Source: a virus
Virus record (IMG/VR): IMGVR_UViG_3300023222_000137
Span: 1 to 33,576 of that record
Length of the DNA: 33,576 bases
Reading direction: 5' to 3' (one strand)
Part shown: positions 1-33,576 of the stretch, one piece after another
How the letters are laid out: each line of letters begins with the position of its first letter
Position numbering within the stretch: position 1 is the first letter of the stretch
Notes under the pieces: model-generated
Told to the model about the DNA's origin: nothing
Seen by the model: only the letters and a program-made list of their open reading frames with translations
Databases searched by the model: none
Translations under genes and position numbers: made by a program

Positions 1-2
1 CG

Positions 3-38
3 GAGTCGGTTCAGAATATTATGGGTGGTCTGGCATGA
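3..38 (+). CDS. 3' end of an upstream gene (partial)
   Basis: The first open frame from the window edge reads 11 residues (ending IMGGLA) before a TGA at 36-38. This stop overlaps the ATG of the next gene as ATGA, the junction style seen throughout the window, which is the main reason to call it real. Nothing can be said about function from so few residues. Confidence 0.4.
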   Translation, partial: ESVQNIMGGLA

Positions 39-367
39 CTTTAGAGAGATCCAAACAAATCAGCAATGCTTGTAGAGAGCTTTTGACTGCGCGAAAATCA
101 GGCAAGATGGATCAAGAAATGTTGGATTATGAACTTGCGAAAGTGTCGCTTGAGTTTTTGAGTGAATATAAAACAAAACCATTACCAATAAAACCGCAAG
201 CGAATGAAGCAAAGGCAAGATGGATTTATGAAAATATTGTACGAGATAATCAGTCAAATTTATTATGGTTAAGTCAAATGTTAAATGTTTTAGAGAAACG
301 AAATCACACTAGCGCACCACTCGTCAGGCAAATAGTTTACGAACATAAAGGAGCATTTCAGAATTGA
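35..367 (+). CDS. Hypothetical phage protein, 110 aa
   Basis: A 110-residue, mainly helical and charged protein with no motif I recognise. The start ATG overlaps the preceding stop (ATGA), supporting translational coupling and this start. The frame is also open upstream to the window edge, so a longer form cannot be excluded. It contains no Cys pairs, no membrane segment and no low-complexity tract except a basic N-terminal third. It heads a run of very small genes, which is typical of phage accessory regions. Confidence 0.65.
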   Translation: MTLERSKQISNACRELLTARKSGKMDQEMLDYELAKVSLEFLSEYKTKPLPIKPQANEAKARWIYENIVRDNQSNLLWLSQMLNVLEKRNHTSAPLVRQIVYEHKGAFQN

Positions 368-368
368 T

Positions 369-506
369 ATGGGTACTAAAAGCCGATGTGGGCCAACAAA
401 GACAAGTGGTCAACGAGTCAAATGGATAAAGAAAGACACTTTTAAAAAACACAAGAAACGTCGCCAAATGCAAAGAGAGTCACGCAGAAGGAATCGCATA
501 AAATGA
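369..506 (+). CDS. Small highly basic protein, 45 aa
   Basis: This 45-residue frame starts one base after the previous stop and ends in an ATGA overlap with the next gene. Its C-terminal half is almost entirely Lys/Arg (KKHKKRRQMQ, then SRRRNRIK), which suggests nucleic-acid binding or contact with a negatively charged partner. No fold can be assigned. The tight spacing on both sides and the GGAG-type site before the ATG support it as a real gene. Confidence 0.5.
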   Translation: MGTKSRCGPTKTSGQRVKWIKKDTFKKHKKRRQMQRESRRRNRIK

Positions 507-649
507 AAGGACTTCTTTTTATTATTGCATCTCCGTTCGTTGTTTTATTCGTTTTTGGAGTGGCTTTGTGGACTTTCGCGCTTGTCTTTTGGTACAGTGC
601 CGCGTATTTGTTCGATAAAATTCTGAATTTTAGAACGGTCGACGACTGA
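503..649 (+). CDS. Small membrane protein, 48 aa
   Basis: Nearly the whole peptide is hydrophobic (about residues 3-37, enough for one long span or a tight hairpin), followed by a short polar tail ending FRTVDD. It begins in an ATGA overlap with the upstream basic-protein gene. Small phage membrane peptides of this kind include holins, superinfection-exclusion and inner-membrane modulating proteins. The sequence alone does not choose between these. Confidence 0.55.
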   Translation: MKGLLFIIASPFVVLFVFGVALWTFALVFWYSAAYLFDKILNFRTVDD

Positions 650-661
650 GAGAGGTTCACT

Positions 662-820
662 GTGAGCAGCAAACGGGTAAAGGCTTTACGAAAAAAGACT
701 TTTGGTGACATTGCTTTCAGGCAAGAAAAATATGTCACTGTGGCATCGGGTCAAATCATTAACCTTCACAGGATTGAATACAGGAAAGCGAAAAAGGCAG
801 AACAAAATGAGATTAATTAA
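662..820 (+). CDS. Small basic protein, GTG start, 52 aa
   Basis: An open frame begins with GTG at 662, about 5 bases after a GAGAGG ribosome site (650-655). It ends at TAA 818-820, overlapping the next gene by 14 bases. The product is basic, with KRVKALRKKTF near the N-terminus and RKAKKAEQ near the C-terminus. No known domain is recognised. A different frame is also open over part of this stretch, but it lacks a ribosome site, so this frame is preferred. Confidence 0.45.
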   Translation: MSSKRVKALRKKTFGDIAFRQEKYVTVASGQIINLHRIEYRKAKKAEQNEIN

Positions 821-977
821 AGGAACTATCGGAACAGCAATGTTAGGAATTGTCGCTGCATGTGCTTGGCACGTCGAAGCACTTCGGCCTTATATCGTGC
901 TTGTCATATGCGCGATCATTGTCGGCATATGGATATATACCGGACTCCGTTTAATTATAGATAGCTTAACAAAATGA
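807..977 (+). CDS. Small two-span membrane protein, 56 aa
   Basis: The peptide starts MRLIKGTIG and has two hydrophobic stretches, about residues 8-23 and 28-49, separated by a short polar turn (HVEALRP). It ends in KMNL-style overlap (ATGA, 974-977) with the O-antigen ligase-like gene. A longer upstream extension in the same frame exists but is basic and lacks a ribosome site, so the internal ATG at 807 is chosen. Its coupling to the following polytopic membrane protein suggests joint expression. A helper role is possible but is inference. Confidence 0.55.
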   Translation: MRLIKGTIGTAMLGIVAACAWHVEALRPYIVLVICAIIVGIWIYTGLRLIIDSLTK

Positions 978-2221
978 ACCTAAAAATAAATAATATCAAG
1001 ATTGATCTCATTCTGATACTTATTGGAATCTGCCCAATTTTCTTCCTTTCAGACAACCTGAACGCATTAGATATTTTACGGAATCAGCGGATCATGTTTT
1101 TCTTTGTATCTTGTTTGCTGATTATCGCAGCCTGTCACGCCAATAAATTCATAGGCGCTTTTTTAATGCTCTCAGTCGCACATCATTTCATGTTTCCTTC
1201 GTTGGAGTATTTCAATACGAAAATGACATTTCTGCTTTGCGGCTCACTTGTCTACCATTTCGTCAAAAAAGATTATAAGGGAGAGAATTACAAGTATGTT
1301 TTGCTCGCGGTAACGACTGCGACGGTTGTGATCGCGACATTGCAATATTTCGGAAAAGACATCTTTTTTTATGCAGAGATGGAAACCCCTGGTCTGATGA
1401 TATTGCCTGGTTATATGGGGCAATTTTGCGCGATTGTAGCCCCTGTGATTGCAACTGTTCATCCCGCGTTTCTCATCATCCCGATAATCGGCTTGGCGTT
1501 ATCCAAAAGCATTGTATCTATTGGCGCGTTTTGTGTCGCGATGCTCTTTATGGCTTGGTTTAAGTCGAGAAGACTCTTTGTTTGTTTGGTCATTCTGGCC
1601 ATTCTGACGATGCCTTTTATTGCCAAACGTGACTATGATTCCGGGGAATGGTTCAGGCGGATTCAGGTTTGGAAAATGGTCTCAAGCCGCGCCGCCAGGA
1701 GTCCTTTTATCGGGAAAGGAATTGGAAATTACAAAAAGACTTTGTTCATGGAGTGGCACTATAGAGACGTGTCGAGATGGTTCAGCGTTGAACTGAAACC
1801 AGAAAATATTGCGCCATTATATCAAAAGATACGCGAGATTGCGGAAGAGGGCGGCTTTGATACGACGAGGCTTGACGTTCACGATACGTTGCTGCACAGA
1901 ATGGACGAGTTGAGAGGGAAAGGATTAGGCTCGTATGTTTGGGATCATCCGCATTGCGAATACCTGCTCGTTTATTACGAATACGGATTGCTTGGGTTTT
2001 TGATCCTACTTTGTTTTATAGCGGATATTTTTAGAAGATTTGTTTATCAAGATGTCCCGACTTGGCGCTTTGGTGACAATAAAGATAAACAAGAAATTGC
2101 TTTGATGGCGTCATTCATTTCAATCCTAATCCTTTGCACCGTTCACTTTACTTTGCATCTTCCGATCACGGTTCCCGCCGCGATTGTATTGACTGCGATG
2201 TTAGATAGGAGATTACAATGA
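974..2221 (+). CDS. O-antigen ligase/polymerase-like (WaaL/Wzy_C family) membrane protein
   Basis: A 415-residue polytopic inner-membrane protein. About ten hydrophobic segments flank a large polar loop (roughly residues 215-325), the topology of the WaaL/Wzy O-antigen ligase-polymerase superfamily. The loop begins with an Arg/Trp segment (RRIQVWKMV, 228-236) and SPFIGKGIGNY (243-253), matching the family's 'sP..G.G.g.f' motif. It ends with DHPHCEYLLVYYEYGLLGF (324-342), matching the conserved H-x-x-y-L...E.GllG signature, with His325/His327 as candidate catalytic residues. Known members join O-polysaccharide units to lipid A-core or polymerise undecaprenyl-linked repeats in the periplasm. 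It is coupled by ATGA overlaps to small genes on both sides. In a phage it most plausibly modifies host surface glycan (serotype conversion, superinfection immunity). Family membership is fairly secure; substrate is unknown. Confidence 0.75.
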   Translation: MNLKINNIKIDLILILIGICPIFFLSDNLNALDILRNQRIMFFFVSCLLIIAACHANKFIGAFLMLSVAHHFMFPSLEYFNTKMTFLLCGSLVYHFVKKDYKGENYKYVLLAVTTATVVIATLQYFGKDIFFYAEMETPGLMILPGYMGQFCAIVAPVIATVHPAFLIIPIIGLALSKSIVSIGAFCVAMLFMAWFKSRRLFVCLVILAILTMPFIAKRDYDSGEWFRRIQVWKMVSSRAARSPFIGKGIGNYKKTLFMEWHYRDVSRWFSVELKPENIAPLYQKIREIAEEGGFDTTRLDVHDTLLHRMDELRGKGLGSYVWDHPHCEYLLVYYEYGLLGFLILLCFIADIFRRFVYQDVPTWRFGDNKDKQEIALMASFISILILCTVHFTLHLPITVPAAIVLTAMLDRRLQ

Positions 2222-2361
2222 AACAGACACGATATCAGCTAGTCAATCGATTACTCAATCAATACGGCATGAAAAAAAGCAGGAAAGAATTGCAAAACCC
2301 CACAACCAAAACGATTAGGGATTGGATCAAAGAAATTAAGGAGCGCCATGTTAAGGCTTAA
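2218..2361 (+). CDS. Small basic hypothetical protein, 47 aa
   Basis: Begins in an ATGA overlap with the ligase-like gene and ends 14 bases inside the next gene. The peptide is basic and helical (LVNRLLNQYG near the N-terminus, TIRDWIKEIKERH near the C-terminus), compatible with a short DNA-binding or protein-docking helix pair. I do not recognise a family. Overlaps on both ends support it being translated. Confidence 0.5.
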   Translation: MKQTRYQLVNRLLNQYGMKKSRKELQNPTTKTIRDWIKEIKERHVKA

Positions 2362-2692
2362 ATTTAAGCGGGCAAAGTACGGAAATGTCCCGGTAACAGC
2401 GTTTAACATCAGTTTCCGTTCCAAGGAAGAAACGTATCACGCGATGTTTCTGGAAAGTGAGCGACAGGCGGGGCGAATAAAGAAATGGGAATATGAAAAA
2501 AAACAATACAAGTTGATTGTCAGAAAGCATTTAATTTGTTCGATATTGCCAGATTTTGAAGTCACCTTTCCAGATGGGCGAGTAGAAATACACGAAGTAA
2601 AAAGCAGCATTACTATGACACCAGAATGGCGAATCAAGAGAAAATTATTTGAAGTTTTGTACCCAAGATTTACTTATCTGGTCGTCTTATGA
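2348..2692 (+). CDS. DUF1064-like PD-(D/E)XK nuclease-type protein
   Basis: A 114-residue protein with the pattern of the phage DUF1064/PD-(D/E)XK group: a SKEE segment with a nearby Glu (FRSKEETYHAMFLESE, about 24-39), a strand reading GRIKKWEYEKKQYKL, then LPDFEVTFPDGRVEIHEVKSS (about 67-87) supplying the core Asp and the E-x-K triad. A helix rich in basic residues (WRIKRKLFEVLYP) and a final hydrophobic strand follow. Family members are thought to be phage endonucleases in recombination or packaging; activity here is inferred. Length fits the family. It is coupled to genes on both sides by overlap. Confidence 0.65.
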   Translation: MLRLKFKRAKYGNVPVTAFNISFRSKEETYHAMFLESERQAGRIKKWEYEKKQYKLIVRKHLICSILPDFEVTFPDGRVEIHEVKSSITMTPEWRIKRKLFEVLYPRFTYLVVL

Positions 2693-2847
2693 TTGCCGCG
2701 AAGCTAATCGTAACTAAAAACCTGAACACGCCAGAAGTTCAAAACAGACTGCTTTGTCTGTTTGAAGACATCCGAAATCTTCACATCAAATTGATGGATA
2801 AGAAAGATCCGCGGGCGTGGAAATGCAAATCTTTTGATGAGGAGTAA
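2689..2847 (+). CDS. Hypothetical protein, 52 aa
   Basis: Starts in an ATGA overlap with the nuclease-like gene. It is a helical peptide with a central amphipathic segment (VQNRLLCLFEDIRNLHIKLM) and a charged tail ending KSFDEE. Two Cys residues are too far apart to make an obvious metal site. No family recognised. Confidence 0.5.
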   Translation: MIAAKLIVTKNLNTPEVQNRLLCLFEDIRNLHIKLMDKKDPRAWKCKSFDEE

Positions 2848-2852
2848 GCGCG

Positions 2853-2982
2853 ATGGATTGTGACGTTTGCGGGCATTCAATATCGCATGGTAAAAATCAT
2901 GTCATCTGGATGCCGTGAGCATATTGCTGAAGTTATGAATGTGCTAAGAGAGAGCAGGGAGACTAAACAAGATGCCAAGTAA
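2853..2982 (+). pseudogene. Broken small zinc-finger gene (single extra base)
   Basis: A well-placed ribosome site (GGAG at 2840-2844) precedes ATG 2853. The first frame reads a Cys-x2-Cys segment (MDCDVCGHSISHGKNH) but stops at 2916-2918. One base shift later the sequence continues as a good coding frame (MSSGCREHIAEVMNVLRESR), ending at TAA 2980-2982 and overlapping the next ATG. Removing one A from the A5 run at 2892-2896 joins both parts into a 42-residue protein with C-x2-C and C-x2-H halves of a zinc site. It is either an assembly/sequencing indel or a real frameshift. Confidence 0.5.
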
Positions 2983-3139
2983 GTCAGCCGTATATTTATG
3001 GTTGCATGGTGCATTCTATTGGACTCTCTTTAGACTTGGGCTTGGGCGTAAGTTCAATGAATGGTTATGCTCAATTGGAAAATACCGTAAGTTTATGGAT
3101 GGGCGTTGTCAGTGGTGCGGAGATAAACATGCCACCTGA
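2972..3139 (+). CDS. Small Cys-containing hypothetical protein, 55 aa
   Basis: ATG 2972 follows an AGGGAG site. The product is hydrophobic/aromatic in its first half (YLWLHGAFYWTLFRLGLG), then basic, and ends with a CQWCGDKH knuckle that could hold zinc. It starts inside the last codons of the broken zinc gene and runs 11 bases into the next frame. No family recognised. Confidence 0.45.
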   Translation: MPSKSAVYLWLHGAFYWTLFRLGLGRKFNEWLCSIGKYRKFMDGRCQWCGDKHAT

Positions 3140-3566
3140 AAAGGACAGTTTAAGGCGGGCGAGGAAAATTTGCACCGACAGAAGACATGGAATCCCAGCT
3201 ATAGAGATCAGAAGAAAGCAATTCGATTGCAAAGAATGTTGCAAGATTGCCGCTGTCATCGATGACGCTGTAGCCTCAGAACGTGAAGGCTGTGCTGTGG
3301 TTGCTGAGAAATGGAAACCAGGCAAAGGTTACTTTGATGCCCAATGGCCACAAGAAGGAATAGTCAAGGCTATCAGAAACCGAGGCAAGTGTGCTGTAGC
3401 CGACAGTGACAAGGCGATTGAGGTTTTGGTTGAGACGCTGATCTACTTTAAAGAATTTAATTCTGAACATTTTCGAGATGGGGGGACAAAATACATTACA
3501 GACAGCTCAGAAGCAACCCTCAACCACCCATCCGTGAGGGCTGTTAGGGAGCGGGGGAAACCATGA
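3129..3566 (+). CDS. Hypothetical phage protein, 145 aa
   Basis: The last ~110 residues look like a normal coding region: a C-x2-CC segment (FDCKECCKI), then an alpha-helical part (AAVIDDAVASEREGCAVVAE) and a C-terminal tail. The first ~35 residues are unusually basic, so the true start is uncertain; ATG 3129 is the first one that overlaps the preceding gene. A longer reading from 3006 would run through the upstream gene and is disfavoured. It ends in an ATGA overlap with the next gene. Function unknown. Confidence 0.5.
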   Translation: MPPEKDSLRRARKICTDRRHGIPAIEIRRKQFDCKECCKIAAVIDDAVASEREGCAVVAEKWKPGKGYFDAQWPQEGIVKAIRNRGKCAVADSDKAIEVLVETLIYFKEFNSEHFRDGGTKYITDSSEATLNHPSVRAVRERGKP

Positions 3567-3703
3567 ACGATCCAGGCAAATTGATACGACAACTTGATGA
3601 CGCTATTGAAAGAGGAGAGATTTCGGACGAAGACGCCAGAAGATATTTTGAAGAAGCTCGGCAAGAAGCAGTTGAAGAAACGGAAAATGATTGGGGTGCT
3701 TAA
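3563..3703 (+). CDS. Small acidic helical protein, 46 aa
   Basis: Starts in an ATGA overlap. The peptide is highly acidic and predicted all-helical (LDDAIERGEISDEDARRYFEEA), like many small phage accessory or antirepressor-sized proteins. No metal site or membrane segment. The TAA stop is followed at once by the first copy of the duplicated 27-base cassette. Confidence 0.55.
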   Translation: MNDPGKLIRQLDDAIERGEISDEDARRYFEEARQEAVEETENDWGA

Positions 3704-3730
3704 ATGACCTGCAAGAGAGGTGAGTTGTGA
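3704..3730 (+). repeat. Duplicated 27-base start cassette, copy 1
   Basis: A 27-base unit that is itself an 8-codon frame (MTCKRGEL, then TGA) and includes a GAGGTGAG ribosome-site-like stretch near its end. It matches the copy at 3838-3864 at 26 of 27 positions (one G/A difference). It immediately precedes a small zinc-finger-like gene. Confidence 0.8.
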
Positions 3731-3736
3731 CTAGTT

Positions 3737-3841
3737 ATGTATAAATTCCATTGTGATAGGTGTGGAAGCGGATTTGATACTCTTGAAGATTTGCTTCAAC
3801 ATCTTTGTGACCCAATACCAAGAGAGTGGGAGAAGCCATGA
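3737..3841 (+). CDS. Tiny C2HC zinc-finger-like protein, 34 aa
   Basis: The 34-residue product contains CDRCGSGFDTLEDLLQHLC: Cys-x2-Cys, a Phe and Leu in classical-finger positions, then His and Cys, resembling a single C2H2/C2HC zinc finger. A GAGGTGAG site in the preceding repeat cassette serves the ATG. The TGA overlaps the ATG of the second cassette. Probable role is DNA/RNA or protein binding; no target is evident. Confidence 0.6.
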   Translation: MYKFHCDRCGSGFDTLEDLLQHLCDPIPREWEKP

Positions 3842-3864
3842 CCTGCAAAAGAGGTGAGTTGTGA
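3838..3864 (+). repeat. Duplicated 27-base start cassette, copy 2
   Basis: Second copy of the unit at 3704-3730. Its ATG overlaps the stop of the zinc-finger-like gene and its TGA overlaps the GTG start of the next gene, so the 8-codon peptide bridges two genes as a translational relay. Confidence 0.8.
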
Positions 3865-4040
3865 GCCATCAAACAGAATACAAAAAGTATATTGATTACA
3901 TCGTAAATTCAGGAGGAAGTGTATCGATCAAACATTTTATGGAAGATTGGGAACCTATTGCTGGTGGTATTTATTGCGAACTTATGGAAAAAGGAATCAT
4001 TAAAAGTAATGATTTTAACTTATGGTTGGTAAAGCCATGA
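3861..4040 (+). CDS. Hypothetical protein, GTG start, 59 aa
   Basis: GTG 3861 overlaps the stop of the relay micro-frame and has the cassette's GAGGTGAG site 5-10 bases upstream. The peptide has a helix-turn-helix-like spacing (KYIDYIVNSGGSVSIKHFM, then GGIYCELMEKGIIK), reminiscent of a short winged-helix fragment, but too short for a confident call. It ends in an ATGA overlap with the coiled-coil gene. Confidence 0.55.
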   Translation: MSHQTEYKKYIDYIVNSGGSVSIKHFMEDWEPIAGGIYCELMEKGIIKSNDFNLWLVKP

Positions 4041-5401
4041 CTGAACCCGTCAGGAGTGCGGAGGAAAGTCATTACGTGCCCGGTCATTCGGTTTGCCCCA
4101 AGTGCGATTTTTACTTAGTTAGTAGTGTTATCCATAAGAAAGGAATTTCTCCTGACAAATCTACACCACCTAATTGTCCCAACGACGGAACAGAAATGTT
4201 CTCTGTGTCATGGAAAGACCATTCCAAAAGACAAGGCGAAGTCCTTGAAAAAGTTGTAGAACGGGTCGAGTCTGAACGCAAGCGGGTGGAGGCTTTGGAA
4301 ACTGAGGTTGAGCGATACGAAAACACTCTAAGATGTATTGCCGAACCCGAACGACAAGACCGTTATACACCACAACAGCTTGCCAAGCACGCCTTGAGGA
4401 CTGAGTCTTTAGACTCCAAGGCAAAAGACGGGGATGCAAAGGAATCCTATTACGGAAAGCATTGTGAAGAAGAAGAGCATCTCAAGGTAATTGAAAAACT
4501 GATGCGTTCAGATAGTGATACTGAAGACGAACTTAAAAAGGAACGTAAACAAGTGGAAGATCTTAAACAACAGGCTGTGGGCTTACAGGATCGAGGAGAT
4601 TTAGCGCTCAAAATGGTGGATGAGCTTGAGGCTGACAATAAGAGGTTGCTGAAACTGTATCCGAAGGAGGCAAGGGACTTTATTGAAAGACTAACTGCGG
4701 TTGAAAAGGCTTCTGTTGATACGGACAAAGCTTTAGCGATACCTACTTATGGAGAGCTTCAAGTTAAACTCACCGCCAACGAAGCTGAGGTTGAGCAATT
4801 GAAAACGGGTTCAAATGATCTCACAACATTTTTCTGCTCCAATTGTGAAGCTGAGGCAAAAGAAAGTTTAAGGATTCAAATATATTACAATAATCGATCT
4901 GAAAAGCAATCTGAAGAAATAGATAAATTGCAGGCTGAGGTTGAGCGGTTAAATGTAAAAGGTGGTGACGTTTGCAATCTAGCGGGAGTCACGCTTGTAG
5001 AAAAACATGATCTTCAATCTAAACTCACCGCCCTTGCAGGGATTGTCTCTGAGCTTGAGGAGAAGCTGAGGGAAGCCAATAGCAAGACAGAAGCTCTTGA
5101 GAGTGACTTTGCTAAGAGCGTGTCCAAAGGATGGGGAGAAGTTCAAGCAAAGATGCAATATAAAGACCTCCAGAAGGAACTGAGAGCAGTAAACAAAGGT
5201 GCTGAGAGTAATGCTCATATTAACAGAATACTTACTGATGATAAGTTAGACCTCCAACAAAAGCTTGAGCTCGCTGAGGAGGCATTAAAACGACTTGCAT
5301 TTATTCCTGACGAGAAAGGTTTTACTTATGGTTCAACTTTACATGACGTTGGCAAGATGAGTGAGTTTGCCAAACAAACCTTGGAGGCGTTGAGGAAATG
5401 A
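4037..5401 (+). CDS. Zinc-ribbon plus long coiled-coil protein, 454 aa
   Basis: ATG 4037 overlaps the previous stop, so it is preferred to the upstream ATG at 4022. Residues ~15-60 hold a zinc-ribbon-like pair (VCPKCDFYL and NCPNDGTEM) ahead of a WK motif. The rest, ~75-445, is almost continuous heptad-type coiled coil rich in Glu/Lys/Leu, broken by a second Cys pair (FFCSNCEAEA). Three heptad cassettes share the same 12 bases CTGAGGTTGAGC (4302, 4785, 4935), encoding EVE-type turns, which points to internal duplication. No enzymatic domain is visible; a structural or scaffolding role, or a phage regulatory protein of the Ea22 type, is possible. Confidence 0.65.
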   Translation: MTEPVRSAEESHYVPGHSVCPKCDFYLVSSVIHKKGISPDKSTPPNCPNDGTEMFSVSWKDHSKRQGEVLEKVVERVESERKRVEALETEVERYENTLRCIAEPERQDRYTPQQLAKHALRTESLDSKAKDGDAKESYYGKHCEEEEHLKVIEKLMRSDSDTEDELKKERKQVEDLKQQAVGLQDRGDLALKMVDELEADNKRLLKLYPKEARDFIERLTAVEKASVDTDKALAIPTYGELQVKLTANEAEVEQLKTGSNDLTTFFCSNCEAEAKESLRIQIYYNNRSEKQSEEIDKLQAEVERLNVKGGDVCNLAGVTLVEKHDLQSKLTALAGIVSELEEKLREANSKTEALESDFAKSVSKGWGEVQAKMQYKDLQKELRAVNKGAESNAHINRILTDDKLDLQQKLELAEEALKRLAFIPDEKGFTYGSTLHDVGKMSEFAKQTLEALRK

Positions 5402-5460
5402 ACCTCTTTCACATCGTTGCGAAAGTGAAGAAAGGGCATGAACGAATATGGATGACATGA
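5398..5460 (+). CDS. Relay micro-gene, 20 aa
   Basis: A 20-codon frame whose ATG overlaps the coiled-coil gene's stop and whose TGA overlaps an ATG (5457) inside the next gene. The peptide is basic (HIVAKVKKGHERIW). It may be a translational bridge rather than a functional protein. Confidence 0.4.
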   Translation: MNLFHIVAKVKKGHERIWMT

Positions 5461-5804
5461 ACTACTCAGACGATTCTGAGAAGCTGCTTAAACTAATTGA
5501 TTTCCACGTAAACTTAGATAGAGCTGACGATTATTATGAGTTAGTTAGGATCGTCAATAGAGCCCTCCAATCTGTTGACACGAAGGTGCGGCGGGAGTGT
5601 GCTGAGATGGCCAATAAGTTGAACAAAGAAACAGCACGTAAACCAACGATTGCAGAGCTAGAGGCTATTTTAGATAGTGAACCATCAAAAATTAGAATCT
5701 TGCCTGATGGTTCAATCACCGGCGGAAGGGCAACAGGAGAAGAGATAAGTCAGCGCATCCTCGCCACAATCAAGGAACCCCATGCTGACCATGAGGAGGG
5801 GTAA
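5448..5804 (+). CDS. Hypothetical phage protein, 118 aa
   Basis: A soluble, helical protein. The central part reads RKPTIAELEAILDSEP followed by IRILPDGSITGG, a helix-then-strand unit that recurs in small phage proteins of unknown role. Start may be 5448 (MDDMNYS) or 5457 (MNYS); the second would make an ATGA overlap like its neighbours. The stop TAA overlaps the next ATG. Confidence 0.6.
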   Translation: MDDMNYSDDSEKLLKLIDFHVNLDRADDYYELVRIVNRALQSVDTKVRRECAEMANKLNKETARKPTIAELEAILDSEPSKIRILPDGSITGGRATGEEISQRILATIKEPHADHEEG

Positions 5805-6043
5805 TGACCACACTCAAGAATGCAATTGAGCTAGAACTTTATCGTTATGCACAAAATGGCTACAAGAGCAAAGAGCATGTCAAAGAGGCAAAGAAAGCAG
5901 TTATAGAAATTCTCGTCCAAGTCTTGGAGAGGTTGCCTGAGAAGAAAACGATTCTTACTTTCTATGAGTCCACGCTAAAGATAGCAGTAGAAGCACATAA
6001 CGCAGCAATAGACGACATGCGCTCTAGGTTGGAGGAGAAATGA
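5804..6043 (+). CDS. Helical hypothetical protein, 79 aa
   Basis: An all-helical charged peptide (KEHVKEAKKAVIEILVQVLERL in the middle) with no Cys or membrane segment. Start overlaps the preceding stop by one base after a GAGGAGGGG ribosome site; stop overlaps the next ATG by four. No family recognised. Confidence 0.6.
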   Translation: MTTLKNAIELELYRYAQNGYKSKEHVKEAKKAVIEILVQVLERLPEKKTILTFYESTLKIAVEAHNAAIDDMRSRLEEK

Positions 6044-6426
6044 AAAGAGAGTTTAGGTGGAAAAAGTCAGCGTGGGATAACGATGAATTGCAATATGCTC
6101 TTGAATACAACTCACCGAGTCAGTTCAAGATTGAGGACATAAGATTTCTTCATGCTGAAGTTTGCGGTGAAAACGACGGTGCTGATTGGTGGTGGATTCT
6201 TGAAATGTCAGATGGTAAACATTTCCTTTTGTCTGGTGGATGTGACTACACTGGCTGGGATTGCCAAAGTTCAATAGAGGAGCATGGCTATTTTAATTCA
6301 CCAGAAGATTGTGCCAAAAAAACTCCTCTTAAAGATACTTACAACAGGAACATTCAGAATGCGCTCTTAGACCAACTTTCAGGGAAGAATCCATTCGGCG
6401 TGATCGTTAATGATGGCTCTAGCTGA
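6040..6426 (+). CDS. Hypothetical Trp-rich phage protein, 128 aa
   Basis: The N-terminal half is aromatic and acidic; the centre reads ADWWWILEMSDGKHF and then SGGCDYTGWDCQSS, a glycine/cysteine turn I have seen as a conserved block in small phage proteins of unknown role. No catalytic motif can be defended. Start in an ATGA overlap after GGAGG. After its stop come two copies of GGTTGACAAT (6427-6436, overlapping the stop, and 6470-6479). Confidence 0.6.
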   Translation: MKREFRWKKSAWDNDELQYALEYNSPSQFKIEDIRFLHAEVCGENDGADWWWILEMSDGKHFLLSGGCDYTGWDCQSSIEEHGYFNSPEDCAKKTPLKDTYNRNIQNALLDQLSGKNPFGVIVNDGSS

Positions 6427-6477
6427 GGTTGACAATAACCCCTCAAAAGTTACCAATGAGGGCGGGGAGGGTTGACA

Positions 6478-6570
6478 ATGAACTGGTTAGAAGTTTCAAC
6501 AATCGTCGTGTTGTTGATTGGGGTGCTTATGTCTTGTGCTTGTTTGATTAAGCTGTATTTCTTTATGTAG
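6478..6570 (+). CDS. Single-span membrane peptide, 30 aa
   Basis: The 30-residue frame reads MNWLEVS followed by about 22 hydrophobic residues and ends at the stop with LYFFM. GGGGAGGG (6464-6471) is a strong ribosome site just upstream of ATG 6478. A small holin-like or membrane-modulating peptide is possible. Confidence 0.5.
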   Translation: MNWLEVSTIVVLLIGVLMSCACLIKLYFFM

Positions 6571-6584
6571 GACAAATAATTCAT

Positions 6585-6659
6585 GGCAACTGTGGCGTTC
6601 TGGTGAAAACGCACGTTACGGCGTCCGTCATAAGCAGGTTCGAATCCTGCCAGTTGCCA
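6585..6659 (+). tRNA. tRNA-like gene with non-standard anticodon arm
   Basis: Acceptor GGCAACT (6585-6591) pairs fully with AGTTGCC (6652-6658), and the pairing can extend one base inward. The T arm GCAGG-TTCGAAT-CCTGC (6634-6650) is canonical. The D arm GCGT/ACGC (6595-6598, 6609-6612) encloses a loop containing GG. The anticodon region is abnormal: the best stem GTTAC/GTCAT has a mismatch, and loop GGCGTCC has G instead of the usual U at position 33 and pairs across itself. Read at the standard place, the anticodon would be CGT (Thr). It may be a degenerate tRNA, an attachment-type remnant or a tRNA mimic. Confidence 0.55.
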
Positions 6660-6666
6660 ACTAATT

Positions 6667-6793
6667 TCAGTCAGGGTGGCTACAGCCATTCAGGGTGTAA
6701 AAAGCCAAAGAGGTATTCCTGAACTCTGCTCACGCCATTTAAGATGCGTGAATGACCCAGGATGAAGCAGACTAACCTACTGCCCCTGACTGA
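6667..6793 (+). ncRNA. Candidate structured RNA of unknown family, 127 nt
   Basis: A perfect 10-bp closing stem joins 6667-6676 (TCAGTCAGGG) with 6784-6793 (CCCTGACTGA). Inside lie a TGGC/GCCA hairpin (6677-6688), a TTCAGG/CCTGAA stem (6689-6694 with 6718-6723), and an arm made of TCTGC/GCAGA (6725-6729 with 6767-6771) enclosing TCACGC/GCGTGA (6730-6735 with 6746-6751). Together these form a multi-branch junction. It sits between two tRNA-type genes in a stretch with no plausible protein frame. I cannot match it to a known RNA family. Confidence 0.6.
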
Positions 6794-6799
6794 TTCACT

Positions 6800-6870
6800 G
6801 TGCGGTTGGTGTAACGGCAGCACGTCAGCTTGTGACGCTGAAGGAGGGGTTCGAATCCCCGCCGCACCCA
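6800..6870 (+). tRNA. tRNA-His (GTG anticodon), compact
   Basis: The anticodon arm is perfect: TCAGC-TTGTGAC-GCTGA (6825-6841), anticodon GTG at 6832-6834 with U33. The D arm GTG/CAC encloses TAACGGCAG. Acceptor GTGCGGT (6800-6806) pairs with GCCGCAC (6861-6867), and CCA follows directly (6868-6870), so the G6800:C6867 pair equals the G-1:C73 identity pair of tRNA-His. The T arm has only four pairs (GGGG/CCCC around TTCGAAT), so the acceptor-T stack is about two pairs shorter than a normal tRNA-His. Confidence 0.8.
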
Positions 6871-6873
6871 ACT

Positions 6874-6887
6874 ACGTGGTATAATTT
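6874..6887 (+). promoter_or_regulatory. Extended -10 promoter motif, copy 1
   Basis: ACGTGGTATAATTT contains a consensus TATAAT (6880-6885) with an upstream TGn element (TGG, 6877-6879), the extended -10 form that works without a good -35 box; none is visible at 17 bases. It lies just after the tRNA-His and 21 bases before the first gene of the packaging block. The same 14 bases recur at 29900-29913. Confidence 0.6.
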
Positions 6888-6907
6888 AAAAAAATGAGGA
6901 ATTGAAA

Positions 6908-7198
6908 ATGAAAATTGGTGAGACAGTAAAAGTCAGGGTCAATGAGTTTCAGTATTACCCGGCAATTATCACGAATGTGCGCGGCGAAGTTCATTCGCTT
7001 TTTGTTTTAGGACCGGAACAGTATGCGGGCCATCGCGATTGCGTGTTAAGCGGTGCTGCGATTGGACAGTTTAGCGAATTGGATGAGAAACAAGAAAACA
7101 AAGTTACGCTGACACCTGAAGCGGAAATTAATACAACTCAAGAAACCACGGAGCCACAAGATGGCGAAAAAGAGAAGGACCAGGAAAAAGACTGGTAA
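6908..7198 (+). CDS. Hypothetical protein with small beta-barrel-like N-terminus, 96 aa
   Basis: ATG 6908 sits 7 bases after GAGGA; an in-frame TTG at 6902 is too close to that site. Residues 1-60 alternate hydrophobic and polar (GETVKVRVNEFQYYPAIITNV), compatible with an SH3-like barrel; residues 65-96 are an acidic Glu/Gln/Thr tail. The last 38 bases overlap the small terminase gene. First gene downstream of the candidate promoter. Confidence 0.6.
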   Translation: MKIGETVKVRVNEFQYYPAIITNVRGEVHSLFVLGPEQYAGHRDCVLSGAAIGQFSELDEKQENKVTLTPEAEINTTQETTEPQDGEKEKDQEKDW

Positions 7199-7610
7199 GA
7201 CCAAGCTTACCAAAAAACAGAAAAAGTTTGTAAATGCGTTAGAAGACCCGGACGTGACAAGTGTTGCTGAAGCATCAAGAAAAGCTGGATATGCTGATGT
7301 CAGCAGTGGTTACAGGAGCCTAGAAAAGCCTTTAATTCAAAGCGCTTTAGAGCATTTTTTAAAAACGCTTGAAGTGCAAGGCGCCACGGACAAGAAAGTC
7401 GCACTAAGAATAGCCCAAGGGTTAGATGCGAAAAAAACTACAGACATCGACCACCACACCCGCCACAAGTTTGTCGAAACAGTTCTCAAAGTAAAACAGT
7501 TCGTCACCGGCGGTTCCAAAGAACCGACACAAGACAACCGAAAGCAGTTAATTTTTATCATTGGGGATGAAGGAAAAACAGGAAAAGAAGCGTTGGAGGA
7601 GATTATATGA
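7161..7610 (+). CDS. terS: Terminase small subunit
   Basis: A 149-residue protein with a Lys/Arg-rich N-terminus followed by LTKKQKKFVNALEDPDVTSVAEASRKAGYAD (about residues 16-46), the typical helix-turn-helix opening of Terminase_2-type small subunits ('LT.kQ..Fv.....g....AA..AGY'). A central helical oligomerisation region and a hydrophobic segment (QLIFIIGDEG) come after. It recognises packaging DNA and hands it to the large subunit encoded at 9621-11054. About 2 kb of small genes separate the pair, which is unusual. The overlap with the gene upstream and the ATGA with the gene downstream are normal here. Confidence 0.8.
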   Translation: MAKKRRTRKKTGKTKLTKKQKKFVNALEDPDVTSVAEASRKAGYADVSSGYRSLEKPLIQSALEHFLKTLEVQGATDKKVALRIAQGLDAKKTTDIDHHTRHKFVETVLKVKQFVTGGSKEPTQDNRKQLIFIIGDEGKTGKEALEEII

Positions 7611-7717
7611 TGGAACAAGTTTTAGAGTTTTTAAGCTTTATCGGCAGAGTGGTGAGCGTTTCGTTTCTGGTTAGCTTTGGCTGGCATTGGGGTAAAAGAA
7701 TGGTTGGTGGGAAATGA
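7607..7717 (+). CDS. Small hydrophobic protein, 36 aa
   Basis: Overlaps the small terminase stop (ATGA). One hydrophobic stretch (IGRVVSVSFLVSFGWHWG) may be membrane-inserted or a tight amphipathic helix; basic C-terminus. Two in-frame ATGs exist at 7607 and 7610. No family recognised. Confidence 0.5.
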   Translation: MMEQVLEFLSFIGRVVSVSFLVSFGWHWGKRMVGGK

Positions 7718-7830
7718 GAGATAGGTGCGAGAATTGCTTTCAGCTATTAAAAAAAATCATCTGCAAGGTATTTTGTAGCATCAAGTGCCTGAATGAATTT
7801 TATGTAAAGCAAATATCAGCGGAGGGATGA
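7714..7830 (+). CDS. Small Cys-rich putative metal-binding protein, 38 aa
   Basis: Overlaps the previous stop (ATGA). The 38-residue product has five Cys: CENC near the N-terminus and CKVFCSIKC in the middle, a layout compatible with a zinc knuckle or ribbon. Basic, no membrane segment. One of several tiny Cys-rich proteins in the window. Confidence 0.5.
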   Translation: MRDRCENCFQLLKKIICKVFCSIKCLNEFYVKQISAEG

Positions 7831-7831
7831 T

Positions 7832-7933
7832 ATGACCGAATTCGCGTGGTTTGCAATTGGTTTCGCAAGTTGCATCGTGTTGTCAATAGTGATTGATTTG
7901 ATATTGGGGAAGAGGTGGAATGATGGAGCATAA
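7832..7933 (+). CDS. Single-span membrane peptide, 33 aa
   Basis: GGAGGG (7821-7826) precedes ATG 7832. Residues 4-25 are hydrophobic (AWFAIGFASCIVLSIVIDLIL), then GKRW. N-out/C-in orientation is likely by the positive-inside rule. The stop lies inside the next gene (14-base overlap). Confidence 0.5.
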   Translation: MTEFAWFAIGFASCIVLSIVIDLILGKRWNDGA

Positions 7934-8315
7934 GTATAAGGTTTGGTCGCCAGAAAAGAAGCGAATGTATTTACCAAATCCAGGATGCGATATTTTGATT
8001 CGCATTGATGGCAAGAAATTTGTGCAAATCGACATAGCCGAAAACTCTGGTTTAGCGCCAGCGGATGACGAATTAATCTTTTTGGACTACATCGGCCTGA
8101 AGGATAAAAATAGAAAGGAGATTTGTCGGGGGGATATTTTAAGATATTTTTTTCCTGGTAGCGGACCAGAGCATGTTTATTTAGTTGAATGGAAGGAAAT
8201 TCGAGATGGCTTTGCTGTCATGGGGGTCGGTTATGATTGGCATCAAGCTGACACTGACACATGCGAAATCATCGGCAATGTGTACGAAAACCCGGAATTA
8301 TTGGAGGCGAACTGA
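7920..8315 (+). CDS. YopX family protein, copy 1
   Basis: A 131-residue protein with the YopX signature: FLDYIGLKDKNRKEICRGDILR in the middle, VYLVEWKEI, and a C-terminal EIIGNVYENPELL block. YopX proteins are common small phage proteins of unknown biochemical role with a compact beta fold. Two adjacent ATGs (7920, 7923) are possible starts. Immediately followed by a second, divergent YopX gene, so this is a tandem pair. Confidence 0.8.
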   Translation: MMEHKYKVWSPEKKRMYLPNPGCDILIRIDGKKFVQIDIAENSGLAPADDELIFLDYIGLKDKNRKEICRGDILRYFFPGSGPEHVYLVEWKEIRDGFAVMGVGYDWHQADTDTCEIIGNVYENPELLEAN

Positions 8316-8316
8316 A

Positions 8317-8670
8317 ATGGACGATAGACGAATTGGTTATAGAGCGTGGCATAAGTATTTAAATAAATGGCATTACTTTAGAAATCCTGGTGGCATTTGG
8401 GTCGCCGCTCAAGAACAAAAACATTCCTTATGGGATTATGAGCGCTGGTGTCCAGATACAGCGTTAGACGATAAGAACGGGAAAATGATTTATGGAGGCG
8501 ATATTTTGGGTGGATTCGGTGATGGCAATGAAAGAGTTTGTTATAAAGTGGCCGAAGGTCGGTGGTGTCTTGAAACAGCCAAGGGTCATGTTGCTCCGTT
8601 AAATATATCAGGAGCAAAATGGAGAAAAATTATCGGAAATATTTATGAACACCCGGAGCTACTAAAATGA
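8317..8670 (+). CDS. YopX family protein, copy 2
   Basis: Start chosen at 8317, one base after the upstream stop, rather than at an in-frame ATG deep inside the first YopX gene. The 117-residue product keeps the family layout: GYRAWHKYLNKWHYF at the N-terminus, ALDDKNGKMIYGGDILGG, and the IIGNIYEHPELL ending. It is clearly related to the preceding gene in the C-terminal block but divergent elsewhere, so the duplication is old or the two were acquired separately. Confidence 0.75.
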   Translation: MDDRRIGYRAWHKYLNKWHYFRNPGGIWVAAQEQKHSLWDYERWCPDTALDDKNGKMIYGGDILGGFGDGNERVCYKVAEGRWCLETAKGHVAPLNISGAKWRKIIGNIYEHPELLK

Positions 8671-8763
8671 CAGCGAGAGAAGAGGCCAGAAAGATAACTG
8701 CAAATATACCTAGAAACTTTGACTACGGAAGCAATAGAAGCAGAAATCAAGGAGACAACATGA
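8667..8763 (+). pseudogene. Broken helical mini-gene (single extra base)
   Basis: ATG 8667 overlaps the YopX stop. The frame reads MTAREEARKITANIPRN and then loses its helical character. Dropping one T from the TTT at 8718-8720 gives LTTEAIEAEIKETT and a TGA at 8761-8763 that overlaps the next ATG, making a coherent 31-residue helical peptide with the junction style typical of this genome. As written, the first frame instead fuses into the following gene. Confidence 0.45.
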
Positions 8764-8966
8764 AACAATGGGATGATTACGGTTTGAATGTCTCAACGAT
8801 TATATTTTTGTCTCAATATCAATTGGGGCATGGAAACATAAAAATTAGTCAGGTTATTGATTATTTAGAGCGGGATACGCTAGAAAGATTTCCCGTCACG
8901 AAAGCGGCGTTGCGCAAGGATGTTGCAGCTAGCATGGAATCGCTAACTGAGGAGAAATCGAAATGA
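8760..8966 (+). CDS. Hypothetical protein, 68 aa
   Basis: ATG 8760 has an excellent AAGGAG site 5 bases upstream and is preferred over the in-frame ATG at 8667. The product is soluble and helical (VIDYLERDTLERFPVTKAALRKDVAASM), possibly a small DNA-binding helix bundle. Ends in an ATGA overlap with the next micro-gene. Confidence 0.6.
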   Translation: MKQWDDYGLNVSTIIFLSQYQLGHGNIKISQVIDYLERDTLERFPVTKAALRKDVAASMESLTEEKSK

Positions 8967-8998
8967 AAGACGACAGAAACAAAAAGGATAAGCCGTGA
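8963..8998 (+). CDS. Relay micro-gene, 11 aa
   Basis: Eleven codons (MKDDRNKKDKP) linking two genes: ATG overlaps the upstream stop by four bases and TGA overlaps the GTG of the downstream gene. Probably a translational bridge; peptide function unlikely. Confidence 0.35.
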   Translation: MKDDRNKKDKP

Positions 8999-9135
8999 CC
9001 AACGTCGCAGATGCTTTAAAGAAAGTGTGGTTCAAATGGGCATCAACGGAAGATTACCCGAACACACCAAGTCTCACTGATGATATAGATGCGATTGAAA
9101 TGAAAATCAGAGAGGAACAGAGTAAAAATGGATAG
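8995..9135 (+). CDS. Hypothetical protein, GTG start, 46 aa
   Basis: GTG 8995 overlaps the stop of the micro-gene. Soluble acidic peptide (DALKKVWFKWAS, then DDIDAIEMKIREEQ). No known family. No independent strong ribosome site, so translation probably depends on coupling. Confidence 0.45.
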   Translation: MTNVADALKKVWFKWASTEDYPNTPSLTDDIDAIEMKIREEQSKNG

Positions 9136-9143
9136 GGGGAAGC

Positions 9144-9284
9144 ATGGCTGAACTTCGAGTTATTATGTGGTTAGATAAAAAAGGTGAATGGAGATTTTCT
9201 GCAAAAGAACCATATACTGGTGATGTAGATTGGAACTTTATACCAATAGAAGTTGAGATAAATGCTGTAAAACAGAATGCCTGA
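9144..9284 (+). CDS. Hypothetical protein, 46 aa
   Basis: AGGGGGA ribosome site lies 6 bases before ATG 9144. Small beta-rich acidic protein (LRVIMWLDKKGEWRFSAK, then WNFIPIEVEINAV). The end carries the AATGCCTGAAAAC junction also found before the large terminase. Confidence 0.55.
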   Translation: MAELRVIMWLDKKGEWRFSAKEPYTGDVDWNFIPIEVEINAVKQNA

Positions 9285-9288
9285 AAAC
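9276..9288 (+). repeat. Duplicated stop-start junction, copy 1
   Basis: AATGCCTGAAAAC is identical to 9620-9632. In both places the upstream gene ends Asn-Ala-stop and the downstream frame begins MPEN. Confidence 0.7.
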
Positions 9289-9300
9289 AAAAGGAAATAA
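9277..9300 (+). CDS. Relay micro-gene, 7 aa (MPENKRK)
   Basis: Seven codons starting inside the previous gene's end. Its first four codons (MPEN) and surrounding 13 bases are the same as the start of the large terminase gene. Probably a leftover of a duplicated start junction, or a coupling peptide; contains the GGAAATAAG ribosome-site region for the next gene. Confidence 0.35.
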   Translation: MPENKRK

Positions 9301-9303
9301 GCC

Positions 9304-9483
9304 ATGAAAGAAACAAAATATTATTGTGATAACTGCAAAAAAACAATGACTAGGGGATTTATTAGGGTGGAGTTTCCAAATACACACACTGAGGCACTCG
9401 AAGTTTGTGACCGTTATTGTTTGTTGATGCACTTTGGAAATAAACCTATTTTCGTCGTACCTCCTAACAAAGCTACTAGATGA
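9304..9483 (+). CDS. Small putative zinc-binding protein, 59 aa
   Basis: Starts MKETKYYCDNCKKTM: a Cys-x2-Cys knuckle near the N-terminus, paired later with VCDRYC (about residues 34-39), giving a four-Cys site of zinc-ribbon type. AAGGAAATAAGCC supplies the ribosome site. The C-terminus is hydrophobic/proline-rich (IFVVPPNK). Likely a small zinc-ribbon protein of unknown partner. Confidence 0.6.
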   Translation: MKETKYYCDNCKKTMTRGFIRVEFPNTHTEALEVCDRYCLLMHFGNKPIFVVPPNKATR

Positions 9484-9484
9484 T

Positions 9485-9628
9485 ATGGAAACGCTTGAAA
9501 TTGTAATCAAAATTGTTCAATTCGTAGTTTCTTCCTTGGGCGCTTGGTTGTTTGTGTTTACTATTGGATTTTGGATAGGCTTCAGTGCTCGCGTAGAGAG
9601 AGATAATAATTCTATAAATAATGCCTGA
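9485..9628 (+). CDS. Single-span membrane protein, 47 aa
   Basis: The ATG at 9485 is preferred over an in-frame ATG at 9434 that lies in the upstream gene. Residues 6-34 are hydrophobic (IVIKIVQFVVSSLGAWLFVF), followed by a polar tail with RVERDNNS. The last codons overlap the large terminase start. A holin-type or unknown membrane role is possible. Confidence 0.55.
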   Translation: METLEIVIKIVQFVVSSLGAWLFVFTIGFWIGFSARVERDNNSINNA

Positions 9629-9632
9629 AAAC
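9620..9632 (+). repeat. Duplicated stop-start junction, copy 2
   Basis: Same 13 bases as 9276-9288; here it forms the true start of the large terminase gene. Confidence 0.7.
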
Positions 9633-11054
9633 CAACTCAAGTGGAAAGCCCAGCCCAAGCAAAAGGAATTTCTTCGCTTAAAAGTCAGAGAAGCGCTCTA
9701 CGGTGGTGCTGCCGGTGGTGGTAAATCAGATGCGCTTTTAGCATTCGCATGTCTCTACGCAACAAAATACGCTGGTTCTAAAATATTAATCCTTAGAAGG
9801 ACGCTCGCCGAGCTTCAAAAAGAAGGCTCGCTTATTCCCCGATCGCTTGACCTCCTAAGCAACACAGACTGGTATTACCGGGACCAAAAGAAGAAATGGT
9901 TCGCGCCTAATGGTTCAGTCATTGAGTTTGGATATTGCGAGTCAGAGTCCGATGTCCATCAATATCAATCCGCGCAGTATGAAGTCATCATCTTTGATGA
10001 ATTGACTCACTTCACAGAATTTCAATACACGTACTTGTTCAGTCGATGTCGGTCGGTCAAAGGCTATCCGGCGTGTGTTAGGGCTGCAACCAATCCAGGC
10101 AACGTTGGTCATGCGTGGGTGAAGAAACGATTTGTCTCTTCTGCTCCGCATGGAACGGTTCAAGAGATCGCAATCAAGAACGTTGTCACAAATGAGATGC
10201 AAAGCATTACCCGATGCTTCATTCCTGCCAAGGTTTGGGACAACAAAATTTTAATGGACAACGATCCGAATTACATCTTGTTCCTTCAGAGCTTGCCAGA
10301 AAACGAAAGGAAAGCGTTGCTTGATGGCGACTGGGACGTCTTTAAAGGCCAGTATTTCTATGAGTGGAGGTATGACCGGCACGTTGTCGAACCGTTCACG
10401 ATCCCCTCGCATTGGAAGCGGTATGTGGCGATGGATTGGGGCATGGCCGACCCATTGGCATGTCATTGGTACGCAATTGACGAAGATGGGCGTGCGTGGG
10501 TATATCGGGAGCTTTATACCAAGGGATTGATTGGTTCTGTGGCGGCTGAGAAAATAAATGAAATGACGCCTTTAGATGAGAAGATCGAGTCTTTTGTCGT
10601 TTCAAGAGATATCTTCTCAAAGCGCGGTGAAGCACCTGAATCAATTGGCCAGACATTCGTAAGGAAACTTGAAAGATTCTCTGTAGTTGCCGTTAAGTTG
10701 ACTGGTAAGAAACCAAGGGTAAGCGGTTGGATGAAGGTCAGGGAATGGCTCGCAGACGCACCAGACGGATTGCCGTGGATGATGTTTTTCAATACATGTA
10801 TACACATGATTCGCACTCTTCCTGAGCAGATTTATGATGAGAAAAACGTGGAAGACATGGCTCAATTAGAGGATCATTGCGCGGAGGAATTAAGATATTT
10901 TTCAGTAACACATCATCGCAAACCAATCGTTGAAGACAATAAATACAAAGACCTGCCTATGAAGGATCAGGACAGATTACTAAGAGATGACAGAGAAAGG
11001 AAAGCGCAGAAGGAAGAAAATCTTGATAATTTCTTAACAGATGTTACACTTTAA
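9621..11054 (+). CDS. terL: Terminase large subunit
   Basis: A 477-residue packaging motor. Walker A is GGAAGGGKSD (28-37, Lys35), Walker B is VIIFDE (122-127, catalytic Glu127), and the coupling motif is ATNPGN (156-161). The C-terminal RNase H-like nuclease starts at AMDWGMADP (270-278, Asp272), with VSRD (Asp330) and LEDH (Asp418) as further candidate metal ligands. Length and order match P22/T4-type terminases: ATPase about 1-240, nuclease about 260-430, basic tail. It pairs with the small subunit at 7161 and the portal at 11751. The start overlaps the upstream membrane gene by eight bases and shares its junction sequence with 9276-9288. The TAA runs directly into an RNA element. Confidence 0.95.
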   Translation: MPENQLKWKAQPKQKEFLRLKVREALYGGAAGGGKSDALLAFACLYATKYAGSKILILRRTLAELQKEGSLIPRSLDLLSNTDWYYRDQKKKWFAPNGSVIEFGYCESESDVHQYQSAQYEVIIFDELTHFTEFQYTYLFSRCRSVKGYPACVRAATNPGNVGHAWVKKRFVSSAPHGTVQEIAIKNVVTNEMQSITRCFIPAKVWDNKILMDNDPNYILFLQSLPENERKALLDGDWDVFKGQYFYEWRYDRHVVEPFTIPSHWKRYVAMDWGMADPLACHWYAIDEDGRAWVYRELYTKGLIGSVAAEKINEMTPLDEKIESFVVSRDIFSKRGEAPESIGQTFVRKLERFSVVAVKLTGKKPRVSGWMKVREWLADAPDGLPWMMFFNTCIHMIRTLPEQIYDEKNVEDMAQLEDHCAEELRYFSVTHHRKPIVEDNKYKDLPMKDQDRLLRDDRERKAQKEENLDNFLTDVTL

Positions 11055-11169
11055 TGTGGCTGTGGCGGAAGATAGACGCAAGTTAGTGCTTGGAAGGGTT
11101 ATAAGGGACAGCGTAAACCCTATCTCGTAACATTGTCCCATGCAGGTATCGAATCCTGCCGGTCCGCAT
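11054..11169 (+). ncRNA. tRNA-Leu-derived RNA with predicted pseudoknot
   Basis: Ends ATGTGG/CCGCAT (11054-11059 with 11164-11169) can pair like an acceptor stem. TGGCGGAAGATAGACGC (11063-11079) resembles the D arm of tRNA-Leu. CAAG-TTAGTG-CTTG (11079-11092) resembles an anticodon hairpin with TAG (Leu) in a loop one base too small. GCAGG-TATCGAAT-CCTGC (11142-11159) is a T arm with an 8-base loop. In the variable-arm position, AGGGTT (11095) pairs with AACCCT (11116) and GGGACA (11105) with TGTCCC (11134), interleaved as an H-type pseudoknot. It is about 30 bases longer than a normal tRNA-Leu. Function unknown. Confidence 0.55.
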
Positions 11170-11191
11170 GTAATTATAAATTAGGATTTCT

Positions 11192-11416
11192 ATGAAAGAA
11201 ATCAGATGCCCTCGCTGTAATATGCTTCGTGGAAAAATAGACGAAGACGGAACCTTCCATTTTAAAATCTTCAACGTAGTTGATATTATCGCTCAAATCA
11301 AAACCCTCCATTTAATTTGTCATGGCATCGTCAAGGGAGAAGACGGTCACAAAATTCCATGTGAAACAAAAATATTCGTTGAATACAAGGATGGCGTATG
11401 TCAGATCAGCTCTTAG
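11192..11416 (+). CDS. Com-like zinc-finger protein
   Basis: Starts MKEIRCPRCNMLRGKI, the hallmark of the Mu Com family of small zinc-binding translational regulators ('lRC..C..lL.k'), with a later C...C pair (LICHG about residues 42-46 and PCETK about 57-61) completing the metal site. Mu Com binds mRNA and activates translation of the mom DNA-modification gene. Here no mom-like gene follows, so the target is unknown. 74 residues, normal length. AGGATTTCT upstream gives a modest ribosome site; the end overlaps the next gene. Confidence 0.7.
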   Translation: MKEIRCPRCNMLRGKIDEDGTFHFKIFNVVDIIAQIKTLHLICHGIVKGEDGHKIPCETKIFVEYKDGVCQISS

Positions 11417-11736
11417 AAGAACAATTCGAAGAACAAAGTCGCAACGATAATATCGTAAAATGTATCCGACAGCCATTGATTGAAGAAATTGCTCGATTGA
11501 ACGCAATCTTGAAGGCGCGAGAAGAATTCACCAAGCACTTAGAAGAGTCGATTAGATTGAGAGACGACAGGTTGATGTCGCTGATTGACCCCGCTGCCTA
11601 CACACAATTCAAACGACACAACACCGCACAGCGATTGCCGACACCATTGACCGAAGACGAAAAAAAATTAAAAGACCAAAGAGCCCAGGAGGCCAAAGAA
11701 GATTACGACGAGCTTAGAAACACCAACGTAATCTAA
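11398..11736 (+). CDS. Helical hypothetical protein, 112 aa
   Basis: Highly charged helical protein (QPLIEEIARLNAILKAREEF, then HLEESIRLRDDRLM) likely forming a coiled coil at about residues 25-60, with a polar tail. Starts within the Com-like gene (19-base overlap) and lies directly before the portal, a position sometimes taken by small packaging or head-completion helpers. No family recognised. Confidence 0.6.
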   Translation: MSDQLLEEQFEEQSRNDNIVKCIRQPLIEEIARLNAILKAREEFTKHLEESIRLRDDRLMSLIDPAAYTQFKRHNTAQRLPTPLTEDEKKLKDQRAQEAKEDYDELRNTNVI

Positions 11737-11750
11737 AAGCGTGGCCTTAA

Positions 11751-13760
11751 ATGAGTTACGGGTACGATCTAGTTTTATCAGAGCTAGACGGCAAGGATGA
11801 CGAAGGCTTAGTCTCTGGAATAACGGACTGGTACAAACGCGATATTGAGAGCCGCAACGAACGAGCTGTCAATTGGAGCCAGTCCATCAATTTTTTGATG
11901 GGCAACCAATGGATTCGATATAACGCCCATCACCACAGATTCGATACAATTCCGACGTCATCGCGTAATAGGATGATCGATCGGCCCACCACAAACCACA
12001 TCAATCGCTGGGTAAGAACCAATTCCGCAAGCTTCACCCAACGCCCCGTCACCTCAATCGAGTCAAATTCTGAAGAACCGGAAGACCGCAACGCCGCTCG
12101 AATTGCAGAGGTTGTGTCGAAATATCTTTATGAGAAGCAAGAGAAGAACGATCAGTATTACGAGCTTTCTTTGTGGGCAATCATTGCTGGAATCACAATC
12201 AGAAAGTCGATGAAAGTCTCAAGTGAATTCGAAGCTGGTGGCGTAACATTAAAGAAATGCGAATCAACTGTTGTGTCGCCATACAGCATTATTTTTGACG
12301 GTCTTCCGTCCCGCGTCAGAGACATTGGCGTGATAATGGAAACGACCGTTGCTCGGTTGGATGAAATCAAGAAAATGTACGGTCCGCATATGGCTGGCGA
12401 GCCAGGGTATACGGGCAGAGGTGACAAAGTAGTAGAAGAAAAGCTAGAGCAAAACATTCTATCGCTCAAAGAGGGCTTAAAGCATATCGTCGAAGGCTAT
12501 AATGACGCGCAGAAAAATAGCGATCAGGGCGATCAAATAAAAGATTCGGCCATTATCAAAACAGTCTTTAACAGACCCACTAAGAAATATCCCAAAGGAA
12601 GACAGTACATTGCCGCCGGGACCGAGATTCTTTATAAGGGCGACAGTGAATATTATTATGACGACGGAAACATTTGGCATCCTTATGTGATCACAAATTA
12701 TTGGAAAGTGCCTGGGAACATATGGGGCATGGGATTGACTCAGCAATTAATTCCGATTCAACGGCGTGTCAATTCAATCGACGCGCTTCTTGCCTATAAC
12801 CGAAAAACGGTTGCTGTCGGAGTCTGGATGACGCCGAAGGGCGCGAATGTATCTGAAGGCATTAGAGTCGGCATTCCCGGTCAAGAGGTTGAATACACGC
12901 CAGACCCTACCACAGGCGCCAAGCCAGAACTTGTGTCTGGAATCCCTCTACCAAGACAAGTCATTGAAGAACGCCAAATGATTATCCAAGACGGCGACCA
13001 AATCGCACAGTCAGGCGACATTCGTTCTGGAATCAATCCAAAGGGAGTGAACACAGTTGGCCAGCTTCAGATCCTAAGAGAAGAAGCCAATATCAGCAAA
13101 TCAAAGCAGGTTGAAAGTTGGGAGCGGTTCATTGAAAACAATGAAAAGCTTGATCTTCTAAATTTTCAAGCTTGTTATCAAGCGCCAATCCCTCAAGTCT
13201 ATAACCGCCTCAAAAAGCTTGGAAAAGAAATAACTAAATTCGATTGGGGTCAATTCATAGGCGCTGACCTTAGAGACAACACAGACGTGCGTGTTGAGCG
13301 CGGATCTACCTTAATTAAATCCAGACTTGTCGCACAGGAAAACACAATCAGGCTGGCCGAAGGCGGTTGGCTAGGAGACATCTTCAGCAATCCAACTCGG
13401 TATAAGCGATTCCTAGAATTATTCGGTCTCTCAGATATGTACGGCGATGAAGAGATTGATGTCATTATGGCTGAGAAAATTGTCGAACGCATGATTGAGG
13501 GTGAGTATCCGCCCATTCTTGACGCTCACAATCCAGACATACATTTGCTTGTGACGACTCGATACATGAAGTCTCCTGCGTTCATGGAAAAGCCCAATGA
13601 TATTAGAAATCTATTTGATAAGAGATTCAGGGCGCTGACTGAAAAACTGGGTCAGTTTGCAACCCAAGAAAACTATGACAATCCTCAAGCAGCGATCAAG
13701 CAAGAAGAAGCGCAGCAACAGGAGCTAGAACAGCAAGCCTTGACGGAAGCAGGAACATAA
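11751..13760 (+). CDS. Portal protein
   Basis: A 669-residue protein directly after the terminase block, with the composition and landmarks of P22-type portals: an N-terminal INFLMGNQWIRYNAH block (about 47-61), a 'NHINRWVRTNSASFTQRPV' helix with the conserved Arg-Pro (about 84-102), a TVVSPYSIIFDG segment (about 175-186), a beta/helix core with VNSIDALLAYNRK, and a Gln/Glu-rich C-terminal tail (EEAQQQELEQQAL). The portal forms the dodecameric DNA channel that docks the terminase and head-tail adaptor. The length suits podovirus portals. Weak ribosome site; likely coupled to the upstream gene 15 bases away. Confidence 0.85.
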   Translation: MSYGYDLVLSELDGKDDEGLVSGITDWYKRDIESRNERAVNWSQSINFLMGNQWIRYNAHHHRFDTIPTSSRNRMIDRPTTNHINRWVRTNSASFTQRPVTSIESNSEEPEDRNAARIAEVVSKYLYEKQEKNDQYYELSLWAIIAGITIRKSMKVSSEFEAGGVTLKKCESTVVSPYSIIFDGLPSRVRDIGVIMETTVARLDEIKKMYGPHMAGEPGYTGRGDKVVEEKLEQNILSLKEGLKHIVEGYNDAQKNSDQGDQIKDSAIIKTVFNRPTKKYPKGRQYIAAGTEILYKGDSEYYYDDGNIWHPYVITNYWKVPGNIWGMGLTQQLIPIQRRVNSIDALLAYNRKTVAVGVWMTPKGANVSEGIRVGIPGQEVEYTPDPTTGAKPELVSGIPLPRQVIEERQMIIQDGDQIAQSGDIRSGINPKGVNTVGQLQILREEANISKSKQVESWERFIENNEKLDLLNFQACYQAPIPQVYNRLKKLGKEITKFDWGQFIGADLRDNTDVRVERGSTLIKSRLVAQENTIRLAEGGWLGDIFSNPTRYKRFLELFGLSDMYGDEEIDVIMAEKIVERMIEGEYPPILDAHNPDIHLLVTTRYMKSPAFMEKPNDIRNLFDKRFRALTEKLGQFATQENYDNPQAAIKQEEAQQQELEQQALTEAGT

Positions 13761-13796
13761 GGTAGACTTTTTATGCTTCACACAATTAAACTATTC

Positions 13797-13852
13797 AGAA
13801 ACCCGTAGACCGATGAATCGGCAACAGTTCATTAGTCTACGGGTTTCTTTTG
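13797..13852 (+). terminator. Strong hairpin terminator, nearly symmetric
   Basis: A 14-bp perfect inverted repeat, AGAAACCCGTAGAC (13797-13810) with GTCTACGGGTTTCT (13835-13848), followed by TTTTG-type U tract (13846-13852) and preceded by an A-rich flank. The loop holds a further ATGAA/TTCAT stem. It should work in both directions to a degree. It separates the terminase-portal unit from the capsid unit. Confidence 0.85.
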
Positions 13853-13865
13853 TTTAGGGGCAAAA

Positions 13866-14333
13866 ATGCACCCATTAAATGACAAACAAGAAGTTCTATA
13901 TCTAGGCCCAGACGGCGGTAAGAAGAAATGCGGTCGTTGCATTATGTTCCTCACCGATGTTAAGAAATGTTCTATTCACGGTCCGAAAGTTCAGATCGAA
14001 GAGTCAATGGTTTGCGGATTCTACATCCACGGAAAACCAATGACCGCTAAAGATCACCCGCCTATGGCACTCGTTACATCTCAAGAATCCGGTTTAATCA
14101 ATACTCGTAAAGGCGGAACGCATTGCGCCAGTTGCGTTCATTACCTTAAGGTTGCCGAGGCTTGCGAGGAAGTCGCGGGTCATATCGAAGACGATGGCTG
14201 TTGCAATATATGGGAGAACTGGGAAGAAACCGTGAATCCTTATGACAATGATGCGATCGTCCCTTTGCTTAATACCACTGTAAAAAGACAAAATAAAATG
14301 GTTGGTGAATTAGCGGGTAATCCGCACTATTAA
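13866..14333 (+). CDS. Double four-Cys (HiPIP-like/zinc) phage protein
   Basis: A 155-residue protein with two related metal-type units: C22-x2-C25-x9-C35...C50 and C87-x2-C90-x9-C100...C112/C113. The second unit has the form CASCVHYLK..EACEEVAGHI..DGCCNIWE, the pattern seen in phage structural proteins that resemble high-potential iron-sulfur folds. The first unit is more degenerate. An AGGGG site precedes ATG. It lies between the portal terminator and the scaffold, so it is probably a virion or head-assembly component. Whether it binds Fe-S or zinc cannot be decided from sequence. Confidence 0.65.
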   Translation: MHPLNDKQEVLYLGPDGGKKKCGRCIMFLTDVKKCSIHGPKVQIEESMVCGFYIHGKPMTAKDHPPMALVTSQESGLINTRKGGTHCASCVHYLKVAEACEEVAGHIEDDGCCNIWENWEETVNPYDNDAIVPLLNTTVKRQNKMVGELAGNPHY

Positions 14334-14345
14334 AGGAGAAAGAAA

Positions 14346-14615
14346 ATGGCAATTACAACAACAATTACTTCAGAAGGACGATGGCCTGTAGGTAACAGAC
14401 GTATTGTTCAAGGTCGTTCTGTTTTGAGTGGAGGTGTCGCAACAGGGGATGTAGTGACCGGACTTAATAAGGTCGAGAGCTTTGTCCCGGTTGTCGCTGC
14501 CGCGACTCAGCAAGGTGTTGCTGTAAACGAAACCCTTCCGTTGTCAAGCGGTGATGTCACGGTAGTCGTGGAAACAAATGACAGCACATTTGATTGGACA
14601 GCAATTGGAATTTGA
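14346..14615 (+). CDS. Small beta-rich head protein (decoration-like), 89 aa
   Basis: Short Thr/Val/Gly-rich beta protein (ITTTITSEGRWPVGNRRIV near the start, VATGDVVTGLNKV, GDVTVVVETND near the end). Strong AAAGGAGAAAG site. The position directly before scaffold and capsid, size and composition fit a capsid decoration or stabilising protein, but no sequence family is recognised. Confidence 0.6.
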   Translation: MAITTTITSEGRWPVGNRRIVQGRSVLSGGVATGDVVTGLNKVESFVPVVAAATQQGVAVNETLPLSSGDVTVVVETNDSTFDWTAIGI

Positions 14616-14651
14616 GTAGTACAAATTGAAGTTTAAACCCTGGAGGTTGTA

Positions 14652-15503
14652 ATGTTCTTTGATATATTTCTTTGGAATTTACTGAAACCGTTCTGCTTGT
14701 TCGAAGGCGAAAACGACGGAGGATCAGGCGATGGAGATGGTGACTCAAAAGGAGATGGAGATAATGCTAATTCTGATTCCGATGACAGCCCTGGTTCTGA
14801 TGATTCTGATGGAAACAAAGGCAAGGATGAATCAAAGGAAGCCGAAGGCAGTGACAAAGAGGATGACAAAGGCAAAGAAGGGGATAAGAAGCTTCCTGAA
14901 GACTTTGACCAAGCAAAATGGGACAAACTCAAGGAAGTAGATCCAGAGCGCTGGGATAAACTCAAAGATATTGATCTCGAAAAAAACTCCGAAGCAATGG
15001 AGCTTTTGGAGTCCGTCAGCAAAGACGAGAAATTGTACGACGAAGTTCTTAAAACGATTCAAAACCACAAAGAGAAAACGACCGACCCGGAAACTCAAAA
15101 ACGTTTAGATGCGTTAGAACAAGAGTTGGGGGAAAGAAAAAGTGAGGAAGCAAAAGGTAAATTCGAAACCACTCGCGATGAGATTACGACAGAAATCGTT
15201 AAAGAAACAAGCCTTAAAGAATTATCTGAATTTGAGAAAGACTATCTAAATCGTTACGTCCTGGATCAATTCAAGGGAAAAGACCTTAAAATTGACCAGA
15301 TGAAAACAGTGGTTAAAGAAGCCGTTGAACGGCTGGAAAAGAACCATAGAGATCGGCTCAAAAAGTCGGTCAAAAAACAAGACGGTCCAGACCCTATTAA
15401 GGGCGGCGGAGATGCAAAAGAAAAAGAAGGCAGAAATTTGAAAGACGCAGATGCAAGAGTGAAAGATTCGTTCGAGTTTTTGAGTAGCAAAAGCGATACC
15501 TAA
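14652..15503 (+). CDS. Putative scaffolding protein, 283 aa
   Basis: The layout fits a head scaffold: a short hydrophobic start (MFFDIFLWNLLKPF), a Gly/Ser/Asp/Glu low-complexity acidic stretch (about 18-80), then a long helical, heavily charged region (about 80-240) and a Lys-rich tail near KKSVKKQDGPDPIKGGG. Low-complexity acidic N-termini and basic C-terminal helices are typical of scaffolds that bind capsid subunits. Placement immediately before the major capsid gene supports the role. The call rests mainly on context. AACCCTGGAGG is the ribosome site. Confidence 0.75.
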   Translation: MFFDIFLWNLLKPFCLFEGENDGGSGDGDGDSKGDGDNANSDSDDSPGSDDSDGNKGKDESKEAEGSDKEDDKGKEGDKKLPEDFDQAKWDKLKEVDPERWDKLKDIDLEKNSEAMELLESVSKDEKLYDEVLKTIQNHKEKTTDPETQKRLDALEQELGERKSEEAKGKFETTRDEITTEIVKETSLKELSEFEKDYLNRYVLDQFKGKDLKIDQMKTVVKEAVERLEKNHRDRLKKSVKKQDGPDPIKGGGDAKEKEGRNLKDADARVKDSFEFLSSKSDT

Positions 15504-15521
15504 CCTTAATGGGAGAATAAA

Positions 15522-16736
15522 ATGGCCGCAACAATTCTTGCAGACCTGGACGGTTTGCTCAAACGTAATTATGGGAAAGATTTTATAACTCAGCAACAAA
15601 CGGATGCTGATTTCATTACACGGATTCCGTTGGCTCCAGACAAACCACAAGGCGAAGACGGAGCGTATCGTTTTGGCGTTCGTCTTGAAAGACGTCAGAA
15701 TGGTGGAGCGCAGAACCAAGCGGAGCAGTTTCGTACCAATAGAACTGGCGTTCGTAAGCAGTCAATAATCGTTGCTAAGATCAACATTTGGGCGATTGAA
15801 TTGACAGGTTTTGCTATGAACCTTTCGCAAACAGCGCTCGCAGCGTTCGTGAGTGGAATCGATGATGAATTCTCTGATGCTTTGGCAATGATGAAGAAGG
15901 ATGAGAATCGCCAAGCGTTCGGATCTGGAAATGGTATTTTGGCGCTCGTCAGCGGTGCGCTTTCAGATGATACTGCTTTGGTAGTTGATACGCCTGGTGT
16001 GCAGTATTTCTTTCCTGGTGAAAGAATTGACATCTTTACTGCTGCTGGAGTGTTGCAAGCCTCCGATGTCAGTATTACGTCGATTGCCGAAAGCACCAAC
16101 ACCTTGACGTTGGCCACTGCCGTGACTGTTAGCAATAACAGTGAAATATTTCGGACGGGTGTAAATACCAGCGCTCCGAGTGACGGTAAAGAAATGATGG
16201 GGATGTTCGGACTTACCGATGATGGAACAGAATTCACCACGTTCCAAGGCTTGAGTCGGTCGACGTTTCCAACATTTGTTGGTTCGATTACCGATGCGAG
16301 TTCTGCACAAATCACGAATGATTTGTTGCAACGCTCAATTGATAAAGGCGAGAGATTGTCAGGCAGGAACATTGACAAGATTGTTTCTCACCGTAATCAA
16401 AGAAGGGCATATTTGAATGTTGTGACGCCCGCAAAGCGTTTCAATAGCAATCAGATGGACTCTGGCTACACCAAAGGGAGCCTTGATTGGAATGGTATGA
16501 ACTGGGAGGTGTCTCACGATTGTCAAAGAGAAGTGGTTTATGCGTGGCCGACCGAGATGGTTCGCCGGTATGAATCGTTTGCTTTGAAATTGGATGACAC
16601 AGAAGGTCATACGGTTCACCGAATTCCGGGTACTGATACGTTTGAGGCGTATTATAAGCATTATGCGAATGTCGGAACCCGTCATCCCGCCGCAATAGTT
16701 CGGTTGGACAACTTAGCAACTTTGACGGATAGTTAA
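15522..16736 (+). CDS. Major capsid protein
   Basis: A 404-residue protein directly after the scaffold, with a strong GGGAGAAT site. The sequence fits an HK97-fold capsid of the P22/N4-like kind: N-terminal arm (LADLDGLLKRNYGKDFITQQQ), a middle with INIWAIELTGFAMNLSQTALAAF, a variable beta insertion (about 150-215), and a C-terminal domain with DKIVSHRNQRRAYLNVV and WPTEMVRRYE. Length suits the family. It assembles into the procapsid shell around the scaffold and portal. A GC-rich hairpin follows the stop at 16755-16777. Confidence 0.85.
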   Translation: MAATILADLDGLLKRNYGKDFITQQQTDADFITRIPLAPDKPQGEDGAYRFGVRLERRQNGGAQNQAEQFRTNRTGVRKQSIIVAKINIWAIELTGFAMNLSQTALAAFVSGIDDEFSDALAMMKKDENRQAFGSGNGILALVSGALSDDTALVVDTPGVQYFFPGERIDIFTAAGVLQASDVSITSIAESTNTLTLATAVTVSNNSEIFRTGVNTSAPSDGKEMMGMFGLTDDGTEFTTFQGLSRSTFPTFVGSITDASSAQITNDLLQRSIDKGERLSGRNIDKIVSHRNQRRAYLNVVTPAKRFNSNQMDSGYTKGSLDWNGMNWEVSHDCQREVVYAWPTEMVRRYESFALKLDDTEGHTVHRIPGTDTFEAYYKHYANVGTRHPAAIVRLDNLATLTDS

Positions 16737-16754
16737 AATTAGCTGGCTACCCCT

Positions 16755-16777
16755 CCTGGGGTCATTGTGGCCCCAGG
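16755..16777 (+). terminator. GC-rich hairpin after the capsid gene
   Basis: CCTGGGG (16755-16761) pairs with CCCCAGG (16771-16777) around a 9-base loop. No U run follows, so it is more likely an attenuator or mRNA-stabilising hairpin that raises capsid levels relative to downstream genes than a full terminator. Confidence 0.6.
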
Positions 16778-16803
16778 ATCCACCCTTTAAAATGGAGATT
16801 AAA

Positions 16804-17268
16804 ATGAAAAAGTTATTTACGTTTGCAGTTGCGTTGTTAATGGTGTTTGCCTTGGCCGTTCCGGCTTATGCCATTGTTTATGATCGGGATACCGTTCTTC
16901 GTCAAAAAGATGAGCTGGGGAATGATGTTAAGATTGTGATTGGGACAATCGCTTTTGACAGCGGTTATGAATGCGATGTCGTGACCGGCGGTAGTGGTCG
17001 ATGCGGTGAAGTCTTGACTCCTAGTCAAATTGGCATGACTACAATCACGCACATGTTCATTGAAGGGGCGCATGTCGATAATGCGTCAACTTTTTTCGTG
17101 TTTGATTACGATGCTGCTTATTTGGTTGATACTGGTGCCACAGGTGGAATCAGAGCGAATTATTCTTCCGACAAAACAGGTGGTGTCGCTGGAGTAAGCG
17201 TTCCGTCGGTTCCAACATATGATTTAAGCGGGTTGACGGCGGTTCCATTTATGGCCATCGGCACGTAA
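16804..17268 (+). CDS. Secreted phage protein with Sec signal peptide, 154 aa
   Basis: Choosing ATG 16804 (7 bases after GGAG) gives a textbook signal peptide: MKKLFTFAVALLMVFALAVP then AYA before IVY (cleavage after about residue 23). The mature ~131 residues are beta-rich with a Cys pair (YECDV and GRCGE) that could form a disulfide outside the cytoplasm. Longer starts at 16765/16792 would bury the signal. It lies directly after the capsid gene, where a secreted product is unexpected. It may act in the envelope (surface exclusion) or be a virion-associated export; neither is shown. Confidence 0.7.
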   Translation: MKKLFTFAVALLMVFALAVPAYAIVYDRDTVLRQKDELGNDVKIVIGTIAFDSGYECDVVTGGSGRCGEVLTPSQIGMTTITHMFIEGAHVDNASTFFVFDYDAAYLVDTGATGGIRANYSSDKTGGVAGVSVPSVPTYDLSGLTAVPFMAIGT

Positions 17269-17705
17269 TGATTATTTGCCCTTCAGCTTACGAGGGGAAG
17301 ACTTTGTATGACAAAAGCCATTCGTTCGTGCAAGGTCTCAAAGAGTATGATCCTTGTTTAGAGGCTTATCGCGACAATAGGAATCAAACCATTGTTGGAT
17401 GGGCCTCTAGGCACGGAGCAAAGGTACATGAGTTCACGATAAAAAGACAAGAAGGTGAGACATGGCCAGAGCTAGAAAGGCGGGTCATCTTAACCTTGCC
17501 AGACGGAGATGTTTGGAAACGATTTAAAACCGCAAATGATTTCGACGATTACCTAGCTTTAGAAGTTGAAAAAGCGGATAAAGAAAGACTCAAAGACGTT
17601 AAGCACAATCGACTCGAAAAAGTAAAATCAGAAGTAGATAAAATTAAATTTGACCATAACCTCAGAACGCGAAAAGTTCCTGGGGAAAAATTAGGGGGAG
17701 CATAA
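17268..17705 (+). CDS. Hypothetical protein, 145 aa
   Basis: One-base overlap with the preceding stop (TAATG). N-terminal 60 residues carry a mixed alpha/beta region (ICPSAYEGKTLYDK, IVGWASRHGAKVHEF), the rest is a basic helical tail (EKADKERLKDVKHNRLEKV) suitable for coiled-coil or nucleic-acid contact. Located in the head-completion region; no family recognised. Confidence 0.6.
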   Translation: MIICPSAYEGKTLYDKSHSFVQGLKEYDPCLEAYRDNRNQTIVGWASRHGAKVHEFTIKRQEGETWPELERRVILTLPDGDVWKRFKTANDFDDYLALEVEKADKERLKDVKHNRLEKVKSEVDKIKFDHNLRTRKVPGEKLGGA

Positions 17706-17706
17706 A

Positions 17707-18276
17707 ATGCCGAGATTATGGAATACCTCAAAGATGAAAAAATTAGAAACGAAACACAATGGAACTGTTTACGAATTCCCACCAACGACAAGCCCAAAGG
17801 ATGCAATCCCAATTTACTATAAAGATGTCGTCAATCATTTAATTTACAAATTAATGCCAAAAGGGCTCGTTGAATTACCGGAAGAGTCGACGCCGGAGCA
17901 AGAAAAAAAACTGTATATTCTAGGCATGAAGAGACGCCGAAGTCTATTAAAGGATATATTGGTTCACTATCAAACGGCTAACAATGAAAGAGGTTCTAGG
18001 AATCAAGGCAAAATTGAGCCTAACGACACAGAAGTTGAAGCGGTAAAAGAAATCAGATTAATCGAGCAAGAGCTAGACGCAATCGATGGTCCAAGCAAAG
18101 AGGACAGAGCTTTGGTGTCTGATTACTTTGAGAAACAAGTCACCGAAGATGACATTGATTCTACACAAAAAGAGATAATTGATGACGGCGTTAATCAACC
18201 GGAATTGGCAAGTGTCGGCGCAGAAACTAAAAAAAGAGTCGGAAGACCACAAAAGGCTCAAAGCCTAAAAGCGTAA
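17707..18276 (+). CDS. Hypothetical head-region protein, 189 aa
   Basis: A soluble, charged protein starting one base after the previous stop. It has a helical core (ELPEESTPEQEKKLYILGMKR) and an acidic central part, and ends KKRVGRPQKAQSLKA, where GRP flanked by basic residues resembles an AT-hook. The position between capsid and adaptor suggests a head-completion or DNA-contact role, unproven. Confidence 0.55.
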   Translation: MPRLWNTSKMKKLETKHNGTVYEFPPTTSPKDAIPIYYKDVVNHLIYKLMPKGLVELPEESTPEQEKKLYILGMKRRRSLLKDILVHYQTANNERGSRNQGKIEPNDTEVEAVKEIRLIEQELDAIDGPSKEDRALVSDYFEKQVTEDDIDSTQKEIIDDGVNQPELASVGAETKKRVGRPQKAQSLKA

Positions 18277-18288
18277 TCGAGATGAGAT

Positions 18289-19194
18289 ATGTTATTCGAT
18301 TTGACCGAAATTCGAACGTATGTGCAAGGCGAAGTCAATCAAGCCGATAACAATACTTTTTTCACAGATTCAAATATAGACAGATGGGCGAACGAAGGGT
18401 TGATGCGCTATGCCCATCAATTGATGCAAGCCAGTCAGGGCTATTTTGAAATAAGACTAAGCCTTGATATTGTTGCAGATACAGAGGCCGTCGCCCTTCC
18501 TGATAACTTTAACGCAACTGAAAAATCACATTTCGGCACAATCCGCCTAGAACGAAATCTTCCCAGCGCTACGGTTCCTCTCCAATACAGACGACGCCGA
18601 GACGTCGCTAATCCAACAACCGGAGTTACAGGATCAGATTTTCTTCCCACTTACGACTTTAGAGGAAACAATCTAATCCTTGAACCCAGGCCCGCCACAT
18701 CCGAAACGGGTGCGTTGATTCTGATTTATCAAGCCATTCCGCCAAGACTTCAAAGCGGGACCGCCGCCGCCGGAGGAGCCACCACAATTACCTTAGACAG
18801 CGCAGCGGACCCCAGGGATGACTATTACAACGATCAAAGGATTTTCATATCGTCTGGAATTGGATTGGGGCAAATAAGAACGATTTCGGATTATGTGGGA
18901 TCAACACAAGTTGCAACAGTCAGCGTCGCTTGGGGAACGAATCCAGACTCTACATCTGTATATTCAACCTTAATCCATGAAGATTTCCCGGAATCATTTC
19001 ATGAACTGCTGCCGCTTTATGCCACTAAGAAAGCATTTTTAAAAGAACGATCCCGTGGAATAGCCTTGTCTTATGATGCACAAGCATTGAAGGATTTAGA
19101 AGAGCAGTTCAGGCGGTTTTTAGATCAAAGAACAGAGGCAAGGAAATTTGTACAACCTTGGAATATGGAATTGGACAATCAAATAAACGCATAA
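18289..19194 (+). CDS. Head-tail adaptor (P22 gp4-like)
   Basis: 301 residues. The N-terminus has the helical pattern of podovirus/siphovirus adaptor proteins: 'YVQGEVNQADNNTFFTDSNI' then DRWANEGLMRYAHQL (about 14-45). The middle is beta-rich with an insert (GATTITLDSAADPRDDYY...), and the C-terminal helices (HELLPLYATKKAFLKERS, then LEEQFRRFLDQRTE) match the conserved final helix bundle. This protein sits beneath the portal ring and joins it to the tail. Context after capsid is consistent. Confidence 0.75.
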   Translation: MLFDLTEIRTYVQGEVNQADNNTFFTDSNIDRWANEGLMRYAHQLMQASQGYFEIRLSLDIVADTEAVALPDNFNATEKSHFGTIRLERNLPSATVPLQYRRRRDVANPTTGVTGSDFLPTYDFRGNNLILEPRPATSETGALILIYQAIPPRLQSGTAAAGGATTITLDSAADPRDDYYNDQRIFISSGIGLGQIRTISDYVGSTQVATVSVAWGTNPDSTSVYSTLIHEDFPESFHELLPLYATKKAFLKERSRGIALSYDAQALKDLEEQFRRFLDQRTEARKFVQPWNMELDNQINA

Positions 19195-19210
19195 CAACAG
19201 GAGACGAGAC

Positions 19211-19612
19211 ATGGTTGATTTAGCAAATACTGCAATTCAAGGAAGACAATCAAATGGAAATGCTCAAGAAGAAGCTGCTCGGAAACTACGTTCAGAATCA
19301 AGCGGGCTTTATTCGCATGACACTCAAACTGTGAATACTGGTCAAACTGATCTTACGTGGTCATCTCTTTCATCTGCGTTTTTCACTGATTTAGAGGGCG
19401 ATGTCGTTAATTTCGTTGAGATATTTTCTCCTCAAGCTATTACCGTCGCGTTTAGAACAAAACAAAACGCCGCCATAGCGGCCGCGAGCCTTGGACATAT
19501 CGAGGTCCGCGCAAACACTTTAAGAACATTCGATTATATCTCTGACGTTACAGAGATTCTTTTTACAAATGCGTCTGGCACAAATTCAGCCGTTCAAGTT
19601 ACAGCAATCTAA
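19211..19612 (+). CDS. Hypothetical virion protein, 133 aa
   Basis: A polar N-terminal region (about 1-45, Gln/Ala/Ser-rich) followed by a beta-rich domain with hydrophobic strands (VVNFVEIFSPQAITVAF, ISDVTEILFTN). Good CAGGAGACGAG site. Probably a tail or head-tail accessory protein by position only. Confidence 0.55.
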   Translation: MVDLANTAIQGRQSNGNAQEEAARKLRSESSGLYSHDTQTVNTGQTDLTWSSLSSAFFTDLEGDVVNFVEIFSPQAITVAFRTKQNAAIAAASLGHIEVRANTLRTFDYISDVTEILFTNASGTNSAVQVTAI

Positions 19613-19621
19613 GGAGATAAT

Positions 19622-20059
19622 ATGAAAAAGCTATTAAGTTCATTATTAGTTATTTCGTTTCTATTGTTCTTTGCTCCTAGCGCTTTTCCTCTTGGTGGGG
19701 AAGTTCCTGAAAGCGGAAATGTTCTTGGGCAGTTAATTTATTCCAATGAGGTTGTTACCACTACCTCCGCAGATCCAGGCCTTGGAACTGCCGACCCATT
19801 GGTTGTGATTACAAACATCGTTACAGATGCCACAGGAGCGGCGGCAGACGAGGTGTCTCTTGTTAATGGAACAAGAACTGGGCAGGTAAAAATTTTCGCT
19901 TTGACGACAGATAACGAAACCTCTGGAGTGTTAATTATTCCAGCCACATACGCTGGAGGGACTTCAGTTCAATTCGACGATGCTGGCGATAGCTGTTCTT
20001 TCCATTGGGATGGGACGAGTTGGGTACTTTTAGCAAACAATGGCGGAACAATAGCGTAA
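19622..20059 (+). CDS. Second secreted phage protein with signal peptide, 145 aa
   Basis: AAGGAGAT precedes ATG 19622. The N-terminus MKKLLSSLLVISFLLFFAPS with AF following is a clear Sec signal peptide (cleavage after about Ala21). The mature part is beta-rich (LIYSNEVVTTTSADPGL, RTGQVKIFALTT, GTSVQFDDAGDSC) and ends in a polar GGTIA tail; its C-terminal half resembles the beta domains found at phage fibre C-termini. Together with 16804-17268 it makes two exported proteins inside the structural module. Confidence 0.65.
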   Translation: MKKLLSSLLVISFLLFFAPSAFPLGGEVPESGNVLGQLIYSNEVVTTTSADPGLGTADPLVVITNIVTDATGAAADEVSLVNGTRTGQVKIFALTTDNETSGVLIIPATYAGGTSVQFDDAGDSCSFHWDGTSWVLLANNGGTIA

Positions 20060-20075
20060 ATAAAAGAGGCATGAC

Positions 20076-20957
20076 ATGGCTGAGATTAAACAAGTTATTG
20101 ATGTGAAATATGAAAAGCAAGAAGCGCTTGATTCTTTAAAGCGTCAATATTCGTTTCTCTCCGATCAAATCCCGACATTAGAAGAAAAACATGAGGACGC
20201 TAGAAAACTGCTATATAAGAAACTAGGAGAACTTGATCCATTGCTGGCTCAAGTTGATGGGTTAAAGCAGGAAGTCGCCACTCTTCAACAAGATAAGACA
20301 GCTATAGAGAAGTCGACTGAGGAAAAGATCGCTGTTCGCATTGCTACAATTGATTCGTTAAATACGAAAATCGAGGCTCGAAACGAAACATTGAGCAAAG
20401 AAGAGAAAGACACCGAATCTCTTAAGCTTGGGTTATCGAAAGATCGATACGCACTGGTCGAAGAAAAACGACAGCATAAAAACGTTCTGGTTGAATTTCA
20501 GAAAACAGAAGCGGCCTCAAAGGCAGAGCTAGATAGTAAAAAACATGACGTGTCTGCCAAAGGTGCAGACCTTGACCAGAGGGAAGAAAACATAGAAAAG
20601 TCAGAGGCGAATTTAAAAGACGAGCAAGAGCGCTTCATGTGGCAAAAGAACGATACGGATAAAAAAGAGAATGAATTAAATCAATTGATTTGCCAATGGA
20701 GTACTAAAGAAAAAGATTTGATTCGATTGATCGATGCAGAAAAACTCAAGCTTCTGACGTACAAAGGCAATATGAAGAAAAAAGAGGATCGATTAAACGA
20801 TCTTCAAATCAAACTCTCGAAAGACGAGAAATGGATCAGAGACAAAGAAAACAACCTTAAAGCCGTCAAAGGAAAGCTCATGGAGCAGCAAGCCAAACTG
20901 AAGGAGCATATTGAATCAAAAAAGATCGGCTTTGATTGGCGTGAATTGGAGCTTTAA
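20076..20957 (+). CDS. Long coiled-coil protein, 293 aa
   Basis: Almost the whole protein is heptad-repeat coiled coil rich in Glu/Lys (examples: LEEKHEDARKLLYKKLGEL, NLKDEQERFMWQKNDTDKK, KLKEHIESKKIGFDWRELEL). No membrane or catalytic segment. Positioned between the secreted protein and the fibre gene; a virion-associated rod, an assembly factor, or an internal protein are all possible. Confidence 0.6.
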   Translation: MAEIKQVIDVKYEKQEALDSLKRQYSFLSDQIPTLEEKHEDARKLLYKKLGELDPLLAQVDGLKQEVATLQQDKTAIEKSTEEKIAVRIATIDSLNTKIEARNETLSKEEKDTESLKLGLSKDRYALVEEKRQHKNVLVEFQKTEAASKAELDSKKHDVSAKGADLDQREENIEKSEANLKDEQERFMWQKNDTDKKENELNQLICQWSTKEKDLIRLIDAEKLKLLTYKGNMKKKEDRLNDLQIKLSKDEKWIRDKENNLKAVKGKLMEQQAKLKEHIESKKIGFDWRELEL

Positions 20958-20960
20958 ACA

Positions 20961-23096
20961 ATGCCAGGAGGAGAAGAGAGACATCTACAAGTTCTTGAAC
21001 AGGATCTTTTCCCCGATGTATTACCGGTCCATAAAATATTCGTACCCAGCGGGACTGAAATCGATAACTCTGATGGGTCAATTGATTTAGACTGGCTCAA
21101 TGAGACTGCCGCAAATCTTCTGTACCTTCGATTAAACACTGCAAACGACCCGCTTACAGGCGATTTAACCCTCAATAGCACTACCACTGCATTAACCCTT
21201 CCGAGTTTCACTCAAGGCTCTATTCCGTTCATTGGCGCTTCTGGAGTTTTATCACAAAACAACTCGGTGTTCTTCTGGAATAACTCAGCATCGGAAATGT
21301 ATGTCGGTGGTAACACAAGTGGCGGTGCCAATATTGTTCTTTTTGGTGCTGCTGACCCACGATTAGGAATACTGATTGGAGGAGACGGTCTTAAGTTAGC
21401 ATTGGGTATCGGAGAAGACGCTACGATACAGTATGACGGTACAAATATGATTTTTGATTCTGCTGAAGTAGGAACCGGATTCTATCAATTTCTACATACA
21501 GGTCCGGCAAATGCTAAGTTTGCTGAATTTAGCGGAGACAATGTGGCAGAAGGATTCTCTGATGATGAGGCTTTTGTCTCTTACATGCTTGATGACACAA
21601 GCGGAGCCACAAGAGAATATGTCCGCCAAACGTGGGCAATCTTTGATGAGTCAACTGGCAGTGGCTCTGGACGGTATAAGATTGATGTTATGTTAGGAAA
21701 TTCTCTTGTTAACTATATGGAAATGAATCCTGACTTAAAAGATGAAACTGTATTTAATGATACTGGTGCAGATATAGATTTTAGGATTGAGGATTCCTCC
21801 GGTGTTGATATCGTCAATGTAAATGCAGGAAGCTCGCAATTAGCTTTTGGAGGAAGCACCTTTTCAGGGTTGATCACAGTCTTACCTTCCGCAACCGAAA
21901 ACGTCCCTTTGATTTCTTCTGGTACAGCGAGCACAAACGGAAGCGGAACTATTTATTCTGGAAATTTTATTAGAACATTTGCAGGTACCGCTACTGACAG
22001 TACGGTCAGCACGCACTACGGGCTTAGAGGGCGGGCGACAACCACCAAAACCGCCACAGGCGGAATCACGACTACCATAAACACAACTGGCGTTTCTGGT
22101 GAAGCCAATATGACAGGGGCGCATTCGGGAGCTGCTTTTATCACTATTGAGAGGGTGACGGGTGGATTCTTTGAAGCTCTTAGAAGTACTACCCAGACGT
22201 TTGCAGATGCTGTCTTTGTCGCAGAATACAGAGGAATTAACGTAAATTGCAATCCAGCGTTTGCTGTCAACAATGCGGCTCAAAACCTTGCCCCGACAAT
22301 ATGGGGCGCTGACATTGTTGTCACGGATCAAATCACGCTTACGGCTGGAGCTTTGGCTAAAGTCACTTATGGAGCCCAGATAAGAGCCACATCTAATACA
22401 GACGGTACGGGCACACTCTACGGTTTGCATATAACAGCAAGTGGGGCAGACACTACGTTTTCAATATTTTCTCTGTCTGACGTTGATGTTTATTTCAGAG
22501 GAAAGCTTGGTCTTAACAATCAAACTCCAGCCGCAGCAATTGATTTAATTATAGACGAAACCACTGTAATAGGTCTTTTGATTAAAGGCGTTGGAAGTCA
22601 AACAGCGGATATGATTGAGTTGCAGAACTCTTCTGGTGCTGTGTTATTTGAAATCCAAGACGATGGCCGCGCAATCTTTCAGAACGATACCGACAGTACG
22701 ACAGGTTTTCAAATCTTTGATGCCAATGGCGGAACACCTATTGTCAATGTCGACACAACAAACGAACGCTTCGGTCTTGGAACAGCCGCGCCTTTAGCGC
22801 AATTTCACACAACGGCAGGACGGATTCTTAATGCGACGCGACTCACAGGGAACACGACTTTAGATTTAACGCATCACAATATTTTCTGTGATACAGACGG
22901 AGGGTCGTTTACTTTAACATTACCCACCGGAGTGGCCGGAACTTATTATCGCATAATTAATAGCGGTACTTCAGCAAATACGGTTACAATAACACCAGAT
23001 GGGTCAGAGCTGTTACTGGGCGTTAATTCGTCTGTGATTATTTCGGATGGAACGGTTTTGATTATTGTTTTTGAAGCTACCGAAGGCTGGTATTGA
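20961..23096 (+). CDS. Tail fibre / receptor-binding protein, 711 aa
   Basis: A large beta-rich protein. Residues ~30-60 have the fibre-type turn YLRLNTANDPLTGDLTLNST. The middle is Thr/Gly/Ser/Asn-rich repetitive beta sheet (VGGNTSGGANIVLFGAAD, TTINTTGVSGEANMTGAHSG). The C-terminal ~150 residues contain SSGAVLFEIQDDGRAIFQ, NTTLDLTHHNIFCDTDGGS and the GTYYRIINSGTSANTVTI block, which recurs as a terminal module of phage fibres. It likely binds the host surface or decorates the tail. The stop overlaps the next start. Confidence 0.7.
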   Translation: MPGGEERHLQVLEQDLFPDVLPVHKIFVPSGTEIDNSDGSIDLDWLNETAANLLYLRLNTANDPLTGDLTLNSTTTALTLPSFTQGSIPFIGASGVLSQNNSVFFWNNSASEMYVGGNTSGGANIVLFGAADPRLGILIGGDGLKLALGIGEDATIQYDGTNMIFDSAEVGTGFYQFLHTGPANAKFAEFSGDNVAEGFSDDEAFVSYMLDDTSGATREYVRQTWAIFDESTGSGSGRYKIDVMLGNSLVNYMEMNPDLKDETVFNDTGADIDFRIEDSSGVDIVNVNAGSSQLAFGGSTFSGLITVLPSATENVPLISSGTASTNGSGTIYSGNFIRTFAGTATDSTVSTHYGLRGRATTTKTATGGITTTINTTGVSGEANMTGAHSGAAFITIERVTGGFFEALRSTTQTFADAVFVAEYRGINVNCNPAFAVNNAAQNLAPTIWGADIVVTDQITLTAGALAKVTYGAQIRATSNTDGTGTLYGLHITASGADTTFSIFSLSDVDVYFRGKLGLNNQTPAAAIDLIIDETTVIGLLIKGVGSQTADMIELQNSSGAVLFEIQDDGRAIFQNDTDSTTGFQIFDANGGTPIVNVDTTNERFGLGTAAPLAQFHTTAGRILNATRLTGNTTLDLTHHNIFCDTDGGSFTLTLPTGVAGTYYRIINSGTSANTVTITPDGSELLLGVNSSVIISDGTVLIIVFEATEGWY

Positions 23097-23398
23097 TGAG
23101 TAGATTTTTAACTCTTAGAGTTGACACACCGGAAACGTTTGAGGATACTAGTTTTGTATCTGGAGATAGCCCTGTTACTCTTGATATAAATACGGCGCTC
23201 GGTAGAAACGCGACTGAATTTACGGTTATTAATGACGGAGCTGGAAATTTTACGGTTTCTATTTCTAATGATGGAGCGGCTTTTGGGGATGAGCATACGA
23301 TGAAAAACGGAGAAACCTATTCTTTGGATCAAATTAGTGTGGATTCCATCAGAATAACCCATGTGGCCGACAGCGCGTACAGGGTAGTGGTTATATGA
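23096..23398 (+). CDS. Small beta virion protein, 100 aa
   Basis: ATG 23096 overlaps the fibre stop (TGATG); an in-frame TTG just upstream is less likely. All-beta composition (DTPETFEDTSFVSGDSPVTL, ATEFTVINDGAGNFTVSI, SIRITHVADSAYRVVVI). Resembles small tail-tip or fibre-associated proteins by context; no named family. Confidence 0.55.
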   Translation: MSRFLTLRVDTPETFEDTSFVSGDSPVTLDINTALGRNATEFTVINDGAGNFTVSISNDGAAFGDEHTMKNGETYSLDQISVDSIRITHVADSAYRVVVI

Positions 23399-24168
23399 CA
23401 ACCATTATTTCGGCTCAAGTTCCGCGTAAATTTGATATTGAAGTTTCTCGCGGTGCAATTCCAGGATACGAATCTATTCAAATTTCAGGAAACAATCCTG
23501 ATGTTGGTAAAATATTCGAAGATGTTTGGGATGTCGGAGGAACATTTGTTTATCCTACAGCGGGTGAGACTTGGGAGGTTTTAAGTGATAACGCAAATGA
23601 TTCGGCAGCCGGAACGGGCGCACGAAGTGTTTTAATCAGTGGTCTTGACGTAAATTATACGCAACAGACTGAAATTGTATCCATGAATGGAACGACTCCG
23701 GCACTAACAACGCGCACTGATTGGTTTAGAGATCCATCAGGTTTAGTAATGTTGTCTGGTTCAAGTCAGCATAATGAAGGAAATATTACAATTCGGGTTT
23801 CTGGCGGAGGGACCATAAGATCGTTAATTCGGCCAGAACTTGCTCGCACTTTTAACGGATTCTTTACAGTTCCAGCTAATAAGGTTTTAATTGTTCAGCA
23901 AGCAATAGTTCGGATTCCAAAAGATGAGGACATAACGTTGCGTACCAATTTTCTAATTAATGGAAGTAACACGTTTATCACAGGGGGAGATATTCCTATT
24001 TATCAAAATCAAGCGACATCTAAATTTACATCGTTGCCAGCTCTTCCAGAAAAAACTGACTTTAGAATAAGTGTCAAGTCAAACAATCCTTCAGTTAGTG
24101 TGGCTTTTCTTGTCGAAGGAATTTTAGCCAACGGAACTATTGGATCAAACTCATTGTTTTCAATGTGA
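23395..24168 (+). CDS. Conserved phage virion/tail protein, 257 aa
   Basis: ATGA overlap start. The sequence contains a block I recognise as common in uncultivated and marine podoviruses: FEDVWDVGGTFVYPTAGETW (about 42-60) then VLSDNANDSAAGTGARSVLI and a GLDVNYTQQTEIVSMNGTTP segment, with a beta-rich C-terminus. The family lacks an experimental role that I know of; it is taken as a tail or virion surface protein. Confidence 0.65.
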   Translation: MTTIISAQVPRKFDIEVSRGAIPGYESIQISGNNPDVGKIFEDVWDVGGTFVYPTAGETWEVLSDNANDSAAGTGARSVLISGLDVNYTQQTEIVSMNGTTPALTTRTDWFRDPSGLVMLSGSSQHNEGNITIRVSGGGTIRSLIRPELARTFNGFFTVPANKVLIVQQAIVRIPKDEDITLRTNFLINGSNTFITGGDIPIYQNQATSKFTSLPALPEKTDFRISVKSNNPSVSVAFLVEGILANGTIGSNSLFSM

Positions 24169-24192
24169 AACGATTATGGATATAGGTGTTAA

Positions 24193-24513
24193 ATGGACAT
24201 ATCGATAGGTAGAAACAGAAATATATATGATTCACCTGTATTGCGTAGTGCAATTTTACTTAATCCTTCCACATCTGTAGAGCTTGCCCCTGCCAATAGT
24301 GATCGAAGCGGTTATATCGTTACCAATAACGGCAATCAAAAAGTGTGGATTAAAGAGCAAGACGCGACAGTTGATAACGACAAAAAAGGATGGGCCTTGT
24401 TGGCAAATTCAGTAGCAACGCCACCTGGATTTACAGATCTTTTTTATATTGGTCCGATTAGCGCAATTGCAGATAAGGGAAACCCATCAGTGACTATTCA
24501 GGAGATACAATAA
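24193..24513 (+). CDS. Small beta virion protein, 106 aa
   Basis: Beta-sandwich-like sequence (LNPSTSVELAPANSDRSGYI, VTNNGNQKVWIKEQDATVD, LFYIGPISAIADKGN). No metal or membrane features. A 24-base non-coding gap precedes it. Stop overlaps the next ATG by one base. Probably part of the tail/fibre group. Confidence 0.55.
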   Translation: MDISIGRNRNIYDSPVLRSAILLNPSTSVELAPANSDRSGYIVTNNGNQKVWIKEQDATVDNDKKGWALLANSVATPPGFTDLFYIGPISAIADKGNPSVTIQEIQ

Positions 24514-24884
24514 TGGCCGATCAAGTTGCTCCTTTACCACCAAATACAAGACACGACGAACCAGTTCAGGAATATGGTCCAGTAGGGACTGCTACTAATA
24601 AGGTAAACTTTGTTGTTCCGGTAAGTAAGAATCTATTCATTGAACATTGGCATGCTTGTATTTCCGAAGGTGATAAGATGATCATTGAGCTTCAGGACGA
24701 TGGGGTGGGGCTCGCTTGTATTGCCAATGGTGAAGCAAAAGACGGGGGCCGTTCAATGCCGTTGCCACAATTCAATCCGCTTGGCCCAATCGCGGCTGGA
24801 AGCGTTGTAAGACTCAGCCGAGTGGTTGGAGCGAGTGGTAAAGATTGGTCTGGCGGATTCATTGGATACTTGGAGGATGAATAA
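24513..24884 (+). CDS. Beta-rich virion protein, 123 aa
   Basis: Start is the TAATG overlap with the previous gene. Composition and pattern suggest a jelly-roll or beta-sandwich (NKVNFVVPVSKNLFIEHWHA, DKMIIELQDDGVGLACI, AGSVVRLSRVVGASGKDW). May belong to the fibre tip; no family recognised. Confidence 0.55.
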   Translation: MADQVAPLPPNTRHDEPVQEYGPVGTATNKVNFVVPVSKNLFIEHWHACISEGDKMIIELQDDGVGLACIANGEAKDGGRSMPLPQFNPLGPIAAGSVVRLSRVVGASGKDWSGGFIGYLEDE

Positions 24885-24885
24885 A

Positions 24886-25068
24886 ATGGATAAAAACTTC
24901 ATGGACAAAGTTAATTTTGTCTTTGGTTTGGTAAGGTCTATACTTTTGATTATTGCGATGATCGTCGGCGCAGCCGTAATTATTCAGTTTTCCTATACGC
25001 TAGGAGAAATGAAAGATAGAATTCATGTGCTTGAACTGCAAAACCCAATTCAACCTAAAGGAGAATGA
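24886..25068 (+). CDS. Small single-span membrane protein, 60 aa
   Basis: ATG 24886 lies downstream of GGAGG, one base after the preceding gene's TAA stop. One strong hydrophobic span (VRSILLIIAMIVGAAVIIQF, about 16-35) follows a short polar start and a C-terminal coiled-coil-like tail (LGEMKDRIHVLELQNPIQ). Possible roles are holin, pinholin or spanin-like inner-membrane subunit. Confidence 0.55.
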   Translation: MDKNFMDKVNFVFGLVRSILLIIAMIVGAAVIIQFSYTLGEMKDRIHVLELQNPIQPKGE

Positions 25069-25070
25069 TA

Positions 25071-25145
25071 ATGGCCAGAAGCTCAAGAAGTAAACGAAGC
25101 AAGAGAAGCAAGAGAAGTTCCAGGAAATCTAAAAAAAGGAAATAA
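25071..25145 (+). CDS. Ser/Arg/Lys protamine-like peptide, 24 aa
   Basis: A very strong AAAGGAGAATGATA site (25057-25070) precedes an uninterrupted 24-codon frame with 7 Arg, 7 Lys and 8 Ser (MARSSRSKRSKRSKRSSR..., ending KKRK). It contains tandem RSK triplets. Composition matches protamines and arginine-serine condensing peptides. DNA compaction in the particle, nucleoid binding or membrane attack are possibilities; none is shown. Confidence 0.6.
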   Translation: MARSSRSKRSKRSKRSSRKSKKRK

Positions 25146-25159
25146 GCTAAGGTAAACCA

Positions 25160-25393
25160 ATGACAACACGGCTTACGATCGACATTCCAGATGACAAAGC
25201 GAGTGCTGTTTACGATTCTTTTCTGCCGATCTTAAATGATGGCACAGAAGAAACGAAACGAGATCATTTTGTCCGTGTTATGTTAACGATCATTCAACGT
25301 CTGGATCAAAACCTTAGATCCTCAAAAGCGCTTGATCCAGACGTTGAGCGAGCGAAACCATTAATTGATGTAACGGAGGTTCAAAACCCATGA
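25160..25393 (+). CDS. Hypothetical protein, 77 aa
   Basis: Small mixed alpha/beta soluble protein (TTRLTIDIPDDKASAVYDSF, then helical HFVRVMLTIIQRLDQNLRSS). The opening 'T.rLtIDIPDDKA' resembles a short RHH-like strand-helix start, but the rest does not complete a known fold. GCTAAGGTAAACCA gives a weak ribosome site. ATGA overlap with the next gene. Confidence 0.5.
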   Translation: MTTRLTIDIPDDKASAVYDSFLPILNDGTEETKRDHFVRVMLTIIQRLDQNLRSSKALDPDVERAKPLIDVTEVQNP

Positions 25394-25740
25394 AAAAGCT
25401 TAAATGGAAAATTGATACGTCTTTCTTTAAAGACGAAAAAGAAATCGGCAAAAAAGAACTGTTTACAAATTATCTAATGCAAGCGGCACAATTGCGTTTC
25501 AAAGATGGGCTCGGACTTAAGTATCAGCGAATACTTTTGAAAGTCATGGATAAAGCGGAAGCGGCAAAAAACGACTTTCTTGAGCTTGAAGACGCCGAAT
25601 TTGAATTCATTAAAGACTGTTTTGATAATGCGAAATTTTCTCCTCAAGTGGTTAAAGTAGTGAACCAAATATATGATTTTATTGAGAATGCGTTAAAAGA
25701 AGAGGAGAAGAAAAAAAGTGATTCTAAAAAAGATAAGTAG
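25390..25740 (+). CDS. Hypothetical helical protein, 116 aa
   Basis: Starts by ATGA overlap. Basic N-terminus, then a helical body (GKKELFTNYLMQAAQLRF, RILLKVMDKAEAAKNDFLEL, VVKVVNQIYDFIENALKEEE) and a Lys/Glu/Ser low-complexity end. Its final 23 bases overlap the lipoprotein gene. Unknown function. Confidence 0.5.
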   Translation: MKKLKWKIDTSFFKDEKEIGKKELFTNYLMQAAQLRFKDGLGLKYQRILLKVMDKAEAAKNDFLELEDAEFEFIKDCFDNAKFSPQVVKVVNQIYDFIENALKEEEKKKSDSKKDK

Positions 25741-25936
25741 TATTGTCGTATTGCTGTTTTTGGTTGGTTGCGCCTCTGCAACGTTCCATACAGACGATGA
25801 AGGCAGAATCACGAAAGTCACGACTTGGGGAAATATTGAAGCCGAGTACAAAACAGAACATGATTCCGCCAAAGTAAATACAAAAACGGATATTTTTAAA
25901 GGTCTTGTGAGCATGAACAAGCTGAGTGCAACATGA
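25718..25936 (+). CDS. Small lipoprotein (candidate outer-membrane spanin)
   Basis: GTG 25718 with GAGGAG upstream. The N-terminus has the lipoprotein layout: KK charge pair, hydrophobic core (ISSIVVLLFLVG) and lipobox LVGC with Cys18, followed by Ala at +2, which suits outer-membrane sorting. The mature 55 residues are polar and contain a beta-like stretch. Size and position beside small membrane genes suit an o-spanin, but spanin partners are not otherwise proven. Confidence 0.6.
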   Translation: MILKKISSIVVLLFLVGCASATFHTDDEGRITKVTTWGNIEAEYKTEHDSAKVNTKTDIFKGLVSMNKLSAT

Positions 25937-25968
25937 TTGATTGGAAGGAGTCAGAGTATGGCATCTGA
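25933..25968 (+). CDS. Relay micro-gene, 11 aa
   Basis: ATG overlaps the lipoprotein stop and the 11-codon frame (MIDWKESEYGI) ends inside the next gene, whose ribosome site GGAAGGAG it contains. Probably a coupling element. Confidence 0.3.
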   Translation: MIDWKESEYGI

Positions 25969-26215
25969 TTTGATTGGTTATTTAATTGGAATAATGGTCA
26001 CCCTGGCCCTTTTTACGCTTGTTCAATTAATGGCAGGGATATGGTGGGCATCTACTATATCGACAACACTTAATTTTATTAAATCGGGGCTTGAAGGAGT
26101 CACAAAATCTATAGATGATGAACAATTACGGCGAGAAAAACAAATTGGTAAACTTTGGGAACGACTGGATGAGCAACGTATTTTAATAGAACAAAAGGTG
26201 AATAAAAATGGCTAA
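25958..26215 (+). CDS. N-terminal span plus coiled coil (candidate inner-membrane spanin), 85 aa
   Basis: ATG 25958 has GGAAGGAG upstream and is preferred to the in-frame TTG at 25937. The protein has one membrane span (about 8-32, LIGIMVTLALFTLVQLMAGIWW) and then a charged coiled coil (SIDDEQLRREKQIGKLWERL). This is the classic i-spanin layout, adjacent to a lipoprotein as in o-spanins, although the usual order is reversed. No endolysin is recognised nearby. Confidence 0.55.
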   Translation: MASDLIGYLIGIMVTLALFTLVQLMAGIWWASTISTTLNFIKSGLEGVTKSIDDEQLRREKQIGKLWERLDEQRILIEQKVNKNG

Positions 26216-26366
26216 GTCAAAAAAGCTAAAAAAGTTCAAAAGACGATTTGAAGATCGTTTCGCAAATCCGGCGTTCGCTATTTTTAAGGAATTGATTGCA
26301 AGCTCAGAGATTACGTTCGGGAAAGATTCTGTTACTGTCAAATTTAAGCCGACCAGGGAGAAGTAA
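26208..26366 (+). CDS. Small basic protein, 52 aa
   Basis: Overlaps the previous gene by eight bases. The N-terminus is strongly basic (MAKSKKLKKFKRRFEDRF), the C-terminus forms a small beta segment (SEITFGKDSVTVKFKPTR). A nucleic-acid or membrane-contact role is possible. Confidence 0.5.
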   Translation: MAKSKKLKKFKRRFEDRFANPAFAIFKELIASSEITFGKDSVTVKFKPTREK

Positions 26367-26369
26367 GCA

Positions 26370-26744
26370 ATGGGCAGGTTTCTAACGGAATTGAGAGTAT
26401 TGGAATTGGGCGGTGGCAAGCGACAACTTTTAGAAGACTTAGAGTACGAAACAGATTCAGGCTATGTCATTGTTGTGCCGGAAGGATTCGTCACAGATTA
26501 TTTTAGCGTCCCTAGACCATTATGGGCTTTTTTCCCAAGAGACGGAAAAGGTAAAAAGGCATCAGCGCTGCACGATTTTCTTTATGGCAGAAGAGGCGCG
26601 ATTCCAACAAAGCACTACAGCCGAAAACGATGCGATCGCGCATTTCTTGAAGCCATGAAAGCCGAAAGCGTTTCATGGTGGAGAAGGCAAGTTATGTATC
26701 GCGCAGTTCGCGATTGGGGTTGGATAGCCTGGAATAAAGGATAA
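26370..26744 (+). CDS. DUF1353 family protein
   Basis: A 124-residue protein with the family hallmarks: VVPEGFVTDYFSVPRPLW (about 34-51), ALHDFLYG (about 66-73), and the C-terminal RSRKRCDRAFLEAM-like helix followed by VMYRAVRDWGW. DUF1353 proteins are common in phages and prophages beside lysis and tail genes, with no established enzymology. The conserved Thr-Asp, His-Asp and later Asp suggest a small metal or catalytic site. Confidence 0.75.
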   Translation: MGRFLTELRVLELGGGKRQLLEDLEYETDSGYVIVVPEGFVTDYFSVPRPLWAFFPRDGKGKKASALHDFLYGRRGAIPTKHYSRKRCDRAFLEAMKAESVSWWRRQVMYRAVRDWGWIAWNKG

Positions 26745-26747
26745 CAA

Positions 26748-29282
26748 ATGCCGCTCGAAAATATAATTCCATTAGAGATTAACGAATATTTTGGGAAAAA
26801 TACAAAGCAAAGCATCGCCAAGCTTCTGCCCGGATTTAGCTCAGAGATACACGATATGGATTTATCCGAACCCGGCATAGCCAAAACAAGAGGCGGCAGC
26901 TTAAGGATCAACGCAGACCCAATCGGTTTTGGAACCGGCGCTTTAGAGTTGAATGGTGTGGGAACGGCTGATTACGCATCGATACCAGATAGCGGGGATT
27001 TCGATTTTTCGGGAGGCACTTGGACAGTCAATCTCACCTTCGAAATCAGGTCATTTGCGGAAGAAAAAACATTGTTTTCTCAAATCACAGACGCTACTAA
27101 TTATAAACAATTGGTGGTCACAACAGCCGGTAGATTGAGATTTGAGGTTGTATCTGGCGGAAGCGTGGTTGTCACTATGACATCAGCGGCAGATGATACC
27201 ATCGTTTCGTTTACAGAATATCAAGTCGAAGTGGTTGAGAATGCAAACGATTATTTTATTTTTTTAGATGGCGTTCAAGACGCGACCGTATCTGACACTT
27301 CAAGAGAAGCGAATTATACCGGCGCTTTCGAAATCGGTAGATTGAATGTTTCGGGTTCATTCGGATATTTTATCGGCAGGATTGATGACTTTCGGGTTTC
27401 TGATATTGCCAGACACACTTCAGGTTTCACCAAATACAGCGCAGCCTTTGCGACTGATGGCAACACACAATTGCTCTTAGGCTTTGAAGGCGATGACCAT
27501 TCCACCACGATTACCGATGCGAGCGCTTCGGCTCACACCATAACTGCTACCGGAGGCGCAAGAATACATACAGGGAAGCTTCCATTCACTCCAAAACGAA
27601 TCGTTGATCGACATGCCCCGTCTACCAATAGACATAGCCTTATGATTAACGGCGCAGCCAAGATTATCGAAATGCAGAACAATGGACGATGGGCGACGTT
27701 AGACAGCACGCTAACCACTTCTGCAACCATATTTGATTTCCTTAATTATGGCGATGACGTGTTTATGGCGGATGGTTTTAACTTCTCGCGAGTCTTACAA
27801 GATGGAGCGATCAGGCGATGGGGCATTGTTGCACCGACGACAAAGCCAGAGATTGGAAGCAGCGGGACTGGCCCATTAACAGGAACGTACTCATATCGAT
27901 ATACATTCCGAAACTCAACCAGTGGCCATGAATCAACCGCAAGTTCGATTTCAAATGACAGAATAGCGACAAACGAAGAAATAAATTTAACCAATATAGC
28001 GGTTTCGACTGATTCTCAAGTCGATAAAAAAAGGATTTACCGTACAACCGCTGGCGGCGCTACTTACTTATTCGTCGCAGAAATCGATAACGCAGATACA
28101 ACGTTTGCGGATTCAGTACCGGACACATCTCTTGGGTCAACCGAAGCACCCTTAGATAATGGCCCACCGTCTAAATTCAAAGGGATTGAGGAATTTGATG
28201 GAAGGATTTTTGGCTTTAAACCATTCAGCACAAGGGTCGAATTTAGCAATGATGAGTTTCTGACCCCGGCAGGAACAGGAGTCCCGGAAGAATCGTTTAG
28301 TCCAGATAATTGTATAGACTTTAGAGCAATCGTTTACGGTATCAAAAAATCTCCCAACTTTAACGAATTATGGGTACATACCTCTGTTGGTGTTTTTGGC
28401 GTTAGGCCAACAAATCTTCCAGAAGATCCTTATATCCCAGTGAATCGAAATTCAAGCTGGTTTGCAGTTTCCCATTATTCGCTTCAGAACATTTTTAACG
28501 ATCAATGGTTTCAGGCGTCTAACGGAAAGCTAATAAGCATTGATTCGGCTGGAAGTGTCAATTATGAGTCCTACCTGATCGAGCCAGATTTAGGTAAAGG
28601 AAACATTGTTCAATACGCCAATAATCAAGCGGGGCATTATAGATTCGGAACCAAGAATCAATATCGGATGTTATACCCTAAAAGCGGCCAAGTGACTCCG
28701 AATCAAATGTTGGGAGTAAATTATTTGTCCAGAACGCCATCTGATGAAAACGGGTTTAATTATCCGGTGATAGAGCCTCACGATATCACAGCCGACTGTC
28801 TTGGCGTCGTTAAGGATGGTTCGGACCAGGACCGACTTTACACAGGGCATTCGGATGGCTATATCAAAAGACAGGATTTCACAACCAATGATGATGGGGT
28901 CGCCATCGACTGGTTATTGGCGGTCGGGTTTTCTAGGGCAGCATTGAAGATTTCCACATCTCTCGCGCCTCGCTGGCTTATTCATAATTTATTTCCCATC
29001 GGAGACTGGAATATTAATTTTAATCAAAGTTATGATTTCGGTTTGTTTGAGCCGAGTCAATTAAATATTAAAGCTGCTCCGACAGGAGATACGCTTGACG
29101 GAACATTCACATTTGATACGTCGGTATGGGCCGATCTTCTGGATTTGGTTCGGGTCACAAAAGATTTACGAGGAGAATTTCATTATTGGCAATCTAGGTA
29201 TTCTGGGTCAACTAAAGACGAAACAATGGAACTTCATAATATAGAAATATTGCCTATCCAAAAAGAAGGTTTCAGACGGTAA
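26748..29282 (+). CDS. P22 gp10-like tail protein with LamG insertion, 844 aa
   Basis: Residues 1-55 look like the start of podovirus tail stabilisation proteins (KLLPGFSSEIHDMDLSEPGI, then KTRGG). A LamG/concanavalin-type domain fills about 60-250 (FGTGALELNG, FIFLDGVQ, FIGRIDDFRVSDIARHT). The gp10-like body then resumes from PKRIVDRHAPSTNRHSLMIN with a fibronectin-like segment (TGTYSYRYTFRNSTSGHEST) and beta-propeller-like repeats to the end. Expected role is plugging or stabilising the tail hub and contacting the host surface, with LamG as a carbohydrate-binding candidate. Start is four bases after the previous stop. Confidence 0.7.
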   Translation: MPLENIIPLEINEYFGKNTKQSIAKLLPGFSSEIHDMDLSEPGIAKTRGGSLRINADPIGFGTGALELNGVGTADYASIPDSGDFDFSGGTWTVNLTFEIRSFAEEKTLFSQITDATNYKQLVVTTAGRLRFEVVSGGSVVVTMTSAADDTIVSFTEYQVEVVENANDYFIFLDGVQDATVSDTSREANYTGAFEIGRLNVSGSFGYFIGRIDDFRVSDIARHTSGFTKYSAAFATDGNTQLLLGFEGDDHSTTITDASASAHTITATGGARIHTGKLPFTPKRIVDRHAPSTNRHSLMINGAAKIIEMQNNGRWATLDSTLTTSATIFDFLNYGDDVFMADGFNFSRVLQDGAIRRWGIVAPTTKPEIGSSGTGPLTGTYSYRYTFRNSTSGHESTASSISNDRIATNEEINLTNIAVSTDSQVDKKRIYRTTAGGATYLFVAEIDNADTTFADSVPDTSLGSTEAPLDNGPPSKFKGIEEFDGRIFGFKPFSTRVEFSNDEFLTPAGTGVPEESFSPDNCIDFRAIVYGIKKSPNFNELWVHTSVGVFGVRPTNLPEDPYIPVNRNSSWFAVSHYSLQNIFNDQWFQASNGKLISIDSAGSVNYESYLIEPDLGKGNIVQYANNQAGHYRFGTKNQYRMLYPKSGQVTPNQMLGVNYLSRTPSDENGFNYPVIEPHDITADCLGVVKDGSDQDRLYTGHSDGYIKRQDFTTNDDGVAIDWLLAVGFSRAALKISTSLAPRWLIHNLFPIGDWNINFNQSYDFGLFEPSQLNIKAAPTGDTLDGTFTFDTSVWADLLDLVRVTKDLRGEFHYWQSRYSGSTKDETMELHNIEILPIQKEGFRR

Positions 29283-29596
29283 TGCCGCGAAGATATTCTT
29301 TAATTGAGAGACGATTCCCGCGAACGAGCTTGAACAATAGCAATGAAATTGATATAACCAACAACGAACGGAATCTAAGTTCTAAAATTGACCGGCGAAC
29401 AACGGTTGACCATAAGTTTTTGACAACTGATTTTGAAACATTTAACCATACCTTAGGGCGCGTCCCTAAAGGCTTTACAGTCATTGACCAGGATCAAGCA
29501 GCTGTTTTCACAGGAGACAGACCGGCATGGACGAAAAAAAAGATAAAGATCAAATCGAGCATAGCGACAAACGTTACCCGGATTCAACTCGTATAG
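29282..29596 (+). CDS. Small tail-associated protein, 104 aa
   Basis: Basic N-terminus (MPRRYSLIERRFPRTSL) and a beta-rich C-terminus with HTLGRVPKGFTVIDQDQAA and ATNVTRIQLV, a motif I associate with short podovirus tail or internal proteins. Start overlaps the preceding stop; the next gene begins 70 bases before it ends. Confidence 0.6.
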   Translation: MPRRYSLIERRFPRTSLNNSNEIDITNNERNLSSKIDRRTTVDHKFLTTDFETFNHTLGRVPKGFTVIDQDQAAVFTGDRPAWTKKKIKIKSSIATNVTRIQLV

Positions 29597-29910
29597 GCAA
29601 ATGGATTATTGAGGTCAACGATCCCTTTGGGTTTGTTGTTCGTCATAGTCAGTCGCCGGAAGAGTTCCATTTTTTTAAAGATGCAAACAATGGCTGGCTT
29701 ACTTCTGTGTCAAGAATCATTCTTGGGAAGCCTACTTTTAATACCTTTAACGCCAGAGGGGACAAAGGATGTATGGCGCCTATTCTCTGCGATAAGGTAT
29801 CTAACGAAAGAGCGTACAAAATAGCTGCTCTCAAAGAAAAGTTGAACGAGGACACGATCACTTCAGAAGAAAAAGATGAACTATTGAATCTGTTAAAGAA
29901 CGTGGTATAA
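29527..29910 (+). CDS. Hypothetical protein, 127 aa
   Basis: Its ATG lies 70 bases inside the previous gene, the longest overlap in the window. The first 20 residues are very polar (DEKKDKDQIEHSDKRYPDS); the conserved-looking part starts near GKWIIEVNDPFGFVVRHSQ. A later non-ATG start is possible but no good site is seen. C-terminus is helical (IAALKEKLNEDTITSEEKDE). The promoter motif at 29900 lies across its last codons. Confidence 0.5.
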   Translation: MDEKKDKDQIEHSDKRYPDSTRIGKWIIEVNDPFGFVVRHSQSPEEFHFFKDANNGWLTSVSRIILGKPTFNTFNARGDKGCMAPILCDKVSNERAYKIAALKEKLNEDTITSEEKDELLNLLKNVV

Positions 29911-29913
29911 TTT
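29900..29913 (+). promoter_or_regulatory. Extended -10 promoter motif, copy 2
   Basis: The same 14 bases ACGTGGTATAATTT as at 6874-6887, including TGG ahead of TATAAT (29906-29911). It overlaps the stop of the preceding gene and lies 26 bases before the tail fibre start, so it could separately express the fibre and ejection genes. Confidence 0.6.
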
Positions 29914-29938
29914 TATTGATCTGGAGGCTTTAAGCCCA

Positions 29939-30953
29939 ATGAGAATTTGGTGCAATCATCGCAACTATCAGCGTCACCGCGGCAGTCGCAGCTCAGGTCG
30001 CTACAGCCGCCTTCTGGAATGACACGATCAATGCCATTCTGAATCAAGCGAATGGCAATCTTGACGATGACAACATAAGAGACGCATCAATAACAGCAGC
30101 ATTGCTCGCCAATAGCGCCGTTGATCTTTCCACAGCAAAAGTCACTGGCAATCTTCCCGTAGCAAATCTCAATTCAGGAACAAACGCCAGTTCGACCACA
30201 TTCTGGCGTGGTGACGCTACGTGGGCCGAAGTCATCCAACCGATTTCGTGGCAATTTGTTAATCTTGTCGTAACCAGACCCAGCGCGTCAACCGTCACGA
30301 TTACCGCGGATGAACTAATCATTGCCGCGTCTGCGACATCGATGGCAAAAGGAACATCTGTAAGCGTCACCGCCGATATAACGGCAAGCGGGTCTAATGG
30401 CTTAGATACGAGCACAGAACAAGCCAATACGATTTATTATCTCTGGGTGATTAGAAATTCAAGTTCTGGTACTATAGCTTCTCTTCTTTCAACTTCTGCA
30501 ACTTCGCCGACTCTTCCTTCCGGTTTCGATCAGAAGGCGCTTGTCTCCGCTGTCGGGAATGATGGATCGTCAAATTTCCTAGATTTTAAGCAAGAAGGAA
30601 GGCGTTATAATTTTGTCACTTGGTTAGCAATGGCCAGTGGCAATGTCGGCATCGCCGGATGGACAACCGTTGACCTTACACCGGCGACGCTTACTTTCTT
30701 TGTGCCTCCGGCTCTTTCGACTTTCTGTTACGGGAACCTTGGCGGTGTGAACGGAACCGAAGTCGTGACCAACGACAATGCCGTAACGGTCGGTAATACG
30801 TTTGAAAGAAACAAATTCCAAGTGACTTCAGGAGCGGAGCATACGACACCTTGGCAACTTGATGTCATTACGGCTGATACGCTCTATTGGGGCGGAGATA
30901 ATACGGCCTCTATACTTCATATTCATGGGTTCGAGCTAAACAAGCTTACATAG
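29939..30953 (+). CDS. Tail fibre-type protein with frameshift at its start, about 337 aa
   Basis: GGAGG (29923-29927) precedes ATG 29939, but that frame stops after 27 codons. The frame that stays open to 30953 reads, from 29952, [20 protein letters not shown], then [20 protein letters not shown], a typical fibre N-terminus, and ends [14 protein letters not shown]. Deleting one T from TTT (29946-29948) fuses MRI to GAIIATIS... and gives one coherent protein. A shorter in-frame TTG start at 30102 would discard clearly coding sequence. The central part is beta-rich and may adsorb the host or hold the tail tip. Confidence 0.65.
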
Positions 30954-30960
30954 GTGAGAC

Positions 30961-31284
30961 ATGAAAGTTAAATACCGAAGTTCAGACGGTGAAATAATCG
31001 CAATGGGCAGTCACATCGGAACGTTAGGGCCGGATGAAAGCGAGGCCACCGTAAACGTTGGGATTCCACAAAAGATACGTCATTGGAAATACGTTAATGG
31101 CAAAATCATTGAAAAGACGAGGGAAGAAAAAGAAACATCTGATGCCAAAATAAGGAAAATAAAAAGAACGGATTATACAGGATTAACTTTAGTTCAACAA
31201 AAAAAGGTTTCAGAGGAACTTATCGCTCGTTTAGCCACAACGATGTTAACCGAATCAGAACTACAGGATATTATTAATTCATAA
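30961..31284 (+). CDS. Small tail/fibre-associated protein, 107 aa
   Basis: Follows the fibre gene by 7 bases. Beta-rich first half (KVKYRSSDGEIIAMGSHIG, VNVGIPQKIRHWKYVNG), helical second half (LVQQKKVSEELIARLATTML), like short fibre assembly or cap proteins. No family named. Stop overlaps the next ATG by one base. Confidence 0.55.
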   Translation: MKVKYRSSDGEIIAMGSHIGTLGPDESEATVNVGIPQKIRHWKYVNGKIIEKTREEKETSDAKIRKIKRTDYTGLTLVQQKKVSEELIARLATTMLTESELQDIINS

Positions 31285-32078
31285 TGGGCGTATTTTCTTT
31301 TGTCGGAAAAGTCGGGGCAGCCGCAACAAAGGCACCGCAACGCAAAATCCCTGATTTCAAGGAATACGCGGGTTATCAGCCATCTAAATATGATGAGCCG
31401 AGCGCTGCTCAACTGCACAAGACTTATTCTAGCCGTGCCGCTGGCGAAGGTGTCGGATTTTCTCAAGCAGATTTGGGGCAGATGCGAGGGCGAGCAATCG
31501 ATGAGGCGCAAAGAGTAGGTGGTGAATTAGAGCGACGCGGCATGGCTGGCCGTAGATTAGGTGGCGGCGTTACGACTGGCGGCACGGCCAGATTAAGAGA
31601 AAAAGGAATTCTCGCCACACAACTTGCGCGAAGCCAATCTTTGCGGGATATTGCGATCCGAAATGCCGTTTTAAAACGAACAGAAACCTGGGAAGGCGTT
31701 CTAGGGCTTGATAAGTTCCTACAATCAGAACGGGCAGACGCTTATCAAAAGACAAGATTTTCTAGGGAAAAAACTCAATACGGAAATTTATTGTCTCAAG
31801 AAAAGTCCAGGCTTGAATATGGAAATCAACTCAATAAATATCAAAAAACTCTTGAGCGATGGGGACTGTTTGGAGAATTCGAGTCTGACATTGTAGATCC
31901 TTTTATGGAAGCAGGTATGGCGGCTGCAACAGGTGGCGCGTCTATACCCGCAACGAGAGCAAAGGCTGCGGCTAAAAGTAAAAGCAAGGCAGACCCTTAT
32001 GATTATGCTCAAGCGTATCAAGGAAGCGGACTGACACCTAGAAGCAGGAGCAACTATAGGCGGCCATATGGCACTTAG
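31284..32078 (+). CDS. Putative internal/ejection virion protein, 264 aa
   Basis: An Ala/Gly/Arg-rich helical protein (AQLHKTYSSRAAGEGVGF, RAIDEAQRVGGELERRGMAG, RLEYGNQLNKYQKTLERWGL) with a glycine-rich section (GRRLGGGVTTGG) and a basic, Ser-rich C-terminus. This composition fits the small internal core proteins of short-tailed phages. It precedes two other candidate ejection proteins, as in T7- and P22-type operons; the role is inferred from context. Confidence 0.6.
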   Translation: MGVFSFVGKVGAAATKAPQRKIPDFKEYAGYQPSKYDEPSAAQLHKTYSSRAAGEGVGFSQADLGQMRGRAIDEAQRVGGELERRGMAGRRLGGGVTTGGTARLREKGILATQLARSQSLRDIAIRNAVLKRTETWEGVLGLDKFLQSERADAYQKTRFSREKTQYGNLLSQEKSRLEYGNQLNKYQKTLERWGLFGEFESDIVDPFMEAGMAAATGGASIPATRAKAAAKSKSKADPYDYAQAYQGSGLTPRSRSNYRRPYGT

Positions 32079-32685
32079 TCAAAAAGCAAAAAATATAATC
32101 GCCGCCATTGGAATGTCTAAGTCAGGATTTCGCGGGCATATGGACCGGCAGTATGCTGCCCAGACCAAAACAAGAAAAGAAGAAAAGGAAAAAGAAAAAT
32201 TTACGCGACAAGAAGACTACAAACACCGGCAAAAACTAGAACTGGCCGAACATAAAGCCGGTTTGAAAGATCCAAAACAAACGCCCGAAGAAAAATTTGC
32301 CGAATTCCAACGAAAAGAAAAATTCAAAGAACGTCAAAAAATAGAAAGAGACGAAGCAAAAATACAATCAATGTCAGTCGATGAATATCGCGATGCTGTT
32401 CAAAAAGCGGCTGAAAAAGGAATGGACGTTTCAGATTACTTAGAAGGCGCAAAATCAGAACAAGAAGCTGCCCTTCAGGCACGCAGAGGATCTAGTTTTC
32501 TGGGCAAAGCGCTCTCGCCTGTCGGTGCTGCCCAAACAACAATTCAAAAACTAGGTCAACGATATTTTGGAAAAAAAGATGAACAAACCGCCAGTACGCA
32601 AGCCAGTCAAGAACCGATTGCAGTAAATAGAAAAACTGGCGAAAGAATCGTGTATCGAGGCGGCAAATGGCAACCACTAAAATAA
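32068..32685 (+). CDS. Putative internal/ejection protein, 205 aa
   Basis: Highly charged Lys/Glu/Gln helical protein (KEEKEKEKFTRQEDYKHRQK, EAKIQSMSVDEYRDAVQKAA) with a small beta tail (VNRKTGERIVYRGGKWQPLK) that matches a short motif seen at the C-terminus of other phage proteins. Overlaps its neighbours by 11 and 19 bases. Probable core/ejection component or virion-assembly factor. Confidence 0.6.
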   Translation: MALSQKAKNIIAAIGMSKSGFRGHMDRQYAAQTKTRKEEKEKEKFTRQEDYKHRQKLELAEHKAGLKDPKQTPEEKFAEFQRKEKFKERQKIERDEAKIQSMSVDEYRDAVQKAAEKGMDVSDYLEGAKSEQEAALQARRGSSFLGKALSPVGAAQTTIQKLGQRYFGKKDEQTASTQASQEPIAVNRKTGERIVYRGGKWQPLK

Positions 32686-33576
32686 AGCCACCCCCTGGCT
32701 TTGAGTTAGAAGACGATCCCAAGAAGTCCCTCCCTAAAGGTTTCGAGTTGGAACCGCAATCCGTCGATCTTTTTCCCGGTGGATTCGAAGCTGAATCCGA
32801 TCCCGCTGGATCTTTGCCGGAAGGCTTTGAAATGGAAACCGATCCTACTAGCTCCTTGCCTCCGGGTTTTGAATTAGAAGATGAACGCACGCAATTCGGA
32901 TTCGCAGATCAAGATATCGCTTCCCGCCTAAGTCCAATAGAACGAAGTGGCATTGTCGCCGCCGCTCGCGCCGGTGATATTATTTCAACCATTCCCGCAA
33001 TTGCTTATGCCGGATCAAGATACGGTGTAAACAAAACGGCTGATCTTTTCAATCAAATTTATGAAAGAGATTTTTCCGCACCATTAACCGCTGCAATAGC
33101 CGGACCCGTCGGAGTAGGCGTTGAATATCAAAAACCGCTTGAAGGCGAAGCTCTTATCGAAGAAGGCATACCAGAATGGTTGCTCGATAACCCCGTCAGA
33201 AATCAACTCAAAGAAGCGCAGATGTCGTTCAGTTATTTAAACGAACGCTATCCCAACGAAACCGCGACAAGTCTTTTTTCCCAAGGTCGATACGGTGAGA
33301 TGACCGACTGGCTTCTCCATCAAACAATCGAAAATGCGCCTTATATGATTATGACCACTGCCTTTGCGTTAATGGGAGCGGTCCCGGCAATGCTCGCTTC
33401 GTCTGCGCTATACGGGGCATCTGCTAAATTCGGACAACTGACCGAAACCGAAGAGGGCAAAAAATTAAGCACCGATGAACAATTCAGAATTTCACTTATG
33501 AGCGGATTGGCAGAAGCGATTCCAGAAGTCCTCGGCGGCAAAGCTGTTCAATACTCAGCCAAGCTTTTTAAGTCTG
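32667..33576 (+). CDS. Large internal virion protein with GFELE repeats (partial, runs off the window)
   Basis: An open frame of at least 303 codons with no stop before the window end. It starts at ATG 32667, 19 bases inside the previous gene. The first 71 residues hold five copies of a PxGFExE unit at exact 14-residue spacing (Gly at 11, 25, 39, 53, 67). The rest is Ala/Gly/Glu-rich with predicted helices (IERSGIVAAARAGDIISTIP, ENAPYMIMTTAFALMGAVPA). Size and position suggest the large ejection protein of short-tailed phages; the missing C-terminus could carry an enzymatic domain. Confidence 0.65.
   Translation, partial: MATTKIKPPPGFELEDDPKKSLPKGFELEPQSVDLFPGGFEAESDPAGSLPEGFEMETDPTSSLPPGFELEDERTQFGFADQDIASRLSPIERSGIVAAARAGDIISTIPAIAYAGSRYGVNKTADLFNQIYERDFSAPLTAAIAGPVGVGVEYQKPLEGEALIEEGIPEWLLDNPVRNQLKEAQMSFSYLNERYPNETATSLFSQGRYGEMTDWLLHQTIENAPYMIMTTAFALMGAVPAMLASSALYGASAKFGQLTETEEGKKLSTDEQFRISLMSGLAEAIPEVLGGKAVQYSAKLFKS
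32688..32879 (+). repeat. Five 42-base protein-coding repeats
   Basis: The repeat units encode GFELE (11-15), GFELE (25-29), GFEAE (39-43), GFEME (53-57) and GFELE (67-71), each preceded by Pro, Lys, Gly or Glu and followed by acidic residues and a Pro/Ser linker. Codons differ between copies, so they are conserved at protein level more than at DNA level, as expected for old, selected repeats. Confidence 0.85.

Follow-up and report, generated by a model that had tools for sequence, protein, structure and literature searches.

A candidate structured RNA with helix-joined ends in the tRNA cluster of a phage distant from known phages

Stable RNAs of the T5 and T4 tRNA clusters

The tRNA cluster of phage T5 (AY543070) holds rnaI, rnaIII, rnaIV, rna1, rna2, rna2H and rna3, which measure 73-172 nt and most of which are annotated as 'stable RNA with unknown functions', while the small stable RNAs rnaC and rnaD (species 1 and 2) lie within the tRNA cluster of T4 and are late RNAs checked by Northern blotting (PMC9697503). 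These RNAs of T4 and T5 are annotated without a known function, and none of them is represented in Rfam. Structured RNAs of another sort, the HDV-like theta ribozymes of gut phages, are likewise found next to phage tRNAs, being located at their 3' ends (PMC10879173).

As a positive control for the architecture of such RNAs, we aligned T5 rna2H (5812-5980 of record L185) with its homologues in records L186-L191, seven T5-like phages in all, and found that the 10-bp closing helix is invariant, hence itself uninformative for covariation, and that nine interior pairs are compensated. Judged from this alignment, there is at least one real RNA, rna2H, in which an end-joined multi-arm architecture has been under selection. 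In one of these relatives, Salmonella phage 9-29, the stretch just 3' of rna2H (L188 519-735) carries a protein-coding annotation versus tRNA-Ala in related phages, which is likely a misannotation.

A helix that joins the ends of a tRNA-cluster gap

The window analysed here, the whole 33,576-nt stretch of IMG/VR virus record IMGVR_UViG_3300023222_000137, contains a gap between two tRNA-type genes with the following features, all on the plus strand:

6585-6659, plus: tRNA-like gene, upstream (ARAGORN; Rfam tRNA 33.0 bits, E 2.5e-5; fold)
6660-6666, plus: 7-nt linker ACTAATT from the 3' end of the upstream tRNA to the candidate RNA (sequence)
6667-6793, plus: 127-nt candidate for a structured stable RNA (Rfam without match; z of the fold -3.3 to -3.7)
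6667-6676, plus: 5' strand of the closing helix, TCAGTCAGGG
6677-6707, plus: predicted arm 1, 5+3+2 bp, stacking directly on the closing helix (MFE and pair probabilities)
6717-6762, plus: predicted arm 2, the longest, 5+2+6+3 bp with internal loops (MFE and pair probabilities)
6767-6783, plus: predicted arm 3, 4 bp with a 9-nt loop, stacking on the closing helix at its 3' strand (MFE and pair probabilities)
6784-6793, plus: 3' strand of the closing helix, CCCTGACTGA
6794-6798, plus: 5-nt linker TTCAC from the candidate RNA to tRNA-His (sequence)
6799-6869, plus: tRNA-His, anticodon GTG (ARAGORN; Rfam 49.1 bits)
7161-7610, plus: terminase small subunit (TerS), which opens the packaging block (PHROG 51)

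An initial annotation, made from the letters of the window, had described a perfect 10-bp helix enclosing a multi-branch layout in a protein-free gap of the tRNA cluster just upstream of the packaging block, and each of these elements held up. The coordinates of the helix are exact, and TCAGTCAGGG is the reverse complement of CCCTGACTGA, with 10/10 pairs Watson-Crick; the 127-nt gap RNA is predicted to fold into a four-way junction made of the closing helix and three arms (MFE -45.1 kcal/mol). There is a tRNA gene on both sides and no credible ORF in the gap (6660-6798), the sole one being an antisense frame of 63 codons that traverses tRNA-His. The gap RNA lies on the strand of all recognised phage genes, TerS lies 370 bp downstream and the terminase large subunit (TerL) follows at 9621. 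The closing helix starts 7 nt past the upstream tRNA and ends 5 nt ahead of tRNA-His, and it retains a pair probability of 0.88-1.0 in a fold that takes in both flanking tRNAs, in which the two tRNAs and the helix form separate domains.

The upstream tRNA-like gene is supported by Rfam as a real tRNA (33 bits). It has a 6-nt anticodon loop, TTACGG, which ARAGORN calls 'Val|Arg (ac)', its acceptor and T stem amount to 13 continuous base pairs and no CCA is encoded, so that the gene could be that of an unusual or degenerate tRNA. In the gap 3' of TerL (11146-11175) there is also a T-arm-like stretch (GCAGGTATCGAATCCTGCC...TAATT). A 27-nt alignment of this stretch with the 3' terminus and trailer of the upstream tRNA shows 78% identity. 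This stretch is possibly a tRNA remnant, and an Rfam tRNA search of it came back empty.

Comparison with phage stable RNAs and the search for homologues

The gap RNA shares the general characters of T4/T5-type stable RNAs, a term that we use for an operational class and not for a sequence family: it sits inside a tRNA cluster, in a gap without protein genes and on the tRNA strand, and its 127 nt and 10-bp helix compare with the ~70-170 nt of the class and with the helix-joined ends of its best T5 members. The closest counterpart in placement is T5 rnaIII (AY543070 30284-30389, 106 nt), which also lies directly 5' of tRNA-His and combines a 12-bp end-joining helix (with G-U) with three arms, against 10 bp and three arms here. 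The coarse structural tree of rnaIII is nearer to that of the gap RNA than are ~97% of shuffles, a figure that is uncorrected for the eight RNAs compared, whereas the two are not alike in sequence (p 0.35 in local alignment) and belong to different phage groups. The rna2H of T5, located between tRNA genes, likewise has a perfect 10-bp Watson-Crick end helix and three arms, but is 172 nt long as opposed to 127 nt. In rnaIV, a single T5 RNA near tRNA genes, a consensus end-joining helix also surrounds three arms, the third of 4 bp as in arm 3 of the gap RNA, but this helix is bulge-interrupted whereas that of the gap RNA is perfect. The T4 RNAs resemble the gap RNA in placement within the tRNA cluster and differ from it in form, as rnaC, whose ends pair weakly, has a T arm like that of a tRNA and rnaD is without an end-joining helix.

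The match is thus one of architecture. Covariance models of rna2H and of rnaIV each found no match in the window, so we rejected membership in either sequence family, as well as membership in the rnaIII family, for which the alignment is at chance, and local alignments of the gap RNA to the T4 and T5 stable RNAs in general remained at chance level. Other identities were discarded too. A tRNA or degenerate tRNA would show a T arm and tRNA similarity, but no tRNA was recognised in the gap by ARAGORN or Rfam, and local alignment to both neighbouring tRNAs gave p 0.11-0.78. The 5S ribosomal RNA model (RF00001) found no match in the window and did match control genomes. The covariance search of Rfam with Infernal, suggested in the initial annotation, attributed no family to the gap RNA: there was no gathering-score match and nothing convincing up to E 10, the two flanking tRNAs alone standing out. 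The earlier statement that the RNA matches no known RNA therefore stands for Rfam, but the analogous T4 and T5 RNAs are missing from Rfam as well, so the empty result says little.

Searches for homologues covered collections from which near-identical records were possibly left out. Blastn of the RNA against phages and plasmids gave nothing above chance, and pattern scans of viral contigs returned 0 matches for the closing-helix pair, for the 3' arm with its closing strand and for the anticodon arm of tRNA-His. The 5' arm gave 3 exact 18-mer matches to unrelated sequences, in which the likeness extends over 18-19 nt only and no tRNAs are nearby. When 1.1 Mb of related loci and 13 complete records were scanned with a single-sequence covariance model, only the gap RNA itself was recovered, and none of these searches yielded a homologue.

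By TerL, TerS and the major capsid protein, the closest relative of the window phage is L102, a 43-kb IMG/VR contig, with identities of 42% for TerS, 51% for TerL, 45% for the portal protein and 58% for the major capsid protein; going by such protein sequences, the window phage is distant from known phages. L102 lacks tRNAs, and its 43-kb record contains nothing that matches the RNA. Upstream of its TerS lies a ~700-nt AT-rich noncoding region (L102 6720-7450), whose numerous GGTAACA repeats run in both orientations. This region resembles an iteron origin or a regulatory array.

Competing explanations and a proposed origin of the RNA

The fold energy of the 127 nt is unusual (z -3.3 to -3.7, with 1/200 and 1/1000 shuffles as stable), but it is the closing helix that carries the signal: deprived of it, the interior is ordinary, with z -1.3 and 108/1000 shuffles folding as well. 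The antisense strand of the gap RNA is equally stable (MFE -47.9), so the fold contains no strand signal, and many coding windows of the genome fold as well as the gap RNA. Nor is a perfect 10-bp inverted repeat at a spacing of 60-200 nt uncommon, as we counted about six independent ones across the window compared to ~4.5 expected by our own arithmetic. These observations favour the main rival of the stable-RNA reading, namely a non-functional spacer that contains a chance 10-bp inverted repeat and whose arms are those that any 107-nt sequence of the same composition would form. What sets the repeat apart is its geometry, since it joins both ends of the gap and spans it nearly from tRNA to tRNA. 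A 10-bp end-to-end helix occurs in 0.1% of gap shuffles and in 0/3,969 segments of 139 nt drawn at random from this genome, and among 29 ORF-free control gaps from the tRNA clusters of two other phages, Streptomyces phage LilMartin and Mycobacterium phage Bongo, the longest end-to-end helix is 6 bp (a stretch of KVP40, having no annotated tRNAs, was left out of the comparison). In these control gaps z goes down to -4.1, as the spacer reading would allow, yet none has a long end-to-end helix. The placement of the repeat is therefore beyond chance here, but as moderate evidence only because the test was framed after the repeat was seen. The ordinary interior, an antisense strand that folds equally well and searches that returned no homologue all count against a stable RNA and keep the chance spacer alive as a serious, if less favoured, possibility.

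Three further explanations accept the helix as meaningful or look to a known ribozyme. In the first, a structured processing spacer, the helix would keep the pre-tRNAs apart and direct the cut of RNase P or of a double-strand-specific nuclease, the excised piece being waste. The single-stranded linkers of only 7 nt and 5 nt would be convenient cleavage sites, and the separation of the tRNAs and the helix into distinct domains in the context fold agrees with such a role. Ten base pairs are, however, short for an RNase III site, and the control tRNA-cluster gaps do without such a helix, so tRNA processing does not need one; we regard this explanation as improbable. We think it more improbable still that the locus is a DNA element, either a miniature terminal-inverted-repeat element or a packaging or origin cruciform upstream of the terminase genes. 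The perfect terminal repeats, the position 370 bp ahead of TerS and the AT-rich, GGTAACA-iterated character of the equivalent intergenic position in L102 could be read in this way, but that L102 region has no sequence like the gap RNA, a second copy is absent from the window and the only possible target duplication is the 2-bp TT. A genome scan with the closing-helix pair, moreover, gave five matches that have nothing in common between the repeats and no tRNA context, and this makes a spread mobile element less likely. A tRNA-associated self-cleaving ribozyme, of the HDV-like theta or the hammerhead type, would be in keeping with the location of theta ribozymes described at the outset. Theta ribozymes need a nested double pseudoknot with a catalytic C, and a permissive descriptor of our own for the HDV-like double pseudoknot found 0 in 6560-6900 on both strands; Rfam ribozyme families gave no match up to E 10 and no CTGATGA hammerhead core was seen by eye. 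The ribozyme reading is thus largely refuted, and we accord it hardly any weight.

The reading that we prefer, at a probability of roughly 50%, is that the gap RNA would be an orphan stable RNA of the T4/T5 kind, excised from a tRNA-bearing transcript. The initial annotation had proposed a functional small RNA, and this proposal is partly supported: it is the likeliest reading, given that the gap RNA matches the stable RNAs of the T5 tRNA cluster in position, size and architecture, but it falls short of proof in that the searches found no homologue and the interior folds like shuffled sequence. From these likenesses we infer that the candidate RNA may be transcribed, excised, stable and functional. 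It would be co-transcribed with both flanking tRNAs on a long plus-strand transcript; cleavage by RNase P at the 5' end of tRNA-His would free its 3' side, and endonuclease cleavage with trimming in the 7-nt linker 3' of the first tRNA would release the other. Its 10-bp end-joining helix could then keep exonucleases from degrading the excised RNA, whose three arms would form a working surface. As to its role, our guess is that it acts late in infection, in connection with the machinery of translation or of tRNA processing.

The occurrence, in an unrelated phage, of a candidate with the architecture and the neighbour of T5 rnaIII suggests that annotation underestimates how common such RNAs are, and end-joined helices that fill tRNA-cluster gaps offer a rule by which they may be searched for. 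It is also conceivable, though we consider it unlikely, that T5-like phages and the window phage independently evolved or exchanged an end-sealed three-arm RNA beside tRNA-His with a shared late-infection function, which sequence methods and Rfam would have missed as only the architecture would be conserved.

Two other structures were noted in the window. The gap 3' of the portal gene contains a very stable structure (13761-13865, z -6.9) with a 14-bp inverted repeat (13797-13848), probably a terminator or processing hairpin, and a ~16-bp perfect inverted repeat (TCAACGTCTGGATCAA) lies at 25294-25347 within a predicted late gene.
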